This document shows, piece after piece, positions 1 to 64,000 of a DNA stretch of 64,000 nucleotides. The stretch spans positions 62,001 through 126,000 of IMG/VR virus record IMGVR_UViG_3300023174_000047, one strand, 5' to 3'. This stretch comes from a virus. Numbering within the stretch: position 1 is the first letter of the stretch; the number at the start of each line of letters is the position of its first letter. The position numbers and the translations under genes are program-made. The notes below the pieces were generated by a model, which saw only the letters and a program-made list of their open reading frames with translations, ran no database searches and was not told the DNA's origin.

Positions 1-449
1 GATATCTTTGCATAATAGTCAATTTCCTGTTTAGAGAGATCATAAAAATTGTGAGGTGAAAAATATTCATCCAATTCTTGAGAAATTTTATTATGACAAC
101 TTCCATAAACACTAGAGCTGCCAGCATACACAAATTTAATTGATTTCTTGTTGCTAACATTACTTATCTTATGCAGCAATTCGCAAAAATTAACTACATT
201 ATTTTTTAGCGTGGGTAACATATTATCAATACACATGCCAACACTAGAATGACCAGCTAGTAAAATTATTACATCATATTGTTCAATATCGTTTTCTGAT
301 AAATCGTTAAAATCTATAACGATATTTTGTTTATTAATTTTATTACCAAACCACTCAAGATCTATTGAATCAACTAAATGTCTTTCTTTTAAATCAAAAA
401 AGATTCTACTGCCAATATACCCTGTACCACCAATCAAGAGAATTTTCAT
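1..449 (-). CDS. NAD-dependent sugar epimerase/dehydratase, partial
   Basis: I translated this reading frame by hand. It starts at ATG 447-449 and runs off the left edge of the window without a stop, so the C-terminus is missing. The product begins MKILLIGGTGYIGSR, a Rossmann NAD(P)-binding GxxGxxG motif. It later shows GSSSVYG and YDLSK, the Ser and Tyr-x3-Lys catalytic residues of extended short-chain dehydrogenases. It probably modifies a nucleotide sugar for the glycosyltransferases encoded just upstream. It overlaps the stop of the GT17 gene as ATGA, so it belongs to the same translationally coupled operon. The exact substrate cannot be told. Confidence 0.85.
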   Translation of the reverse strand, partial: MKILLIGGTGYIGSRIFFDLKERHLVDSIDLEWFGNKINKQNIVIDFNDLSENDIEQYDVIILLAGHSSVGMCIDNMLPTLKNNVVNFCELLHKISNVSNKKSIKFVYAGSSSVYGSCHNKISQELDEYFSPHNFYDLSKQEIDYYAKI

Positions 450-1228
450 AACTTCAAATAATCACGATATTTATCAACATTGTTTTGAACTACTAGCGGT
501 AAATTTTCAAGAGGATCAACCCCAAAAAATTTTAGCTGGCACCCTCTTTCGATTGGATCAAGCATATTTTCAAATCTATGTTTTATATCATCCTTTGTCA
601 TATGAACCCATTCTGTATGTGCAAAACTCTGCAATTTGGTATATATGCTCTCTACACCACCAGAATAGGAAAAATGCCATCCACCGTTTTCAATATATAC
701 TGTATTATTTCTTGTTCTTATAGTTGCATTGTATATACCTTCAGCACCGTTAATGTATTTCCAAGGTGATATACACGTACCAGGCCAGTCTGTATTGTTT
801 TCGCCAAACTTAGTATTAAGAAAGAGATAATACATTTGCTGCATTAAATGTTTTGTGTCTGTTATTTCAACTCGTGCATTTTCAATGCTTTGTTTGCGGG
901 GAATTTCATCAACTGCACTTACCATTATAATATCATCATCACTTGCTCCTGTTAGTCCCAACTTTATGCAATTGAAAGAATGCTCCTCATTGGCCCATGA
1001 ATCGCTTACAAATTCAGGAGAATCTACAACAATGTGTATAATTTTGTGCAAAAACGGTTCAAACAAATGTTTATTTTCATTAAAAAATAATGGTTTATCT
1101 TTATTTTGCCATGTCTTTTGCCCTTCAACCAAAACAAAATGATCTACTATATCATTAAGTTCATGCAATCTTATTTCAAGAAGGTGTAATTCATTAAAGA
1201 ATGTGAAGCAATCGTATATCTTTTTCAT
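446..1228 (-). CDS. Glycosyltransferase family 17 (beta-1,4-GlcNAc transferase-like)
   Basis: The 260-residue protein has the GT17 pattern: N-terminal YDCFTFFNELHLLEIRL, then VDHFVLVEGQKTWQNKDKP, and a central IIMVSAVDEIPRK where the acidic residues would bind metal and nucleotide sugar. GT17 proteins are related to eukaryotic MGAT3, which adds GlcNAc. In bacteria and phages they occur in surface-glycan loci. Length is normal for prokaryotic members. It overlaps both neighbours by four bases (ATGA), which points to coupled translation. Family assignment is firm; donor and acceptor are unknown. Confidence 0.85.
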   Translation of the reverse strand: MKKIYDCFTFFNELHLLEIRLHELNDIVDHFVLVEGQKTWQNKDKPLFFNENKHLFEPFLHKIIHIVVDSPEFVSDSWANEEHSFNCIKLGLTGASDDDIIMVSAVDEIPRKQSIENARVEITDTKHLMQQMYYLFLNTKFGENNTDWPGTCISPWKYINGAEGIYNATIRTRNNTVYIENGGWHFSYSGGVESIYTKLQSFAHTEWVHMTKDDIKHRFENMLDPIERGCQLKFFGVDPLENLPLVVQNNVDKYRDYLKL

Positions 1229-1836
1229 TTTTTAAGTATGCATGTTATACTTGTTGCATTTGTATAAAGAAGATTTATAAATTGACATTCAAAACTTGCA
1301 TCACTATGCATAATTTTGTTAATATTTTCTAGTGTTGAGCTATTTGCATTTTTATCGCAGTGAATATCTTCAATGATATAATATGCACCTTTGTGAAGCT
1401 TAGGCCAAATATGCTCAAAGCTTGCGCGCTGGTGTTCATTTGCATGGCTACCATCATCAATCACTATGTTAAAGTTATCAAATGTTTCAAAAATATTATC
1501 TAAGACTATTACATCAGTTTGACTACCTTGTATTAAATGAATTGTATCTGGTTGAGGCCAACCACCACCTTCAACTCCAATGTGTCTAGTTTTATCAACA
1601 TGCTCCAAGGTAATATCTAAACCTACAATGGTTGCATGCTTAAAATACTCTTGCCACATGCATAGTGATGCTCCTTTTGCAATACCAATTTCAAGTAATT
1701 TTATAGGCGCATCTTTTAAGTATGAAAAGAACAAATCATATACAGGAGCATACATGTGCCCTGCTCCTGGTATCTTATCAAAGAAATTTGTACCCTTGTC
1801 GGTGAGGTATTTGTCAGCTAATTCTAGTAGGCTCAT
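1225..1836 (-). CDS. Class I SAM-dependent methyltransferase
   Basis: 203 residues with a Rossmann methyltransferase core: motif I LLEIGIAKGASLCMW binds SAM, followed by IVGLDIT (acidic loop) and FNIVIDDGSHANEHQ. Together with GAYYIIEDIH these features resemble the sugar O-methyltransferases of the CmcI/MycE type, which use a metal bound by an IDDGSH motif. A methyl-capping role on a phage- or host-derived glycan fits the surrounding glycosyltransferases. It overlaps the upstream methyltransferase-like gene by 23 bases and the downstream GT17 gene by four. The fold is clear; the substrate is inference. Confidence 0.78.
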   Translation of the reverse strand: MSLLELADKYLTDKGTNFFDKIPGAGHMYAPVYDLFFSYLKDAPIKLLEIGIAKGASLCMWQEYFKHATIVGLDITLEHVDKTRHIGVEGGGWPQPDTIHLIQGSQTDVIVLDNIFETFDNFNIVIDDGSHANEHQRASFEHIWPKLHKGAYYIIEDIHCDKNANSSTLENINKIMHSDASFECQFINLLYTNATSITCILKK

Positions 1837-2434
1837 AAATTATTATAATGTTGCGACCCAACCCTGTATCTTCAAATACATAGTTTGGATTTATTGCTTT
1901 GATTGCATTTTCAAATTCTCTATGAGTCGGCCAACCAAGCCCACCAATATCAACACAATCATCAACAATGATTACATGGTCATTTCTTTTTGAGCATTCT
2001 CGAATTGCGTTAAATTCACTAATTACGGGCGAGTAATTAGGTGTATGTGCATCAAGTAGCATAACAAACTGTTCATCACTATTTTTTGTTAAAAAATCTC
2101 TGAGAAACATTGTTGAACTAGCATTATAAAAATCAATGTTGCTGAATTGCTGTTTTATGCTCTTATATTTTTCAAGTAGATTAATAGAGGTGTAGCTGTT
2201 GCCTGTAATGTATTGCTCAACTGTTGATACTCTATTAAAATGTTCAGCAAAGATTATTGCTGTATCACCTTCAAAAGTACCAAGCTCAATTGCACTTGCA
2301 ATATTTTCTAATGCAATTTTATTTCTATAATTGTATAGAACCTGCGTAAACACATTAGGTACATCTGTTACACCTGGCTTGCCAGCTACATTTGACCATC
2401 TTACATCATTTTGTTCGTATTGTTTGAATTTCAT
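1814..2434 (-). CDS. Methyltransferase-like protein of the glycan operon
   Basis: 206 residues. The segment AIELGTFEGDTAIIFAEHF looks like motif I of a class I SAM methyltransferase, and FVMLLDAHTPNYSPVISEF followed by HVIIVDDCVDIGG resembles its acidic strand 4 and strand 5. There is no diagnostic family motif that I recognise, so a methyltransferase fold is the best reading and not proven. It lies between the epimerase gene and the second methyltransferase gene with overlaps on both sides (4 and 23 bases), so it should be made in step with them. Confidence 0.6.
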   Translation of the reverse strand: MKFKQYEQNDVRWSNVAGKPGVTDVPNVFTQVLYNYRNKIALENIASAIELGTFEGDTAIIFAEHFNRVSTVEQYITGNSYTSINLLEKYKSIKQQFSNIDFYNASSTMFLRDFLTKNSDEQFVMLLDAHTPNYSPVISEFNAIRECSKRNDHVIIVDDCVDIGGLGWPTHREFENAIKAINPNYVFEDTGLGRNIIIIYEPTRIS

Positions 2435-3414
2435 TTCCAGAAAGAGTAGATATTTTTATCAACTTCGTAATTCATATGCTTTACCTGCCTGTCAGGTTGT
2501 GTCATGGCCCACTCAAACACATCTTGAATGAGCTGTTTTAAATCTGTAGTATCTTCAAAATTAAGCAGCTGTTTTGCTTTTTTATGATCACAATATGCAT
2601 TTTTCACTTCATGACGTCCTTCAACGTGCTTGATTTCAACTTTGATGTTATATTTTGCTGCAACTGCTTGCACAATTTTAGCTGCCTCATTCAATGTATA
2701 CTCTCTATCTGCACCAATGTTAAAAGTTTCATTATCAAAACCATTACAAAGTTTTTCAAGTGGTTTGAGATAGCAGGCAATGTCAGAAAATGCTCTTTTT
2801 TGTTCACCATCACCATATACCAAAATTGGCTCACCTTTCAATGCGCGTCTGATCCAAATGCCAATTACGTTTCTGTATTTGTCCCAAATGTTTTGATTCC
2901 TACCCAGCACGTTGTGTGGTCTGACAATATTATATCTTAAACCAAATTGATTGTTGGCTTGCTTGATGTCTTGTTCTACTGTATATTTTGCGATGCCGTA
3001 TGGATCCACAGGAGTAGGTGTCATGGACTCAATGAATGGAGGATACTGCTCACCATAAACAGCCATTGATGAAGTAAAAATGAGTTTTGCATCTGTTTTG
3101 ATGCATTCATTGATTATATTAATTGATGCAATAACATTATTTTCATAATTAAATTTGCGTATAAACGGAGAAAGACCTTCTGCAGCATACGCTGCAAAGT
3201 GATACACTACTGTTGGTCTATATGCTGCAAAAATATCTGCAACAACTTTAGCGTCTGTAAGTTCAATTTTATCCCAAGGCACACCTAATGGAATAAAATC
3301 CTCATAGCCACCAAAAAAGTTGTCAATGCCTACAATATCATAGCCTAACTTTTGCAGATAACCTGCAAAGTTTGATCCAATTAAACCACCTACACCCGTA
3401 ATTAAAATTCTCAT
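2431..3414 (-). CDS. NAD-dependent nucleotide-sugar epimerase (GalE-like)
   Basis: 327 residues, complete extended short-chain dehydrogenase. The N-terminal GVGGLIGSNFAGYL binds NAD. FTSSMAVYG supplies the catalytic serine and YGIAK the Tyr-x3-Lys pair. RPHNVLG and FSDIACY follow in the usual order for UDP-glucose 4-epimerase and UDP-glucuronate epimerase relatives. It would make the activated sugar used by the adjacent glycosyltransferases. It overlaps the neighbouring genes by four bases on each side. A second, partial epimerase lies at the left edge of the window, so the cluster may remodel two sugars. Confidence 0.88.
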   Translation of the reverse strand: MRILITGVGGLIGSNFAGYLQKLGYDIVGIDNFFGGYEDFIPLGVPWDKIELTDAKVVADIFAAYRPTVVYHFAAYAAEGLSPFIRKFNYENNVIASINIINECIKTDAKLIFTSSMAVYGEQYPPFIESMTPTPVDPYGIAKYTVEQDIKQANNQFGLRYNIVRPHNVLGRNQNIWDKYRNVIGIWIRRALKGEPILVYGDGEQKRAFSDIACYLKPLEKLCNGFDNETFNIGADREYTLNEAAKIVQAVAAKYNIKVEIKHVEGRHEVKNAYCDHKKAKQLLNFEDTTDLKQLIQDVFEWAMTQPDRQVKHMNYEVDKNIYSFWK

Positions 3415-4112
3415 AATGAATTGTTAAAAGTTTGCCAGTCAGTAAATGGTGAAAGTTGATAAGCGTTCATGTGCGTAGTACATCCTGGCATGGGTGTATA
3501 TAATCTTATTTCTGAATTTATCAAGTGCCGAAAAAACGCTCTATCTTCAAGCAAATATTGTTTAGCAATCTTTACCAACCTTTCACCCCACTCCCCACCT
3601 TTTGTTGCCCATGTGCATGTTGTACTCTCTGCAGTTCTCCAATGACATGTAGATCCTAATGCAATCGACTCTCGCTGAAATGATGCATCATCTGTGCGCA
3701 TATATCTATCTGTATGATCATAACCAGTAACAAGATTAAAGCGCTCAATACCTTCTTGAATCATGCGCAAGCTATGTGGCATATGCAAATAATCATCTTC
3801 TACAAAGTAAACATCTTTACCTTTGAATTCATTTAGATAGATATCATAAACTTGCAATAGACTAGCTGCATTGCCATTTGCATTTATCTGTCTTACATTT
3901 GCATGCTTAAATGATTCAATATATTCTGAAAGTTTTCCACGCGGACCATCTAAAACTACATGTAATTCATATTGACCACCAAGTCTATAAGATGCATGAA
4001 AAGCATCCATTATGCTCTTGAAGCATTTCTGTTTGCTAAACCAAGGGGGTCTGTTGGATTTGAATGTTCCTCCCTCCAACTCATAGTTTGATGCTCTATA
4101 GAGAATAATCAT
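3411..4112 (-). CDS. Putative GT-A type glycosyltransferase
   Basis: 233 residues. The middle contains DVYFVEDDYLHMPHSL, a DxD-like acidic motif in the setting typical of GT-A glycosyltransferases, preceded by YELHVVLDGPRGKL, which resembles a nucleotide-binding strand. Later segments (STTCTWATKGGEWG, LYTPMPGCTTHM) do not match a family I can name. It overlaps the DUF5672-type gene upstream by 17 bases and the epimerase gene by four. Its role as a sugar transferase rests on the acidic motif and context. Confidence 0.6.
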   Translation of the reverse strand: MIILYRASNYELEGGTFKSNRPPWFSKQKCFKSIMDAFHASYRLGGQYELHVVLDGPRGKLSEYIESFKHANVRQINANGNAASLLQVYDIYLNEFKGKDVYFVEDDYLHMPHSLRMIQEGIERFNLVTGYDHTDRYMRTDDASFQRESIALGSTCHWRTAESTTCTWATKGGEWGERLVKIAKQYLLEDRAFFRHLINSEIRLYTPMPGCTTHMNAYQLSPFTDWQTFNNSL

Positions 4113-4749
4113 GTATTAATCCTTTGTTGCCGTGAAAACCAAAAGTTGCTGATTTATCTATTAATGGATCTTGAGAGAATATATCCGCAATGTATTCGGG
4201 TGCATACTTTATACCAAATGATTCAAAATACTCTCTGTTGTTGTTGCATACATATGCATCTTCAGGCCCTGTAAATTGTTGCGGTGCAGAAGCACATAAA
4301 TCTAACAATTTTTTGCTTCTCATGCTAAATCCACCATTACCTACAGGATTAATTTTTTCTATGCCTTGCTGCTTAATGTGTGAATATATCCACTGACAAT
4401 GATGAACTAACCTACCTCTGTCCCACTTTGCACCAATATAATCATAATTAAAAAATTCATCATTCCATTTGTTTGCATTAATTACAAAGCCGTCTGTCTG
4501 CACAATTAAACAAAAATCTGTATCAACTACATCTGCAAGACTTCTCACAACAAACTGGTTATATTCTTCATAATTAAACTGTGGGATTTGAAATAGTTGA
4601 TGAATACATGGTCTTGATGGTTTTGATGCAGTAAAAATTTTGCTCGAACCGAACTTAATATTTTGGCAGCAAATATCAAGAGTTTTTACTGCATCATCTG
4701 GCTTAGCCGGCTCAATAATTATTAAAGTGACATTGTTTAAATCAAGCAT
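4096..4749 (-). CDS. DUF5672-type glycosyltransferase
   Basis: 217 residues. The signature FCLIVQTDGFVINANKWNDE followed by YDYIGAKW is characteristic of the DUF5672 family, a group of predicted GT-A glycosyltransferases common in phage and bacterial surface-polysaccharide loci. Another conserved piece, VGNGGFSMRSKKLLD, resembles the acceptor-side GNGG loop of galactosyltransferases, and FTGPEDAYVC is the late acidic motif. Overlaps with both neighbours (17 and 8 bases) place it firmly in the glycan operon. Sugar specificity is unknown. Confidence 0.75.
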   Translation of the reverse strand: MLDLNNVTLIIIEPAKPDDAVKTLDICCQNIKFGSSKIFTASKPSRPCIHQLFQIPQFNYEEYNQFVVRSLADVVDTDFCLIVQTDGFVINANKWNDEFFNYDYIGAKWDRGRLVHHCQWIYSHIKQQGIEKINPVGNGGFSMRSKKLLDLCASAPQQFTGPEDAYVCNNNREYFESFGIKYAPEYIADIFSQDPLIDKSATFGFHGNKGLIHDYSL

Positions 4750-5410
4750 GATATGTCCAAGGTTTCTTAAAAAGATTTTTTATATGAAAAAAGTTTGCTG
4801 GTTTCCACTTAGAGTACATGTGTAAATCGTTAGTTGCATTGACTTTTTCAATGATGTAGTTGATTGATGTTTCAACAGTGTGAATTGTTTGAGCCCGTTC
4901 AATAACCTTTGCCCAGTCTAGCAATGTAAATCCAACAATGCTGGACATGCATATTTCTTGCAATCCATTTGCATTTGCTTGTTTTGCTGCTTCACAAATT
5001 TGTTCATGCGGAGGGGATGCAAAGTAGAAATTTTTCAAAACATAATTTGAATCATCAGTCAACTTTAAAACATCATAAAACAAAGCATCTTCTCTTCCAT
5101 CAACATTACGGTTAAACTCAAGGTGATCACACCAGTTATCCCAGCGAAGGTCAACCAATTTGTATTTAGCTTCCATTACAGACATACCCGGAAAATGTTG
5201 ATCAGCATTATGTAATGGTATTATTACATCTGCATTTACAGTTTCATTTGCATCACAAAACGTAATGTTGTTGATGTAATCTTTAACCCATGCAAATTGT
5301 TCAATTACTGGCCATATAACATCATAGCCAGCATTGCGGAGCTTGTTTGCAATTTTCTGGCAAAAGAAGATGTCTCCGATGCCTGCAGGCTGTTTGATAA
5401 GAGCAATCAT
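4742..5410 (-). CDS. GT9-like (heptosyltransferase-like) GT-B protein
   Basis: 222 residues. It opens with ALIKQPAGIGDIFFCQKIANK, the N-terminal loop of ADP-heptose:LPS heptosyltransferase-type GT-B enzymes (usually xPGxGDxxxxxP). The C-terminal part HTVETSINYIIEKVNA resembles the donor-side end of the second Rossmann domain (usually HxDSG..H). It is shorter than the usual 320-350 residues of GT9, so one domain is reduced and activity is uncertain. It shares one base with the GT10 gene (TAATG-like junction) and overlaps the DUF5672 gene by eight bases. Confidence 0.6.
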   Translation of the reverse strand: MIALIKQPAGIGDIFFCQKIANKLRNAGYDVIWPVIEQFAWVKDYINNITFCDANETVNADVIIPLHNADQHFPGMSVMEAKYKLVDLRWDNWCDHLEFNRNVDGREDALFYDVLKLTDDSNYVLKNFYFASPPHEQICEAAKQANANGLQEICMSSIVGFTLLDWAKVIERAQTIHTVETSINYIIEKVNATNDLHMYSKWKPANFFHIKNLFKKPWTYHA

Positions 5411-6231
5411 TAGTTGAAAAGAAACGGATAGTTCAGATACATCCAGTCTTCTGGAATGCGATATTCATCAACTTTATCAAAGTTTTCAATAACTGCAAAC
5501 TTTCGTGAGTTATAAATCTCATCACCGCTTTCACGAATCTCATTCATGATGTTTTCTAACTCATGCATGGTGTTGAAAAACAAGATGCCATCTTCATGAA
5601 AGTGGTCGCAGATGGATTTATCACCCCAAAAGATTGGAATGGTTCTTGTTGCAAAGCAGTCAACAATCTTTTCTGTCCAATATCCAGGTTGAATAGAATT
5701 CTCGATGGTAATAGAAAACTTATATGCATCAAGTGATTCACGCTTGCTTTCTACTGGCTTATATCCATATCCAAAAACATCAATGTCATTATATTTTGAT
5801 TGAATAATTTTGTGACGCAGCTGGTGACCTGTTGTAAAGTTCTTGCTGGATGCAATGATGGAGCAAAGCTTATTCTTTTCTGTTGTAGTTGGATTACCAT
5901 TGATCCAGCATCTGCCGTGTGGATAATACAAGAAGTTTTCACCACGATTTACCAAGTCTGTATCAAAAGTGAGCACATAATCGAACAATCGATTATTCTG
6001 CTCAATCCATTCATACACCTGTGGGTGAATAGCGCGTGGTTCAAGAATCCATGCAATTTTGCGTTTGACATTCTTAGCTTTGTAAACATCTGGCAAACAT
6101 AAATCGGTAATGAAGCAGCTCTTGCTTGCTAATGTATTACCAAATTCCCATTCAACATACTTGTTGATGCCTTTGTGGCATGAAGAAGGCTCACCGCCAA
6201 AGTTTTTGTCTCGAATATTTACCTTTACCAT
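5410..6231 (-). CDS. Glycosyltransferase family 10 (alpha-1,3-fucosyltransferase-like)
   Basis: 273 residues. The family hallmark is plain: YKFSITIENSIQPGYWTEKI then ATRTIPIFWG, the GDP-fucose binding alpha-1,3-Fuc motif. Upstream, KRKIAWILEPR and LCSIIASSKNFTTGHQLR match the first half of the fold and the start of the donor domain. GT10 enzymes transfer fucose, or sometimes related sugars, to GlcNAc/Gal acceptors. Occurrence in a phage glycan operon is unusual. Neighbour overlaps are one and seven bases. The family call is strong; the actual donor may differ from fucose. Confidence 0.85.
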   Translation of the reverse strand: MVKVNIRDKNFGGEPSSCHKGINKYVEWEFGNTLASKSCFITDLCLPDVYKAKNVKRKIAWILEPRAIHPQVYEWIEQNNRLFDYVLTFDTDLVNRGENFLYYPHGRCWINGNPTTTEKNKLCSIIASSKNFTTGHQLRHKIIQSKYNDIDVFGYGYKPVESKRESLDAYKFSITIENSIQPGYWTEKIVDCFATRTIPIFWGDKSICDHFHEDGILFFNTMHELENIMNEIRESGDEIYNSRKFAVIENFDKVDEYRIPEDWMYLNYPFLFN

Positions 6232-7028
6232 TGTTTGATGTATCGTTGGAGTTGTTCTTTGTTGAGGCTCTCTACAAACTGCACAATTGCTTCATTTTGT
6301 TTGTAGTGATTGTGTTGTGCTTTATTTACAGATGTATCACAATGTGGCAAATGATACAGGTAGTGATTTGCAATGTTGCTTTTGGTTACATTCAATCCAA
6401 GTCTGTGAGCACGGGAAATGATTTCATTATCCTCATATCCCCATCCAATAAAAAATGGATTAAAACCATTGATTTGGTTGAATGACTTCTTGGTCATAAT
6501 CAGACAGCCTCCAACTGCTTTGGTATTGCCAAGCAGAGCAAATTCATTCGCATTGTTGGTAATTAAATGAAGGTCCTTTATTTTAGAGTGCAAATCCTCA
6601 ACGTCTAGTGTATTGAGAAATTGATTCTCCCCCTGTTGTGTCATGTAGAAGGCACATCCATTGTATCCAATGAGACATTCAGGAGAACCGTTGCACTGCG
6701 CTTCATTGATACATTCTAGCAGTTTGCTACAGTCTATAATTACATCGACATCCAAGAAAATCAGAATATCTGTATTGGTGTACTCTGCACCATGATTGTA
6801 CCCAGTACACTTCTTGATTGTATCTTGGTTTATTATAAGCACATGCTCATCACCTGCATCAAGTGTAATATCCAGCAAATTTGATTGCGCATCATCTTCA
6901 ACAAAAACAAACTTGCAGCCAGGCAAATGCTTTTTGTAGTATTTGTAAATGGTTTTTACGTTTTTGAGACGTGCTTCATTATCAATTCTAATGTGACAGA
7001 TGAATGTAATGTCTTTGCTGGTGATCAT
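6225..7028 (-). CDS. GT2 glycosyltransferase with galactosyltransferase-type C-terminus
   Basis: 267 residues, GT-A fold. DILIFLDVDVIID carries the DxD metal motif. Then VGGCLIMTKKSFNQINGFNP and FIGWGYEDNEIISRAHR form the GWGxED catalytic region shared by beta-1,4-galactosyltransferases and polypeptide GalNAc-transferases (Glyco_transf_7C). This is the most canonical glycosyltransferase of the operon. The GT10 gene downstream overlaps it by seven bases, and the upstream GT2 gene overlaps by four. Confidence 0.82.
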   Translation of the reverse strand: MITSKDITFICHIRIDNEARLKNVKTIYKYYKKHLPGCKFVFVEDDAQSNLLDITLDAGDEHVLIINQDTIKKCTGYNHGAEYTNTDILIFLDVDVIIDCSKLLECINEAQCNGSPECLIGYNGCAFYMTQQGENQFLNTLDVEDLHSKIKDLHLITNNANEFALLGNTKAVGGCLIMTKKSFNQINGFNPFFIGWGYEDNEIISRAHRLGLNVTKSNIANHYLYHLPHCDTSVNKAQHNHYKQNEAIVQFVESLNKEQLQRYIKQW

Positions 7029-7819
7029 TGTTTAATGAGTTGTTTGAGTTTTGTCTTGACTTGCTCAAAAGAAGCATCTGCAATCTGCACCGGGCTTTTA
7101 CCCTCAAGCCTCATAAAGTGTTCAAAGCCTTTTCTAATGTTTTCTTGCCAATCTTTGCGTGGTCTAATGGTGCTATTATGCTCAGAGCACGCCTGCTCTT
7201 CAATGAAGTCAAGGCTATTTGCAATGTCTGGCCACCACCAGTATTCAGTGCAGAAGTTATTTTTGCACAGCAAATACGAATGATGCACATGCTCAAAAGC
7301 ATTATGAAATTGTGTATCAAATAAGCCAACTTTTTGTAGACTCTCTTTGGTATACATGCAAAATGCACCCACGCAGTGCTGATTGAGTGCTATCTTTAAT
7401 TCAGAAGGATATTCTAAAACCACACGCGGACAAGGCGGTCCGCCAGATATATTATTTTTATTTGCAGGACCGTGATATGCAAACATCATATGATGCAGAC
7501 CTGTTGCTTTACTGGCTTTGATGTATTCTTCAAAGATATCCTCTCTCTTGATGAGCATATCATCTTCAATGAGAAAAATGTAATCACATTCTCTATCGAT
7601 CAAATATTTTAATGCTGCATTTTTTGCAACACCCACACCCCCACCACCCGTATTAATTATACTCGCATGCATATTATGCGCATGTACAAAACTATCAACA
7701 GATTGCTCACCGTCATTTATAATGATGAGTTCATCAACTTTATGTGATGGAATGCTTTTGAAGCATTTTTCAAACATTATTTGCCTGTTGCATGTAATTA
7801 TTCCTGCGCCAATTTTCAT
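7025..7819 (-). CDS. GT2-like glycosyltransferase, first gene of the glycan operon
   Basis: An in-frame ATG also exists at 7855, but it lies across the divergent promoter region. I chose the ATG at 7817-7819, which gives 264 residues beginning MKIGAGIITCNRQIMF, the usual start of GT2 enzymes. Other support is ELIIINDGEQ (nucleotide-binding strand) and YIFLIEDDMLIK (DxD-like motif). It is the promoter-proximal gene of the run of overlapping genes leading left. A TATATT hexamer lies seven bases upstream of the chosen start. Confidence 0.75.
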   Translation of the reverse strand: MKIGAGIITCNRQIMFEKCFKSIPSHKVDELIIINDGEQSVDSFVHAHNMHASIINTGGGGVGVAKNAALKYLIDRECDYIFLIEDDMLIKREDIFEEYIKASKATGLHHMMFAYHGPANKNNISGGPPCPRVVLEYPSELKIALNQHCVGAFCMYTKESLQKVGLFDTQFHNAFEHVHHSYLLCKNNFCTEYWWWPDIANSLDFIEEQACSEHNSTIRPRKDWQENIRKGFEHFMRLEGKSPVQIADASFEQVKTKLKQLIKQ

Positions 7820-7826
7820 TATAGAT

Positions 7827-7832
7827 AATATA
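7827..7832 (-). promoter_or_regulatory. -10-like hexamer of the glycan operon
   Basis: TATATT on the minus strand, seven bases before the ATG at 7819. The spacing predicts transcription starting at or next to the start codon, as for other TATATT-led genes in this window. No convincing -35 box was identified. Confidence 0.45.
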
Positions 7833-7833
7833 G

Positions 7834-7841
7834 CATAAATA
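7834..7841 (+). promoter_or_regulatory. Late promoter CATAAATA
   Basis: A T4-type late promoter octamer ends seven bases before the ATG at 7849. It is back to back with the minus-strand TATATT, so the two divergent genes share a 29-base intergenic region. Confidence 0.65.
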
Positions 7842-7848
7842 CATACAA

Positions 7849-8697
7849 ATGGCAACTGACCCTATTGGAATTAATATCAAGCAACTACCGCAAATAAATT
7901 TTGCGCAGAGTGGTGATTTTTTTATCATTGAGACACCTGATGGTACCGGAATCATTGACTTTAACGACATCGTCATTGATCTCGATCAAACAAATTTTAG
8001 ACCCACAATTGAAGCACTTGTCACATCAACTATTGGGCTGTGTGCGCAATATACAGCATTGAGTAGCAATGTTTATAATGAATTGGCTCAGATTCTAAAA
8101 ACTTCTGTTGCTGTATTCAAAAACATCTCCCCACTCTCGGGCGGTCAGTATTTTTCCGGTGCAGGCATTGATTTGCCTCTCAATTTTATTGAAGTTAATC
8201 AGCTTTCATTGCAGCAATCAGCAACTGATTTGAATAACATCAACATATGTACTGATTTGACTCTATCAACAGCAGCAAGCGCATTGCTGTTGCCTGCAGG
8301 TGTATACAAGACATCCATTGATGCCAGCATCACATCAGCAACATCTGGTACAACATGGATGCAAATTTATCTATATCAAAATTCTCCCCCTGCGCGAGTT
8401 TTGTTGCTCGGATCTCCATTTATATCAACCGGTGAAAATCAGCAAAAGAATCTCAACATCGACGGATACTTCACTCTTTGTAAAGATGCAGAAGTTGCAA
8501 TCAAAGCAACAACATATGGTAAATTTAAGATAGGTAGTACTCAGTTTAAAACTCTTTATAGCACTGCTTCTGCATCTCCACTGAGTGCCAGCTTGTTTAA
8601 GATGCTACAGACAAGTGCATGCAACATCAGCATGTATCTTGAAAAGATTGCTGATGTTGCAGCCCCAGCTATTAATATACAGTCTACGGTACTATAA
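7849..8697 (+). CDS. Late fibre-like virion protein
   Basis: 282 residues. The N-terminus IKQLPQINFAQSGDFFIIE followed by DGTGIIDF matches the short module at the start of the tail-collar fibre gene at 61797-62786 (ISQLPPATILYNGDVFAID). This suggests a common attachment point on the virion. The C-terminal half (LPAGVYKTSIDASIT, WMQIYLYQN) reads as an all-beta domain, possibly C1q/TNF-like, but this is weak. A late promoter just upstream supports a structural role. It overlaps the convergent NTPase gene by 14 bases. Confidence 0.6.
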   Translation: MATDPIGINIKQLPQINFAQSGDFFIIETPDGTGIIDFNDIVIDLDQTNFRPTIEALVTSTIGLCAQYTALSSNVYNELAQILKTSVAVFKNISPLSGGQYFSGAGIDLPLNFIEVNQLSLQQSATDLNNINICTDLTLSTAASALLLPAGVYKTSIDASITSATSGTTWMQIYLYQNSPPARVLLLGSPFISTGENQQKNLNIDGYFTLCKDAEVAIKATTYGKFKIGSTQFKTLYSTASASPLSASLFKMLQTSACNISMYLEKIADVAAPAINIQSTVL

Positions 8698-9418
8698 TTC
8701 CTGTATCTTTGAGCAATTGCTGCTTTTGCTGTTTAATTAAATCTTCAACAGCATGCTGTGCATCTTCTGGTTTAGTTGCATTTTGCAGTTCTTCAACCCA
8801 TGAGTCATCTGGTACAACCATGCTACCATTTTCATGTATATAGTTTGCGATTTCTTTGATTCGCATAAATCTATTAGAAGAATGAATAGGAATTATTGCA
8901 GGCCTATCCTCGTTGTCAAACAGGAAAAACTTATCATTGCATATGTATTGATTATAAATTACTTCAAAGAGATTATCAATCTCCTTGATATAAACACTGT
9001 CTGTTTCTCTCATATTATCTTGTGCAATTGTAATGCGCTCAGTATAAGGAATCCAAAAAATAATGTCTAGATTCTTTAGAGATTCTCTTACCCTTTTAGC
9101 ACATTTTTCAATAAAAGCGTCATCAATATCTGATGACGCTTTTTCATTCGCCCAGAGAGAATATATAACGTTATCCAGTGGGCATCTATCATATGCAATG
9201 TGATCATCTGCGGTTTTACCCTGCATACTATCAACCATAAAATCAAGAATTGCTTCCTGACCTTGCTTGTTTACATTCTTGCTATGTGTAATACTACTTT
9301 CAGCAATGATGTCTCTATATGTTTTTGACGGTGTAGAATACATGGGCCATACTGTCAAAAAATCTTTGATTAGTGTGGTTTTTCCGGTATTCGCAGTACC
9401 GCTAAATGCAATTCTCAT
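8684..9418 (-). CDS. P-loop NTPase/kinase of the AAA_28 (NadR-like) type
   Basis: 244 residues. The Walker A motif GTANTGKTT lies near residue 7, and DHIAYDRCPLDNVIYSLW is the Walker B-like YDR segment typical of AAA_28 and NadR ribosylnicotinamide kinase domains. LDIIFWIPYTERI follows as in nucleotide kinases. A phosphotransfer role on a small molecule, perhaps in NAD or nucleotide metabolism, is possible, but the substrate is not visible. The last residues (after about 200) are a low-complexity, Gln-rich tail. Its stop overlaps the end of the plus-strand virion gene. Confidence 0.7.
   Translation of the reverse strand: MRIAFSGTANTGKTTLIKDFLTVWPMYSTPSKTYRDIIAESSITHSKNVNKQGQEAILDFMVDSMQGKTADDHIAYDRCPLDNVIYSLWANEKASSDIDDAFIEKCAKRVRESLKNLDIIFWIPYTERITIAQDNMRETDSVYIKEIDNLFEVIYNQYICNDKFFLFDNEDRPAIIPIHSSNRFMRIKEIANYIHENGSMVVPDDSWVEELQNATKPEDAQHAVEDLIKQQKQQLLKDTGIIVP
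9113..9144 (+). terminator. Intrinsic terminator-like hairpin inside the NTPase gene
   Basis: A perfect 13-base-pair stem (9113-9125 with 9131-9143) with a five-base loop has an A-run on one side and a T-run on the other, so it could work in either direction. It lies about 420 bases beyond the plus-strand virion gene, inside the convergent gene. Confidence 0.5.
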
Positions 9419-9642
9419 TTATTGATAAGCTGCTTAAGATTTTCGCTGGTCTTTGCGTAGATCTGATCAGTTAGTGTTTTCATGCTTTTGTTAGCAGCTT
9501 CTGCGCCCTTATTTTTTACAATTTGAGCAAGCTCCTCTACGTTGAATCTAATGACTGATTGAAGCTTTTCGCCTTGATATTCAACTGTTGTGTTTATTTC
9601 AACTACGGAATGTGGGACTGTACTGGGTTGTTCTTTTGCCAT
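9415..9642 (-). CDS. Small conserved-looking protein, unknown
   Basis: 75 residues, MAKEQPSTVPHSVVEINTTV..., with a beta-rich middle (EYQGEKLQSVIRFNVEEL) and a helical, lysine-rich C-terminus. No known motif. It overlaps the NTPase gene start as ATGA and sits four bases after the NUDIX gene, so the three genes are one transcription unit with queE upstream. Confidence 0.6.
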   Translation of the reverse strand: MAKEQPSTVPHSVVEINTTVEYQGEKLQSVIRFNVEELAQIVKNKGAEAANKSMKTLTDQIYAKTSENLKQLINK

Positions 9643-9646
9643 AATT

Positions 9647-10153
9647 TCATTTATTTTCCTCTTCCTCTAAATCAACATCTTGTTGTTGTTTTTTCTTTGT
9701 TATTTTCTGTTTTTGTGCAGGCAGTACAATTAATTGTTTGTTGATTGCTTCAGTGAGATCTCTTTCAGTTTCTTTTGTGATATACATTTTATGTAGTGCT
9801 TCATTGGGTGTGACCCATTTGTAAGATCTGTGCTCACTGCTTAGTTTAACATTATTTGTACTGGTTTTGCACAAAAATAATTCAAAATTATGCAATCTAT
9901 ATACACTTGTGAATGATGTAGTTAATAGTTGTGTCTCCTCTTTCACTTCCCTTCTCGCACCTTCTTGTGGCGTCTCACCACGTTTAATGTGTCCGCCGGG
10001 CAAATGCCACTTTTGTTTGTTCATCGGCAGCAAAAGCAACAGCTTATCATTATAAACAATTATTACTTTGCTTACATGCTTTGTATCTTCATTATTCATA
10101 TGTTCGTCGGAAAAACATTGATCGGGTATTCCCTCGCTCGTTATACAGAGCAT
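9647..10153 (-). CDS. NUDIX hydrolase
   Basis: 168 residues. The NUDIX box GGHIKRGETPQEGARREVKEET-type sequence fits Gx5Ex7REUxEExGU except that the last glycine is replaced (EETQLL). HLPGGH before it is the usual lead-in. NUDIX enzymes hydrolyse nucleoside diphosphates linked to another group; T4-like phages carry such genes for nucleotide-pool or NAD-related functions. The C-terminus is a Lys/Gln/Glu-rich tail. The gene overlaps the end of queE by 13 bases. Confidence 0.82.
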   Translation of the reverse strand: MLCITSEGIPDQCFSDEHMNNEDTKHVSKVIIVYNDKLLLLLPMNKQKWHLPGGHIKRGETPQEGARREVKEETQLLTTSFTSVYRLHNFELFLCKTSTNNVKLSSEHRSYKWVTPNEALHKMYITKETERDLTEAINKQLIVLPAQKQKITKKKQQQDVDLEEEENK

Positions 10154-11013
10154 GTTTTATCCCATGCACTCACGTGCAGGCGAGACAGTCCGGTAAATCC
10201 ATATTTCTTTGCCATTTCTAGCACGAAAGCAGTGCGTTCATGAAAATTCTCCCGACTATCCATTCCAGGCATGCACACAACTTGAGTCATGGGGATGTTA
10301 AACGGTACAAGATAATCAGTAATAATTTCTTTAATGTCTTCTTCTGTTGAAATTACAAACTTGAATCGTGAATTCCAGTGGTTTTTAATGCGCTCTATGG
10401 CTTCAGGTACAATGCGATCTTCTTTATCAAGGCCAGAGTTACTTAACTTCGCACTGCAGTTGATTTGATGAAGTTCATCATACAGCATATCATCAATGTA
10501 TTGTGTGCCATTGGTCTCAATCTCATTATATACACCATAATCAATGGCAGAGTCTTCTGCTTGATAAACATCAGCAAGATGATAAATAAAATTTGCAATG
10601 CATTCCTGATGCTTAGGCAAGGTTGGTTCACCGCCGGTCCAGATCAGATGAGTCTGGCCACTCAAAATCCAATCTAACATTGTAGAGCCGTCATAATTTT
10701 TATGTTCTCTCCAGCGATTGATGAGATATTCAAACGGCTTTTTTTCACCGAAAAGCCACACAGGTAGAGAGTCGCATGTCCAGGTTGCTTTGCCTGCTGC
10801 ATGTAAGTCTCCTTTAAAAGACCCTGGATCTGTGTTGCCTAAGCCTGCACCCTTCACTTGTTTTGCAACAGCTCGAGTTGCGCCGCATGTAAGGTTGCAG
10901 TCTTTAAGACGAATAAAATAAGAGGGGCAGCCTGTTGTGATGCCTTCTCCCTGTACAGAATAGAAATCTTCAGAAATTACCAAATGGTTGTAGTTGTTAA
11001 CAATATCACTCAT
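10141..11013 (-). CDS. queE: 7-carboxy-7-deazaguanine synthase QueE (radical SAM)
   Basis: 290 residues. FYSVQGEGITTGCPSYFIRL is the diagnostic QueE start, followed by radical SAM cluster cysteines, HLIWTGGEPTLPKHQ (SAM-binding GGEP) and EIETNGTQ. It converts 6-carboxy-tetrahydropterin (CPH4) to 7-carboxy-7-deazaguanine (CDG). The cluster cysteines appear to be C39, C43 and C80. The usual CxxxCxxC is expanded by about 34 residues between the second and third cysteine. FolE, QueD and QueC are also in the window. It overlaps the NUDIX gene. Confidence 0.9.
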   Translation of the reverse strand: MSDIVNNYNHLVISEDFYSVQGEGITTGCPSYFIRLKDCNLTCGATRAVAKQVKGAGLGNTDPGSFKGDLHAAGKATWTCDSLPVWLFGEKKPFEYLINRWREHKNYDGSTMLDWILSGQTHLIWTGGEPTLPKHQECIANFIYHLADVYQAEDSAIDYGVYNEIETNGTQYIDDMLYDELHQINCSAKLSNSGLDKEDRIVPEAIERIKNHWNSRFKFVISTEEDIKEIITDYLVPFNIPMTQVVCMPGMDSRENFHERTAFVLEMAKKYGFTGLSRLHVSAWDKTCSV

Positions 11014-11046
11014 ATATAAAAATAATAGCTAGAACTAATATTTCAA

Positions 11047-11054
11047 CATAAATA
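11047..11054 (+). promoter_or_regulatory. Late promoter CATAAATA of phoH
   Basis: The late octamer ends six bases before ATG 11061. An earlier in-frame ATG at 11055 directly abuts the octamer and would lie upstream of the expected transcript start. The promoter therefore decides the start of phoH. Confidence 0.6.
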
Positions 11055-11060
11055 ATGTAT

Positions 11061-11813
11061 ATGAGCAAAAAACCCCGCTTGCGCAAAGCGCTGGCAGATT
11101 TAGAGTTCGGTGATGGCGACATTGAATTACACACATCTACGACAAGCAATTCACTTGGAATTAGAAACAAATATCAGCTCAATGATGTGCATAAATCGTT
11201 TTTAGATACCTGCTTATATGAAAAAACAAAAATGGTGTTTGTAGATGGACCTGCAGGCACTGCAAAGACATTTTTAGCAGTTTATGCTGGTCTTTTGCTG
11301 CTTCAAGAAAAGAAAATAAAAAATATTATATATATCCGCAGCATTGTTGAATCAGCAACCAAGAGCATTGGAGCTCTTCCAGGCGAGTTGGATGAAAAGT
11401 TCAAGCCATGGAGTTTACCATTGCTAGACAAGTTGAATGAACTTCTCTCTCCACACACTTCAAGTGAACTAATCGATTCCGGCATCATCAAATGCATTCC
11501 TGTTAACTTCGTGAGAGGTTTGACCTTTCATGATTCACTCGTCATAATTGATGAGTTTCAAAACCTCACTTTTGAAGAAGGTGTCACTATTTTGACACGT
11601 TTTGGTCACAACTCAAAATACATTGCCATTGGAGATGCCCGTCAAGCAGACATTGGATCAAAGTCAGGATTCAAAGACTTATTTAATGCTTTTGATGATA
11701 CAGAAAGCGCAGAAAATCACATTCACACATATCGGTTTGGTGAGAACGAAATTGTGCGAAGCAAAATTCTGCGCTTCATTGTTGGTAAGATTGAGCGGAT
11801 CAAAAAGCATTAA
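11061..11813 (+). CDS. phoH: PhoH-like ATPase
   Basis: 250 residues from the chosen start. The core is PhoH: FVDGPAGTAKTFLAVYAG (Walker A), IIYIRSIVESATKSIGALPG, VIIDEFQNLTFEE (Walker B) and YIAIGDARQADIG (sensor). The family is a predicted RNA-linked ATPase widespread in marine phages; its function in infection is not established. The sequence lacks extra N- or C-terminal domains. The start was set by the late promoter at 11047-11054. The stop TAA overlaps the stop of the convergent queD gene through a shared TTAA. Confidence 0.9.
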   Translation: MSKKPRLRKALADLEFGDGDIELHTSTTSNSLGIRNKYQLNDVHKSFLDTCLYEKTKMVFVDGPAGTAKTFLAVYAGLLLLQEKKIKNIIYIRSIVESATKSIGALPGELDEKFKPWSLPLLDKLNELLSPHTSSELIDSGIIKCIPVNFVRGLTFHDSLVIIDEFQNLTFEEGVTILTRFGHNSKYIAIGDARQADIGSKSGFKDLFNAFDDTESAENHIHTYRFGENEIVRSKILRFIVGKIERIKKH

Positions 11814-12436
11814 CCCCAAGAGGTGCCCTTGAACCAATCACTTTTACCGGTTGATACATGTGAGCCAACGTTTGCTGGTCTGCCTCCATTGCGTGTAGTT
11901 TCAGTCTGAGGCAGCGGAGTTATTTCATGAATTGTAATTACATCTGCTGCCTCTGAATATCCACCATCTTCAGGAATTTCCCTATCCTTGCAGCCAAAGC
12001 AATTACTATAAATTGCAGAATTATCTTCGTGCTCAAACACCTCAACTTGATTGACGCTGCAGCGTTCACCATATTTCTCTTTAAGAAACTGTGATGCAAT
12101 TTCGAAGCATTTCTCAGCAGCTCTTTCTACTCCAACACCTTTTTCAAAAACACGAAGCTGAATGATGCCTGCTGCATCTAATGCTCTAAATTGATCAATT
12201 GCCGGATCATCAGCAGCTACACAATATGTGTGATCAAAAATGTATTGTAGTTGTTTTTTGAGCTCTTTAAGGCTGCCAAAATCAACCGCCCAATTTTTAT
12301 CATCCAACTCTTCACATCTGAACCAAAACTTTGCTTTAAGCTGGTAGCCATGAATGAATTGGCAGTGTGAATGTTTTGCTTTCCACTGACGAAAAGCACA
12401 TGATCCCAACTCTATTACTTTAGTACTTGTAAACAT
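11810..12436 (-). CDS. queD: 6-carboxy-tetrahydropterin synthase QueD
   Basis: 208 residues of the PTPS/QueD family: CAFRQWKAKHSHCQFIHGYQ near the N-terminus gives the catalytic Cys and zinc-binding His residues, and WAVDFGSLKELKKQL with FDHTYCV matches the conserved core. It converts dihydroneopterin triphosphate to CPH4, the substrate of QueE. The second zinc motif reads HGY where the E. coli enzyme has HGH. From memory, a similar HSHCxxxHGYxL form is common in alphaproteobacterial members. Length is above the 120 residues of the minimal enzyme because of C-terminal sequence. Confidence 0.82.
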   Translation of the reverse strand: MFTSTKVIELGSCAFRQWKAKHSHCQFIHGYQLKAKFWFRCEELDDKNWAVDFGSLKELKKQLQYIFDHTYCVAADDPAIDQFRALDAAGIIQLRVFEKGVGVERAAEKCFEIASQFLKEKYGERCSVNQVEVFEHEDNSAIYSNCFGCKDREIPEDGGYSEAADVITIHEITPLPQTETTRNGGRPANVGSHVSTGKSDWFKGTSWG

Positions 12437-12441
12437 ATCAC

Positions 12442-12447
12442 AATATA
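12442..12447 (-). promoter_or_regulatory. -10-like hexamer of queD
   Basis: TATATT on the minus strand, five bases before ATG 12436, the same geometry as folE (13394-13399) and the amidotransferase gene (32606-32611). Confidence 0.45.
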
Positions 12448-12465
12448 CTACTAAAATTTATAAAA

Positions 12466-13359
12466 TCAAGATTGCTGGGCCGAAAAGTTTATAACAAAAT
12501 CGTTTGAATTAGGAACTCTTGCAAGAAGACCGTATCCTTGAACTAGTGAGTTGTCTTTTATATTCATACATGTAAAAAGAGCATTTTCGTTTAAAAATTC
12601 TGGCTTTGATGTGATATCTGTAAATTTAATGCCTGCTTTTTGCGGTGGCTGATTAGTAGGTGGTATGGGTGGTGGATTAGTAGGTGGTATGGGTGGTGGA
12701 TTAGTAGGTGGTATGGGTGGTGGATTAGTAGGTGGTATGGGTGGTGGATTAGTATTTTCAAAAAGATATGTATAAAAATTAGCTATATCTCTAAAGCTTT
12801 TATTCTCAAGTACATTTCTAGTTTTATTTAGAAGCTGTATTTTTAATATATAAAAGGTCTTATTACTCGACCCGGTAAAGGAAGCTGTACCTTTGCTGTC
12901 TACAACTCTAAAGGATTTACCCAACATATCTTGCGAAATCATTGTTATTCTGTCTTTGCTTGTTGTTGGTGTTTTTTGCGTTGAATTATTTGTATCTGAA
13001 CCAGGCACCGCTGATGTTCCTGTAACTTGAGGTCCAAATACTGCCCTCGCAGCTGTACCTGCTACGCCGCGTGTAATGCTGCCTAATGCACCCAATGCAC
13101 CAACTGGCTTCTGGCCTGCAGCACCTTGTAGGTAATTAGCTACCATATTTTCAATTACAACTGCTTTTTTAGGAATATTTAGAGTACTATTGTTATAAAA
13201 AAATTTGATTTCATTTTCTGTTTCTGCAAGAATATATCCAACATATCCATCATATTGACCATAATCTTCAGCATATTTGTTAAGTGGATCAACTTTGAGT
13301 CGCACTTTTTGGAGATTTTTTTCAAGCACTGCATTATATTGTTCAAAAAATTTTGACAT
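12466..13359 (-). CDS. Late protein with proline-rich repeat, possibly packaged in the head
   Basis: 297 residues, unknown family. It opens with MSKFFEQYNAVLEKNL, similar in style to other small late proteins here that may carry capsid-targeting peptides. A Gly/Ala-rich stretch near residues 75-105 is followed by a Ser/Thr linker, and four copies of the octapeptide NPPPIPPT lie around residues 205-237. The C-terminus (FTCMNIKDNSLVQGYGLLAR) looks globular. A late promoter directly precedes it, so it is probably a virion or assembly protein. Confidence 0.6.
   Translation of the reverse strand: MSKFFEQYNAVLEKNLQKVRLKVDPLNKYAEDYGQYDGYVGYILAETENEIKFFYNNSTLNIPKKAVVIENMVANYLQGAAGQKPVGALGALGSITRGVAGTAARAVFGPQVTGTSAVPGSDTNNSTQKTPTTSKDRITMISQDMLGKSFRVVDSKGTASFTGSSNKTFYILKIQLLNKTRNVLENKSFRDIANFYTYLFENTNPPPIPPTNPPPIPPTNPPPIPPTNPPPIPPTNQPPQKAGIKFTDITSKPEFLNENALFTCMNIKDNSLVQGYGLLARVPNSNDFVINFSAQQS
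12651..12746. repeat. Four perfect 24-base tandem repeats
   Basis: Four identical 24-base units starting at 12651, 12675, 12699 and 12723, followed by a truncated fifth. They encode the NPPPIPPT octapeptide repeat of the minus-strand late protein. Identity at DNA level shows recent expansion, and copy number is probably variable. Confidence 0.9.
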
Positions 13360-13364
13360 GCAGT

Positions 13365-13372
13365 TATTTAGT
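13365..13372 (-). promoter_or_regulatory. Late promoter ACTAAATA
   Basis: Minus-strand late octamer variant ending five bases before ATG 13359. It is divergent to the folE promoter. Confidence 0.55.
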
Positions 13373-13393
13373 AGACTTTTATGGTTTTTACAC

Positions 13394-13399
13394 TATATT
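13394..13399 (+). promoter_or_regulatory. -10-like hexamer of folE
   Basis: TATATT five bases before ATG 13405. The spacing implies transcription begins at the start codon. No clear -35 box. Confidence 0.45.
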
Positions 13400-13404
13400 A
13401 AAAA

Positions 13405-14046
13405 ATGGAATTGCTCAAATACGCCAACGGTAACCTACCGCAATCAGAAGAAGAACGTCAAAAAATGATTGATGAAGCATCAAAACATTATGCAGAGTTT
13501 ATGACTGCATTGAAGTTTGACTTCAAACAAGATCCTAATAGTGCAGATACACCTCGTCGTGTTGCTAAAGCCTGGGTAAATGATCTTATTGCAGGATGTT
13601 ATTCATCGCCGCCAAATATTACATCGTTTGATAATATTGATGGATATGATGGAATGGTGTGCCAGAATAATATAAAAGTTGTATCCATGTGTTCTCATCA
13701 TCATTTGCAGTTCACTGGGCGTGCACATGTAGCATATATTCCATCAAAAGAAGGTAAAGTCATAGGTCTCAGCAAGCTCAATCGCATTGTTGACTGGTTT
13801 GCTCGTCGGCCACAGGTACAAGAAGCATTAACATCTCAAATTTTTGATTATGTTGATAAGGTTTGCGTAAAAAACAAAGGTGTAGCAGTGATGATTGAAT
13901 GCAATCATACATGTTGCAGCAACCGCGGAATTAAGCATGACTCAACAATGAGAACAGCTCGTGTAAGTGGTGCATTTCATGATGAAAGCGGTGCAAGTAG
14001 AGCTGAATTTTATAAATTCATTGAATTTGCGCAGACTCGTTATTAA
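13405..14046 (+). CDS. folE: GTP cyclohydrolase I
   Basis: 213 residues, standard length. MCSHHHLQFTGRAHVAYIP holds the zinc-binding Cys and His, VIGLSKLNRIVDWFARRPQV is the family signature, and IECNHTCCSNRGIKH carries the third zinc cysteine. It converts GTP to dihydroneopterin triphosphate, the first step of both folate and 7-deazaguanine synthesis. With QueD, QueE and QueC in the window, the preQ0 route is the likely purpose. Convergent to the protease-like gene, with only 14 bases between stops. Confidence 0.93.
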   Translation: MELLKYANGNLPQSEEERQKMIDEASKHYAEFMTALKFDFKQDPNSADTPRRVAKAWVNDLIAGCYSSPPNITSFDNIDGYDGMVCQNNIKVVSMCSHHHLQFTGRAHVAYIPSKEGKVIGLSKLNRIVDWFARRPQVQEALTSQIFDYVDKVCVKNKGVAVMIECNHTCCSNRGIKHDSTMRTARVSGAFHDESGASRAEFYKFIEFAQTRY

Positions 14047-14060
14047 GCAAGTTAAATTTA

Positions 14061-14462
14061 CTATGTAAGTGCAGGATCCACTACACTATTCATTTGAGCA
14101 ATAAAGTTCTTGCTCAGAAGTACAGGCTCAGTCATGCCGGTGCGATCAGAAATAGTAAAAGGCTGATTTTTGTAAGTCATCCCGCCAACCGTCACGTCGA
14201 GTTTAATCACGTGACGGTTTTCTTGTAATTGTGGACCCTTGTTAATCGTCATTGTGCCACAGGAATTTGCTCTGTGCTGCTTGTTGTTGCATACAAATGT
14301 CACTATACTCCCATCATCTTTGATGTTGGTTGCATGTAAAACGTTATGACCGTCATTGCCTGTATCAGCTTTAGCTTCAAAATTACCAATGCCGTGAACT
14401 GTAACTCTAATTGTAGGTGGAATTGCTTTCTTTTCGTAAAAAAACTGTATGAACGTCTGCAC
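14061..14462 (-). CDS. Retropepsin-like aspartic protease domain protein (COG4067-like)
   Basis: 133 residues, starting at GTG 14460-14462. KADTGNDGHNVLHA matches the catalytic DTG loop of the bacterial retropepsin-like proteins linked to RimK (usually DTGARTSALHA). VIKLDVTVGGMTYKNQPFTI then SDRTGMTEPVLLSKNFI matches the C-terminal hairpin and (T)DRxxMxxPxLLGR block. The N-terminus MQTFIQFFYEKKAIPP could be a capsid-targeting peptide. A late promoter lies five bases upstream. A processing role on virion proteins is possible but unproven. Confidence 0.68.
   Translation of the reverse strand: MQTFIQFFYEKKAIPPTIRVTVHGIGNFEAKADTGNDGHNVLHATNIKDDGSIVTFVCNNKQHRANSCGTMTINKGPQLQENRHVIKLDVTVGGMTYKNQPFTISDRTGMTEPVLLSKNFIAQMNSVVDPALT
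14189..14221 (+). terminator. Intrinsic terminator for folE inside the convergent gene
   Basis: A perfect nine-base-pair GC-rich stem (14189-14197 with 14209-14217) with an 11-base loop is followed by TTTT on the plus strand. It lies about 140 bases past the folE stop, within the antisense protease-like gene. Confidence 0.6.
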
Positions 14463-14467
14463 TTGTT

Positions 14468-14475
14468 TATTTATT
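14468..14475 (-). promoter_or_regulatory. Late promoter AATAAATA
   Basis: Minus-strand late octamer ending five bases before GTG 14462. The short gap supports choosing the GTG as the start. It lies in the 3' end of the upstream nuclease-like gene. Confidence 0.6.
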
Positions 14476-15520
14476 TTGCAAATTTGATTTTGTACCCACC
14501 TGAATCATAACACGGCGAGAAAGTTACATTGCACATGCGCAGAATTTTGCAAAGATTTAAACAATTTTGCATATCATACTTGATGCTAGCTGACTCTAAA
14601 ACAAAAGCAGTGCCAAATGGCACTGTCTTTTTGCCAGGATGTTTAAAGAGAACAAACCAGTCATCATGTTTGTGGGTGATGTATTCTAACAATTGTATAG
14701 CGCCTAGAACAAACATCGCATCTTCTTTGCATTTAATTAAATTATCGGCATATGCTGCACGTGCTAAATGAGATATACTGCATGGTAGCATAGAGAAGTC
14801 ATAATTTAACCGAACAATTGAAGCATTATTATCAAATGTAAATTCAGTTTGCAATTCATTTGTTTCAATTCCTTCTTTTGCAAACTGATTAATAAACTTA
14901 TCAATTTTTACTTTGTTACTTATCCACTTGCTTGTCTCACCAATTCGCCCGCCTTCGCCTTTTATTTCAATCAAGTTGTTGCACACAACTATGTCACCTT
15001 TGCAAGCTTTGTATCCTCCTGTTAGCAGCAGCAATGGCAATTCTGATGGACCTGAATAGCCGCGTGTTTTTCCTTCATCTGAAATGGGTCTCATTTTTGT
15101 CCACACCTCTGCTGTATATTCACTGGCAGTAAAATCAGCTTTATAGAAGTTGTTTAAAAATTCAACAACGTTGCATTTTTTAAATGCATTTTGCTTTAAA
15201 AATTCTAAAAATAATGGTGCAGCTTCATCTTTTGTGATGGTTTCTAACATTTGCATTACACATTCTTTGGCAACATCACAAAAATAACCAAATAGTTTGT
15301 TTAGCTCTGTAAGTCTATCAATTACCCTACCGGTCAATGCAACATTGCTGCTACGTTTGTGTAAATTTTCATTAATTATTTTAAAGCATTTGCCAATTTG
15401 CTTGTGATTTTGCTGCAAATTTATGTAATGAATAATTACTTCACTCCATAGACAGTCATCAATCTGAAAATCTTGCACTACATCACCACCACATTCACTT
15501 GTTACAGCTAGTTTTAGCAT
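14471..15520 (-). CDS. Putative PD-(D/E)XK-type nuclease
   Basis: 349 residues, family not recognised. The segment KACKGDIVVCNNLIEIKGEG (around residue 170) followed by GRIGETSKW has the spacing of a PD-(D/E)XK nuclease core: Asp in GDIVV, and Glu-x-Lys in EIKGEGGR. The flanking regions are helical and give no motif. A nuclease for host DNA degradation or DNA processing is plausible, but it rests on this short motif only. The gene follows the late CTS-type gene at 15524-15928 by three bases. Confidence 0.5.
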   Translation of the reverse strand: MLKLAVTSECGGDVVQDFQIDDCLWSEVIIHYINLQQNHKQIGKCFKIINENLHKRSSNVALTGRVIDRLTELNKLFGYFCDVAKECVMQMLETITKDEAAPLFLEFLKQNAFKKCNVVEFLNNFYKADFTASEYTAEVWTKMRPISDEGKTRGYSGPSELPLLLLTGGYKACKGDIVVCNNLIEIKGEGGRIGETSKWISNKVKIDKFINQFAKEGIETNELQTEFTFDNNASIVRLNYDFSMLPCSISHLARAAYADNLIKCKEDAMFVLGAIQLLEYITHKHDDWFVLFKHPGKKTVPFGTAFVLESASIKYDMQNCLNLCKILRMCNVTFSPCYDSGGYKIKFAK

Positions 15521-15523
15521 GCA

Positions 15524-15928
15524 TTAAGCAGATGTAGACATATTCTTGATAATAGCACTAACGTTTTGCTCAACTTGAGCTGGCTCAGCTGTAGTTAGTT
15601 GCTGAATAGCAATTTGAATTTGCTTTTCAATGTCTTTTGGTATGCTTGATTTGACTGCTTGCAACCTTTCACTATCACCGCTTTCAACTGCGCCTGCTGT
15701 TTGACCAATAATGCGTAGTAAATTAATAACAATGGTACGGAATATATCATACCCACCCTGAATCTGTTCAACGGTTTTACCATTCTGTGGTGGTGCAGCA
15801 GCTGCGGGCTGTTGGGGCATTGCTGCATCAGGCTGCTGGCCTTGTTGCAGCACTTCACCACCTTCATCCTGTTCTGTGAGGTATGTAATGCGGGCTTCTC
15901 TAATTACTCTATCAAAAATGCTATCCAT
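15524..15928 (-). CDS. Small late protein with capsid-targeting-like N-terminus
   Basis: 134 residues. MDSIFDRVIREARITYLTEQ resembles the N-terminal targeting peptide of T4 internal head proteins, with LTE as a possible prohead-protease site (T4 gp21 cuts after L/I-x-E). A Gln/Pro/Ala-rich linker follows (around residues 28-50), then a helical C-terminus (FRTIVINLLRIIGQTAGAV and later). A late promoter lies six bases before the start. A packaged head protein is the best guess; no homologue is recognised. Confidence 0.6.
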   Translation of the reverse strand: MDSIFDRVIREARITYLTEQDEGGEVLQQGQQPDAAMPQQPAAAAPPQNGKTVEQIQGGYDIFRTIVINLLRIIGQTAGAVESGDSERLQAVKSSIPKDIEKQIQIAIQQLTTAEPAQVEQNVSAIIKNMSTSA

Positions 15929-15929
15929 T

Positions 15930-16448
15930 TTAAGTATTTAGTAACATGCATCTTGTTTTCAAACAATTGAAGTAATTATCGTTGAGAAAATACAATTGAT
16001 ATTTATTAATGAACTTTTTTGATTTTTCAAATTTATAGTTTTGCTTGTCATCATTACTAATTTGCATCAAAAAAGACATTCCATGATGATTGGTTATTAA
16101 CTCTTGATAGTATGTGATGGGTTTGCTGCTGCAATACCATGTAAGAGGCAACTTCTTTGTAGTTTCTTTAATGAGCTTGTGTATGAACACTTTAATTTTA
16201 CCATCTTCATCACCTTGCACCTGCATACACTTGTCACTGTAATAGAAGACTACTTTGCCATGTGTTATACCCATCACAACATCACAACAGTGTTTGATTA
16301 TGCAATGGGTGAGAACACGCTTAGCATTGGTGTCAAACTTGTCAATGTGATATTCATATGTTATTTTGCTGTATTCCACTAAAGCATGTTGCAGTAGTGT
16401 GCAAAAATCGCATAATGTTACATTGAACAGTGGATACTCATGAATCAT
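15930..16448 (-). CDS. Unknown protein, 172 residues
   Basis: No family is recognised. The sequence begins MIHEYPLFNVTLCDFCTLLQ, contains several cysteines (CIIKHCCDVVMG), and has KVVFYYSDKCMQVQGDEDG in the middle. It is basic toward the C-terminus. Its ATG overlaps the stop of the GIY-YIG-type gene by four bases, and it ends one base before the late gene 15524-15928 start, so it belongs to a minus-strand unit with the GIY-YIG gene. The late promoter of the next gene lies inside its 3' end. Confidence 0.55.
   Translation of the reverse strand: MIHEYPLFNVTLCDFCTLLQHALVEYSKITYEYHIDKFDTNAKRVLTHCIIKHCCDVVMGITHGKVVFYYSDKCMQVQGDEDGKIKVFIHKLIKETTKKLPLTWYCSSKPITYYQELITNHHGMSFLMQISNDDKQNYKFEKSKKFINKYQLYFLNDNYFNCLKTRCMLLNT
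15935..15942 (-). promoter_or_regulatory. Late promoter ACTAAATA
   Basis: Minus-strand octamer variant ending six bases before ATG 15928, embedded in the end of the upstream gene. Confidence 0.5.
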
Positions 16449-16861
16449 CTATACTCTTTTAATTTACCGAGCCTGCAGTTGATAATCCCGTTATAATATT
16501 CTTTTTTTAACAATACTTGTCTGTTAATTTGTTCTTCAATTTCAAAGTACCCAAGCTCCCATTTGCTATTGCAGAACTTAATAATTACAAATGAAAAATT
16601 ATCTTTGCCGTGTGTTGTAATATCAGCATTTAAATCATTACAGCTTCCTGTATATGTCTTCCAGTCTGACTGCTTTGTTACAATTTCTCTCTTTTTTTTA
16701 TTTTTTCTGAGTGGCTTTTTGCGTTTAATTATACACTGTTTTTTTCCAATGTATTGTCTTTTCGATATATTATTAGTTATACAATAGATAAATCCGTAAA
16801 AATCAGCAGGAATCTGTATATTACATACCCAATGTCCTAGATCCTCACTCTCTTCTATCAT
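16445..16861 (-). CDS. GIY-YIG-type nuclease domain protein
   Basis: 138 residues. YGFIYCITNNISKRQYIGKK gives the GIY...YIG pair with the variant spellings common in phage proteins. SDWKTYTGSCNDLNADI, then FVIIKFCNSKWELGYFEIEE supplies the catalytic Glu region, and YYNGIINCRLGK closes the domain. There is no separate DNA-binding domain, so it may be a compact phage endonuclease rather than a mobile element. T4-like phages carry many such small genes. Confidence 0.7.
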   Translation of the reverse strand: MIEESEDLGHWVCNIQIPADFYGFIYCITNNISKRQYIGKKQCIIKRKKPLRKNKKKREIVTKQSDWKTYTGSCNDLNADITTHGKDNFSFVIIKFCNSKWELGYFEIEEQINRQVLLKKEYYNGIINCRLGKLKEYR

Positions 16862-16900
16862 CTATGCAATTAGTTAGTCGTTAGCATAAAATAATGCAAC

Positions 16901-17146
16901 TCACTTCTTTTTGCTTTTAGCACTTTTAGTTATTTTACCTGTTAAAAACACCGTTTCTGGTGCAGTTCGTCGATTAATTTTTTTCTTTGCACCTAAAATT
17001 TTTGGCATGCGTGCATCATTTGGCTGCGGATGATCAGCATTTGACATACCCATGTTATCATAATACTGTGAGTCAGCACCAAAGGCACCAGACGTCATAT
17101 CTTCTGCTAAAATGCGGTCAAAGACTTGTTTAAATATAGTTGACAT
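16901..17146 (-). CDS. Small basic late protein with capsid-targeting-like N-terminus
   Basis: 81 residues. MSTIFKQVFDRILAEDMTSG parallels the N-terminus of the late protein at 42862-43314 (MSNKIFSNVFSTILEQDEG); ILAE could be a prohead-protease site. The rest is Asn/Pro-rich, then strongly basic (KKKINRR and a terminal KSAKSKKK), which suits DNA contact inside the head. A late-type octamer AGTAAATA lies 17 bases upstream, a longer gap than for other late genes. Confidence 0.6.
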   Translation of the reverse strand: MSTIFKQVFDRILAEDMTSGAFGADSQYYDNMGMSNADHPQPNDARMPKILGAKKKINRRTAPETVFLTGKITKSAKSKKK

Positions 17147-17161
17147 TTGTAAGTAATATTA

Positions 17162-17167
17162 TATATT
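17162..17167 (+). promoter_or_regulatory. -10-like hexamer of uvsY
   Basis: TATATT, seven bases before ATG 17175. It overlaps the minus-strand late-type octamer at 17164-17171, so the two divergent promoters share bases. Confidence 0.4.
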
Positions 17168-17174
17168 TACTCCA

Positions 17175-17573
17175 ATGAACGAGCTGCTCTCAAGATACAT
17201 TGAGCAAATCAAAGCTGATTTAGAGATAAATCAAATTAATATTGCTGATGTGGCAAGAAAGCTACCTGTACGCAGGCATTTCTGGGCTGCGCGACTCATT
17301 GAACATAAAATCAAAATAACTTCTCTTGAGAAACAAAAGCAGCAGATATTAAAAGAGGTATCCCAAAAGATAATCAGTGAAGCTCCAGTAAAAATTGAAG
17401 CAAAAAACATTAATAAAGCTGCAGAGCAAAGCGAATCCATTCAAAAAATCAATGAAGACATTACTGACAATAAAAATATTGTAGAATTTCTTGAACAGGT
17501 GCAGAGAAATTTCTTCTCTGCAACCTATGACGTTAAAAACGTCATTGACATACTTAAACTCGAGCAGACATGA
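17175..17573 (+). CDS. uvsY: UvsY-like recombination mediator
   Basis: 132 residues, against 137 in T4 UvsY. Overall layout matches: a helical N-terminus, FWAARLIEHKIKITSLEKQK aligning in style with the T4 segment around KWLNKHSSIKKEM, and a C-terminal TYDVKNVIDILKLEQ like the T4 ending AIKHIQDMRAFEAG. UvsY loads UvsX onto gp32-covered single-stranded DNA. It is immediately followed by uvsW, as expected for a recombination module. Identification rests on pattern and context. Confidence 0.65.
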   Translation: MNELLSRYIEQIKADLEINQINIADVARKLPVRRHFWAARLIEHKIKITSLEKQKQQILKEVSQKIISEAPVKIEAKNINKAAEQSESIQKINEDITDNKNIVEFLEQVQRNFFSATYDVKNVIDILKLEQT

Positions 17574-17594
17574 GTTTAAGTATGTAATTTTTTT
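17549..17594 (+). terminator. Intrinsic terminator overlapping the uvsY stop
   Basis: A perfect 13-base-pair stem (17549-17561 with 17572-17584) with a ten-base loop is followed by TAATTTTTTT. The uvsY stop codon lies in the loop and right arm. The uvsW start codon is only three bases after the T-run. Confidence 0.75.
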
Positions 17595-17596
17595 GA

Positions 17597-19039
17597 ATGA
17601 ACATCAAGTTTGATATTGTCAATGATGATGCTTATATCATTGCAACAGATGAAGTGCTAGAACAAATAAGATTTGAATTTAGCATTGAAAATGCTGCAAA
17701 AAACTTTGTTAAGGGCAGGAAAAAAAATTTTATACCTAGCCGCATATATGCAATTGCACCTACTGGTAAATTTGAAATAGGGCTTGCCGGTGAAATCTTG
17801 CGCATTATAGCCTGCAAGCAGCTTGCATCTAAAGTCGAAATGACAGATGCATTCAAAAAGCTTTATAAACCTACCATTGATGCACAGGTATATAATTCAC
17901 TAGCATTTGAACTGAGAAGCTACCAACACGAAGGCATCTCAAAAGCACTTAAACAGGGCAGAGGCATCTGTCTACTTGCAACAGGAGCAGGTAAAACGCT
18001 CATCATGGCATGTTTAGCAGCAAGTATAAAAACACCATGCAAGCCCTTCAAGTGTTTAATCGTTGTACCGGATCCTGGTCTTGCAATGCAGACATACAAT
18101 GATTTTCAAAAATATCAGGTGCCGTTTAAAGTAAGCTTGTGGACAGGTGAGCACGACTTAGATGAAACTGCAGATGTAATTATTGCAAGTCAGCGTATTC
18201 TGCTTACCCGTGCTGATAATAATAAATGGCTTTACAAAGTAGATGTACTCATTGTAGATGAAGTTCATACCATCAAGAAGGATAATAAGATTAATAAAAT
18301 TATCAGCAAGATTAAAACAAGCAATCGCTTTGGAATGACTGGTACTATGCCAGCAGCCGCAACTGACAAATGGAATGTCTTGGGACTGTTTGGTGAAATA
18401 TTGATTATTAAATCAAGTGCAGAGTTGCGCGCAGGTGGATATCTTGCAGAAGTTGAGGTAAAAATACTAAACATCACATACAAAAGTACACCCCAGCAGA
18501 TAGATAAGCGTGATAAAAACCTATCTACAGCAAAATATAGAGCGGAATTGGAATTTTTGCATCATAATGAATATAGAAACAGCATAATTAAACAGTTATG
18601 CTGTAACTTTAACAATAATGTATTAATTCTCATTAATCATCTGGATCATGGCGCTGTGTTATTCGAAAAGCTACAACAATGCCCCAACAAGCAAGTCAAA
18701 TACATTCATGGTGGTGTAGATATGGATGATAGAGAGCAAGTTAAAGATCTCATGGAACAACACAATGATATGATTGTGATAGCCATGAGCAAGATTTTTT
18801 CCACAGGCATTAGTATTAACAATATTCATATGATTTTATTTGCTGCTGGTGGTAAAAGTTTTGTACGCGTGGTGCAGAGCATAGGCCGTGGCTTAAGATT
18901 ACACGAAACAAAAAATAAACTCATCATTATTGATGTTCAAGACAATTTAAAATATGGTTCTAATCATGCTGCTGTGAGAACACAAATATATAAATCAGAA
19001 AAAATTGACTTATCAGTCAATTGCTTTGTAGAGAAATAA
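17597..19039 (+). CDS. uvsW: UvsW-type SF2 DNA helicase
   Basis: 480 residues. Helicase motifs in order: Q-like LRSYQHEGISKAL, Walker A LLATGAGKTLI, motif Ia IVVPDPGLAMQ, DEVH box VLIVDEVHTI, motif III MTGTMP, and motif VI FVRVVQSIGRGLRLHE. The N-terminal 100 residues correspond to the UvsW-specific DNA-binding region. UvsW unwinds recombination intermediates and controls the change from origin- to recombination-dependent replication. The start codon follows a terminator by three bases, so its transcript must arise by read-through or from a promoter inside the hairpin. Confidence 0.9.
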   Translation: MNIKFDIVNDDAYIIATDEVLEQIRFEFSIENAAKNFVKGRKKNFIPSRIYAIAPTGKFEIGLAGEILRIIACKQLASKVEMTDAFKKLYKPTIDAQVYNSLAFELRSYQHEGISKALKQGRGICLLATGAGKTLIMACLAASIKTPCKPFKCLIVVPDPGLAMQTYNDFQKYQVPFKVSLWTGEHDLDETADVIIASQRILLTRADNNKWLYKVDVLIVDEVHTIKKDNKINKIISKIKTSNRFGMTGTMPAAATDKWNVLGLFGEILIIKSSAELRAGGYLAEVEVKILNITYKSTPQQIDKRDKNLSTAKYRAELEFLHHNEYRNSIIKQLCCNFNNNVLILINHLDHGAVLFEKLQQCPNKQVKYIHGGVDMDDREQVKDLMEQHNDMIVIAMSKIFSTGISINNIHMILFAAGGKSFVRVVQSIGRGLRLHETKNKLIIIDVQDNLKYGSNHAAVRTQIYKSEKIDLSVNCFVEK

Positions 19040-19050
19040 CAACCCCAATA

Positions 19051-19056
19051 TAGAAT
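19051..19056 (+). promoter_or_regulatory. -10-like hexamer upstream of the gp55 gene
   Basis: TAGAAT, seven bases before ATG 19064. A weak match, listed because its spacing fits the general pattern. Confidence 0.25.
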
Positions 19057-19063
19057 AAAAATT

Positions 19064-19546
19064 ATGTCAGTGCAAGTAAAAAAACCAACAACCAAGTTCA
19101 GCAAAGAACAATTTTACGTTAATCCTGAAGTGTTTAAGCAGCAAATCATAGAGTTTTACAAAACAGAATTTTGTGTTGCTGAATTAGGAGATAATTTAAA
19201 TAAAATTGCTCATGGGCTAAGCTTTTCACCCAGCTTCATCAATTATACATATAGAGATGAAATGATTGGAGATGCATTGGTAAAAATGTATGGTGCCCTC
19301 AAGCACAAAAAATACAATACTAATACAGAAACAAATCCGTTCTCGTATTTTACAACCATTGCTTTTCATGCATTCATTAACCGCATTAAAAAGGAAAAAA
19401 AGCACCACGAAGCACTTGAACAATACAAAGCAAATGAATATGAGAAGTTGCTAACCACAGGCATGGTTCACGACGAAAAATATCATATATACACCAAGCC
19501 ATCTTCAGATGATTCAGACTACGAACAAGATAGCGATTTTCAGTGA
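19064..19546 (+). CDS. 55: Late sigma factor gp55
   Basis: 160 residues, against 185 in T4 gp55. It has the sigma-like region RDEMIGDALVKMYGALKHKK and NPFSYFTTIAFHAFINRIKK, the latter recalling sigma region 2 (FxxYxTxxAxxxFINxIKK) that reads the TATAAATA late promoter. It directs host RNA polymerase to late promoters together with gp45. Many such octamers are present in the window. The C-terminus is acidic. It overlaps the gp47 gene by 38 bases, so the two should be co-translated. Confidence 0.85.
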   Translation: MSVQVKKPTTKFSKEQFYVNPEVFKQQIIEFYKTEFCVAELGDNLNKIAHGLSFSPSFINYTYRDEMIGDALVKMYGALKHKKYNTNTETNPFSYFTTIAFHAFINRIKKEKKHHEALEQYKANEYEKLLTTGMVHDEKYHIYTKPSSDDSDYEQDSDFQ

Positions 19547-20558
19547 CCTGCATGTTGGTGTACATTGCAATGGTGCTGCATGGCATGATATATCACTTGA
19601 ATGGGTGCAGTGGTTTGCGAATGATCTTAAAAATAGGTGCATAACAGATATAATATTTTGTGGAGATTTTTTCCATGAAAGAGATGCTGTTGCAGTCAAT
19701 ACTATTCATGTAGCTTGTAGAATTTTAAGTGCATTATCAGACTTTAACTTGCATATGTTTCCAGGCAATCATGATTGCTTCTATAAGGAAAAGAGTGATA
19801 TAAATTCTTTGAGCATTATGCAAGGTCGCAGCAATGTGTTCGTATATGACAAGCCGACACATGCAAGGATTGGAGACAACTGTGAAGCATTTTTATGCCC
19901 ATGGGGCACAGACATTGAGCAAATTGCAGCATGCGATGTTGTGTTTGGTCATTTTGAAATTCAAACGTTCAAAATGAATACATTTAAATTGTGTGACCAC
20001 GGCATAAGCATCAGACAGTTGCTCGAAAAATCGCCGCTCGTTTTTTCAGGTCATTTTCACTTTAGAGATGAGAGAGTTTTTGAAATTGGTAAAATAGTAT
20101 ATGTGGGTAATCCATTTCAAATGGATCTTAATGATGCTGACAATGACAAAGGATATTATATTTTTGATGGAGATACCAAGGAGTATGAATTCATCAACAA
20201 CACCATTTCACCCAAAATATACAAAGTGAAACTTTCCAGCATTGCATTGCAAGACATATGCATTGAAGAACTGCATAGCAAGATAAAAAATAACATCATT
20301 ACATTCATCATTGATGAATTGTTAAGCAGTGATGACATTGAAATTATTAAGAGCAAGATGCATAGTTTTAAGCCACTACAAATCACCTTTGAGACTGAAT
20401 CAAACAAGAATGATAGCAGCAACATTAATGGCATAGATTATTCCTTTGAAGGCATTGATACTGAACAAGCAATCATTGAATTCATTGAATTGATGAATTA
20501 TCCTAACAAAGTCGATTTGCAAAAATATGCAATTGATCTCTACCGCAAATTACAATGA
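19509..20558 (+). CDS. 47: Recombination nuclease subunit gp47 (SbcD/Mre11-like)
   Basis: 349 residues. Calcineurin-type phosphoesterase motifs appear in order: IAIFSDLHVG (motif I), IIFCGDFFHERD (II), MFPGNHDCFY (III), VVFGHFEI and VFSGHFHFRDE (IV, V). With gp46 it forms the Mre11/Rad50-like complex that resects DNA ends for recombination and degrades host DNA. The start lies within the gp55 gene; the phosphoesterase motif begins about ten residues in, so no earlier start is needed. It overlaps the gp46 gene as ATGA. Confidence 0.93.
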   Translation: MIQTTNKIAIFSDLHVGVHCNGAAWHDISLEWVQWFANDLKNRCITDIIFCGDFFHERDAVAVNTIHVACRILSALSDFNLHMFPGNHDCFYKEKSDINSLSIMQGRSNVFVYDKPTHARIGDNCEAFLCPWGTDIEQIAACDVVFGHFEIQTFKMNTFKLCDHGISIRQLLEKSPLVFSGHFHFRDERVFEIGKIVYVGNPFQMDLNDADNDKGYYIFDGDTKEYEFINNTISPKIYKVKLSSIALQDICIEELHSKIKNNIITFIIDELLSSDDIEIIKSKMHSFKPLQITFETESNKNDSSNINGIDYSFEGIDTEQAIIEFIELMNYPNKVDLQKYAIDLYRKLQ

Positions 20559-22348
20559 AACATATTGATTTTAAAAAGCTCTCCATAAGTAACTTTCTAT
20601 CAGTAGGTAGAGAGCCAGTTGTTATTAATTTTAATGAAGGAATTAATATCATTACTGGTATTAATAAAGACATGGATGATAGGCGCAATGGAGTTGGTAA
20701 ATCAACCATTGCTGATGCTCTATATTTTGCTATCTTTGGAACAACCATGAGGGAGATCAAAAAGGATTTCATTGGCAACAGCATCACAAATGGAATGTGT
20801 GCTGTGGAATTAGAGTTTAGTATAAACACGCCAAATGCAAACAGTGATTATAGGATAGTGAGAACTTTAAATCCAAGCAAATGTTTTTTATTTAAAGACG
20901 GTGATGATGTTACACGAGACTCAATGGCAAATACCACTCAATATATTAATGAGCTGATTGAAGCTACGCCAAGTATTTTTCAAAACTGTGTAATTATGAC
21001 ACTCAACGGAACAATTCCGTTCATGGCACAAAACAAGGTAGATAAGAGAAAATTCATTGAAAGCATTTTTAATTTACAGGTCTTTAGTAAGATGCTTACA
21101 CATGCAAGAGACGAATATAATGACTGTAAAAAGCTTTATGACATGGAGTTGTTTAAACTCAATGAAACACAAACCAATCTTATAAAATTTAAAAATCAAA
21201 AACAGTCCATCTTATCTGACAGAATAGCAAGACTCACTGAAATTGAAACTACGATTAATAACAAGAATACAGAGAGAGATTTTATACAAAAGCAAATCAA
21301 TTTGATTGAAGTTGTAGACATCAACAAGGTAAATAATACAATTAATAGCCTCAATACAGGTGTAGATAAATGCCAAGAAATCATTGACGGATTGATTCAA
21401 CAAATTGCTGTCAATGAAATGCAAATTAAAAATATTAGCATCAAAAAGAATTCAATAGGAACAAGCGATGATGTTTGTTCAAAATGCTTAAAACCCATTG
21501 ATGCAAATGATATAAATCACCTGGAGCAGGAAAAGGCAAAATTACAAAATCAAATTGATGATCTATGCAGTACTCTTGCAAAAGATAAGCAGCAGATCGC
21601 CAATGTGCGTGACAAAAAGGATGAAATTAAAAAGCTCATTGCTAAAAATAAACAAAAATTGCAGGCATATGAACAGAATGAGAGAAATAAAAATTTATTA
21701 GTTAGCAAGGTAAATGTAATTGATGAATATTTTAACACTGTTGGTACATACGTTGAGTCATTAAAAAGTACAGTTACAGGTGTAGATGATGTTATAGTTG
21801 ACAATCAAGATAAAATTTTAAAAATAGAAAAGAAGGTTAAGGAGCAACTTGATGTTGTAAATCTCCTAAACACCCTGAGAGTTATTGTCTCAGAAGAAGG
21901 TGTCAAATCTTATATCATCAAAAAGATTTTATCCATCTTAAATGCAAAGCTTCAACTTTATCTTAATCGCATTGGCTTCAAATGCACATGCAGATTCAAT
22001 GAATTTTTTGAGGAAGAAATCTTCAACGACAAGGGTAAATTATGCAGCTATTTTAATTTCTCTGGTGCAGAGCGTAAAAGCATTGACCTTGCTTGTTTGT
22101 TTGCATTTATCGATATCCGCAGAATGCAGGGAAGTGTAGCATATAATGTTGTGTTTTATGATGAATTGCTTGATACGAGTCTTGACGATAAAGGCGTAGA
22201 ACTGGTTTATAACATCATTGTTGAGCGTGCAAATACATACAATGAATGCGCATACATCATTACACACCGCAAAGAGAGTACTTTTTTTGCGACAAGCAAA
22301 ATAATTTTACTTGAAAAAGAAAATGGTATCACGAGACGAGTTGATTGA
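20555..22348 (+). CDS. 46: Recombination nuclease ATPase subunit gp46 (SbcC/Rad50-like)
   Basis: 597 residues. RRNGVGKSTIADALYFAIFG is the Walker A region; the loop before it (GINKDMDD) is longer than in T4. Long coiled coils flank a zinc hook CSKC near residue 310. The C-terminal lobe has FSGAERKSIDLACLFAFID (signature) and VVFYDELLD (Walker B). It partners gp47 in DNA end processing. Length is close to T4 gp46 (560). Confidence 0.93.
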   Translation: MKHIDFKKLSISNFLSVGREPVVINFNEGINIITGINKDMDDRRNGVGKSTIADALYFAIFGTTMREIKKDFIGNSITNGMCAVELEFSINTPNANSDYRIVRTLNPSKCFLFKDGDDVTRDSMANTTQYINELIEATPSIFQNCVIMTLNGTIPFMAQNKVDKRKFIESIFNLQVFSKMLTHARDEYNDCKKLYDMELFKLNETQTNLIKFKNQKQSILSDRIARLTEIETTINNKNTERDFIQKQINLIEVVDINKVNNTINSLNTGVDKCQEIIDGLIQQIAVNEMQIKNISIKKNSIGTSDDVCSKCLKPIDANDINHLEQEKAKLQNQIDDLCSTLAKDKQQIANVRDKKDEIKKLIAKNKQKLQAYEQNERNKNLLVSKVNVIDEYFNTVGTYVESLKSTVTGVDDVIVDNQDKILKIEKKVKEQLDVVNLLNTLRVIVSEEGVKSYIIKKILSILNAKLQLYLNRIGFKCTCRFNEFFEEEIFNDKGKLCSYFNFSGAERKSIDLACLFAFIDIRRMQGSVAYNVVFYDELLDTSLDDKGVELVYNIIVERANTYNECAYIITHRKESTFFATSKIILLEKENGITRRVD

Positions 22349-22373
22349 TGATTGACTATGAATACATAAGAAT

Positions 22374-23591
22374 ATGATTAATGCATCGCCGTTTAGGCAG
22401 CCTTTTAAATCGCCTTTTGCACAGCCAAAGCAGCCAATGCAGCCCGTGCAGCAAGCCGCACCACAGCCACATTCACCAGAAGAAGATTTGCCGCGTGTGT
22501 TGCAATATGCAGCGGATGCTTCTGGGTGCGGGTTTTGGCGTTTGTTTTGGCCAGAGCATATTTTGAATGCAAATCAAAAAGCCATGGTTACTACAACAAC
22601 GGTGATGAATCCAAGCGAGCAATTTTATGCACCACTCAAAGCTATAAGAGTACAGCGTCAAGCAACAAAGGCACAGTTAGATTTTATGCAATATCTAACA
22701 CAGCTAAGACAGAAATACGGATTTCGCATTATTTATGAAATTGATGATGTTGTGTTTCATGAAGATATTCCAGACTACAACAAATTTAAGTTTGCGTTTG
22801 AATCAGAAGAAATTCGCAACAACATCATTACTATGATAAACATGTGTGATGAAGTGACTGTTACAAATGAATATATGCGTGACTACTTTAGACAGAAGAC
22901 AGGCAAAAAAGAAATTTCTGTAATTCCAAACTTCCCACCTGATTGGTGGATAGGTAGGTATAGTGATCCTAAGCGCAGTTATGATTTGCTGTTAAAGCAC
23001 AAGAAAAAGCCGCGTATTTTGTATGCAGGATCGGGTGCACATTTTGATGTTGACAATAAAGTCAATCAGCAAGATGATTTTGAAGATGTTATTAAACACA
23101 TCATTGATTCCCGTCACAAATATACGTGGATATTCATTGGTGCAGCACCAATGCAGCTTATTCCATACATTAAATCTGGTGAGATTGAATATCATCCATG
23201 GCAAAAATTGTATGATTACCCCAAAAAAATATATGAATTGGAAGTGCAGATGCTTATAGCACCGCTGCAGGATAATAACTTTAACAGATGCAAAAGTGAC
23301 ATCAAGTTTATTGAAGCATGCTGCATGGGGTTACCTGTTGCATGCCAGGATATGGTTACATATAAAAATGCACTCATTAAGTTTGAAACAGGTGAAGAGA
23401 TGATGTTTAAAATTGAAGATACCCTCAGACGTACCAATAGATATCTTGAAAATTCATATGATTATCGCAAGATTGGCGAAAATAGATTCCTTGAAAAGGA
23501 TGAAAATCATGACTGCTATGTTGAATTATTTACAACACCATACGGTAGCGCTGATCGCAAATGTCTCAACAAATTTAATAATAGCATTTGA
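22374..23591 (+). CDS. GT-B glycosyltransferase between gp46 and gp43
   Basis: 405 residues. A Pro/Gln-rich N-terminal tail (about residues 8-35) precedes a glycosyltransferase-like domain: FRIIYEIDDVVFHEDIPDYN, CDEVTVTNEYMRDYF, SVIPNFPPDWW, ILYAGSGAHFD and DIKFIEACCMGLPVACQD, the last being the GT4 donor-site region (usually E.x..GxPV). The position inside the replication block suggests a possible role in DNA or protein modification, but a surface-glycan role cannot be excluded. It has no relation to the T4 alpha- or beta-glucosyltransferases that I can see. Confidence 0.72.
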   Translation: MINASPFRQPFKSPFAQPKQPMQPVQQAAPQPHSPEEDLPRVLQYAADASGCGFWRLFWPEHILNANQKAMVTTTTVMNPSEQFYAPLKAIRVQRQATKAQLDFMQYLTQLRQKYGFRIIYEIDDVVFHEDIPDYNKFKFAFESEEIRNNIITMINMCDEVTVTNEYMRDYFRQKTGKKEISVIPNFPPDWWIGRYSDPKRSYDLLLKHKKKPRILYAGSGAHFDVDNKVNQQDDFEDVIKHIIDSRHKYTWIFIGAAPMQLIPYIKSGEIEYHPWQKLYDYPKKIYELEVQMLIAPLQDNNFNRCKSDIKFIEACCMGLPVACQDMVTYKNALIKFETGEEMMFKIEDTLRRTNRYLENSYDYRKIGENRFLEKDENHDCYVELFTTPYGSADRKCLNKFNNSI

Positions 23592-23609
23592 TATTAAGTC
23601 TGTAGTTGC

Positions 23610-23615
23610 TATAAT
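23610..23615 (+). promoter_or_regulatory. -10 hexamer of polymerase fragment A
   Basis: A consensus TATAAT lies six bases before ATG 23622. It would start transcription at the codon itself. Confidence 0.5.
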
Positions 23616-23621
23616 TGTGGA

Positions 23622-25118
23622 ATGATTGGCTATAGAAATGCAGTTTATATTCCACAAGAAGAGTGTGTGCGGGTGTATTCATGGGATGAAAATGGTGAGC
23701 GTGTATCTTATGATTCACATTATACTCCCTACGTAATGATTGAAGATGCTAACGGAAAAGATATTAGCATCTTCAATACCAAGCTACGCACGCGTAAATT
23801 TAAATCACAGTTTGATCGCAATAAATTTATTAAAGACTGTGGCACCAAGAGGCTATTTGAAAACCTCAATCCTGTTCAACAGTTTCTTGTTGATGCATTT
23901 TGGAAACATAATAACGATAGCGATTTTGGAAAATTTCCTGTGCGTGTTGCATTCATAGACATTGAAGTATTTTCACCACTTTCGTTTCCCACAGCAGAAC
24001 AAGCAGGACATCCCATCAACATAATTACAATTCATGATTCATTAACGAATAAACTTTATTCATGGGGCACTAAAGAATATAAGCACAACAGAGATGATTT
24101 AGTGTATAATTTTTGTAAAACAGAAAGACAGCTGCTACTCGAGTTTCTTGAGTTTTTTGAAACAATGCAAGCAGATTTACTGACAGGATGGAACAGTGCT
24201 GGCTTTGACGTTCCATACATCATCAATAGAATTAACAACACCATTGGTGAAGAGCATTCACAACGACTGTCTCCTGTGCGAAGAGTTTATAACAGAGTTC
24301 TCAACTCTGGTATGTTTGGTAGACAGCAGATAAGATGGTACATTGACGGACTATCCTGTGTAGATTACATTGATATTTACAAGCGATTTAGCTTTGTGAA
24401 TAGAGAGAGTTATAAGCTGGATCACATTGCTGAACTGGAGTTAGGTGAGAAAAAGATTGATTATGGCAATACAAATCTTGCTAGTCTTTCAATTGAAGAT
24501 TGGCAGTTGTTTGTTGACTACAACTTACAAGACGTAATGCTTCTTGTTAAAATGGATTTGAAACTGCAGTACATTGCTTTGCTTCGAATGCTTGCATACA
24601 TGGGACTAACCACCATAGAGAATGCAATGAGTACGCTATCAACAATCTCCGGTACAGCTGCTATTAGAGCTCGTCAAAAAGGTAAATATCTACCAACGTT
24701 TATTCGCGGAGATGATGATAGTAAAAATCCTGGAGCTTTTGTTGCAGAGCCGCTTGAGGGATTTCAGGCTAGTGTTGTTTCGTTTGATGCTAACTCTCTA
24801 TATCCTAATATTATGATTAGCCTCAATATGTCACCGGAAACAAAAGTAGGCCGAATCATAGAGAGTGAAGATAGTGACATTACAATTCAGCACATTAATG
24901 GATCAATACATAAGCTTGATGCAGTTAAGTTTGCTAAATTTGTTAAAGATGAAAAAATTGCAATATCAAAAGCCAAAGTGCTTTTCAGCCAAAAGAGCAA
25001 AGGTATTCTACCTGAGATCGTTGACGAATACTACAATGAGCGTGTAGCTGTTCGAAAAGAGATGATGAATCTTAAGAAGGAGTTAAGTCGAATAGAGGAG
25101 CAATTAAAGAATACTTAA
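23622..25118 (+). CDS. 43A: DNA polymerase gp43, fragment A (exonuclease and motif A)
   Basis: 498 residues, the N-terminal part of a family B polymerase. VAFIDIEVFSPLSF (near residue 110) is Exo I with the catalytic D-x-E, LLTGWNSAGFDVPYI is Exo II, VDYNLQDVMLL is Exo III, and SFDANSLYPNIMISLN (near residue 387) is polymerase motif A with the first catalytic Asp. It stops after RIEEQLKNT in the finger helices, before motif B. The next polymerase piece starts 927 bases later, beyond an antisense endonuclease gene. A functional enzyme would need fragments A and B/C to assemble. Confidence 0.92.
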   Translation: MIGYRNAVYIPQEECVRVYSWDENGERVSYDSHYTPYVMIEDANGKDISIFNTKLRTRKFKSQFDRNKFIKDCGTKRLFENLNPVQQFLVDAFWKHNNDSDFGKFPVRVAFIDIEVFSPLSFPTAEQAGHPINIITIHDSLTNKLYSWGTKEYKHNRDDLVYNFCKTERQLLLEFLEFFETMQADLLTGWNSAGFDVPYIINRINNTIGEEHSQRLSPVRRVYNRVLNSGMFGRQQIRWYIDGLSCVDYIDIYKRFSFVNRESYKLDHIAELELGEKKIDYGNTNLASLSIEDWQLFVDYNLQDVMLLVKMDLKLQYIALLRMLAYMGLTTIENAMSTLSTISGTAAIRARQKGKYLPTFIRGDDDSKNPGAFVAEPLEGFQASVVSFDANSLYPNIMISLNMSPETKVGRIIESEDSDITIQHINGSIHKLDAVKFAKFVKDEKIAISKAKVLFSQKSKGILPEIVDEYYNERVAVRKEMMNLKKELSRIEEQLKNT

Positions 25119-25985
25119 AATGTTTTGATATTCTTGCAGTGTAGGTTTGCGCTTTTCAGCACCTCGTATAATAATTTGTTTTTTTACTTTACGCATATTT
25201 ATAGGTGATGTAAAGTCGTTAGATCTTATTCTATCCATAATACCATCTCTTGAAAATCCATTACCTATAGTCCATTCAATTAAAAATTTTGACTGTTCAC
25301 TACCTAGCAGGCAGTCATATATTTTGACAAAATATTGCGGTTTTTTATATGAAGCCTTTGAACATTTTGATTGTGTTAATAATAATTGCTCACTAGAACG
25401 GTTATAGTATGTTTTACACCAAGCATTATAACGTTTATTTTCTTTATTTTGTTTCGCTTCAGGTGATAAATTGTCCCAATATTGTCGAAATTTAGCTTTT
25501 TTAATATACTCACCTTCAACTGTTCTGCCGTGCTTGCTTTTCACACCATGTTTTTTTCGTTGCTCTTGCGTCATATTTGCAAAATATGCTGATAACGTAT
25601 CACTTCTTTTTTGTCTTTGCTCATCTGACAGTTTTATTCCTAATACACCGCCACCGCCATCACAAAAATTATATAGTGGTCCCTGATTTAAATCAGCGCG
25701 CCCAATCAAATTAATTAGCATCATTTCTAATTTAACTGATTCTTCAAATGTTAAATTTTCATATAATGTTAGTATTACAGGTTCTAATTGTTGTTGCTTT
25801 AATTTATTAATTAAGTGAGATAAATGTATATTTGAAGATTTTTTTAAATGTGTATATTTGCGCTTGTGCTGTACACATCCTCTCCCTATATAAACAGGCT
25901 TAAAGTCGAAAGATACATCTCCGTATATAAAATTATCTGAACAGCGTGGATCTAAATATGCATAAACCTCAAATGTTTTGACCAT
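25104..25985 (-). CDS. GIY-YIG homing endonuclease, antisense, inserted in the polymerase gene
   Basis: 293 residues. The catalytic domain shows VYAYLDPR (GIY variant), FKPVYIGRGCVQHKRKYTHL (YIG and Arg) and LTFEESVKLEMMLINLIGR (catalytic Glu). Downstream LSDEQRQKRSDTLSAYF and MTQEQRKKHGVKSKHGR are NUMOD3-like DNA-binding repeats, and the C-terminus (TIGNGFSRDGIMDRIRSND) suggests a further helix-turn-helix. It lies between polymerase fragments A and B on the opposite strand and overlaps fragment A by 15 bases. A late promoter precedes it, so it is expressed separately as a free-standing homing gene. Confidence 0.85.
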   Translation of the reverse strand: MVKTFEVYAYLDPRCSDNFIYGDVSFDFKPVYIGRGCVQHKRKYTHLKKSSNIHLSHLINKLKQQQLEPVILTLYENLTFEESVKLEMMLINLIGRADLNQGPLYNFCDGGGGVLGIKLSDEQRQKRSDTLSAYFANMTQEQRKKHGVKSKHGRTVEGEYIKKAKFRQYWDNLSPEAKQNKENKRYNAWCKTYYNRSSEQLLLTQSKCSKASYKKPQYFVKIYDCLLGSEQSKFLIEWTIGNGFSRDGIMDRIRSNDFTSPINMRKVKKQIIIRGAEKRKPTLQEYQNILSIL

Positions 25986-25991
25986 ATACTC

Positions 25992-25999
25992 TATTTATG
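25992..25999 (-). promoter_or_regulatory. Late promoter CATAAATA of the GIY-YIG endonuclease
   Basis: Minus-strand late octamer ending six bases before ATG 25985. Confidence 0.6.
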
Positions 26000-26030
26000 G
26001 TTAAAGGGTTGATAAACCAAATGCATTCAC

Positions 26031-26036
26031 TATATT
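26031..26036 (+). promoter_or_regulatory. -10-like hexamer of polymerase fragment B
   Basis: TATATT nine bases before ATG 26046. A promoter here would let fragment B be transcribed independently of fragment A across the antisense endonuclease gene. Confidence 0.4.
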
Positions 26037-26045
26037 GTATTATCT

Positions 26046-26157
26046 ATGAAAGATAATAAACAACTATTAGAACGAGCTAATTATTTGCGCGATAAAATAG
26101 CGCAATTAAATGCAAAACAATTGTGTATAAAAATTTTTATTAATTCCGTGTACGGGT
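26046..26157 (+). CDS. 43B: DNA polymerase gp43, fragment B, exon 1 (motif B)
   Basis: Translated by hand from ATG 26046: 37 codons plus one base. The sequence LLERANYLRDKIAQLNAKQL continues the finger helices, and CIKIFINSVYG is polymerase motif B (K...NSxYG). Without splicing the frame reaches a TAG after seven more codons. Joining T26157 to A26399 restores the frame as G-Y-M-G-N-K. It is too short to be seen as a gene on its own. The exon ends in GGGT, which pairs with GCCC inside the intron (P1), which fixes the 5' splice site. Confidence 0.85.
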
Positions 26158-26398
26158 TAGCCTTTAGCCCCTTGCTTTAGTGGCAAGAAAATGCCTCTAA
26201 TTGCTGGGAAGTCTCAATGAGATAATCAGCAGCGAAGCGCTAATAATAGCGAACGTTCAACGACTACTGCACAGCAGGTAGGTATAAGCATACCGAAACG
26301 GGGCACACAATTTGTGATGATATAGTCTCATCTATACAGCGATGTATAGCAGCTCAAAAGAGCGCAACAAACGTAGCGATTTTGTTGGAAGAAAAATG
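26158..26398 (+). other. Group I self-splicing intron in polymerase motif B
   Basis: 241 bases, no reading frame. Exon GGGT and intron AGCCCC form P1 with the required U.G pair at the splice site. The P and Q elements appear as AATTGCTGGG and AATCAGCAGC, with a P5 GTCTC/GAGAT between them. The R and S elements appear as CGTTCAACGACTACT and GATATAGTCTC, pairing GACTA with TAGTC as P7. CTATAC/GTATAG forms a P9-like hairpin. The intron ends in G26398. Splicing yields an in-frame NSVYG-Y-MGNKNAPLG. Confidence 0.85.
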
Positions 26399-26931
26399 AC
26401 ATGGGCAATAAAAATGCACCGCTAGGTGATGATGACATTGCATCCTCTATTACACTTACAGGGCAATTCATCAACAAATCTTCTCGATCACTTGCAAGGG
26501 AATATGTTGCTAATGTTTTAGGTCATGACAAGTTTGAAGACATTGCTGTTGCCGGGGATACAGACAGTGTGGTTGCAGATGCTGTTATACGCACATCCTG
26601 CGGCAATTTTACAATGGAAGAGTTATATGAATTATGTGAAGAAAGGGGCGGAACTACAAGTATTTCTAAAACCGGTCATGAGTTTCTAACCCCTTCATTT
26701 GACATTACAACCAATTGCGTCGATATGGATGACTGTACTATGCAGAATGCTAAGATTAGCAAGATAAGTAAAAGAAAGGTAAAGAAAGAGATATACAGAT
26801 TGAGAGCTGATAACGGCAAATACATTGATGTAACTAAAGATCATAGTTGTATTGTCATGAGGAACGGTAAACTTATAAGTGTCAAGCCTGTAGACATCAT
26901 TAAAACTGATATGCTGGTGATACAAAAATAA
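26399..26931 (+). CDS. 43B: DNA polymerase gp43, fragment B, exon 2 fused to the N-terminal half of a split intein
   Basis: After the intron the polymerase continues MGNKNAPLGDDDIASSITLT and ends at AGDTD (26565), half of motif C. From S at 26566 the sequence is an intein N-terminus of 121 residues: SVVADAVIRTSCGNFTMEEL is block A with Ser1 as the first residue, and IDVTKDHSCIVMRNGKLISV is block B with the T..H element. It stops at TAA 26929-26931. The intein C-half and the rest of the polymerase are encoded at 27947-28909, so protein trans-splicing is needed. Confidence 0.9.
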
Positions 26932-26944
26932 GTATCACCAGCAT
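26911..26944 (+). promoter_or_regulatory. Perfect 13-base-pair hairpin spanning the N-intein stop and the endonuclease promoter
   Basis: The arms 26911-26923 and 26932-26944 are exact complements around an eight-base loop that contains the TAA stop of fragment B. The right arm ends inside the late promoter CATAAATA (26942-26949). Read-through RNA would carry the hairpin just before the endonuclease start; RNA from the late promoter would not. Confidence 0.7.
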
Positions 26945-26949
26945 AAATA
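26942..26949 (+). promoter_or_regulatory. Late promoter CATAAATA of the intein-associated endonuclease
   Basis: Late octamer ending six bases before ATG 26956, overlapping the right arm of the 26911-26944 hairpin. Confidence 0.6.
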
Positions 26950-26955
26950 GTACAT

Positions 26956-27954
26956 ATGATAAAAAATAAAATTAATGAAAATGACGAAAATACATATGTC
27001 ACATGCAGAGTGTGTAATAAAAAGCTTGTCAGAGTAGACGGCAATCATATTGCAATGCATGGACTTAATACCGCTTCTTATGATGTTAGATTTAACACTA
27101 CAAAAGAAGATAGAATTGCAAAAACTATAATCAATAAATTAAAATTTACCAAAGATATATCTATTGAAAAATATGGCCTTGAAGAAGGAATGAAGCGATG
27201 GAACGAATATAGATTAAAACAATCCTTAAAAAATACATTTGAGTATAAGCATCATAAATATGGCTGGACAAGAGAGCAGTTTGACGAATATAACCGTGGA
27301 AGAGCTTGTACCCGTGATAATTTTATAAGAAGATACGGAGATGAAAAAGGTTGTGCAAAATGGGATGAATATATAAAATTACAAAAATATGTTGGATGTA
27401 GTATTGAATACTTTAAAGATAAACTCGGTGAAATAGAGGGGCAGCAGAGATATGATGCAGTGTGCAGGAGTAAAATAAACAATCTATATAACTATATTAA
27501 AAAATATGGTGAAGAAAAAGGCATAGATAGATACAAACATTATATTGAAAAGAAAGCTTCTAAATCCTTTCATTCAAAAATTTCACAAGATTTATTCTGG
27601 AAAATACACAACAATACAAATAATCAATATTTTGCTCAAAAAAATAAAGAATTCTGCATTTATGACAATGTAAAATGTCGACCGTTTTTTTATGACTTTG
27701 TAGATACGACTAGTAAAAAATGTGTTGAATTTAACGGTGATATATTTCACGCAAATCCGCTAATATATAAAGCCGAAGATACACCCAATTTTTATAATAA
27801 AAATATATCAGCATATGATATATGGGAACATGATAATTATAAAATTAAAATACTTGAGAGTCTTGGTTATAGTGTTATAATTATATGGGAATCAGAATAT
27901 ATTAATGATCCAGAGGGATGCGTGAGCCGGGCAAAAAAATTTATTTATGAATGA
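26956..27954 (+). CDS. Vsr-like (EDxHD-type) homing endonuclease between split-intein halves
   Basis: 332 residues. The N-terminus VTCRVCNKKLVRVDGNHIAM followed by HGL is a Cys2/His2 zinc-finger-like module. Then come at least three repeats of the type KYGLEEGMKRWNEY, RYGDEKGCAKWDEY, KYGEEKGIDRYKHY, probably DNA-binding. The C-terminal domain CVEFNGDIFHANPLIY, AYDIWEHDNYK and YSVIIIWESEY matches the Vsr/very-short-patch-like nuclease family described with fractured genes and split inteins. Its stop overlaps the start of the C-intein/polymerase gene (ATGAATGA), so the two are coupled. Confidence 0.85.
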   Translation: MIKNKINENDENTYVTCRVCNKKLVRVDGNHIAMHGLNTASYDVRFNTTKEDRIAKTIINKLKFTKDISIEKYGLEEGMKRWNEYRLKQSLKNTFEYKHHKYGWTREQFDEYNRGRACTRDNFIRRYGDEKGCAKWDEYIKLQKYVGCSIEYFKDKLGEIEGQQRYDAVCRSKINNLYNYIKKYGEEKGIDRYKHYIEKKASKSFHSKISQDLFWKIHNNTNNQYFAQKNKEFCIYDNVKCRPFFYDFVDTTSKKCVEFNGDIFHANPLIYKAEDTPNFYNKNISAYDIWEHDNYKIKILESLGYSVIIIWESEYINDPEGCVSRAKKFIYE

Positions 27955-28909
27955 TATAAAATTAGTGAATATTGATTCTATTGAGATTATCAATAGTGAT
28001 GAGCAATATGTTTATGATATAGAAATAGATAGAGATAATGCTCACAATTTTTTTGCTAACGATATTCTTGTACATAACAGTGTATATCTCTCCATTGCAC
28101 CACTCCTCAAGCATCACAACATACCGCTTCTTACAGATGGCAAAGTAACGCCACAGGTGTATGAAGTTATCGATAATCTCAATAATTATATCAATGAAAA
28201 AGTCAAGGAGCGGATGATTAATTCACTTAACTCTCTTGATCCTAGAATCTTTTTTAAGCGAGAGTCCATCATTGACAAAGGACTATTTTTACAAAAGAAG
28301 CGATACGTTGCGCATGTAGTAGATGATGAAGGCATTGTATGTGACAAGTGGAAGTATGTGGGTGTAGAAGTGGTACGAACTGCAATGCCTAAAGCAATTA
28401 AACCATATGTCAAAAAAATTATTGAGACAATGATTGGTGTACAGAATCGTGCTGATACAAACAAGGTCCTCAATGAGGCATATGAGGTGCTGAAATCACT
28501 GAAGCCAGAGGAAATTGCATATGTCATGGGCATGAAAGATTATGATAAGCATGCAAATAATTGCAAAGATTTTACAACTGCAAAAGGCATGCCAGTGCAT
28601 GTTAAATCTGCATACTTCTACAATACATTGCTCAAAAAGCTTGATTTAGAGACCAAATATGAAAAGTTACAATCTGGAGATAAGCTACGCTGGATGTATA
28701 TCAAGACACCGAACAAATACAACATTAAAACCATTGCATTCAAATACTATTATCCAGCCGAATTTAGTGCATTATTCCAGCCTGATTATGAAACAATGTT
28801 TGAGAAAATTATCTTTAGTGTAGTAGAGAGATTTTATGCTGCTGTTAAGTGGCCATCACACAAACCAAACGAGCAGACAACAGTCGATTTATTTGACTTA
28901 TTTGGTTGA
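27947..28909 (+). CDS. 43C: C-terminal half of the split intein fused to DNA polymerase gp43, fragment C
   Basis: 320 residues. The first 44 are the intein C-half: EQYVYDIEIDRDNAHNFFAN is block F and DILVHN is block G, ending in the His-Asn pair at 28078. The C-extein begins with S at 28079 (SVYLSIAPLL), which restores GDTDSVYLS, polymerase motif C. FLQKKRYVAHVVDDEG is the KKRY motif, and the remainder is the thumb domain, ending LFDLFG like the clamp-binding tail of T4 gp43. Exteins A, B and C total about 867 residues. Confidence 0.92.
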   Translation: MNDIKLVNIDSIEIINSDEQYVYDIEIDRDNAHNFFANDILVHNSVYLSIAPLLKHHNIPLLTDGKVTPQVYEVIDNLNNYINEKVKERMINSLNSLDPRIFFKRESIIDKGLFLQKKRYVAHVVDDEGIVCDKWKYVGVEVVRTAMPKAIKPYVKKIIETMIGVQNRADTNKVLNEAYEVLKSLKPEEIAYVMGMKDYDKHANNCKDFTTAKGMPVHVKSAYFYNTLLKKLDLETKYEKLQSGDKLRWMYIKTPNKYNIKTIAFKYYYPAEFSALFQPDYETMFEKIIFSVVERFYAAVKWPSHKPNEQTTVDLFDLFG

Positions 28910-28925
28910 AAATAAGAGATAATAT

Positions 28926-28933
28926 AATAAATT
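28926..28933 (+). promoter_or_regulatory. Promoter-like AATAAATT overlapping TATAAT
   Basis: AATAAATT ends five bases before ATG 28939, and TATAAT at 28923-28928 overlaps it. Either a late-promoter variant or a -10 box; the spacing favours the former. Confidence 0.3.
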
Positions 28934-28938
28934 AAAAC

Positions 28939-29289
28939 ATGACACAAAACCTAGTTGTATTCAAGAACCAAAGTGAAACCATCATCGGTGAACTCATTAG
29001 TCGCACCGAAAATAATGTTCAAGTAAAAAATCCTGCAAGCATTTTTATTCAACCAACACAAACAGGACAACTGACAGTTCAGGTGTTCCCTGTGTTTTTT
29101 GGAGAGTTGCTTGATAGTTCTAAGCGCAGTGAGGGCACAGTGTGGACATACAGTTTAATTGGCGGTGGCATCGGTGAAGACATTGTTCTTGACGAAAAGC
29201 TCATCAGCCAATATACTAAGATTTTCAATCCAAGCCCCATCATTGTACCAGAAAGTTCTAACAAAGTCGTAAAACTTTTTGACGATTAA
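28939..29289 (+). CDS. Conserved-type small protein between gp43 and uvsX
   Basis: 116 residues, beta-rich. VVFKNQSETIIGELISRTEN followed by NVQVKNPASIF looks like the Sm/LSM-like small beta proteins that T4-like marine phages encode next to gp43 and uvsX. The function of that family is unknown to me. The C-terminal half (FNPSPIIVPESS) is probably a flexible tail. It is followed by a strong terminator, so it ends the polymerase transcription unit. Confidence 0.6.
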   Translation: MTQNLVVFKNQSETIIGELISRTENNVQVKNPASIFIQPTQTGQLTVQVFPVFFGELLDSSKRSEGTVWTYSLIGGGIGEDIVLDEKLISQYTKIFNPSPIIVPESSNKVVKLFDD

Positions 29290-29310
29290 TACTTAATAAT
29301 TAATAAAATT

Positions 29311-29337
29311 GAGCCACCAGAAATGGTGGCTCTTTTT
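29311..29337 (+). terminator. Strong intrinsic terminator between gp43 unit and uvsX
   Basis: A perfect nine-base-pair GC-rich stem (29311-29319 with 29324-29332) with a GAAA tetraloop is followed by TTTTT. Confidence 0.92.
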
Positions 29338-29370
29338 ATGTACACCCATTGAAAAACATATAATTTCATA

Positions 29371-29376
29371 TATATA
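29371..29376 (+). promoter_or_regulatory. -10-like hexamer of uvsX
   Basis: TATATA, five bases before ATG 29382 and 34 bases after the terminator. Confidence 0.4.
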
Positions 29377-29381
29377 CTTAC

Positions 29382-30491
29382 ATGGATAAAGACATTGTAG
29401 AAGCACTTGATAGCATCAACGAAATTAACCCATATGCAACGTACCTCAACAATAATACACTCAGTACTGTAAAAGAGTGGATTGATACAGGATCTTATGT
29501 TTTAAATTCAATTATTTCTGGGTCACGCAATGGAGGCATACCCAAGGGAAGAGTGACCATGATCGCGGGAGAATCAATGACCGGTAAAAGTCTTTTTGTG
29601 CAAAAAATTATTGCAAATGCACAAAAGCAAGGACTATTTCCTGTAATTTTTGATACTGAATCTGCCATTGATCCTGAAGGTGCAGCTCGACTAGGAATTG
29701 ATATTAGCAAAGTTAAATATGTACCATGCATAAGCATTGAACAAACAAGAAATGCAGTTTATAAATTTCTTAACAGCATCAGAGAAAAAAAGCTCGAAGG
29801 CAAGTTCATTGTCGCAATTGACTCACTCGGCAACTTGCAGTCAGAATTAGAGCTTGCCCGAATGGATAAAGAAAGCACAAGCGCTGACATGGGCACCAAA
29901 GCACGTGCCATAAAATCCCTGCTACAGACGTGCACTAATCTCGGTGCACTCACACAAACAACATTCGTAATAACTAACCATGTATATGATGATCCAACAG
30001 CTATGTACCCAAGCATTGAGAAAAATATGCCTGGCGGTAAGTCGGTTGTATACCTTCCATCCGTCACTATTCAATTGGCTCGCAAACCTCTAAAGGATGA
30101 CGGAGGCAAGACTGTTTCAAACAGCGAGCTTGCAGTTGGCCAAAAAAACTATGGCGGCATCATTATTAGAGCGCTAACTAGAAAGAACCGCTTCATTAAA
30201 CAATATCTTGAAGGAGAGATGTATCTCTCATTTTCAACAGGTTTAGATAGATATTATGGCTTGCTTGATCTTGCGGTTGGCATGGGCGTAGTTATACAAA
30301 ATGGTGCAACTTATGCTCTTGCTAACGGCACAAAGCTTGGATATGCTAAAAACTGGCGCAATAATATTGAGCTGTGGGAAACCAATATTCTTCCGCAACT
30401 TGAAGAGAAGATGAAAACTGAATGGGCTTACGGTAATAAAACTACAGATGAAGTACCGGAGGAAGGAGACGAACATGAAACAGAAATTTGA
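29382..30491 (+). CDS. uvsX: UvsX recombinase (RecA family)
   Basis: 369 residues (T4: 391). MIAGESMTGKSLFVQKI is Walker A, PVIFDTESAIDPEGA the conserved RecA strand with catalytic Glu, KFIVAIDSLGNLQSE Walker B, and FVITNHVYDDP the loop L1/L2 region. It catalyses strand exchange with gp32 and UvsY for recombination-dependent replication. The C-terminus is acidic (DEVPEEGDEH), as in T4. It overlaps the thioredoxin gene by 17 bases. Confidence 0.95.
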   Translation: MDKDIVEALDSINEINPYATYLNNNTLSTVKEWIDTGSYVLNSIISGSRNGGIPKGRVTMIAGESMTGKSLFVQKIIANAQKQGLFPVIFDTESAIDPEGAARLGIDISKVKYVPCISIEQTRNAVYKFLNSIREKKLEGKFIVAIDSLGNLQSELELARMDKESTSADMGTKARAIKSLLQTCTNLGALTQTTFVITNHVYDDPTAMYPSIEKNMPGGKSVVYLPSVTIQLARKPLKDDGGKTVSNSELAVGQKNYGGIIIRALTRKNRFIKQYLEGEMYLSFSTGLDRYYGLLDLAVGMGVVIQNGATYALANGTKLGYAKNWRNNIELWETNILPQLEEKMKTEWAYGNKTTDEVPEEGDEHETEI

Positions 30492-30756
30492 AGCATTATA
30501 TTTTTCAACCACATGGTGCGGTCCATGTTCGATGTTTAAACCAGCATTTCAGCAGTTTGCCGATGAGCATCCAGAGATTGCAGTTAAATACGTTGATTTG
30601 GAGAAAGACGAGGAATCAGCAAAGACATACAAGCATCTCAACATTACAACAGTACCCACCGTTGTTTTTTTAAAAAACGGTAATGAAGAAGCTCGTTTAT
30701 CTGGTTTAAAGAGTAAAAAAGCACTTGAACAAATTTTTGAAGATATTACCTTCTAA
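30475..30756 (+). CDS. Thioredoxin
   Basis: 93 residues from ATG 30475. An upstream in-frame ATG at 30448 exists, but the start at 30475 is preceded by a clear ribosome-binding site (AAGGAG at 30461-30466) and gives a normal thioredoxin N-terminus. The active site WCGPC is at residues 14-18, and VPTVVFLKNG holds the cis-Pro. It reduces disulfides, perhaps for ribonucleotide reductase or phage-specific partners. It overlaps uvsX and stops two bases before queC. Confidence 0.9.
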   Translation: MKQKFEALYFSTTWCGPCSMFKPAFQQFADEHPEIAVKYVDLEKDEESAKTYKHLNITTVPTVVFLKNGNEEARLSGLKSKKALEQIFEDITF

Positions 30757-30758
30757 TC

Positions 30759-31499
30759 ATGAAGAAAATCGTTGTTCCTTTGTCAGGTGGTGTAGATAGT
30801 GCTGTACTACTCTATAAAGCAGCTAAAGAAGCTGATGAAATTCACTGCATTGTATATGATTACGGTCAAAGACATTCACGTGAACTCAAATGTGCCGACT
30901 ACTTATATACTGACGCAAAATACAGGAGCAAAAAACCTATTTTTCTACGAAAGGTGGATGCATCATTCATTAAGCATCTAGCACCGACTTCATCACTTAC
31001 TAATGATGATATCAAGACGCCTGACGTTAGAAAGATTGCAGGTGAAGCACAACCCAAGAGTTATGTACCGTTTCGTAATCTTATGTTTCTAAGCATTGCG
31101 CTATCGCATGCAGAAGCTGTTGGTGCATCCGAGGTGTGGCATGGCGCTACTGCAGTTGACTCTCTTGCTGGGTATTGGGATTCTTCACCAGAATTTCTTC
31201 CACAGATTAATGCTGTTGCTGCTCTCAACAGAGAACACAAAATTCAAGTTGTCGCACCTTTGATTCAATGCGATAAAGCAGATATTATCAAAATGGGTGT
31301 TGGTTTGCAAGTACCGTTTGATCAAACATATACCTGTTATTCAGGTGAAGAATTAGCCGATGCAACATCACCGAGTAGCAGTCTAAGAATTCAGGGCTTT
31401 ATCAAAGCAGGGTTCAGAGATCCCATTAAATATAAACAACAGGATCAGATCGAGAGACTTTATATACAACAAGGTTGCACAGATATTATCTACAAATAA
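30759..31499 (+). CDS. queC: QueC-like 7-cyano-7-deazaguanine synthase lacking the zinc cysteines
   Basis: 246 residues. VPLSGGVDSAVLLYKA is the PP-loop ATPase motif, YVPFRNLMFLSIALSHAEA and GATAVDSLAGYWDSSPEFL are QueC blocks. Normal QueC ends with CxxxxxxxxxCxxCxxC binding zinc. Here only C193 remains (TYTCYSGEEL), and the following segment reads DATSPSSSLRIQGF with no cysteines. QueC converts CDG to ADG and then preQ0. The loss of the zinc site may change the product or partner. It overlaps the convergent late gene by ten bases. Confidence 0.85.
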   Translation: MKKIVVPLSGGVDSAVLLYKAAKEADEIHCIVYDYGQRHSRELKCADYLYTDAKYRSKKPIFLRKVDASFIKHLAPTSSLTNDDIKTPDVRKIAGEAQPKSYVPFRNLMFLSIALSHAEAVGASEVWHGATAVDSLAGYWDSSPEFLPQINAVAALNREHKIQVVAPLIQCDKADIIKMGVGLQVPFDQTYTCYSGEELADATSPSSSLRIQGFIKAGFRDPIKYKQQDQIERLYIQQGCTDIIYK

Positions 31500-32548
31500 C
31501 GCTGCTCAATACGCTGCATATGTTGCATACGAGAAATCCTCATTTGCTCTGTTAAAATCGATCTCTTTTCAGTACTGAGCTTTGCTGACTCTCCTAAATC
31601 CAACTCAATTGGGCGAGCCTCTCTACGCATCTCTGCTGGTGCTGCAGGAGCCATTTGTGGTACCGCAGTTGTTTCATCAACTGTATAACTTTTTGTTGTA
31701 CCGTTTTTAGTCAGCTCAATTGTAGTTATATACTTTGAAAGTTCATAATTTGAGATAACATCTCCAACCGTGCGTATGGATCTAAGCAGCGAGGTGTTTT
31801 CTCTGTTCTTAGGAACATCCTTGAGATAAACATAAGTTAAAGAACTGCCACTTTGGCCCAAGAAGGAAATTTTTGTCCATTCTGTACCATCATCAGACAA
31901 ATCAGCATTTTGTGGTCTAATAGCATTTGCAGATATACGCTCTTTTAACTCTGGTGTAAGAGGTGTACCTTCTTGAGCATCACCATGCGCCTGCACTACA
32001 TCATCTGCTTCTATTTCATCATCTGCTTCTATTTCATCATCTGCTTCTATTTCATCATCAGTATCATCTTCAACCTCATCTTCTATTTCCTGTGCAACAT
32101 CTTGAACAGCATTTCTCATGGCACGTTCTCTCTGTGTACGTACATTTGTAAGATCCATGCCGAATATGTCCTGAGCATATTCAATCCAGCCCTGCACCCA
32201 TTGTTCCACACTGTTGTAACCTTTCTCCTGCAATCTGTCAAGCGTAGCATAATCTCTTAAAATTTGTTTAACTTCCTTAGTAGCAATGACATTCTCTGCA
32301 ATTTCAAGAGAAGATGCAAGATATCTTGCAAAAGCAAGCTCCGCTTCTCTATATACTGTCTTGCCTACTGTTCGCATTGTACCATAGCGCCCTGTAGGAA
32401 CTTCTTGACCTTCCTTGTCGGTAAAGAATTTTTTTGCTTCTTTGCCTGGACCCCAGCCAGGCACAGGCTTATCATAATCACCAATTTTAATACGCTCATC
32501 GATGATGTATGTATTTACCCAACCAGGTCTCTTTAAAATGCTGCTCAT
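31490..32548 (-). CDS. Late protein with acidic repeat, likely virion-associated
   Basis: 352 residues, no family recognised. It begins MSSILKRPGWVNTYIIDERI. Residues around 155-185 are extremely acidic with three DDEIEA repeats. The middle (TKISFLGQSGSSLTYVYLKD) looks globular. The C-terminus is Arg/Met-rich (MRISRMQHMQRIEQRYL). A late promoter with two overlapping octamers directly precedes it, so a structural or assembly role is likely. It is convergent to queC with a ten-base overlap. Confidence 0.6.
   Translation of the reverse strand: MSSILKRPGWVNTYIIDERIKIGDYDKPVPGWGPGKEAKKFFTDKEGQEVPTGRYGTMRTVGKTVYREAELAFARYLASSLEIAENVIATKEVKQILRDYATLDRLQEKGYNSVEQWVQGWIEYAQDIFGMDLTNVRTQRERAMRNAVQDVAQEIEDEVEDDTDDEIEADDEIEADDEIEADDVVQAHGDAQEGTPLTPELKERISANAIRPQNADLSDDGTEWTKISFLGQSGSSLTYVYLKDVPKNRENTSLLRSIRTVGDVISNYELSKYITTIELTKNGTTKSYTVDETTAVPQMAPAAPAEMRREARPIELDLGESAKLSTEKRSILTEQMRISRMQHMQRIEQRYL
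32000..32053. repeat. Three perfect 18-base tandem repeats
   Basis: Identical units at 32000-32017, 32018-32035 and 32036-32053 encode the acidic DDEIEA hexapeptide repeat of the minus-strand late protein. Confidence 0.85.
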
Positions 32549-32553
32549 GTCTT

Positions 32554-32561
32554 TATTTATT
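32554..32561 (-). promoter_or_regulatory. Late promoter AATAAATA (double)
   Basis: Minus-strand octamer ending five bases before ATG 32548. A second overlapping copy, GATAAATA, occupies 32558-32565. Confidence 0.6.
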
Positions 32562-32569
32562 TATCCAAT

Positions 32570-32601
32570 AATATATTGTTGCTTTTACACAACAATATAT
32601 T
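32570..32601. promoter_or_regulatory. Perfect 12-base-pair inverted repeat between divergent genes
   Basis: The arms 32570-32581 and 32590-32601 are exact complements with an eight-base spacer. The repeat sits between the late promoter of the minus-strand gene and the TATATT of the amidotransferase gene, a position suited to an operator. A terminator is less likely, as no T-run follows. Confidence 0.45.
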
Positions 32602-32605
32602 ACAG

Positions 32606-32611
32606 TATATT
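32606..32611 (+). promoter_or_regulatory. -10-like hexamer of the amidotransferase gene
   Basis: TATATT, five bases before ATG 32617, just past the inverted repeat. Confidence 0.45.
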
Positions 32612-32616
32612 ATTCC

Positions 32617-33324
32617 ATGTGCTCAATTATAGGTTCATTTGATCGAAATATGTATGATGTTTTATTTCATGCTAATAAAGAGCGTGGAACATTTGCATAT
32701 AGTCATTGTCTTTTTAATAATAAAAACACCGCACCTTTTCATATAAAAAAATTTAGCAAATTGCCTGACATTAATAAGATTGCAGACGTTGCCTCTAATG
32801 TTTATCATTTCGGCCACTTTCAGGCACCCACAAGTTCAGTTAGAGTATGGAAAGAAGAAACAAGTCACCCGTTTGAAGACAATGATTGGATTGTAGCACA
32901 TAATGGTGTTATTTCAAATTTTGAAGAACTAAAACAGGAATACGCACCCACACAAGATATAAAGGTTGACAGCTCTTTAATTCCTATTATGCTGCATTTT
33001 CATACTTTTAAGCATGAAAAATCCGATAAAGAGGGAAATGCTATGATGATTGAAAAGTCTATTAAAGTGGTTTTAGAGAAAATTAAAGGAACATTTGCTG
33101 TATGGATCATTAATAGAGCTCAAAATAGAGCATTCATTGCACGTCAAGGCAGCACTTTATTCGCAAATACCAAAACTGGCAGCTTTAGCTCAGTTGAATG
33201 CAAAAGCGCAGGATGGATGCAGATTCCTGAAGGATGCATTTATGAGGTAATGTTTAAAACCAGATGCTTAACACTTCTCGGTAAGTTTAATAATAACTCA
33301 CCATTCTTATTCATTCCAGAGTAA
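32617..33324 (+). CDS. Class II glutamine amidotransferase (Ntn hydrolase)
   Basis: 235 residues. Met1 is followed by Cys2 (MCSIIGSFD), the N-terminal nucleophile after methionine removal. VYHFGHFQAPTSS replaces the usual GHxRWATxG and DWIVAHNGVISNFEEL is the conserved oxyanion region (HNGxIxN). It would release ammonia from glutamine. There is no synthetase or isomerase domain, so it must feed another enzyme. The closest candidate is the zinc-less QueC 1.1 kb upstream; fused GATase-QueC proteins make archaeosine-type bases in other systems. That partnership is inference. Confidence 0.8.
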   Translation: MCSIIGSFDRNMYDVLFHANKERGTFAYSHCLFNNKNTAPFHIKKFSKLPDINKIADVASNVYHFGHFQAPTSSVRVWKEETSHPFEDNDWIVAHNGVISNFEELKQEYAPTQDIKVDSSLIPIMLHFHTFKHEKSDKEGNAMMIEKSIKVVLEKIKGTFAVWIINRAQNRAFIARQGSTLFANTKTGSFSSVECKSAGWMQIPEGCIYEVMFKTRCLTLLGKFNNNSPFLFIPE

Positions 33325-33667
33325 GCAGGTATTTTAATCTATCCATCTGTCCAATCATTTCGTCACGAAGATTAATTAAATCAGAGTGCTCATCTATATC
33401 TGGAGCTTCATTTCTTAAAATAGCAATGGCATTATTAAAAATGTTCTCTAAATTTGTAGAGTCTTCAAGATTTTTTAATTCTAGACTTTGTGCAAAACCA
33501 ATGCGCCCAAAAATACCCTGGTATGTTTCAACAAAATTATCTAACAAATCATCAAAAGATTCATAAAATTTACCTAAAGCTTTGTGACGAGCATATGATT
33601 TTGTTTGCCAATGAAAAATGCGTACTTGCATTTGCAAATAGATAAGCTGTGCTATGACTCTTGACAT
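33311..33667 (-). CDS. DUF5856-like helical protein
   Basis: 118 residues, all helical. LQMQVRIFHWQTKSYARHKA followed by FYESFDDLLDNFVETYQG is the pattern of the DUF5856 phage family, whose HWQT...H...Y..D sequence recalls Dps/ferritin-like four-helix proteins. Metal binding or DNA protection is possible, not shown. A canonical late promoter TATAAATA lies six bases before the start. It overlaps the convergent amidotransferase gene by 14 bases. Confidence 0.65.
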   Translation of the reverse strand: MSRVIAQLIYLQMQVRIFHWQTKSYARHKALGKFYESFDDLLDNFVETYQGIFGRIGFAQSLELKNLEDSTNLENIFNNAIAILRNEAPDIDEHSDLINLRDEMIGQMDRLKYLLTLE

Positions 33668-33673
33668 ATAATG

Positions 33674-33681
33674 TATTTATA
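33674..33681 (-). promoter_or_regulatory. Late promoter TATAAATA
   Basis: An exact T4 consensus late promoter on the minus strand, ending six bases before ATG 33667. Confidence 0.75.
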
Positions 33682-33746
33682 ATTAAAATTAGATAATTTA
33701 CAACAAGTGCGTATAGAAATAAAAATGCTAACAAAATAACAACAAA

Positions 33747-34424
33747 ATGAAAAATATATTATATGTAAGCTGCACGCAAAAAGCTAAAAAAAGTGATACA
33801 CTTATTTACAAAAGCATGGCAGCTTACGGCTGGTCAACAGATACCAACACATTAAAAGTTATCACCAACAACACTGAGGGGCTGAGCAAAGTATATAACA
33901 AATTTATTAATGCAGAAGTTGCAGAATATTACAACCACGTTGTATTTGTTCATGATGATGTCTGGATTGATGATGCACACATCAAAGATAAGCTCAATGA
34001 AGCAATGCACGGCCCTTCAAAATTTGACATAGTTGGACTAGCTGGAACTCGAGAACCAAAAATTACACACCCTGCATTATGGCATCTCATGGCAAGCAGG
34101 GAACATCACCGTGGATATGCTGGTCACATATTTGGTGACAAGAAAGTTATGACTGGATTTGGTGCAACACCAGATCGAGTTGCCATTGTAGATGGTCTGT
34201 TTGTTGCAGTTAATGTATCGCGCGCCATTGAAACAGGGTGGAAGTGGAATGAAAACTTTGAATTTCATCATTATGATATCGCAAGTTGCATTGATGCCAA
34301 TGCCAAAGGAATGAGAATTGGAGTATGGCCCATCAATGTTTTTCATGCATCACCTGGTCTCAAAAGCTTGGATGATGTGACATGGAGCAATAGTAATAAA
34401 AAATTCCTTGAATTGTATTCGTAG
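33747..34424 (+). CDS. Glycosyltransferase, Glyco_tranf_2_5 type
   Basis: 225 residues. VVFVHDDVWIDDAH carries the DxD metal site, FDIVGLAGTREPK and VAIVDGLFVAVNVSRAIET the acceptor loop, and FEFHHYDIASCIDANAKGMR plus INVFHASPG the terminal block of this single-domain GT-A family. It sits alone directly upstream of the gp41 helicase gene. Its acceptor is unknown. The 79 bases before it hold a late promoter for the opposite gene and no clear motif for this one (TATAGA near 33706 is the only candidate). Confidence 0.75.
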   Translation: MKNILYVSCTQKAKKSDTLIYKSMAAYGWSTDTNTLKVITNNTEGLSKVYNKFINAEVAEYYNHVVFVHDDVWIDDAHIKDKLNEAMHGPSKFDIVGLAGTREPKITHPALWHLMASREHHRGYAGHIFGDKKVMTGFGATPDRVAIVDGLFVAVNVSRAIETGWKWNENFEFHHYDIASCIDANAKGMRIGVWPINVFHASPGLKSLDDVTWSNSNKKFLELYS

Positions 34425-34447
34425 GGTAGTATGTTATTTTAATAGAT

Positions 34448-35770
34448 ATGAATTTAGATCTTGACTGGATGGAAAAGGTAGTGACATACAAGTCACTTGT
34501 TGACGAAGAGTATCTACTCACTATCATTGATCATGTAAAACCGGAATACTTTAATGATAAAAATTTACACATGGTATTTGACATCATCTGTAGCTTTTAT
34601 AACAAACGCAGGTGTTTGCCAACAACCACAGAAATTAAAGCATATCTTGATTCAGATGAAAAAAGGCAGAGTTTTAAAACTGCACTTGGCGCAATTGCTT
34701 CAATAGATAAATCTCTTAATAAAGATGAGCTGTATGATAATACAGAGCGATTTTTAAAAGAGAGAGGCATTTATCAGACCATGATGACTGTGGCTAAAGA
34801 TGTAGGGAATGGCAACATTGATACCAGCAAAATTTTAGACCAGTTTGAAAAAACCTGCACTGTAACTCTTGTGCACGACATTGGTTTGGATTTATTGAAC
34901 GATTTTCATCGCGTCGTTGATGACTTAAAAAGAACCGATCCAACTATCTCGACTGGATACAAATGGCTTGATGAAAAACTTAATGGTGGTTTTATGCAAG
35001 ATGGTAGAGCAATGTATGTCTTTGCAGGTGAAACCAACATCGGAAAAAGTATTATTCTTGGCAACTGTGCAGTTAATATAGCAAGACAAAGAAAAAATGT
35101 ACTCGTTATTTCGCTTGAAATGTCAGAGATGGTTTATGCCAAGAGGCTCACTGCACAAATTGCAAAAACATCGACCAGTAAATTAGCAGATGATATTGAA
35201 GTTATATCTGCCAAAATAGAAAATTTCAAAGATTCAACTGGTGGCAGAATTATCATCAAAGAATTTCCTCCAAGTTGTATGACTCCACGAGACATACAAG
35301 GCTACATCACAAAAATTAATAAAAAAGGTGTTAAAATTGATGCAATTATCATTGATTATATTAATTTGCTAACAACAACACGTGGCAAAGATTCCTATGA
35401 ACGCATCAAATACATCAGTGAAGAAACACGTGCACTAACTTACATTTTTAAATGTCCTTTAATCACGGTAACCCAACTGAATCGAACTGGATATTCTGTA
35501 AGTGAGCCTGGTTTAACATCTTTGAGTGAGAGTTATGCACTTGGTGCAACCGCAGATTTCATTGCAAGTGCATGGCAGGGTGAAGGGGATAATGAAGCTG
35601 GCATTTTAAGAACGTCTATTCTTAAGAGTAGATTTGGTAGAAATCTCGGCACCAATGCTTTTAAAATTGACTACTCCACGCTCACTATTTCAGAAGATGT
35701 ATCAATCAACAACATGACACAAGATTCAGAAGATGTAGCACGAGCATTGAACTTTTTGAATGAAAGTTGA
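34448..35770 (+). CDS. 41: Replicative DNA helicase gp41 (DnaB family)
   Basis: 440 residues (T4: 475). YVFAGETNIGKSIILGNCAV is Walker A, VLVISLEMSEMVYAKR motif 1a, IDAIIIDYINLLTT Walker B, ITVTQLNRTGY motif 3 and ILKSRFGRNLGTNAFKIDY the arginine-finger end. It unwinds the fork 5' to 3' and works with primase gp61, also in the window. The N-terminal 150 residues are the helical DnaB N-terminal region. No intein is present. Confidence 0.94.
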   Translation: MNLDLDWMEKVVTYKSLVDEEYLLTIIDHVKPEYFNDKNLHMVFDIICSFYNKRRCLPTTTEIKAYLDSDEKRQSFKTALGAIASIDKSLNKDELYDNTERFLKERGIYQTMMTVAKDVGNGNIDTSKILDQFEKTCTVTLVHDIGLDLLNDFHRVVDDLKRTDPTISTGYKWLDEKLNGGFMQDGRAMYVFAGETNIGKSIILGNCAVNIARQRKNVLVISLEMSEMVYAKRLTAQIAKTSTSKLADDIEVISAKIENFKDSTGGRIIIKEFPPSCMTPRDIQGYITKINKKGVKIDAIIIDYINLLTTTRGKDSYERIKYISEETRALTYIFKCPLITVTQLNRTGYSVSEPGLTSLSESYALGATADFIASAWQGEGDNEAGILRTSILKSRFGRNLGTNAFKIDYSTLTISEDVSINNMTQDSEDVARALNFLNES

Positions 35771-35785
35771 TTAATTTGTACAGAG

Positions 35786-35793
35786 ATTAAATA
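35786..35793 (+). promoter_or_regulatory. Late-type promoter ATTAAATA
   Basis: Octamer variant ending six bases before ATG 35800. It is less certain because the gene downstream belongs to the replication block. Confidence 0.35.
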
Positions 35794-35799
35794 GATATA

Positions 35800-36702
35800 A
35801 TGTCAAGCAAAAAAATAGCTGTTTGGTCTGATGTGGATTTGGATGGCGCAATGTGTCAAATAATACACACATGGATGCACGGCGAAACAAACATTGAGAA
35901 ATACACCTGCAATGCCGCAAGACTGAGAGAAGAATTACTCAAATGGCTAAACACGCACAAGTTTTCTGATTACAAGCAAGTTGTCTTTGCTGATTTAGAT
36001 ACCAGCAGCATTGCTGATCTAATTGACCTTGACAATGTAGTTATTTATGATCATCATGAATCACATAAGACGCAGGCCGCTTCGTATATCAAGGCAAGAG
36101 TACATGTGTATGATTGCAAATCTGCCGCTGAAATTATTTTTAAAGAAAACAAAAATATTTTAATCAGCCAAAAAGCAATAACACCAGAGAGAACGAAGCT
36201 TTTATTATTAGTAAGTGACTACGACAGCTATACCCTGCAATTAAAAGAATCAAAAAATTTAAGCATCATATTCTGGAGCTATACAGGCAACAGAATAGAA
36301 CAATTTTGCAAAGAATTTATTAATGGTTTTAGCGGATTTACACAATTGCAGCAAAATGCTATTGTATTCTATTATAAAAAGCTTAAAGAAATTACAGATG
36401 ACCTGCATTTATTCACAGGCACAATCAGAGATAACAAAGTTATAAGTTGCTTCTGTAGTGCAGCACATAATGATGTAGCACATTATATCATTAATACATA
36501 CAAGGCAAACATTGCCATCTTAGTTAACCCAAAAACTAAAACAGTATCATTTAGAAAAAGCAAGGATTGCAAAGTTAATTTATCTGTTCTTGCAGATACG
36601 CTATGCGGCGAAGGGGCAGGCGGACACGATGCTGCTGCTGGTGGTAAAATTACAGAAAAATTTTTATTATTTACAAAGACCTTATCTCCCCATGAATCTT
36701 GA
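35800..36702 (+). CDS. DHH-family phosphoesterase
   Basis: 300 residues. WSDVDLDGAMC (DxDxDG), VVFADLDTSS, IYDHHESHK (the DHH motif) and LVSDYDSYT provide the metal-binding aspartates and histidines. The C-terminal GEGAGGHDAAAGGKI is the DHHA1 substrate-binding GGGH-like loop. Related enzymes are RecJ and nanoRNases. The role in the phage replication operon is unknown; nucleotide or short-oligonucleotide turnover is plausible. It overlaps the next gene by 11 bases. Confidence 0.85.
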   Translation: MSSKKIAVWSDVDLDGAMCQIIHTWMHGETNIEKYTCNAARLREELLKWLNTHKFSDYKQVVFADLDTSSIADLIDLDNVVIYDHHESHKTQAASYIKARVHVYDCKSAAEIIFKENKNILISQKAITPERTKLLLLVSDYDSYTLQLKESKNLSIIFWSYTGNRIEQFCKEFINGFSGFTQLQQNAIVFYYKKLKEITDDLHLFTGTIRDNKVISCFCSAAHNDVAHYIINTYKANIAILVNPKTKTVSFRKSKDCKVNLSVLADTLCGEGAGGHDAAAGGKITEKFLLFTKTLSPHES

Positions 36703-36958
36703 AAGTGAGTTTGAACAGGAGTATAGCATGCTCTCTTTTTGTAGTTTTATTACCATCATGCATGGTAAAAAATTAAATATTCCCAATATTTTTTTACTGC
36801 TACTTAAAAATAAAAAATATAGAGATTTGTTTAAAAGTATGCTTGACTTAGAGTGTGACTATCAGATATTTAAGATGTTCGTTGATTACGATCCTATGCT
36901 GTATAAAAGCAAGTATATCTCCAAATATCTCAATAAAAATGCAAATGCACTTAAGTGA
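36692..36958 (+). CDS. Small protein of the gp41-gp32 region, unknown
   Basis: 88 residues from ATG 36692, chosen because the earlier ATG at 36590 lies deep inside the DHH gene. MNLESEFEQEYSMLSFCSF begins a mostly helical, aromatic-rich sequence with MLDLECDYQIFKMFVDYDPM in the second half. No family is recognised. It overlaps both neighbours (11 and 20 bases). Confidence 0.55.
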   Translation: MNLESEFEQEYSMLSFCSFITIMHGKKLNIPNIFLLLLKNKKYRDLFKSMLDLECDYQIFKMFVDYDPMLYKSKYISKYLNKNANALK

Positions 36959-37595
36959 TTTCGATAAGCATATATATAATGAATATCTAAAAGCGCAGCG
37001 TAAAGGCAAGCCATATACACTGCGCAAAAACTTTGATAATATAGACGATGAAACACAAGTATGCTTAAAGCAGCTGTCTGAGTTTTTTGCATCTTTTCCA
37101 GACATACGCATTAATGACTTTTTTAATGCAGGGTTTAAAGATACGGACTTTCAATCAATAACATTTTTTAAGAGCATGCGAGCTATAAAAATGTACCATG
37201 CATACATTGGTAATAAGCTCAACAGGGCAGATGATGACTGGGTGATTGATTTTATCAAATCATCACTGTTATATGTTCATAAATTTTGCAAACAAAATAA
37301 TTTAGCAGTTGATCAATACCTTGATGCAGAGTCACCTGCAGGTGTCCCATGGTTTGCTATTCATTTAAAAAACTTCAATGTATGCATATATTTATTACTT
37401 GCATTTTCTGACTTTGATAATAAAATAATGAAGCATAGCGATGCCATGGTAATGATTTTAGGAGATGAATTTTTTAAGGACATTACCCGCCACAGAACTA
37501 TGTTTGTCACTTCCAATAAATGCAAACAACTTGCACGTAATGGTCTTGATATTCTCAAACAACAAATAAAATACCCAACCACACAGACAAACTAA
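36939..37595 (+). CDS. Conserved-type protein upstream of gp32, unknown
   Basis: 218 residues from ATG 36939; a second ATG two codons later is equally possible. YNEYLKAQRKGKPYTLRKNF followed by DFFNAGFKDTDF reads like a conserved protein found near gp41/gp32 in T4-like marine phages. T4 encodes the helicase loader gp59 next to gp32, but I see no gp59 motif. Mostly helical; no catalytic motif. It overlaps the gene before it by 20 bases and ends seven bases before gp32. Confidence 0.55.
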   Translation: MQMHLSDFDKHIYNEYLKAQRKGKPYTLRKNFDNIDDETQVCLKQLSEFFASFPDIRINDFFNAGFKDTDFQSITFFKSMRAIKMYHAYIGNKLNRADDDWVIDFIKSSLLYVHKFCKQNNLAVDQYLDAESPAGVPWFAIHLKNFNVCIYLLLAFSDFDNKIMKHSDAMVMILGDEFFKDITRHRTMFVTSNKCKQLARNGLDILKQQIKYPTTQTN

Positions 37596-37602
37596 AATAA
37601 CT

Positions 37603-38469
37603 ATGAAATACAATACATCCATGTTCGATAGCATTAGAGATGCTATTAATAAGCAACAAAAACAAAATACCGGCACAAGAGATATTATTTCTTTTGAAAA
37701 GGGCAATACGTACGTAATTCGTTTGCTTCCTTTTATTCAAGATCCTGATAAGACTTGGTTCAAATATTCCACCTTTGGATGGAATAGCTTTGCTACAGGA
37801 GCATACACAAGCATTATTTCACCCACTAGCTGGAATGAACGTGATCCAGTAGCAGAGGAACGCATACGCGTTTACCGTAATGGTACTGAAACAGAAAAGG
37901 AAAAGATCAAGAACATTCGCAGAAGTGATCGCTGGATCATGAATGTATATGTGGTATCAGATCCGACAAATCCTGAGAACAATGGCAAGGTCAAGATTAT
38001 TCGTTTTGGCAAGCAGCTCTACAACATTATCAACAATGCAATTAGCGGTGAAGATGCAGACGAGTTTGGTGCAAAAGTATTTGATCTTTCTTCCGCAGGT
38101 GTCAATCTCAAAGTCAAGGTTGAAGATCAAGGTGGTTATGCAAATTATACTGCAAGCCGCTTCACAAGCCCCATTGATTTGAAGCTATCCGAGAATCAGA
38201 TTGAAGAGATCTATAACTCAACTAAAGAGCTTGACAAGGTATTCAATGTCCGGTCATATGATGATATCAAGAAAATTCTCGAAGAACATTACTACTGCTC
38301 ACCTGCTACACCTGCTGCACCATTAGCAAGAGCAGCAGTTGCATCTGAACAAAGCGCACATGCAAAGCAGTTCGGTGAATCCACTGATGCAGTGGGAGTC
38401 GAGTCCATTGATGATGATGAAGATGATGATGAAAAAATGCGCAAACTGATTGAAGAACTCTCTGCATAA
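37603..38469 (+). CDS. 32: Single-stranded DNA-binding protein gp32
   Basis: 288 residues (T4: 301). The core YVIRLLPFIQDPDKTWF, SDRWIMNVYVVSDP and GKVKIIRFGKQLYNIIN matches gp32 OB-fold strands, and the acidic C-terminus (DDDEDDDEKMRKLIEELSA) is the protein-interaction tail. The zinc-binding Cys/His cluster of T4 gp32 is absent: there is no cysteine between residues 45 and 120. It coats ssDNA for replication and recombination. Confidence 0.92.
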   Translation: MKYNTSMFDSIRDAINKQQKQNTGTRDIISFEKGNTYVIRLLPFIQDPDKTWFKYSTFGWNSFATGAYTSIISPTSWNERDPVAEERIRVYRNGTETEKEKIKNIRRSDRWIMNVYVVSDPTNPENNGKVKIIRFGKQLYNIINNAISGEDADEFGAKVFDLSSAGVNLKVKVEDQGGYANYTASRFTSPIDLKLSENQIEEIYNSTKELDKVFNVRSYDDIKKILEEHYYCSPATPAAPLARAAVASEQSAHAKQFGESTDAVGVESIDDDEDDDEKMRKLIEELSA

Positions 38470-38472
38470 ATT

Positions 38473-39060
38473 ATGAATGAAAAAAACGCCATCCTAAACT
38501 TCATAGGCCAAATGTATGGTCAGATGAAAGAAATTGACACTAACATTGCTTCAGTAGGTAGTAGTGCAAAGTTTGGCGGTCGTAGCGCAGAGCTCGAAAA
38601 AACATTCAAACAGTTAGCAACATCTCCGTTGGAGGCCGCTTATGTGCCTCCAACGGAGATGTCTCCCGTTGAGACAATGCCCATGCAGATGCAACCACAA
38701 ATGCAGCCTGCTGTACAACAGCTACCGCTCTATCAGCCACCACAAACTGATCAGCTTGAATTTACGTTTAAAGATGATGCAAATAGCATACTCAAAGACA
38801 TTTATAATGTTTTGTTTGATATTCGCAAACTGCTAACTGAGCACACAAAAGCAATTAAAACTATAGAGACAGCACCTGCAGTCAAGAAGCCAAAAAAAAT
38901 AACATTTGCAGACTGTAGTTTGTGTGGCGGTAAACCTAAAGGTGAGCAAACACAAGATACATTGTATCAATACACATGTCAAACATGTGGAAATGTTTCC
39001 AAAGGTGTCAATGAAACACAGGCAAAAGTAGCCTGGAATACTGAAAATGTGCAGGTATAG
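38473..39060 (+). CDS. Protein with C-terminal zinc ribbon, between gp32 and gp45
   Basis: 195 residues. An N-terminal helical part (MNEKNAILNFIGQMYGQMKE) is followed by a Met/Pro/Gln linker (residues 58-90), a helix (ILKDIYNVLFDIRKLLTEH), and a zinc ribbon CSLCGGKP...YTCQTCGNV ending in QAKVAWNT. The ribbon resembles Lar-type restriction-alleviation domains (CPxCG...C..CG...A...WN), but that is a weak match. A very strong hairpin lies inside the gene at 38620-38662. It follows gp32 by three bases. Confidence 0.6.
   Translation: MNEKNAILNFIGQMYGQMKEIDTNIASVGSSAKFGGRSAELEKTFKQLATSPLEAAYVPPTEMSPVETMPMQMQPQMQPAVQQLPLYQPPQTDQLEFTFKDDANSILKDIYNVLFDIRKLLTEHTKAIKTIETAPAVKKPKKITFADCSLCGGKPKGEQTQDTLYQYTCQTCGNVSKGVNETQAKVAWNTENVQV
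38620..38662. repeat. Perfect 17-base-pair inverted repeat inside a coding sequence
   Basis: The arms 38620-38636 and 38646-38662 are exact complements around a nine-base loop; the stem is GC-richer than its surroundings. It encodes SPLEAAYVPPTEMS. There is no T-run, so it is not a standard terminator. Confidence 0.9.
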
Positions 39061-39061
39061 T
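39056..39061 (+). promoter_or_regulatory. -10-like hexamer of the gp45 gene
   Basis: TATAGT, five bases before ATG 39067, overlapping the stop of the previous gene. Confidence 0.35.
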
Positions 39062-39066
39062 TATAC

Positions 39067-39783
39067 ATGAATTCAATTTATTTGGATAAAAAAGAATTTG
39101 GTGCATACATAAAAAGCTTAGTTAAAATCAACGATGCTGCTATTTTTGCCATCAATCAAAATACACTGACATGTCTCACAGGTTCACCAGATAATGTCAC
39201 CATTGCATATGGTACATTTGAAATTGAATCAAAATATGATGGCTTCCTGAATATTCCGAGCTTGATGAAGCTTAGCAAGGCTGTAGATCAAATTAGTGAA
39301 GATACACCAGGGTTTGCAATAAATGCAAACAATCTTGAATATAAATCACCTGCATTACGATTTAAATATCACTTGCTTGATAATGGTATTATTAATCAAC
39401 CAGCCATCAACATTAAAAAAATTAGTGAATTTAATTTTAACATTATATTCAAGCCTACTGCTGCAAAATTGATTGACTTGACTAAGTTTAGCGCATTTAG
39501 TACAGACAGTAACAAAGTATATCTATCATGTGATGGTGATACAGTATTTGCAGATCTAACAGATCGATCAAGATCAAATGTTGATAGCATTCAATTTGAG
39601 TTTGCAAAATGCTCTGTGCCCTTTGATGCCGTACCACTTAATCTTGATTTCTTTAGAAGCATCAATTTTAATAGTGAAAGCACAATCAATATTAACATCA
39701 ATACATCTCTCGGTGTAATCGCTATTGATATTATAAACAAGAGACATAAATTAAAGTATATCACATCTTCCTTTACTTCATGA
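39067..39783 (+). CDS. 45: DNA polymerase sliding clamp gp45
   Basis: 238 residues (T4: 228). The two-domain clamp pattern is visible: LVKINDAAIFAINQNTLTCL, GFLNIPSLMKLSKAVDQI, FNIIFKPTAAKLIDLTKFS and GVIAIDIINKRHKLKYITSS at the C-terminus. The trimeric ring tethers gp43 and activates late transcription with gp55. The clamp-loader genes 44 and 62, which follow gene 45 in T4, are not found here. Confidence 0.88.
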   Translation: MNSIYLDKKEFGAYIKSLVKINDAAIFAINQNTLTCLTGSPDNVTIAYGTFEIESKYDGFLNIPSLMKLSKAVDQISEDTPGFAINANNLEYKSPALRFKYHLLDNGIINQPAINIKKISEFNFNIIFKPTAAKLIDLTKFSAFSTDSNKVYLSCDGDTVFADLTDRSRSNVDSIQFEFAKCSVPFDAVPLNLDFFRSINFNSESTINININTSLGVIAIDIINKRHKLKYITSSFTS

Positions 39784-40124
39784 AGAAACAACACAATAAA
39801 ATAAACACTCTTGGATATTTTGTCAAGCGACTCAAGGATAATAAATTTATAACCTATCGCATCTTCAATGAATATGCAGCAACTGACACACGCCGCTGGA
39901 CCATTCTCGTAGAGCCAGGTATCCATAGTGTATACATCACATGCTATCAAAACAAAGAATTTGCTAATGATATTATGTATGAATTTAATGATGGTGGTGT
40001 TTTATTTCCGAAAAATTATAGCATCAAAACTGATTCCATTGAAATAATTATTACACATCTTATTAGCAGGGGTGTGGTGCCCAGTGCAAAAACTTCTGTG
40101 TATGAAAAAACGACAAAACAGTAA
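39780..40124 (+). CDS. Small protein after gp45, unknown
   Basis: 114 residues, MKKQHNKINTLGYFVKRLKD..., with a beta-rich middle (WTILVEPGIHSVYITCYQNK). No known motif. The start overlaps the gp45 stop by four bases (ATGA), so it is translationally coupled to the clamp. In T4 the clamp-loader gene occupies this place, but this protein is far too small to be gp44. Confidence 0.6.
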   Translation: MKKQHNKINTLGYFVKRLKDNKFITYRIFNEYAATDTRRWTILVEPGIHSVYITCYQNKEFANDIMYEFNDGGVLFPKNYSIKTDSIEIIITHLISRGVVPSAKTSVYEKTTKQ

Positions 40125-40473
40125 ATCTGCAGGCCTTTCCGGTGCCGCTGTTTCTGCGAGCACCAAAACAAAAAATACTGCTAAAGAAAAACTAACACCT
40201 GATGAGCGACAGGTGTTGAATACTTTAATTCATGAAGCTCTCATGCAGCAAGCAGCTCATGGCAAAGAAAAAATGTACAAGGAAGAATGTGCCCAGGCAG
40301 TCATTGCTACTTTGAGTGAATTTCTTGCCAGCTATATGCTCATTGGTTATGATTTTGAAGGAACACCCATTAGAATTATATTTGCAAAAACAGGCATGGA
40401 AGCTGATGCACTTGCGCATGCAGTACAAAATTACATTATGATGTCACATTTTAACAATGACAACGATCTTTAA
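40102..40473 (+). CDS. Small helical protein, unknown
   Basis: 123 residues from ATG 40102; an upstream ATG at 40072 lies further inside the previous gene and gives an unlikely N-terminus. A basic, Ser/Ala-rich start (MKKRQNSKSAGLSGAAVSAS) precedes a folded part: LNTLIHEALMQQAAHGKEKM and LIGYDFEGTPIRIIFAKTG. No family is recognised. A DNA- or RNA polymerase-binding accessory such as the co-activator gp33 would fit the context, but I see no gp33 similarity. Confidence 0.5.
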   Translation: MKKRQNSKSAGLSGAAVSASTKTKNTAKEKLTPDERQVLNTLIHEALMQQAAHGKEKMYKEECAQAVIATLSEFLASYMLIGYDFEGTPIRIIFAKTGMEADALAHAVQNYIMMSHFNNDNDL

Positions 40474-40735
40474 CAATCTGTTTAAGCATAAACATCATAG
40501 AAAAATTTTTGCTGTAACCAAGGGGACGTACTTGGGTGAAATGCTGGTGTTTATAAAAGAGGAGAGAGATAGCCTTTGCTTTCTCTCTCTTCCTACGTGC
40601 ACCAACAGGAAAATTTTAAAAGAAAAATTTGATTTCGGTATAGAAAATGGTATTCTTGACTTTGTTCAAACATCTCCTGCAGATGTATATAAAGTAACCA
40701 TCAAACAATACGAAAAAAATGAATTTAATCATTGA
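40457..40735 (+). CDS. Small protein upstream of RNase H, unknown
   Basis: 92 residues, MTTIFNNLFKHKHHRKIFAV..., beta-rich (GTYLGEMLVFIKEERDSLCF). No motif. It overlaps the preceding gene by 17 bases and the RNase H gene by 17 bases. Confidence 0.55.
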   Translation: MTTIFNNLFKHKHHRKIFAVTKGTYLGEMLVFIKEERDSLCFLSLPTCTNRKILKEKFDFGIENGILDFVQTSPADVYKVTIKQYEKNEFNH

Positions 40736-41591
40736 CGCAAGCAACATCATTCATCGATCATTTTGGATAGCAAATAAAACAGGTGGAGATGAGCAAGAGG
40801 TTGGTAGTCTGCAGGCATATATTTTTTTACGCACACTCAAGAGTTATTTTGACAAGTTCAAGCCAGACAATGTATATTGTGTTTGGGATAAAAAACTGGA
40901 ACCAGAGACACTATGCTTCCGCAAAGTTGTTGCTGCTGAAACATATAAAACCAACCGAGACGCAGAGAGAACAGAAAAGGTGTATCAACATTATAGTGTC
41001 ATTGAAGAGTATATTGATGCTCTGGGGTGCTACAATGTTTTCCCCTTTGCAATGGAGGGCGACGATGTTATTGCATATCTTACCCGTCGACTTGAAGCTC
41101 CCATGATTATCGTTAGTGCAGACAAAGACCTGCTGCAGCTAGTCAACAACAAAGTGTCTTTTTATGATGTAAATAAGAAATGCATCATAAACATGGATAA
41201 CTTTAAGAACTATACAGAAGTTTTGCCTGAGGACTTTGTTCAATACAAATGCTTAATTGGTGACCCTGCAGACAACATTGCACGCATTGCCGCACCTGCA
41301 AAAGCTAAGAAAATTCTGCTAAAAACTGTTGTTCTTAATGAGGAGCAGAAATTGCAGCTTGAGCAGAATTTTATTTTAACCGATCTCCACAATTCTTATG
41401 ATCGGCAGCAAGGTGAATTAGATAAAATGAATGCGCAGTTTGACAACCTAAAAACCGCAGGCACATTCAAAAAGTTTTTGGAGCTATGCAAAAAGCATCA
41501 AATGAACAACATCATTGATAAGCAGCAAGAATGGCTGCAGACATTTTACACACACAAAAGCCTACATAACATTGTAAATATGTTCAAGTAA
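40719..41591 (+). CDS. rnh: T4-type RNase H (5'-3' FEN-like exonuclease)
   Basis: 290 residues (T4: 305). LIIDASNIIHRSFW is the first metal-binding Asp, VYCVWDKKLEPE the second, AMEGDDVIAYLTRR and MIIVSADKDLLQLV the central acidic motifs, and YKCLIGDPADNIARI the H3TH/last Asp block. It removes RNA primers and flaps on the lagging strand, working with gp32 and gp45. The assignment follows from motif order and its place in the replication block. Confidence 0.9.
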   Translation: MNLIIDASNIIHRSFWIANKTGGDEQEVGSLQAYIFLRTLKSYFDKFKPDNVYCVWDKKLEPETLCFRKVVAAETYKTNRDAERTEKVYQHYSVIEEYIDALGCYNVFPFAMEGDDVIAYLTRRLEAPMIIVSADKDLLQLVNNKVSFYDVNKKCIINMDNFKNYTEVLPEDFVQYKCLIGDPADNIARIAAPAKAKKILLKTVVLNEEQKLQLEQNFILTDLHNSYDRQQGELDKMNAQFDNLKTAGTFKKFLELCKKHQMNNIIDKQQEWLQTFYTHKSLHNIVNMFK

Positions 41592-41592
41592 G

Positions 41593-41600
41593 CATAAATA
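41593..41600 (+). promoter_or_regulatory. Late promoter CATAAATA
   Basis: Late octamer ending eight bases before ATG 41609; it could also supply late transcripts of the downstream primase gene. Confidence 0.55.
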
Positions 41601-41608
41601 CAATACAT

Positions 41609-41794
41609 ATGAACTATATACGCCCCATCATGATGGTATCACCAACTGGATCAATGGTAGCTCCGAGAATTGTGGAGCACCGCACTGGTGATAAAATCCA
41701 TGTTGAAGCACATTGGTATGATCCCAACAATGGTGTATTCTTTCACAGAGGCACCGTTGAGATTAAAGATGTTGATTCAGTTGATAAGAAGTAA
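41609..41794 (+). CDS. Small late protein, unknown
   Basis: 61 residues, MNYIRPIMMVSPTGSMVAPR..., with GDKIHVEAHWYDPNNGVFFH in the middle; a small beta barrel is likely. No family is recognised. A late promoter directly precedes it, and the primase gene follows after 20 bases. Confidence 0.5.
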   Translation: MNYIRPIMMVSPTGSMVAPRIVEHRTGDKIHVEAHWYDPNNGVFFHRGTVEIKDVDSVDKK

Positions 41795-41814
41795 CAGACA
41801 ATCTATATTCAGGA

Positions 41815-42861
41815 ATGCAGTTACCTGAAGCATATGTTATAAGTAAATTTTACCAATTTGCAGGTGCACCTAAATACAATAGGTTTACTAAGACATATCA
41901 AGCTTCCTGCCCTGTTTGCAGAGAAGGCAAAAGCTGGCTTAAAAAGCGCAGGCTATATTATATCCCAGATCGCAACAATGTGTTCTGCCACAACTGCGGA
42001 TGGAATAGCAGCGCTTATAAATGGATCAAAGAAGTAACTGGACTACCATACAATGAGATTATGCTTGATAGTCTCAATTATGAAACATTTGACTGCAATA
42101 CCGCAGTTGCTGCCATAAGTGGATTCATTGAAACACCAACACTACCTGGAGATTGCATCAACTTGTTTGATGAAATGCAGATCAACTTTTACAGAAATAA
42201 TGATGTGGTGAGTAAAGCTGTTGAATACATCAAGCATCGCCGCTTGGATGTCGCTGTAAATAGACCAGACTCCTTGTATCTATGCATAGACAGAGATCAA
42301 ACAACGGGACATCATCATCGCATAGTAATTCCTTTTGTTGATATGATCAACAAAATTGTGTTTTATCAGTCACGCAGTTTTCTGCAAGATGTAAATGATG
42401 AATTGCCTAAATATCTATCTAAAACTGGTGGTGATAGAGCATTGTTTAACATCAATAAATTACAACCAAATTGTACAAATGCATTTGTATTTGAAGGCCC
42501 ACTAAACGCATTCTTTTGCAAAAACTCCATTGCAGTTGGCGGCATTCAGGAAAAGAGTATGATGCTCTTCTCCAACAAGCAGCAAGAACAGATTGATATG
42601 TATTGTAAGTTTTTTGACATCATCTGGGTTTTAGATTCGCAATGGATTGATAGGGCAAGTTTTTTCAAAACCCAGAAGCTTATTCAGATGAAGCAAAAGG
42701 TATTTATCTGGCCAAAAACCATTGGCACAAAATACAAAGACTTCAATGATGTGTGCATTGCACTCAACTTAAATGAAATAGCCCCTCAATTTATTCAAAA
42801 GAATACATTTGAAGGGCTACAGGCACAATTGATGATATCACAGATACCTCAACCAGTGTAA
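41815..42861 (+). CDS. 61: DNA primase gp61
   Basis: 348 residues (T4: 342). The N-terminal zinc finger CPVCREG...VFCHNCGW binds template DNA. The TOPRIM region begins around AFVFEGPLNAFFCKNSIAVG (motif E-G) and DIIWVLDSQWIDRAS supplies the second acidic motif, where Asp-x-Asp is reduced to D-S-Q. It makes RNA primers for the lagging strand with gp41. It abuts the convergent late gene with no spacer. Confidence 0.88.
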   Translation: MQLPEAYVISKFYQFAGAPKYNRFTKTYQASCPVCREGKSWLKKRRLYYIPDRNNVFCHNCGWNSSAYKWIKEVTGLPYNEIMLDSLNYETFDCNTAVAAISGFIETPTLPGDCINLFDEMQINFYRNNDVVSKAVEYIKHRRLDVAVNRPDSLYLCIDRDQTTGHHHRIVIPFVDMINKIVFYQSRSFLQDVNDELPKYLSKTGGDRALFNINKLQPNCTNAFVFEGPLNAFFCKNSIAVGGIQEKSMMLFSNKQQEQIDMYCKFFDIIWVLDSQWIDRASFFKTQKLIQMKQKVFIWPKTIGTKYKDFNDVCIALNLNEIAPQFIQKNTFEGLQAQLMISQIPQPV

Positions 42862-43314
42862 CTACACAAAACGGTATTTAGGCGAATTGCTGGTAGCAAG
42901 ATATCCTTTGAACGTTTCTGCAAGAGCAGAAATTTCTTTAGCAACGCGAGCAATCTTCTTTGCTTCTGATGTGCGCATCTTATCAAAGATGGTGTCAGGC
43001 ACTGCTTGTTTGAGCTGCATCTGAATGGAGTTACCCTCTGTACCATTGAGATAATCTACCATTCCATCCAACTGCACAATCCAGCCTTGCAAATTTTTGA
43101 TCATTTTCGCCTCTTTTTGCGCAGCATGCTGCAACATTTGGCGATCTTCTGGACTAATATCTGCTCCTGTATCAGCTGTTTGTGCATCTTCATCACCAGC
43201 TGCAAAGTTAGTTTCTGTTTGTGTAGCATTATTTGCTGCCTGTGCCGGTGTTGGCATTCCTTCATCTTGCTCAAGGATCGTTGAAAAAACGTTGCTAAAA
43301 ATTTTATTTGACAT
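42862..43314 (-). CDS. Late protein with capsid-targeting-like N-terminus
   Basis: 150 residues from ATG 43314; the in-frame ATG at 43320 overlaps the late promoter and would be upstream of the transcript start. MSNKIFSNVFSTILEQDEG resembles the targeting peptide of packaged head proteins, with ILE as a possible prohead-protease site. An acidic Ala/Thr-rich linker follows, then a helical domain (LQHAAQKEAKMIKNLQGWIV; VAKEISALAETFKGYL). No family is recognised. Confidence 0.62.
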   Translation of the reverse strand: MSNKIFSNVFSTILEQDEGMPTPAQAANNATQTETNFAAGDEDAQTADTGADISPEDRQMLQHAAQKEAKMIKNLQGWIVQLDGMVDYLNGTEGNSIQMQLKQAVPDTIFDKMRTSEAKKIARVAKEISALAETFKGYLATSNSPKYRFV

Positions 43315-43319
43315 GCACA

Positions 43320-43327
43320 TATTTATT
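43320..43327 (-). promoter_or_regulatory. Late promoter AATAAATA
   Basis: Minus-strand octamer ending five bases before ATG 43314; it decides the start of that gene. Confidence 0.6.
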
Positions 43328-43334
43328 GCTTTAC

Positions 43335-43342
43335 ATTAAATA
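43335..43342 (+). promoter_or_regulatory. Late promoter ATTAAATA
   Basis: Plus-strand octamer variant ending six bases before ATG 43349, divergent to the late promoter at 43320-43327. Confidence 0.5.
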
Positions 43343-43348
43343 TTCACG

Positions 43349-43753
43349 ATGGATAATAACTTTATGAGCAATCAGCAGCGCAGTTTTGGACCAGGCGCTG
43401 CAAATACGACTGGGCAAGGCAAAGGTCGGTCTGGTAGTAGTGGAGAAGGCCAGATGGAGCCTTTGATGAAAGTTGCTCCAATTAATAGCCCAACTGCGCA
43501 AAACAAGCCAGTTGCAGAGCCATTGATACCTCACGAACTAAATCAAATGGTTCAGAAGATTGGTGCACTTGTATACTCGTTGGGAGGCATTGCCGAAGAT
43601 CTCAGACGTGCATTAGATAACCCTGCTCTCAAGGAACATCAAAAGCTCATAATTATTTCTGTAATTAGAGTTTTGAGACCATTAACCAAAAAAATCTTTA
43701 ATGCAGGGCTCAGACTTGGTGAAGCATTCTTGCCTTTTGAGAAAAGGAAATAA
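43349..43753 (+). CDS. Small late protein, unknown
   Basis: 134 residues. The first 60 residues are low complexity (Gly/Ser/Pro/Gln-rich, MDNNFMSNQQRSFGPGAANT...). The rest is a helical domain, HELNQMVQKIGALVYSLGGI and LIIISVIRVLRPLTKKIFNA, amphipathic and basic at the end. No family is recognised. It starts a plus-strand unit of four small unknown genes and two glycosyltransferases. Confidence 0.55.
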   Translation: MDNNFMSNQQRSFGPGAANTTGQGKGRSGSSGEGQMEPLMKVAPINSPTAQNKPVAEPLIPHELNQMVQKIGALVYSLGGIAEDLRRALDNPALKEHQKLIIISVIRVLRPLTKKIFNAGLRLGEAFLPFEKRK

Positions 43754-43761
43754 ATTAATGC

Positions 43762-44190
43762 ATGGAAAAGCACCCGTGGATACCCATCATTATTGCATTA
43801 GCTATTAGCACAGTTGGAGGTATTCTAATAGCCCCTGTTTTAAATTTCTGGTCAGGGGCTGGGTTAACATTATTGTTGCAAATCATCATAGGTAGTTGCA
43901 TGAACAATTACTTGCAAAACAAAACTGCACTTGTGATGGAAGAGCAATTGACACGACGAATTGCAGATGCAGCCAAGCAGACACTAAAGCTCAAATGTCC
44001 GTGCACCAACATGTCAGAACAAATTATACCCATTCGTTTGGATCAGCCCAATTTTTATAAATGCATCAACTGCGAAAAAAACATTAGTGTCAATCTGCAA
44101 GCCTCCACTGCCCTAATGACAGACGTTATTAACATTGATGCCACACACGAGCAGATGGTTCAAGCCATGTCTGCTGCAAGAGAGGAATAA
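43762..44190 (+). CDS. Small membrane protein with zinc ribbon, unknown
   Basis: 142 residues. Two probable membrane helices lie near the N-terminus (residues 6-28, WIPIIIALAISTVGG..., and 33-50, GLTLLLQIIIGSCMNN). A soluble C-terminal part contains CPCTNMSEQ and YKCINCEKN, four cysteines spaced like a zinc ribbon. Such a protein could sit in the host inner membrane. It lies eight bases after the previous gene and two bases before the next. Confidence 0.6.
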   Translation: MEKHPWIPIIIALAISTVGGILIAPVLNFWSGAGLTLLLQIIIGSCMNNYLQNKTALVMEEQLTRRIADAAKQTLKLKCPCTNMSEQIIPIRLDQPNFYKCINCEKNISVNLQASTALMTDVINIDATHEQMVQAMSAAREE

Positions 44191-44192
44191 CT

Positions 44193-44594
44193 ATGAATAC
44201 AGATCGTAGATTCATCGAATCTTTACCAGACGTCCCTGCATCTGCAATACAAGCTGTTGAATTGAATGTAGCGAATTATGAAGATGCTATACGGCTTATA
44301 GATAGCATTATAAAGGAAATTGCAAAGAGTGACGATTATGCAAAAATTATGTCAATTTATACAACTGCACAAATGTATGGCAAAAATTGCACCGTTGATA
44401 GTTTGATGCATGCCCTCACTAATGCATACAAAGCGTTTGCTAAGCAAGAAAGTGTACTTGCAATTGACTTGTTGAGCAAAAACATTTTAAATTCAAATGC
44501 ATGCATTGAATCGCATAGCAAACTCAAAAAAGAAATATTTACTACAGTTATTCTTGGTTATGCTGCATCAATTCTTGCACAACAAAACAGTTGA
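44193..44594 (+). CDS. Helical protein, unknown
   Basis: 133 residues, mostly helical: YEDAIRLIDSIIKEIAKSDD, AKIMSIYTTAQMYGKN and LIDLLS-type segments. No motif is recognised. It is tightly packed behind the membrane-protein gene. Confidence 0.5.
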   Translation: MNTDRRFIESLPDVPASAIQAVELNVANYEDAIRLIDSIIKEIAKSDDYAKIMSIYTTAQMYGKNCTVDSLMHALTNAYKAFAKQESVLAIDLLSKNILNSNACIESHSKLKKEIFTTVILGYAASILAQQNS

Positions 44595-44611
44595 TTTCAA
44601 ATAAAAATACA

Positions 44612-44617
44612 TATACA
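44612..44617 (+). promoter_or_regulatory. -10-like hexamer
   Basis: TATACA, seven bases before ATG 44625. Confidence 0.25.
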
Positions 44618-44624
44618 GTGTGGT

Positions 44625-44891
44625 ATGAATACCATAAACAGTAGCACAACACCCACATCAAAAATGTCGATCGATGAAATCGTTCGATGGAACTGTCTGA
44701 TTGAAGCCATTAAAGTTGCGGATGGTCAAATGAGAAATCTCGGCATTGATCCAGAAAAATATGATTGGGTAAAGCCAGTTGCTATTGAAAAATATATTGG
44801 TGAACGTTTTCACTCCATGAAACATGACATCGTATACGAGATCAAAAACGGTGCACAAGATGATGTCATAGATAATGATTTTTTTAAATGA
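44625..44891 (+). CDS. Small protein, unknown
   Basis: 88 residues, MNTINSSTTPTSKMSIDEIV..., with WNCLIEAIKVADGQMRNLGI in a helical middle and an acidic end. No family is recognised. Its stop overlaps the start of the GT4-type gene by four bases. Confidence 0.5.
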   Translation: MNTINSSTTPTSKMSIDEIVRWNCLIEAIKVADGQMRNLGIDPEKYDWVKPVAIEKYIGERFHSMKHDIVYEIKNGAQDDVIDNDFFK

Positions 44892-45865
44892 TACATGTAA
44901 TAAGTTCAACCAACAACACAGGAATTAGTATGTCTGCGCAGGGGTATTTGCGACCCCTGCGCATTGCTAATATTGATCACGAATTTGTATCATATGCAAC
45001 CTTCCTTAAAAATTACAGTGATTTTAAAACTAAAAAATGCTTGATTATACCTGTACCATCAGCATGGAGATTTACACCTGCTATGAATATGCCATTCATC
45101 AATACATTTGTCTGCGAATCAAATGTCATACCAATTGGTGATGCAAGCAAATTAATATGCATGCAAGAGATTTGGGCGCCTAGTCACTTTTGCCAGCAGG
45201 TGCTTAAAAATAATAATTTTGATAGCAAATGGGTACCATATAGCATGGAAATGCCTTTGAGAGAATGTACGAAGAATCAAAAAATATTTACATTTCTTTG
45301 TTCATTTGATGGCAAATTTACTATTCACCGCAAAGGCATTACACATGCAATCAATGCATTCAAGAAAGTATTTGCTGATATCAAAGATGTTGCAATGGTT
45401 ATCAAAACTTTTGATTTAACTGAAAGAAGTCAACGAATTTTAACAGAGTGCATTGATGGTGATGTGCGTATCACCATCAAAAATGGTTTTGTTGAGACTG
45501 TTGATGAAATTTATGATGATGTAGATTGTTATGTATCTCTTCATGCTGCAGAAGGATTTGGAAGACACATTGCAGAAGCAATGCTAAGAAAAATACCCAC
45601 CATCTGTACCAATTATGGCGGCAATACTGATTTTTGTAATGAAAACACTGCAATGCTAGTTGGTGGCGAATTTGTTAGCCATAAATATGATACACAATAC
45701 AATTGGAACGGTTTGTGGTTACATCCTAATTTAATTGAAGCTCAATTGCATATGAGAAAATTATATGAAAGTGGATACACAAAGGATCTTGACAGTGCAA
45801 AGCAGCAAGTTGAGATAATGTACAGTGACGACGCAGTAGCAAAAATTTTGAAAGGTATATTATGA
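44888..45865 (+). CDS. GT4-type glycosyltransferase
   Basis: 325 residues, GT-B. FLCSFDGKFTIHRKGITHAI is the donor-domain start, and YVSLHAAEGFGRHIAEAMLR with KIPTICTNYGGNTDF is the canonical EGFGxxxxEAMxxGxP donor-site motif. It starts at ATG 44888, overlapping the previous gene as ATGA, and its stop overlaps the next glycosyltransferase in the same way. Target unknown. Confidence 0.85.
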   Translation: MIHVISSTNNTGISMSAQGYLRPLRIANIDHEFVSYATFLKNYSDFKTKKCLIIPVPSAWRFTPAMNMPFINTFVCESNVIPIGDASKLICMQEIWAPSHFCQQVLKNNNFDSKWVPYSMEMPLRECTKNQKIFTFLCSFDGKFTIHRKGITHAINAFKKVFADIKDVAMVIKTFDLTERSQRILTECIDGDVRITIKNGFVETVDEIYDDVDCYVSLHAAEGFGRHIAEAMLRKIPTICTNYGGNTDFCNENTAMLVGGEFVSHKYDTQYNWNGLWLHPNLIEAQLHMRKLYESGYTKDLDSAKQQVEIMYSDDAVAKILKGIL

Positions 45866-46881
45866 AAACAATAACAATGACAGCATGGAAGAGACCCGAT
45901 CTCACCAAACAGGTGCTTGAGTCACTAACTAAATGTTATAAAATTGAAAATTATAAACTCCTTGCATTCATCGAACCTGGCTATGATCAAGTTATAGATG
46001 TTTTTGATAAGTTTAATGCTTGTGAGAAGCAAATTGTTATAAACAATCATGTATTAGGCATTGCAGAGAATACTAAACAAGCATTGAGTACTGCATTTAA
46101 CCAAAGTGATTATAACATCCATATTGAGGATGATACTGTTTTGCTTCCAAATGCACTCAATTTTTTTGAGTGGTGTGATGATAATTTTAGAGATGATCAC
46201 CAAATAGGTACATGCAGTGCATATTCAGGAAATACATCAGAATCACTTCCCACGCATGCAATAATTCATAGATGGTTTGGATGCTGGGCGTGGAGCACAT
46301 GGAAGACAAGATGGGATTATAGTCTTAAAAATGAATGGGGCGGTGACATGCTCGGATTTGCAGCAAATGTCAATGGCTGGCAGTTTAAAAATAAAAAATT
46401 ACAAGTATATCCAATGCAGAGCCTCTGTCATAATATTGGTATAGGAAATATTCTATCGACAAATGGCAGAAACTTTAAGCCAGATAATATCAGGATAAAT
46501 AATATCATTGAAGAAAATAATGACTTTCAAGTTATTGATAGACAAATTGTAAGTGATGTTAGCTTTTCTGATAATAGTGCATCACCTAGTGAAGCAGTAA
46601 TATGTGTTGATTTTTGTAACAGAATACCTAATACTGCTACAAAGCTTTATGGTTGCAAGGATGGTATTATAGAGGAGCATCTTTTAATTACAGATGATGC
46701 AAATGCCACACAAGCAGTATTCAATTACGATGCATTTCCTAATGATATTCATAATACTATAATAATTATAGGTGCGCAGAAAGAAAAAACAGAATTTTTA
46801 GAAAAGAGCGGATACAAAAAAAGGGACAGAGTATATTTTAAATGTGGTGTAGAGCGGTGGATTAAAATGGTTGCATTATAA
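45862..46881 (+). CDS. GT2-like glycosyltransferase
   Basis: 339 residues. TITMTAWKRPDLTKQVLESL is a GT2-type start; DYNIHIEDDTVLLPNALNFF holds the acidic metal motif; FGCWAWSTWKTRWDY is a conserved aromatic block also seen in GT2 relatives of GlcNAc-transferase I; MQSLCHNIGIGNI is a late conserved segment. The C-terminal 100 residues have no recognised role. It is convergent with the next gene, overlapping by six bases. Confidence 0.75.
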   Translation: MKTITMTAWKRPDLTKQVLESLTKCYKIENYKLLAFIEPGYDQVIDVFDKFNACEKQIVINNHVLGIAENTKQALSTAFNQSDYNIHIEDDTVLLPNALNFFEWCDDNFRDDHQIGTCSAYSGNTSESLPTHAIIHRWFGCWAWSTWKTRWDYSLKNEWGGDMLGFAANVNGWQFKNKKLQVYPMQSLCHNIGIGNILSTNGRNFKPDNIRINNIIEENNDFQVIDRQIVSDVSFSDNSASPSEAVICVDFCNRIPNTATKLYGCKDGIIEEHLLITDDANATQAVFNYDAFPNDIHNTIIIIGAQKEKTEFLEKSGYKKRDRVYFKCGVERWIKMVAL

Positions 46882-47907
46882 ACTAATACCAATCTTATCA
46901 AAGGAATTTACAATTCCGTTCCAAACATGATCTTGATATGTGTTATCAGGTAACAATTCCCAATAAGTGCAGTATGCTGCATACGATTGTTCTGCTCGGA
47001 AAATTGATTCGTCAACATTATCTGCAGCATATTTGATAATATCACAAAGGTTTGAAAGATCTTTCTTTAAGAAATAAAAACTATCATTAAACACATCTTG
47101 AAATAACCATTCATCGGTATTGCTCGAGAGTTCATATGAGATAATGGTGTTTTTACAAGCAAGTGAGTTAAGGTGTCTATATCCCCAAGCAGTGTTACCT
47201 GGTAAGCATAAAGATGTCTGATATGTTTGAAGTTGTACCAAATAATCATTATGACTTATTTGTTTGTTTTGAATACCAACTGCAGTATTAAAATACTCAA
47301 CATTATTTCCTAGTCTTGGGCCGAGAATTTTATTATCTTCGGAATGCAACCACCCTTCAAAATACTCAGGTATAAGATTTGCTTGCTCAATTAATTTAAG
47401 TGATTCAATGCGCCAATTTTTTCCATTAAAAAAGTTATCACCAGTCAATCTACCCACAAAAAAACTTTTATTTTTTTGAATACTATTTCGCTTAAAAGGT
47501 ATATAATCAATAGTGTATCGTGGTATTAATATAACCTTATCTTCAATTAAATTTTTATTTGTATCTTTATTTGCAATTTGCTTATTTAAAGCAATTACCC
47601 CCTCAATTCGTTCAGTCAGAGATTTAGGTAATCTTGACGCATACAACGGACATCCATCGTTTAGGCACATGAGCAAAACTTTACCCTTGTATTTTTCTGC
47701 AACAACTGATATTTCATTAAATCTTTTAATGTTATCATCAACGTAATTAGCGGTGCCGTATAGATAGTCAATGATCCATATATCTGCATCAGGTGAAACA
47801 CTCGCATCATTATGATTTACAATTTCAAAATTGTATTTTTGTAAAGTATTTTTTAAATGTGTACAACGTGATTCGAGCTTATGATCTGAAGTAAAAGCAA
47901 TCTTCAT
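46876..47907 (-). CDS. Putative glycosyltransferase (exostosin/GT90-like C-terminus)
   Basis: 343 residues. KSFFVGRLTGDNFFNGKNWR followed by LVQLQTYQTSLCLPGNTAWG and YRHLNSLACKNTIISYEL resembles the donor domain of exostosin and GT90 glycosyltransferases, where a similar block (..SLCPxGxG..R..E.l..G) binds the nucleotide sugar. The N-terminal domain is Rossmann-like (DADIWIIDYLYG). A late promoter directly precedes it, unusual for the glycosyltransferases here, so it acts late. Confidence 0.6.
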   Translation of the reverse strand: MKIAFTSDHKLESRCTHLKNTLQKYNFEIVNHNDASVSPDADIWIIDYLYGTANYVDDNIKRFNEISVVAEKYKGKVLLMCLNDGCPLYASRLPKSLTERIEGVIALNKQIANKDTNKNLIEDKVILIPRYTIDYIPFKRNSIQKNKSFFVGRLTGDNFFNGKNWRIESLKLIEQANLIPEYFEGWLHSEDNKILGPRLGNNVEYFNTAVGIQNKQISHNDYLVQLQTYQTSLCLPGNTAWGYRHLNSLACKNTIISYELSSNTDEWLFQDVFNDSFYFLKKDLSNLCDIIKYAADNVDESIFRAEQSYAAYCTYWELLPDNTYQDHVWNGIVNSFDKIGISL

Positions 47908-47912
47908 TCACA

Positions 47913-47920
47913 TATTTATT
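47913..47920 (-). promoter_or_regulatory. Late promoter AATAAATA
   Basis: Minus-strand octamer ending five bases before ATG 47907. Confidence 0.6.
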
Positions 47921-47947
47921 ATTTTTGCACCGAATTGCATTATAAGC

Positions 47948-48718
47948 TCATTGCTCTTTATTTCGCAAAGCTAATTCATACTCCCTAGGACGCTTTAATA
48001 AAATATCATCATGTTCTGGCATTGGACATACGCCTACTGCCCATCGTGTTTGATCTTCTTTAAGCTTCACTGTACATTGAACACGTTTGCATCTCTTGAT
48101 ATTTGCATATAATCCGTTATATTTGTAGTATTCTAAGAGAGCTTTCTCTGGATTTAAATTATTTAATTGTAAACTAATAGGTGAACAAATATATTCAACA
48201 ATACCTAGGACATCTTTGCACATATGTGATGGAAAAATATGATGCCTATCATATACACCACCATGATCTTCTCCCTCGACAATATAAAAAGCATCATTAG
48301 TCAAAACTGGATGTTTAAAAAGATAATAATGATCCGATCTAGTCAGAATTATTCTATCATATTGTAATAATATATCACTATAATTTTTTAAGAGATAATG
48401 CCTGAAAGCAAAAATAATTGCTCCTGATCCGCTGTATTTATCAATACCGCCAGATACACCTGTATTACTATTTTTATCGTAGAATTCTCTCCAATTGCCC
48501 GTGCAGTTATCATTATAATAATCAGCCCAGTTTTCATATTCAGGTAATTCCCAAACATATTTTGCTGCTTTAAAAAGGCTATTATCTCCTGATTTTGTCT
48601 CACCAAAAAGCAGCGCTAAATCTGCATTATAGGGGTACATTAAATTTTCAAACATTGTATGCCATGTTTTTTCGCCACCACGTGCATTACCTAATAAAAT
48701 TACCAATGTTTTTTCCAT
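47948..48718 (-). CDS. Putative glycosyltransferase-like protein
   Basis: 256 residues. LVILLGNARGGEKTWHTMFE opens a Rossmann-like domain; ADLALLFGETKSG and YDRIILTRSDHYYLFKHPVL follow, the latter like the xxRSDxxxxxxHP segment of some predicted glycosyltransferases. IVEGEDHGGVYDRHHIFPS is a conserved-looking acidic and His-rich part. The family is not certain. The late promoter lies five bases upstream, inside the end of the fibre gene. Confidence 0.55.
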   Translation of the reverse strand: MEKTLVILLGNARGGEKTWHTMFENLMYPYNADLALLFGETKSGDNSLFKAAKYVWELPEYENWADYYNDNCTGNWREFYDKNSNTGVSGGIDKYSGSGAIIFAFRHYLLKNYSDILLQYDRIILTRSDHYYLFKHPVLTNDAFYIVEGEDHGGVYDRHHIFPSHMCKDVLGIVEYICSPISLQLNNLNPEKALLEYYKYNGLYANIKRCKRVQCTVKLKEDQTRWAVGVCPMPEHDDILLKRPREYELALRNKEQ

Positions 48719-48723
48719 ATGGC

Positions 48724-48731
48724 TATTTATT
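48724..48731 (-). promoter_or_regulatory. Late promoter AATAAATA
   Basis: Minus-strand octamer ending five bases before ATG 48718, overlapping the stop of the vWA-domain fibre gene. Confidence 0.6.
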
Positions 48732-50514
48732 CACCATAGCACTTAACTTCAAATTGCCAATTTGAACCATCAAATGGCGACTCAACTACAATCTTAATAT
48801 CAGATGGTGTTTCCCTTGCTTTAGATATGGTAAGTACACCGGTGAGTGCAGGCATAGCAGTAAGTGCAGGCATAGCAGTGATCTCTGGTGTATTAGTAGT
48901 AAGCTTTGGTGCAGCAATGGGTGAATATCCTAGTGCGGTGAGTGCAGCATTATATGTTTGATCGCCTATGAAACACGTGCCAGTTATTGAGGGACCCCAA
49001 CTTACTGTGAACCGTGCAGGTGCATTTGTATTGCTGTATGTAATGTTATACGGTCCTGTTTGTGTTCCGCCGTTGAACGTATAATTATGTACACCTTTAA
49101 CACCTGCACTACGAACTGGTGCATCACAGTACGCCTCAAAAGATGCTATGCAGCTTGGGAAATAATCATATTTTACAACTGTTGACTCAGCAATATAATC
49201 AGCATACAGATTATTGGCATCTTGATAGATGCCACCAATAATCATCCATGCCTTGTCACAATAAGCATTGATTGCAGCATCAGCACTAAATGCACCAACT
49301 GTATTATTATTAAAATCTGCTGTATCGGTTACAAAATAGATGTACTTGTTGTAGCTAGTTTTATAATCTCTTAAAATATTTGCTGCTTGAAATAGTGCAT
49401 CAATGCCATTTTCTGGCATATCACTGCCACCATCACAGTAAAACGGTCCCGCATTGCTAGATGCCTGCTGCAGAAAGTCTATTGCCTCTTGAATGGTATT
49501 ATCAAATGTAATTGTCTGTGGGCACACTTTGTCACCAAAAGAAATAATGGATACCTTTTTAACGGCACCTGTATATGCATATTCTTTAAGCACTTGTAGC
49601 CCAAGCTGTGCACTATATGTTCCTATGGAATCTGTTTGATCCAAAACCAGAACCAATACAAACGGATCCAAGCAAAGATCCTTGCATGCATATACTGCAT
49701 CTGGAACAGGTGGCTGAATAGGCACATATGGTCCAATGAGACTTGTAGTTGCAGGAGCACGCAGCCTAATTGATTCAGGTGTTTCAAATGAAAGATTTTG
49801 AACAACAGGAAATCTGTATATTGTTGGTGGCGGAGGAGCTGATATTACTGGCAAATCATCAGCTCCCTCAACATGAAAATTCTTTATACCAAATTTAGCA
49901 CCTGTAGCAATGCCACACAGAGGAGCTGCATATGATACACCTGCCTTGTAAAAAGAAGAAGTTGATGCATTGATTGAAACAGGACAGTCAAGTATCACGG
50001 TGTATGAATCATCAATGAATCGCGCGATCTCAATGGCAGATCCTGCATCATGCAGTCTAAATCTCAGTGTATTAAACACAAGCCCGGAACTTGTAAATGC
50101 AAATGCAGAGTCTAGAGATGATAGTGCAATGGATGTTAGATATGTAAAATTGGATCCTGTTCTAATGGTAATGGCAGGGCCATAATTAGATGCTATCCCT
50201 GTGGTTTTGCCATTGCCAGATAATGCAAATTGACCATGTGTATCAAACCCAATGCCCAAAACCGCACCACTTAGCCCTGAAAGAGAAGCAAAGCCGGTAT
50301 AGTCTTGACTTGGTGCATATCCCAGTGAAGAACCAATGCCTCCACCTGTGAGCATGGGTACACGTGCATCATATAAGAATGTACAAAACCCACCCTGCAC
50401 ATTGGCACCGCATAGCGCATACTGCAGAGACCATACAATGTCCTGGTAAGCATTTAGTGCTTTATTGTGCACTATACTTGCTGCAAATGCAGAGGTTGAT
50501 ATTAATGTTGGCAT
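48727..50514 (-). CDS. Virion protein with von Willebrand factor A domain
   Basis: 595 residues. The N-terminal half is beta-rich, ending in a Pro-rich linker (VISAPPPPTIYRFPV). The middle is a vWA domain: FVLVLVLDQTDSIGTYSAQL has the MIDAS-like D-x-T-x-S (in place of DxSxS), and YIYFVTDTADFNN the second metal site. Near the C-terminus, the hexapeptide LTAMPA is duplicated. It probably forms part of the fibre or adhesin array; metal-dependent adhesion is suggested. It starts three bases after the RCC1 gene and lacks its own late promoter. Confidence 0.72.
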   Translation of the reverse strand: MPTLISTSAFAASIVHNKALNAYQDIVWSLQYALCGANVQGGFCTFLYDARVPMLTGGGIGSSLGYAPSQDYTGFASLSGLSGAVLGIGFDTHGQFALSGNGKTTGIASNYGPAITIRTGSNFTYLTSIALSSLDSAFAFTSSGLVFNTLRFRLHDAGSAIEIARFIDDSYTVILDCPVSINASTSSFYKAGVSYAAPLCGIATGAKFGIKNFHVEGADDLPVISAPPPPTIYRFPVVQNLSFETPESIRLRAPATTSLIGPYVPIQPPVPDAVYACKDLCLDPFVLVLVLDQTDSIGTYSAQLGLQVLKEYAYTGAVKKVSIISFGDKVCPQTITFDNTIQEAIDFLQQASSNAGPFYCDGGSDMPENGIDALFQAANILRDYKTSYNKYIYFVTDTADFNNNTVGAFSADAAINAYCDKAWMIIGGIYQDANNLYADYIAESTVVKYDYFPSCIASFEAYCDAPVRSAGVKGVHNYTFNGGTQTGPYNITYSNTNAPARFTVSWGPSITGTCFIGDQTYNAALTALGYSPIAAPKLTTNTPEITAMPALTAMPALTGVLTISKARETPSDIKIVVESPFDGSNWQFEVKCYGE

Positions 50515-50517
50515 CTA

Positions 50518-53139
50518 TTAGAGTGGTATTTCAATAGGAATGAGAATGGGGTTCATAGCTATGGGCAATCCACATTGCCCAAAATTATTTCTCCCCCATG
50601 CATAAAATACTTTTCTGACAGGATCATCCGTAATGGCATACACTGTTCTACGATATTCAGCAGGAACAGCAGGTGGTCCTGCAGTACCAGGATAATAATA
50701 CCCTATAACAATAAAATCATCAAATTTATCACGTTGAATTTTTGCTACTCTTTTCTTTGTAGTCGTACCTGCTGTAGTCGTACCATCACCAGCAATACCA
50801 TCACTGTTTACCCCACCAACAGTATACATTTCACCCGCGGTCGTCAGCATAAACAATGTATCGGTATGATATTGAATTTTTTTAATACCTGTATATGGTG
50901 CTTGTGGTCTAATAGGATTATTGCTATCAGTAGTAGTACCAGTACCAAGCTGGTATGAGCCATTTTCACCCCAACCAACCAATGAATTATCTTGAAGCAA
51001 GGCCATAACGCTAATAATATCTGAAGCATCTGCATTTAATGTGAGATAAGAAACACCAGAAAGCTGTGATGATACTACACCACCCGTTACAGGCTTAAAA
51101 GTAGTTTGATTTACAGCAATACTACCCCTGCCTAAAGCACCACTTTGGTAACTCCCTGCACTCCATACATATCCCTCATCACCAGTAATAATATATGAAT
51201 TTGAGTTAGTAGTATAGCCACCTACAAAAATATCTCTTACCGATAGTGAACCAATATTCGCAGAAACTTTATAAAAAATAGTACGAGATGTGCTATTAGT
51301 CAGACCAAGATTGCCATTCTGATTATTCCCACACGCATGTAGCTTATCATTTTCATCAATGACAAGTGCAAACTGATTTAGCCCATTATTGCTTGTTGCA
51401 ACCTTTTTAACCTGCACATTACTTAAACTAGAATAGTCACTGCCTTGTGTGTAAGCAGTTCCATTTATTTTAATTGGTGTTGTTTGATTTATAATGTTTC
51501 CTTTGCCCAATACACCACTACTATTAAGCCCCCAGCCATATAAGTTGCCTGGTTCTGTAATAGCAAACATACCCGTTTCAGGTGTACTATCTGCTCCATT
51601 AGTATATGAGCCTGCAATTTGAGTCACTTTCTCATAGTTAAAATATGATGGATTAATTTGAGTAAATGTATTATGTACTCCTGTGATGCCTGGGGTACCT
51701 GTACCGAGAAGTCCGACTGTACTCTTACCTGCCGTAAAAATATTACCCTCACTTGTAAGAATTGCAGTAAAATTACCAAGTGAATAAGCACTTATAGCGA
51801 ATTCATTTGCACTTAGTCCAATTGCAACCGGAAAAAACATCGGCACACTTGTATTACTGTTGCCATAACCAATTGCTGATCCATATGTTGCTACATCAGA
51901 GTTGCCTGCAGCACGTAGATTGCCCGCCGCATCAAGTAAAAATCCATGTACATAGCAAACCATGGTAGTACCTGTATTGAATGTAGGTATAATTATACGC
52001 CCTGCATATTTCGGATCTCGGAGAAGCAAAGCACTTAGAGTAGAAATTTGCGTTTGAACTTGTGTGCTGCTAATGTAATCTTTTACACCCAATTGATATG
52101 AGATGCCAGAGTTGGGAAATACAAGTGTTGTTGTGGAAGATGCATTTGTTGCATCATATGCTGTAAGAGATACATTATCTATGGCAACATTTGATATGCC
52201 AAAAATCTGGTCTTCAAGATATTTGATGATGTAAACGAAGTTGCCTGCAGTAAGCAAAGGAACTTTAAAGTTGGGAGCTACTCCACCATAGTATTGGCCA
52301 ATGGCAGCACACAAAGCAGCATAAGTTGTACCATTTTTTGTAGATCCATCACACAAGAAATATCCATGTGGAACTGTTGAGCTAATTGCATTAAAATTGC
52401 CACCAGAGCCAAAAGGAACGATGCTACCAACTGGTACTTGATTGCTACTCAACACTATGTATTGCGTCTGATATGTACTGGGCGATGCAAGCGTCAAATT
52501 GCCTAATCCATCAGTCGTTAAGACAGAACCAAAAGCACCATCATAAGACGGTAGGTTAAAAACAGATGAACCACCTTGTGTGCCAAATTGAATTGATTTT
52601 GGAAGCTGCAAATATGCATTGTTGCGAGCAGCAATGGAATCTAATTGCTGATCAGCAGCAGTCTGCAATGCTCTTGTGCCATTAAATTCAAGACCCTGCC
52701 CTGCAAGTTCAGGATCAAGTTGCAAAGCACTCACAGTTTTGACTGACATTGTGCCTGTAGATGCATTGAGCTGCAATGTTTCATTATCCACTCGATTTGC
52801 AAGCGGGCCTGAATATAATGTCCAATTGCTCTGAACATTGGGTGGTGCAGCTGTAAGACGATATATGCCACCTGCTATCGCATCATATGCAACATCTCCT
52901 ACAACTGCCTCTGATGCCCATGTATACGGATGATATGTACCAAAGTATAACATCAAAGATGTCGGATTAGCGCCAGTTGTGACACCATCTCCAACAAACA
53001 ATCTACGTGTATCAACAGTATACCCTAGCTCACCTTCTGAGAGTGTAATGTTTTGACGCTCAACATTTGACCCACGACGGATCAACAATTTTAAAAGAGT
53101 ATTTTCTGTAATTTCAATTTTACCAGCACTATTGCTCAT
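50518..53139 (-). CDS. Tail-fibre adhesin with collar domain and RCC1 beta-propeller
   Basis: 873 residues in three parts. The N-terminus (LLIRRGSNVERQNITLSEGE, LGYTVDTRRLFVGDG) is the hyaluronidase/Mtd-type attachment module shared with the next gene. Around residues 235-300 is a tail-collar domain (PHGYFLCDGSTKNGTTYAAL). From about 390 to the end are RCC1-type repeats: NLYGWGLNSSGVLGKG, YVWSAGSYQSGALGRG, SLVGWGENGSYQLGTG and VFYAWGRNNFGQCG. A seven-bladed propeller at the tip is likely, probably for receptor binding. Confidence 0.85.
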   Translation of the reverse strand: MSNSAGKIEITENTLLKLLIRRGSNVERQNITLSEGELGYTVDTRRLFVGDGVTTGANPTSLMLYFGTYHPYTWASEAVVGDVAYDAIAGGIYRLTAAPPNVQSNWTLYSGPLANRVDNETLQLNASTGTMSVKTVSALQLDPELAGQGLEFNGTRALQTAADQQLDSIAARNNAYLQLPKSIQFGTQGGSSVFNLPSYDGAFGSVLTTDGLGNLTLASPSTYQTQYIVLSSNQVPVGSIVPFGSGGNFNAISSTVPHGYFLCDGSTKNGTTYAALCAAIGQYYGGVAPNFKVPLLTAGNFVYIIKYLEDQIFGISNVAIDNVSLTAYDATNASSTTTLVFPNSGISYQLGVKDYISSTQVQTQISTLSALLLRDPKYAGRIIIPTFNTGTTMVCYVHGFLLDAAGNLRAAGNSDVATYGSAIGYGNSNTSVPMFFPVAIGLSANEFAISAYSLGNFTAILTSEGNIFTAGKSTVGLLGTGTPGITGVHNTFTQINPSYFNYEKVTQIAGSYTNGADSTPETGMFAITEPGNLYGWGLNSSGVLGKGNIINQTTPIKINGTAYTQGSDYSSLSNVQVKKVATSNNGLNQFALVIDENDKLHACGNNQNGNLGLTNSTSRTIFYKVSANIGSLSVRDIFVGGYTTNSNSYIITGDEGYVWSAGSYQSGALGRGSIAVNQTTFKPVTGGVVSSQLSGVSYLTLNADASDIISVMALLQDNSLVGWGENGSYQLGTGTTTDSNNPIRPQAPYTGIKKIQYHTDTLFMLTTAGEMYTVGGVNSDGIAGDGTTTAGTTTKKRVAKIQRDKFDDFIVIGYYYPGTAGPPAVPAEYRRTVYAITDDPVRKVFYAWGRNNFGQCGLPIAMNPILIPIEIPL

Positions 53140-53144
53140 GCTTA

Positions 53145-53152
53145 TATTTAGC
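53145..53152 (-). promoter_or_regulatory. Late promoter GCTAAATA
   Basis: Minus-strand octamer variant ending five bases before ATG 53139, overlapping the end of the upstream fibre gene. Confidence 0.5.
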
Positions 53153-54236
53153 TAAGAGCCTGCAATTCGCTAGGTATATCAAACACAGGAATTGCTTTTT
53201 TACCAAATGGTGTCCCCATGTCGACTACGATGAAGCCAGCAGAAGATAATGTATATGTTGCTGATCCTGTGCCAGTTGATGCAACATACTGTGTTGTGCC
53301 TCGTTTTGTGCCTGTTGGAAATTGATTGTAAAAGCCTCCAAAAGCATTGCCATAAGAACTCAATGGCAGGCGCGCAGCATTATAGAGAGAAGACAAAGCA
53401 ATGGTATTGCTCTTAATTTGAATAGAAGCATTATCAACTTTTGCACTCAGTCCTTGAGCTGTAGCAGCAAGCCCACCAGATGCATAAACAAGCAATGAGC
53501 TTGACGTGTTTACTGCGATTTGATTTGATGCATTTATAACAACAGTTGCATTATCAACTTTTGCACTTAAACCTTGAGCTGTAGCAGCAATCCCACCAGA
53601 TGCATAAACAAGTAATGGGGTTAAAGGATTTACAGCAATTTGATTGAATGCATTTAAAATGATGGTTGCATTATCAACATTAGCGCTGAGTGTCTTTGCA
53701 GCGGTTACACCTAAACCGTTGCCTGCAAGTGTGGAAACATTAATGTTGGTGTTATTAATGGTACCAACTCTAATTTTATTTGTTGCATTATTGATGGTAA
53801 TTGTAGAATTATCCACATTAGCACTCAAGCCTTGTGATGTCGCAGCAAGTCCACCAGATGCATAAACAAGCAATGAGCTTGCTGTATTGATGGTGAGTTT
53901 ATTAGATGCATTAAAAATGATGGTCGTATTATCAGCCTGTGGTCCAATGTATTTCCATGCAGATGTCTGTGTTGCTTTTGTACCTGTGAGTTGGTATAGT
54001 AAACTATTTTCCAACACGATATCACCTTGAACTGCAGCAAGAGCAGTCTTGTTAGCTACAATTGGTGTAAAGGCTTTAGATCCCACCGCAATTCCACCTA
54101 CTGTAGCACCATCACCCACAAAGACACGTTTTGAATCAATGGTATATCCTAATTCTCCCTGATCAAGAGTGATCAGTAGTCTTTGAGATTCAAGACCGCG
54201 GCGCAATTTGAGTTTAATAATTTTAATGTCAGGCAT
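53148..54236 (-). CDS. Tail-fibre protein with internal repeats
   Basis: 362 residues. The N-terminus KLRRGLESQRLLITLDQGEL followed by GYTIDSKRVFVGDG is the same attachment module as in the RCC1 gene. The centre has four to five copies of a unit of about 39 residues, LLVYASGGLAATAQGLSAKV plus DNATVVINASNQIAVN, likely a beta-helical shaft. The C-terminus is a small domain (YVASTGTGSATYTLSSAGFI). It lies four bases from the next virion gene. Confidence 0.75.
   Translation of the reverse strand: MPDIKIIKLKLRRGLESQRLLITLDQGELGYTIDSKRVFVGDGATVGGIAVGSKAFTPIVANKTALAAVQGDIVLENSLLYQLTGTKATQTSAWKYIGPQADNTTIIFNASNKLTINTASSLLVYASGGLAATSQGLSANVDNSTITINNATNKIRVGTINNTNINVSTLAGNGLGVTAAKTLSANVDNATIILNAFNQIAVNPLTPLLVYASGGIAATAQGLSAKVDNATVVINASNQIAVNTSSSLLVYASGGLAATAQGLSAKVDNASIQIKSNTIALSSLYNAARLPLSSYGNAFGGFYNQFPTGTKRGTTQYVASTGTGSATYTLSSAGFIVVDMGTPFGKKAIPVFDIPSELQALS
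53440..53890. repeat. Degenerate fibre repeats of about 117 bases
   Basis: Three closely related blocks around 53442-53512, 53559-53629 and 53816-53886, plus a more diverged one between the last two, encode the LLVYASGGxAATxQGLSAxVDN shaft repeat. The first two are spaced 117 bases apart. Confidence 0.75.
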
Positions 54237-54239
54237 AAG

Positions 54240-55862
54240 TTAGGAGGGCTGTGGAATATAAAACTTTTTGATATACTTGAAAGCTAACATATAACTCCAA
54301 GAATAACCGCTATAACTTGCAAAAAGATTAGTTGTAACACTAGCAGATTTAATCTCTCTAAACCCATCTGGCCTTATAGATGGAGAATACAAGCCGTATT
54401 TGTTAATTATAGTTGTAAGATATGATGATGTTGTAGCCTTAGCAGCAAATTTATTTTTATAGCACTTTTCTAAGAAACGCCTATCAGGTCGTGGTGGAAT
54501 GTTTACATCTTTTGTTCTATAATCCATGATTGTTGTTACTACATCATTTATACCTATATAAAAGTTCTTATAATACAGTTTATTATCAAGATATAAAATT
54601 ATCGCGGTGCATCGGTCAAGGCGACCATAAATTACATCCCCTATGCCTGTTGTTCTTTTAAATGATGAATTATATATATTATCATCTACACCTACCACAC
54701 TAGTATTCATAGACATTTTATAAAAACCAGCGGATGATGCATCACTACCTCGTATGGAAATTTCAACAGCAATGAGTTTATTCTGTCTCATATAATTAGC
54801 ATCAATGAGATATGTATGGTCACCAGAGTCTATAGTGCAGCTTTGTGGCAAAGCATTAAGTATTTCGTAGTAATTTTCATATGAATAAGTAGTATAAAAT
54901 AACTGAGGTTGATCAACTTCATAGATGAGTGTATTTCCTATGACTAAGACATTCATGTTGGTGCAGTCACCATTTTGACTGAATACATTCACTCTGGTTG
55001 GCAATTGTTCTAAAACAATTGCCCAACCATTATTGCCTGTTGCAGGGGATGCAGGTTTATCAGCAGGGTTAACATGAGAACCCTTGGTGACTTGCACCAT
55101 ATAGCTGTTGTTATTAAACGTGTTATTAAACCATACAGTATAATTACCCGCTTTATTTCTCGTTACTTTATCGATGTTGTATGATGATCTTATGGTTGTA
55201 CTAATTGCAAGAGTGCCTGAATTTGCCAAAGGATTAACTCCATTAGGCAAAGGAAAGGAAAAAGTGCCTGGGTCAACAACTGTGACTGGGTACGCACCAT
55301 TTAATGCTGCATCAGTTGCTGTTAAGCTAATAATTTGACCGTTTGCAAGACCGTGACTCCCCTTACTACAACTAACCAATGTGCTACTTACATCTTGGAC
55401 AATGGTATATAAAACAGCAGTAATGGGTTTGCCGTCAAAATTTACCCAACATTGGCGTATGGGACTCTCATACACCTGCTCAACCAAACCCTTGCTGTTT
55501 AACACAATGGTATCAATTTGATCGTACGATCCTTGTGGATCAGGATCCAAATCAGGCAATGCATCCACTGTAATTTGTCCAAAGTCTACATTGCCGCTGC
55601 CATCTGTTACAAGCGGAAATCCTCGACCAGATGCAGCATCAACATTTGTAAATTCAAGTATGCCGCTTGATAGCCTGCCAGAAATAGACAGCCCTCCTGC
55701 AATTTCAGCACCATTGCCCAAAACACCCAATGCAAGGGCAGAAGCTTGACCGCTTCCATCATAGATGATTTGATTGCCTTGTATAGGTAATGCTGTACCT
55801 TCAGCATGCAATACACCCTGGTATGTTGATTCAACTGTTTGATCGAGGAGATTTTGTGGCAT
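54240..55862 (-). CDS. Virion structural/fibre protein
   Basis: 540 residues. MPQNLLDQTVESTYQGVLHA and IQGNQIIYDGSGQASAL resemble N-termini of virion fibre proteins of T4-like marine phages. A central part (LPDLDPDPQGSYDQIDTIVL then NSKGLVEQVYESP) looks like an inter-domain linker; WVNFDGKPITAVLYTIVQDV begins a beta-rich domain. The last 200 residues are different in composition and have no match. A canonical late promoter TATAAATA precedes it. Confidence 0.65.
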   Translation of the reverse strand: MPQNLLDQTVESTYQGVLHAEGTALPIQGNQIIYDGSGQASALALGVLGNGAEIAGGLSISGRLSSGILEFTNVDAASGRGFPLVTDGSGNVDFGQITVDALPDLDPDPQGSYDQIDTIVLNSKGLVEQVYESPIRQCWVNFDGKPITAVLYTIVQDVSSTLVSCSKGSHGLANGQIISLTATDAALNGAYPVTVVDPGTFSFPLPNGVNPLANSGTLAISTTIRSSYNIDKVTRNKAGNYTVWFNNTFNNNSYMVQVTKGSHVNPADKPASPATGNNGWAIVLEQLPTRVNVFSQNGDCTNMNVLVIGNTLIYEVDQPQLFYTTYSYENYYEILNALPQSCTIDSGDHTYLIDANYMRQNKLIAVEISIRGSDASSAGFYKMSMNTSVVGVDDNIYNSSFKRTTGIGDVIYGRLDRCTAIILYLDNKLYYKNFYIGINDVVTTIMDYRTKDVNIPPRPDRRFLEKCYKNKFAAKATTSSYLTTIINKYGLYSPSIRPDGFREIKSASVTTNLFASYSGYSWSYMLAFKYIKKFYIPQPS

Positions 55863-55868
55863 TGTTGT

Positions 55869-55876
55869 TATTTATA
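55869..55876 (-). promoter_or_regulatory. Late promoter TATAAATA
   Basis: Exact consensus on the minus strand, ending six bases before ATG 55862. Confidence 0.75.
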
Positions 55877-55884
55877 TGGTGTTG

Positions 55885-57768
55885 TTAGTTTAACAAGATA
55901 GTCTGTGATCCAGATACGGAAGGTACAAAGTTGAGAACTCTAGTAGATGTAAGATTTAATACACTATTTTGAATGTTCCAAATTTGTTCAAAGATTCTAT
56001 TGAGTGTTCCTGCACTTGATGCAATTTCATTGTCATGCACATACAAGTTATTCACATTAGTTATGGCTAAACTATCAAATTCCTGTTGTGTGAACCCAGT
56101 TATACCGTTGTTTACTAAATTGCCAATGTAATCATAGCTTGCTGCATACCTGCCCATCAAATAGTTTTTAATATACAGAATATTTGTGAGTATTTTGTGC
56201 AATTCTTTGTTAAAAACGAAAGCTTGAATCATTTCTTTGTCATTAAATTTTAAATCTTTGACACTATAGTTTTGTCTGTCAATGGTTCCTAGCACTGTTG
56301 TGTATTGTGTGTTTTCTAGGTAGTGATTGATTCTATTGAACGTTTCAGTTTTATAGCCTGCAAATATAAAAATTTCATCAGCATCCATATCAGTTGGAAG
56401 CAAGCAGAAACTATTTACTATTACACCTCTTCTAACTCCAATGCCCCCATCATTCCAGCGCCATCTTGCGCGATTCCAACGTGAAAATTCATTGTTCCAA
56501 ATGTGTCGATTAACAAATCCACTTTTATAAAAAAGCCACTTACCAATGGTATTGAATGGTGTATTAACAAATTTTTTAAAAATGTTCGTATTTGTCGACA
56601 TATACATGATGTTGCTATCATTACATGAGAATTGTATACCCTTGAAAAACTCACCTGGTAACAATACATCGTTAATGATGTATTCTTGTTCAACAATTAA
56701 ATCCGCATTGCAAATTTGTAAAATATTCTGTCTACTGACTAATTTTTCAATTATTACATACATCTTGTTATATGTAGCATTATATTCCAAGGCCCGTACA
56801 TCTGATAAAACACCAGCTGTTGCAGCACGTGTTGCAACATATGATAAATTTGTATCATAAATTTTAATGCATCTGTTACCCTTGTCATAGACATACACTC
56901 TGTTGATTGCATCATTTGCATAGACAAGTCCTGGTGAATTAAATTTTGTTTTTGCAAGAGCATTGCCTTCGCCACCAATTGCTGCAACAAGATATCTTCT
57001 GTTTGTAACTGGTGTATCGTTTTTAAAGAATCCAGAGACATCATATTTGTATACATTGTTTTGCTTTGCATCACTAATATACATAAAATCACCAGCAATG
57101 CTAAAGCTACTCAATTGTAAGAATTGCAAGTCACTGTTTACATCTACAAATGTGTTGGTGCTTGTTACATCAAAAGTATTCAAGTGTATATCACTACTCA
57201 GTGCAACAAATGCAGTTGGCGATATGCCTAAAAAAGCATATCCTAAATCATCACTTATTTTGACAGCTTTAAACTGCATTGCGCTGCCAATCGTAGCTAA
57301 ATCAACACTCGATAGTGGTGCAAATGTTACTTGATCAGTAAGTTGTTGCGGAATCCATGCTGGTGCAGCACTCAAACACCCTGCAGAGCGGTCAAAGCCT
57401 TGTGGTATGTCATTATTTGCAATGAAGCACTTGGAATACACATACAATGTATTTGTATATAATTTGTGAAGTCTATCATTGAGTACTCTACCGTTGCAGG
57501 TTTCATTAGCTGCAATTAAAATATCCTTGTTGAAACTGTATGGAAGTGTTATATCATCAACGAGAAGCCGATCTCTAAAAAAAGTTGATTCAATTAAATC
57601 TGCTGCAAAAGTATGCTTATTATTTAATATACGTGTTTTATCCTCAAGTTGTCTGGATGCATATACAGTGCCATTATCTATATGATAATAGCCTGTGTAG
57701 TCAAAGCCTGTAAGAGTAAAGTCTTTGCCATCGGTGTAGCCAAACTTTATTGAAGAATAATCAATCAC
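55885..57768 (-). CDS. Virion protein with NHL-like propeller region
   Basis: 627 residues, starting at GTG 57766-57768; a nearby ATG at 57770 is out of frame. The middle shows propeller-type repeats: FSIAGDFMYISDAKQNNVYK and LVYANDAINRVYVYDKGNRC, like NHL repeats. The N-terminal 200 and C-terminal 200 residues are unmatched. Position between the fibre genes and the very large vWA protein suggests a baseplate or fibre-hub component. A late octamer lies five bases upstream of the GTG. Confidence 0.62.
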   Translation of the reverse strand: MIDYSSIKFGYTDGKDFTLTGFDYTGYYHIDNGTVYASRQLEDKTRILNNKHTFAADLIESTFFRDRLLVDDITLPYSFNKDILIAANETCNGRVLNDRLHKLYTNTLYVYSKCFIANNDIPQGFDRSAGCLSAAPAWIPQQLTDQVTFAPLSSVDLATIGSAMQFKAVKISDDLGYAFLGISPTAFVALSSDIHLNTFDVTSTNTFVDVNSDLQFLQLSSFSIAGDFMYISDAKQNNVYKYDVSGFFKNDTPVTNRRYLVAAIGGEGNALAKTKFNSPGLVYANDAINRVYVYDKGNRCIKIYDTNLSYVATRAATAGVLSDVRALEYNATYNKMYVIIEKLVSRQNILQICNADLIVEQEYIINDVLLPGEFFKGIQFSCNDSNIMYMSTNTNIFKKFVNTPFNTIGKWLFYKSGFVNRHIWNNEFSRWNRARWRWNDGGIGVRRGVIVNSFCLLPTDMDADEIFIFAGYKTETFNRINHYLENTQYTTVLGTIDRQNYSVKDLKFNDKEMIQAFVFNKELHKILTNILYIKNYLMGRYAASYDYIGNLVNNGITGFTQQEFDSLAITNVNNLYVHDNEIASSAGTLNRIFEQIWNIQNSVLNLTSTRVLNFVPSVSGSQTILLN

Positions 57769-57773
57769 ATCTT

Positions 57774-57781
57774 TATTTACT
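57774..57781 (-). promoter_or_regulatory. Late promoter AGTAAATA
   Basis: Minus-strand octamer variant ending five bases before GTG 57768; it supports the GTG start. Confidence 0.5.
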
Positions 57782-60700
57782 CATAATCTGCAAATTCAAC
57801 ACCAAGGATGTTGACGGTTGCAGGAAGCGTTTGCGTAATTTCGCTCAATATATATTGTTGTAATGATGCTTTGAGACTTTCACTAATGATGCCTGAATTT
57901 TTGAGCACAATTTTTACATTGTTTGATTTCATACCGGGTGCACCAAAAGCAAACATACGCTTGATGGTATCAATGTTGCTGCGCAAGCCACAAGGCAAGT
58001 GAAATGTTAAATCGCTAACTGTAGAATCCTGCATAGATAAAAATCTTACATCATTATCTGATAATGCTTTTGCATACAACAATGGATACATCAATGTTGC
58101 ATTGCTTGCAAAGTAAGCATTTTGTTGTTTTAAAAACTGTGGCAATGTCTGACCATTAACAAACTGTGCCGCTCCAAATGCAATTGCATTAGATAAAAGA
58201 GGCTGCTGCACAGCGTATTTAGCAGCACCGAAATTAATTGAATCAGCTACTTTACCATTTATAAAGAGTGTAGCATTGCCTTGTATAGCATCTAATCTCA
58301 ATGCAAAGTGTTTAGTGCCAGGCTGTAATTTACTTAAATCAATGGAAGTTGTAACTGTTTTAATGTCGCGATTGTTGTATTTGTTTTCAAGTTTAAGTAC
58401 AAAATCAAGCTTTTTGCCACGGTTTTGATATTTCTGCTGCAAATAATATGCATTTGTTAAGTTATACAGTGTGTCTTTGTAATACTTTATAGCAGTTGCA
58501 CGTGTTTCAGTAATAATGCCATCTTTGTTGATCTTGGTAAGATAAATGTTGTCATTGAGATCGCGTGACGCTACAATAGTAGCATCAATGTTTTCTAAAC
58601 CAATGTATTCATAACAATTTGCAATTGCAAAGTTAGTAGCGCTCAATGCACTCAATGCAGGATTAGCAAGGATTCTATATTGCAAAACACGCTCACCATT
58701 GAATTTAACAATTTCAGTATCACCATTGAGTATATATATGTTATTTTCTCTATCTGTGCAAAAGTCTCTGATGTACTTGATGGTTGATCCTGCTGAGAGT
58801 GATCGGAATGCTACAAACTGGTTGTTATTTGCATAATTGTATGATATAATCTGATTATCATTGTATAGATAGAGCACAGTATTTTCACCATAAGCAACAG
58901 TCTTTGTGCCTGTGGTACTAACAATGCCCCTATCACCATAAGTTATGCTATTTGATCCTGATGTTGTTGTAAAAGTTGATAATGTCTCAGTGATAAAATT
59001 AAAATGAGACACAGTAGCCTTGTCGGAATGTAAAATATAAATGCTATCACCATTCTGAGCCACATCAATCCAATTGTTTGTAAGTTGTTGCGGAGCAGCA
59101 TCATCATTTGGAATAAGATTCCGAGCTTTCAGTTGAGCAGTTATAAGTTGTGCATAATATTGTGGAGTGTATGCTGGAGTAACACGATACACATAATCAA
59201 CAGCATCTATATCCGACAATCCATTGTCACCAGCATAATAATCTGTACCGTTTTGTATAGCATTTAAGAAGCCACGGAATCCTTTATATAAACCATTGTC
59301 TGTATTTACTTGAAATATAACAGAATTAACTTCATAGGGGGATGTTGTAAAATATTCACGTGCATTAATAATATCGTATTTCAATACACTATTTGCAAAT
59401 GATGTATTGAAGGGCAGCGTCTCAGCATCATAAGATGAAGATTCATCTTGAAACACGAGATTTATAACTCTTGTGATGCTGTTTGATGTTCTTGGTGCAG
59501 ATAACATCAAAAGTGTACACTCATACGAGTACGCATCCTTATCATAATATATATCAGTGTAGTCGCTGAAGAGTTTTACCTGGACGCGCTCGTTATATAT
59601 TGTTTCATCATTATCAAAAAAAGGTAACAGTGTAGCTTTAAGAATTGTATCGCGCATTTTCTGCAATGGTGCGAGTGTTTCACTCATGGATCCGGAATCA
59701 TCAAACCAAATGTTGAGTTGAGTTTTAGTATCGATGGCTGAAATGGCTGCAGCAGATGCACGCTTTACAAGTGTAAATTTGTCGTATAAAGTGCCATCTG
59801 CTTGCAGCTTATATATGGCATTATTTGTAATTATGCCAAAATCACTTGTTGCATCAAATTGAGCAGTTGCAATTGGCCGCTCTGGAATAAGAGTGTTGGT
59901 AATTGGCTCAAAATTACTGTTATAAATGTTAATGGCTGATGTACTCTGCATTAATATAAATGGTGTAACAACAGGATCTATAATGAAACCAAATCCTGTA
60001 CTAGTTAAATTGCCGAGTATCTGATATCCATTGAGACGATTCCAGTCATCACACTTGAGCCAAAATGAAATTGTAAAGCCATAGTTACTATTCACTGCAT
60101 CATAATCTCTAATTACATCATATGAATTGCCATCCAATGCATAAGACTTGCCTGCAATGTATGCATCAGAATATGGTTGATTGTTGCTTGACTTCCACTG
60201 TAGCCCATCAGCTACAAGTGTTTTTGCATGAGTATTGAGCTGCTGTTCAATGCGCTTGTTGCCAATTCTATAATAAAAATATTCAGTATTTGGTGTAAAT
60301 GTGACGTCACTTTTTTTATCAAAGAAATCATAGGCAAAAGATTGCTGCTGCAAATATGCATTTACAAAGTTCTCATATGTTCCATATGTTGCATTGACTG
60401 CCTTTGATGCATCCATTGGAGACATCTTGTTTGTATTGTAATATCTATCAACCCACTCTGCATTCTTCACGTTTGGGCCAGCTGACAACCATGTGCATAG
60501 GTATTGACCATCTGCTCCCTGTGCATCATTCTTTAGAGTGAGAATTTGATCTGATGTATATGGAGAGTCGCCTGCATATGCACCATCTGTACGCAGAGAA
60601 GCATCATTTACATTGAGCTGGGTGTAAGGAAATACAGATTGTGATGTTTTGAATGCAGTGTATGCATCCGACTTAGCAACAAAATCATTGCCTACCATTG

Positions 60701-61775
60701 CAAAGTTAATGCTTATATTCTCATCACCTTTTTCTTGACTGTTGCCAGCTAAGATGTTGGTATATTCTCTATTAATGGGGCCTGGATTGTTGTTGCGCAG
60801 GTTAGTATAACTTGCTTTATCAAGTGTCCCGAGCTGTGTAGCTTGATTTTTTAATACAAAGGGTCTTGCAGGTACCTGTGTTGGTGTGGCATCACAATAT
60901 TGTGATGCTACAATCATGTTACTCGGTAAATCTGTCAAGATAGTCTCATTATCGATGTATAGCTTGTTGATGTCTTCAGTTGCATAAGAAGCCCATGACG
61001 CATTTAATTTAGCATCTGTTTCTAAAAAGTTTGATCTTACAAGCAAATTGAAATTATTAAAGTGCATGTAATTGATTGCATTTGATGCACTTAAAATCTG
61101 CATTTTATTTGAATCAAAACCGGATACACCTAAGAATTTAGTACGGTTGCCTGATAAAGGCTTTCTTAAAAACAGAGATTCACCCGAATTATCAAAAATA
61201 TATTCAAATATTGTTTCATCAATGTAATTGAAGTTCAACTCATCGTATGGTTCATAGCCTGCTGCAAAAACTATATCCTCATTTGAATTAACTGCAAGGT
61301 AGAATTTTTCATGCTTGTATTTGTAACAAATGCGTGCATACTGCTCATTCAACATTTCAATGTTGAATATAGATTGTGCGGGGTAGGGCATTTTATCAAG
61401 AGGCAGCATGCGATGTGATGTTGCCACATTATAATCCTGTGTTAATGTTTCATCTTCATTATCAAAGTATAGATACTTGGTTGAAGCATTAGTCTCTGCT
61501 GTTACAGATACACCGATGCGTGAGTCTAATATAAATCCTGGACGCGTTTCTAGAGTACGCATATCAAATACATCATCTAGTGTGATGTCATTTGACAATA
61601 CCAGTGCACTGTAATTGTTCATTGAAACATCACGTGCACCGAGCATGCAGTTATGCAAAAAAATGTTTATACCTTGCTGATTGTTGCTGAAGCTACCTTT
61701 GAACTTGAAGTCAACATCAGATTCATAAGTGCAGCTTGCACTTGTCATGTGTGTTGAATAATTAAATACCTGCAT
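57777..61775 (-). CDS. Giant virion protein with vWA and LamG-like domains
   Basis: 1332 residues, the largest gene in the window. The N-terminal third is unmatched. A LamG/concanavalin-like part begins near residue 585 (YGFTISFWLKCDDW). A vWA domain near residue 720 starts LNIWFDDSGSMSETLAPLQK, an intact MIDAS DxSxS. A propeller-like stretch follows (NNIYILNGDTEIVKFNGERV), then a second LamG-like domain (FALRLDAIQGNATLFINGKV). The pattern suggests a multi-domain baseplate/tail-tip adhesin. Late promoter five bases upstream. Confidence 0.72.
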   Translation of the reverse strand: MQVFNYSTHMTSASCTYESDVDFKFKGSFSNNQQGINIFLHNCMLGARDVSMNNYSALVLSNDITLDDVFDMRTLETRPGFILDSRIGVSVTAETNASTKYLYFDNEDETLTQDYNVATSHRMLPLDKMPYPAQSIFNIEMLNEQYARICYKYKHEKFYLAVNSNEDIVFAAGYEPYDELNFNYIDETIFEYIFDNSGESLFLRKPLSGNRTKFLGVSGFDSNKMQILSASNAINYMHFNNFNLLVRSNFLETDAKLNASWASYATEDINKLYIDNETILTDLPSNMIVASQYCDATPTQVPARPFVLKNQATQLGTLDKASYTNLRNNNPGPINREYTNILAGNSQEKGDENISINFAMVGNDFVAKSDAYTAFKTSQSVFPYTQLNVNDASLRTDGAYAGDSPYTSDQILTLKNDAQGADGQYLCTWLSAGPNVKNAEWVDRYYNTNKMSPMDASKAVNATYGTYENFVNAYLQQQSFAYDFFDKKSDVTFTPNTEYFYYRIGNKRIEQQLNTHAKTLVADGLQWKSSNNQPYSDAYIAGKSYALDGNSYDVIRDYDAVNSNYGFTISFWLKCDDWNRLNGYQILGNLTSTGFGFIIDPVVTPFILMQSTSAINIYNSNFEPITNTLIPERPIATAQFDATSDFGIITNNAIYKLQADGTLYDKFTLVKRASAAAISAIDTKTQLNIWFDDSGSMSETLAPLQKMRDTILKATLLPFFDNDETIYNERVQVKLFSDYTDIYYDKDAYSYECTLLMLSAPRTSNSITRVINLVFQDESSSYDAETLPFNTSFANSVLKYDIINAREYFTTSPYEVNSVIFQVNTDNGLYKGFRGFLNAIQNGTDYYAGDNGLSDIDAVDYVYRVTPAYTPQYYAQLITAQLKARNLIPNDDAAPQQLTNNWIDVAQNGDSIYILHSDKATVSHFNFITETLSTFTTTSGSNSITYGDRGIVSTTGTKTVAYGENTVLYLYNDNQIISYNYANNNQFVAFRSLSAGSTIKYIRDFCTDRENNIYILNGDTEIVKFNGERVLQYRILANPALSALSATNFAIANCYEYIGLENIDATIVASRDLNDNIYLTKINKDGIITETRATAIKYYKDTLYNLTNAYYLQQKYQNRGKKLDFVLKLENKYNNRDIKTVTTSIDLSKLQPGTKHFALRLDAIQGNATLFINGKVADSINFGAAKYAVQQPLLSNAIAFGAAQFVNGQTLPQFLKQQNAYFASNATLMYPLLYAKALSDNDVRFLSMQDSTVSDLTFHLPCGLRSNIDTIKRMFAFGAPGMKSNNVKIVLKNSGIISESLKASLQQYILSEITQTLPATVNILGVEFADYE

Positions 61776-61780
61776 ATGAG

Positions 61781-61788
61781 TATTTAAC
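61781..61788 (-). promoter_or_regulatory. Late promoter GTTAAATA
   Basis: Minus-strand octamer variant ending five bases before ATG 61775. Confidence 0.5.
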
Positions 61789-61796
61789 TCATTGCC

Positions 61797-62786
61797 TTAG
61801 TATTTGATGCAAGGAAGTAATGCAATGTTGCGTGGACGAGCTCCGCCTACCCATGCTTCTGTTGGAGTTGGGCCTTCCGTAAAAGGATTTAGTGTATTAG
61901 TGTATGTATTGCCTTTTAGTCGAACACGCCCGTTATAATTATCTATTAAAGCAGCTTGTGTTAACACATCAAGACTAAGAGCTGCAGATGAATTGGTTGG
62001 ATCGTCATCTAAGGTAGACGTATTCCATACAGCATCATTCCTCTCATCAAAACCAATCAACGATGCATTTTGCGTTGTTCCAAATACACGCCCCCCATCA
62101 ATATTCTTTACTACACCACCTGCTTGATCCCATCCACGAGCAAACAATCCTCTCATGTCAGGCAATTGCCTATAGCTACCATATGTACTTTGTAAAACAG
62201 CAATGAGTGCTGAAAAGTCTGCAGTAACACCTTGAATTGTTGCAGGATTACCACTTGGAATTATATCACCATTGCATACAAGATATCCATATGGTCTTGT
62301 GTCGCCAGCAAACCATATAACAGTACCTGCAGGCACCAGTGGTGGTAAAGAGCTGCCTGAAATAGACGAAAACAATGTATCAACATATTGTTTAGTTGCT
62401 GCATGAAGATTTGCACTGGGGTTACCAAAAAGAGTCAAGTAGCCTGTCATGGTGCTGCCTGAAAGGGCCACAAATGTTGATTTAACATTGGTAAAAACCT
62501 GTGCATCACCTGTATCCACATATTGTTTAGTTGCTGCATTGAGATTAATGATGGGATCCCCAGAAAGAGTCAAGTGGCCTGTCATAGTGCCCCCGGATTT
62601 ACTCACCTTTGTATTGTAAAGGTCAGGTAAAATTACTGCACTCAGTGATTTATAAAGATTTGAAAAAGTAATTTGCTTGGTATACCCATCTGCACCCATT
62701 TGATCTATTGCAAATACATCACCGTTATACAATATAGTTGCTGGAGGTAATTGAGATATATTAACTTGTTGTGCTTGCTGTGCCAT
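61797..62786 (-). CDS. Short tail fibre with collar domain
   Basis: 329 residues. The N-terminus NISQLPPATILYNGDVFAID is the module also seen in the protein at 7849-8697. Two repeats follow, TMTGHLTLSGDPIINLNAAT and TMTGYLTLFGNPSANLHAAT, each ending KQYVDT. The tail-collar domain comes next (PYGYLVCNGDIIPSGNPATI, LPDMRGLFARGWDQAGG), and the end VGGARPRNIALLPCIKY is the classic collar-fibre terminus. It is expected to bind the host surface. A late promoter CATAAATA precedes it. Confidence 0.88.
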   Translation of the reverse strand: MAQQAQQVNISQLPPATILYNGDVFAIDQMGADGYTKQITFSNLYKSLSAVILPDLYNTKVSKSGGTMTGHLTLSGDPIINLNAATKQYVDTGDAQVFTNVKSTFVALSGSTMTGYLTLFGNPSANLHAATKQYVDTLFSSISGSSLPPLVPAGTVIWFAGDTRPYGYLVCNGDIIPSGNPATIQGVTADFSALIAVLQSTYGSYRQLPDMRGLFARGWDQAGGVVKNIDGGRVFGTTQNASLIGFDERNDAVWNTSTLDDDPTNSSAALSLDVLTQAALIDNYNGRVRLKGNTYTNTLNPFTEGPTPTEAWVGGARPRNIALLPCIKY

Positions 62787-62791
62787 GTGTT

Positions 62792-62799
62792 TATTTATG
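62792..62799 (-). promoter_or_regulatory. Late promoter CATAAATA
   Basis: Minus-strand octamer ending five bases before ATG 62786. Confidence 0.6.
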
Positions 62800-62801
62800 T
62801 G

Positions 62802-63452
62802 TTAAGTAGAGAGTCGAGGCACAATAGCATATTGAAAAATTCTTGTTGTAATTGGTAGTCCATTGCGGGTTGCAAGTACTTTGCCAGAAATTGATGTAGT
62901 ATCATCATTAATTTGTTGCACCGGTAATTCATCTTTACTCAAATATAAATTAAATACATTACCATTTGCATCACTTGCAAGCGCAAAAATATCATGCGAA
63001 GATGTGGGCATGATTTGTGTTGTTAGTATATTCACTTGCCTGACAGAATTATAATATGAATCTTTAGCTAAATTAAACAGTATTTTATGTGTACCAACAT
63101 AACTTGATGTATAATGCATCACAAAAATTGCTGTGAGTGAAGTAGAAAAGGAAGAGGTCTGCTTCACATAAGTATGATTAATATTTTGAGAAACACTCAT
63201 AATTTTGCCAGATTGCGCAATCTCAATGGCACCTGCAGTTTCAATGGTGTTGTGTATATCTAAAGCATCTTCATAAGTCACACCATCGCCAAAATTACCA
63301 GTGACATGCATAATAGGATCCACCTCCTCTGCAATTTGAAACAAATTAAACACAACTGGCGTTGTCCCCTTGATGAAATACGGCCCATACACTGATGTAT
63401 AGTCAGATGTTGGCTTAGCAGCAGATAGATTAATGTTTAGCGTTGTATTCAT
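62802..63452 (-). CDS. Virion-type protein, unknown
   Basis: 216 residues, beta-rich: MNTTLNINLSAAKPTSDYTS, FKGTTPVVFNLF-like segments and VIGLFAL-type strands. No recognised domain. The start overlaps the stop of the next upstream virion gene (TAATG), so they are co-translated. A structural role is inferred from location in the late virion block. Confidence 0.55.
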   Translation of the reverse strand: MNTTLNINLSAAKPTSDYTSVYGPYFIKGTTPVVFNLFQIAEEVDPIMHVTGNFGDGVTYEDALDIHNTIETAGAIEIAQSGKIMSVSQNINHTYVKQTSSFSTSLTAIFVMHYTSSYVGTHKILFNLAKDSYYNSVRQVNILTTQIMPTSSHDIFALASDANGNVFNLYLSKDELPVQQINDDTTSISGKVLATRNGLPITTRIFQYAIVPRLST

Positions 63453-64000
63453 TAGTTGAAGAAAAGAGTTCCACCCGTATTACGAAAAGATGCATTTGCA
63501 GATGATAATGTTTTAATAGTAGAGAACGACGATAGTGCATATGCAAAGTTGTATGTTGTTGCGACATCATCTGGTGCAAACACACCTACAAGATTATGAT
63601 CAAAAGCAACTTCACCGCCCACCACATTAAACCATGCGGTAAAAATATATGACATGTTGTTTAAATCATAGCCTGTCCAAGATGCAGCAAACTTATCATT
63701 TTGTTGTGCATAGGAAATAACTGCATCTGCAACTCTAACAATGTTGATGCTGCTTAGTGGATTCATAAACAGAGTTGATAACACAGGCACATCAGAGTCT
63801 AAAGGATACATTTTTGTTAATTTATTTGCATCAACATCGTATTTATAAATGGTTGGGTAAATAGTCTTTTGATTGCTCGTGCTGAGAGAGTCCTGCAATG
63901 TAGTTGTCTTGAACGTCCATACATTGTTTTGATGTTCAATGAAGAAAGAATTAGATGCAGTTTCGTATGCACCTGTTGCTGCAACTGTGCTGTTGAATGT
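63452..64000 (-). CDS. Virion-type protein, partial at the right edge
   Basis: The frame is open from the right edge of the window to the stop at 63452. I extended it by hand beyond an internal TTG codon at 63898 and found no stop up to 64000 (TFNSTVAATGAYETASNSFF then continuing). At least 182 residues are visible, beta-rich (YIFTAWFNVVGGEVAFDHNL). The 5' end lies outside. Function unknown; a structural protein by context. Confidence 0.6.
   Translation of the reverse strand, partial: TFNSTVAATGAYETASNSFFIEHQNNVWTFKTTTLQDSLSTSNQKTIYPTIYKYDVDANKLTKMYPLDSDVPVLSTLFMNPLSSINIVRVADAVISYAQQNDKFAASWTGYDLNNMSYIFTAWFNVVGGEVAFDHNLVGVFAPDDVATTYNFAYALSSFSTIKTLSSANASFRNTGGTLFFN

What the first reader, a model, noticed from the sequence alone, without database searches (positions are those of the whole stretch)
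23622..28909. One DNA polymerase gene broken by three different kinds of mobile element
The family B polymerase motifs are distributed over three genes. Motif A is in fragment A (23622-25118), motif B in fragment B exon 1 (26046-26157), and motif C (GDTD/S) is split between fragment B exon 2 and fragment C. Between the fragments lie an antisense GIY-YIG endonuclease gene, a group I intron, and a split intein with its own endonuclease gene. Each conserved polymerase motif borders a different element. Summed exteins are about 867 residues, so nothing essential seems lost. The enzyme needs RNA splicing, protein trans-splicing and non-covalent assembly of the A part with the B-C part. I know of single cases of each event in phage polymerase genes, but not of all three together.
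Basis: partly seen in the sequence, partly recalled or inferred. Interest (0 to 1): 0.95.

Follow-up and report, generated by a model that had tools for sequence, protein, structure and literature searches.

The report
Phage polymerase gene in three pieces
A large phage makes its DNA polymerase from a gene broken up by a free-standing endonuclease gene, a self-splicing intron and a split intein; the arrangement is real and probably functional, but the same three-element layout is already annotated in Aeromonas phage Aes508, so this is a second, apparently partly independent, case.

Summary
A family B (gp43-type) polymerase is encoded as fragment A (498 aa), fragment B in two exons around a 241-nt group I intron, and fragment C. 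B and C carry the halves of a Ser1 split intein inserted at GDTD|S, with a VSR-like endonuclease gene between them. An antisense GIY-YIG-type gene separates A from B. A relative (L003) has the uninterrupted 849-aa gene, giving the empty site for every break. The contig holds no second polymerase, synteny argues against a chimera, and the pieces are under purifying selection. The claim 'not all three together' fails: GenBank annotates gp43A | Seg-like GIY-YIG | 43B-1 with group I intron and N-intein | VSR | C-intein 43B-2 in Aeromonas phage Aes508. What is new is a second, distant lineage: VSR and intein are homologous to those of Aes508, but the GIY-YIG gene is unrelated over its catalytic part and lies on the other strand, and the intron sits about one codon away. 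The window's clade shows intermediate states. Likely mechanism: self-splicing, protein trans-splicing, then non-covalent assembly of A with B-C; none of this was measured here.

The parts
23622..25118 (+). PolB fragment A (gp43A-like): N-terminal, exonuclease, motif A (DANSLYP) and first finger helix; 498 aa, ends in a 12-aa tail not present in the uninterrupted relative
   Evidence: PHROG_262 E 6e-119, Pfam exo1 and PolB; 82% identical to L003 residues 1-486
25104..25985 (-). Antisense free-standing GIY-YIG-type (LEM-3/Seg-like, NUMOD3-like region) homing endonuclease gene, 293 aa
   Evidence: 59% identical gene at the same site in L070; Mater protein annotated GIY-YIG superfamily and a Rhizobium phage Seg-like protein are relatives; Pfam match weak
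25992..25999 (-). CATAAATA, T4-type late-promoter-like motif 6 nt before the GIY-YIG start
   Evidence: conserved before the GIY gene in L070
26046..26157 (+). Fragment B exon 1: second finger helix and motif B (KIFINSVYG), start at ATG 26046
   Evidence: aligns to L003 residues about 488-518
26158..26398 (+). HEG-less group I intron, 241 nt; P1 with U.G at the 5' splice site; intron ends in G
   Evidence: RF00028 84.9 bits; 83% identical intron at the same site in L070, also in L077; compensatory changes in a 3' hairpin
26399..26565 (+). Fragment B exon 2: extein from motif B to GDTD of motif C
   Evidence: 87% identical to L003
26566..26931 (+). Intein N-half, Ser1, 121 aa, with block B TKDH (stop codon included)
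   Evidence: Pfam Intein_splicing E 6e-9; PDB 9hth E 4e-9 over nearly its whole length
26942..26949 (+). CATAAATA, late-promoter-like motif 6 nt before the VSR-like gene
26956..27954 (+). Free-standing VSR-like endonuclease of the 'fractured gene' type, 332 aa
   Evidence: 39% identical to the VSR protein of Aes508; phrog_22677 E 9e-66; also in PTm1 and Campylobacter phages
27947..28078 (+). Intein C-half, 44 aa, ending VHN|S
   Evidence: Pfam Intein_splicing positions 116-155 of 155; 17/23 identical to the Aes508 C-intein end
28079..28909 (+). PolB fragment C extein: SVYLS of motif C to the C-terminus, 276 aa
   Evidence: phrog_262 E 6e-46; 84% identical to L003

Best explanation
This is the single replicative gp43-type DNA polymerase of a large T4-like phage, invaded at three places by homing elements and still functional. 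A is translated on its own. The B transcript loses a 241-nt group I intron by self-splicing and is translated as B-IntN. IntC-C is translated after the VSR-like gene, with which it overlaps. The intein halves associate and trans-splice B to C (369 aa), closing motif C as GDTDSVYLS. The B-C product then pairs with A through the two antiparallel finger helices whose connecting loop is the break, giving an 867-residue enzyme in two chains. The GIY-YIG and VSR-like genes are late-expressed, free-standing endonucleases; the first probably also mobilises the endonuclease-less intron (collaborative homing), the second the split intein. Shown by sequence: anatomy, junctions, empty sites, intact intron core and intein residues, purifying selection, relatives. 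Inferred: splicing, assembly, activity, late expression, homing.
For: Uninterrupted relative. Exact junctions and intron match. Intein N-half matches PDB 9hth nearly end to end; Ser1, TxxH, HN and Ser+1 are present; related PolB split inteins trans-splice in vitro (PMC11923092 and PMC12707363). Only one polymerase in the contig. dN/dS 0.034-0.070 for the pieces between L070 and L077, two relatives that keep the fracture and intron. In L077/L079 the GIY gene is a remnant yet A and B stay separate open genes. Break in the loop between the finger helices. Split gp43 of phage 25 is active and its parts co-purify (PMC2988022). Late-promoter-like motifs before both endonuclease genes.
Against: No RNA, protein or activity data. 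The GIY-YIG assignment is weak by profile, and its AlphaFold model was unusable (pLDDT 42). dS between the window and L003 or L070 is near saturation. The window's closest relative by extein (L003) lacks the intron and GIY gene while the more distant L070/L077 have them, so gain, loss or transfer is unresolved.
Confidence: 0.87

Rival explanations
1. The gene is a decaying pseudogene, and the phage replicates with another polymerase.
For: Three interruptions in one essential gene; the contig is classed linear and may be incomplete.
Against: All frames are open, the catalytic motifs are intact, dN/dS is low, the intron and intein keep their active sequences, no second polymerase is found, and the layout recurs in isolated Aeromonas phages.
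Confidence: 0.04
2. Assembly chimera or mis-assembly.
For: Metagenomic contig; reads could not be checked.
Against: Flanking genes (SbcC-like, glycosyltransferase, pol, 116-aa ORF) are collinear in L003, L070 and L077. L070, from another sample, has the same GIY gene and intron at the same sites.
Confidence: 0.02
3. A and B are also joined covalently, by an unrecognised trans-splicing or bypass event, rather than assembling non-covalently.
For: The GIY gene could sit in an element not recognised by Rfam.
Against: No Rfam match at E up to 1 between A and B, no intein sequence at either end, both ends have their own start or stop, and in L077 the gap has shrunk without any joining. The phage 25 precedent is non-covalent (PMC2988022).
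Confidence: 0.05
4. The whole three-element arrangement was inherited from a common ancestor with the Aes508 lineage, not assembled separately (a rival on origin, not on mechanism).
For: Same order, same fracture interval and intein site; VSR and intein homologous.
Against: The GIY proteins share only a short repeat, not the catalytic domain, and lie on opposite strands; intron sites differ by about one codon and the intron sequences differ; the window's nearest relatives lack one or all elements.
Confidence: 0.2

Closest known systems
Aeromonas phage Aes508 gene 43 (JN377894: gp43A, Seg-like GIY-YIG, 43B-1, VSR, 43B-2)
   Same: Same three elements in the same order; same fracture interval in the fingers; intein at the same D|S site with a homologous split intein and VSR gene
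   Different: Its GIY-YIG gene is on the sense strand and shares only a 24-aa repeat with the window's; its intron sits about one codon further on; polymerase only about 30% identical
Aeromonas phage 25 43A/43B with Seg-type HEG and HEG-less group IA2 intron
   Same: Fracture by a free-standing HEG plus an intron without its own HEG; co-purification and activity of the parts reported (PMC2988022, PMC2993671)
   Different: No split intein
Tenacibaculum phage PTm1/PTm5 polymerase
   Same: Separate fragment A, then B-IntN, VSR, IntC-C
   Different: Two other ORFs between A and B; no group I intron found
Aes123, CP21 and LCGC14 PolB cysteine-less split inteins
   Same: Ser1/Ser+1 split intein in a PolB gene; trans-splicing studied in vitro (PMC11923092, PMC12707363)
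   Different: The Aes N-half is about one third identical to the one here, which has several non-catalytic cysteines
Relatives L070, L077/L079, L003 and L004 (IMG/VR)
   Same: Same gene neighbourhood and polymerase family; L070 has GIY gene plus intron, L077/L079 intron plus dead GIY
   Different: None has the intein; L003 is uninterrupted; L004 and L077/L079 have another endonuclease-type gene breaking the exonuclease domain

Membership tests
T4-type gp43 family B DNA polymerase | Exonuclease domain plus motifs A, B and C | tested here: met
   PHROG_262, Pfam PF03104 and PF00136, phmmer of L003 to RB69-type gp43 E 2e-68
Group I intron | Conserved core, U.G in P1, intron ending in G | tested here: met
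   RF00028 84.9 bits against gathering score 50; P1 GGGU/GCCC with U.G
Group I intron | Self-splicing in RNA | not testable with these tools
   needs RT-PCR
Split intein (class 1, Ser1) | Nucleophile Ser1, block B TxxH, block G HN, Ser+1, on two separate genes | tested here: met
Split intein (class 1, Ser1) | Trans-splicing activity | not testable with these tools
   homologues splice (PMC11923092, PMC12707363)
'Fractured gene' (Dassa 2009): split intein flanking a free-standing VSR-like endonuclease | VSR-like gene lying between the two intein halves | tested here: met
GIY-YIG homing endonuclease | GIY-YIG catalytic domain | tested here: inconclusive
   VYAYLD...VYIGRG...E...N pattern and annotated relatives, but Pfam E 0.0085 below cut-off and no usable structure model
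Collaborative homing pair (free-standing HEG plus HEG-less intron) | Endonuclease cuts the intron-less target at or near the intron site | not testable with these tools
   only co-occurrence shown: both present in window and L070, remnant plus intron in L077, neither in L003
Aes508-type three-element gene 43 | 43A | GIY-YIG | 43B with intron and N-intein | VSR | C-intein 43C, in that order | tested here: met
   the GIY-YIG gene is on the other strand

The most novel reading that the evidence does not exclude
The same three-element fragmentation of a phage replicative polymerase arose at least twice: in the Aes508 lineage and separately in this distant large-phage lineage, by successive homing into nearly the same sites, with unrelated GIY-YIG genes and different introns but a shared mobile VSR/split-intein module. 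A once-broken gp43 would then be a stable platform for further elements.
Probability: 0.6. Interest if true: 0.55.

Novelty: new member of a known kind. Interest (0 to 1): 0.42.

Why it matters
It shows that an essential polymerase can carry three kinds of interruption at once in a second phage lineage. It also gives a set of states within one clade (uninterrupted, GIY plus intron, dead GIY plus intron, all three), so the build-up of such genes can be tested. The split intein is a further member of the Ser1 PolB class used in protein engineering.

Tried and rejected
Single-sequence searches of IMG/VR with the VSR protein and the N-intein found nothing; an alignment query then found eight VSR loci, none of the seven scanned with a group I intron. 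AlphaFold of the GIY protein failed (pLDDT 42). A look for a co-conversion footprint next to the intron was inconclusive: synonymous identity to L070 is somewhat higher near the intron, but dS is near saturation. No close DNA relative among cultured phages. The Dassa 2009 paper is not held in the library.

Full report
Observation. Fragment A matches family B polymerases over the exonuclease domain and motif A. B exon 1 carries KIFINSVYG (motif B), exon 2 runs to GDTD, and fragment C starts with SVYLS. The only polymerase matches in the 203,774-base contig are these pieces.

Empty sites. The best relative, L003 (a 224.7-kb IMG/VR contig), has one open 849-aa gene with 82-88% identity to each piece and the same neighbours. 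It shows that A/B is interrupted after ...MMNLKK, that the intron sits in the codon after VYG (T|AC), and that the intein sits between D and S. About 40 of the related loci checked have one uninterrupted ORF.

Intron. Positions 26158-26398, 241 nt, RF00028 84.9 bits. L070 has an 83%-identical intron at the same site, and L077 a near-copy of that. P1 pairs the exon end GGGU with GCCC through the U.G pair, and a 3' hairpin keeps its pairing through two-sided changes at six of eight pairs. No ORF lies inside it. Only one group I intron is found in the contig.

Intein. The N-half (121 aa, Ser1, TKDH) matches the solved structure 9hth, deposited as a DNA polymerase chain, over nearly its whole length; a structure of the Aes123 PolB1 intein was reported in PMC11923092. 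The C-half ends VHN|S. The same D|S site is used in Aes508, Aes123, Campylobacter F379, Pseudomonas phage 30-3 and LR756500. Related inteins trans-splice in vitro (PMC11923092, PMC12707363).

Endonuclease genes. The gene between the intein halves is 39% identical to the VSR protein of Aes508. In five further IMG/VR loci (PTm1 apart) the VSR gene lies in a polymerase locus, with N-intein matches in four of them and no group I intron in any. The antisense gene between A and B is GIY-YIG-like, by relatives rather than by a strong profile match. It shares only a short repeat with the Seg-like protein of Aes508. Both genes have CATAAATA 6 nt before the start codon.

A/B break. An AlphaFold model of the L003 polymerase (mean pLDDT 68.5) places the break in the five-residue loop between helices 462-486 and 492-520, the fingers. 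That is a plausible place for two chains to pack without a covalent link. The intron and intein sites are well conserved positions (86th and 93rd percentile); the A/B site is average.

Selection and history. Between L070 and L077, which both carry the fracture and the intron, dN/dS is 0.034 (A from residue 121), 0.066 (B1), 0.070 (B2) and 0.036 (C). In L077/L079 the GIY gene has lost most of its length, yet A and B remain separate open genes. L004 and L077/L079 carry another break in the exonuclease domain, after the DIE motif, with an endonuclease-like gene. By extein identity the window is closest to L003, which has none of the elements, so the order of gain and loss is not settled.

Comparison with the known. 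Aes508 is annotated with gp43A, a Seg-like GIY-YIG gene, 43B-1 including group I intron and N-intein, a VSR gene and 43B-2 with C-intein. Aes517 has a truncated GIY-YIG gene, Aes144 no GIY gene, and Aes509 and Aes123 neither GIY gene nor intron. Phage 25 has the fracture and intron. Reviews state that the phage 25 parts co-purify with polymerase activity and that its intron lacks its own HEG (PMC2988022, PMC2993671). PTm1 has the fracture and split intein. So the combination is not new at database level. A targeted search found no paper discussing the Aes508 combination, but most subscription journals are not held.

How independent is it? The VSR gene and the intein of the window and of Aes508 are homologous and use the same site, so that module is shared or exchanged. 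The two GIY-YIG genes differ in catalytic domain and strand, and the introns sit about one codon apart with different sequences. With the uninterrupted and partly interrupted relatives of the window, this favours separate assembly, though a formal intron tree was not made.

Verdict. A sound observation with a mostly right mechanism and an overstated novelty claim. The value lies in the second, distant lineage and in the intermediate states.

Noticed in passing
G000:C1:132628-137404 (L087 1129-5905), outside the window: The terminase large subunit gene of the same genome is also broken: a cis intein with LAGLIDADG domain near Walker A (SRQIGK|ALDVN...PTHN|TTLL), and a second intein split near its N-terminal end, with a 554-aa Vsr/Mom-like gene between the parts. 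The split resembles the AceL-TerL type (from memory).
   Followed up: partly
whole contig; in the window e.g. 25992, 26942, 55869, 62792; gp55-like gene at 19064-19546: [CT]ATAAATA ends 4-10 nt (mode 5) before the ATG of 22 of 170 ORFs of at least 150 aa (about 0.2 expected by a rough estimate), and no Shine-Dalgarno signal is seen (4 of 170, control 4.3%). A gp55-like late sigma factor is present (E 4e-24). With the T4 late-promoter geometry this suggests leaderless late mRNAs.
   Followed up: partly
L004 5267-8843; L077 2452-4960: A different break in the exonuclease domain, after the DIE motif, with a 268-270 aa endonuclease-like gene; the second fragment starts with a conserved extra ~45-aa leader (EYEVWDE) that looks like neither intein nor intron.
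   Followed up: no
L077 4955-5260: GIY gene reduced to a C-terminal remnant by internal deletion, its start and late-promoter motif kept, while polymerase fragments A and B stay open.
   Followed up: partly
L074 4500-6182 (Pseudomonas phage 30-3): In this phage group the gene between the intein halves at the same D|S site is a longer one; in the related MIJ3 it is described as HNH (PMC6892783), suggesting exchange of the endonuclease in one split intein.
   Followed up: no
window 29302-29337: Strong terminator-like hairpin followed by a T run after the 116-aa ORF downstream of the polymerase; seen as weak sRNA matches by Rfam.
   Followed up: no
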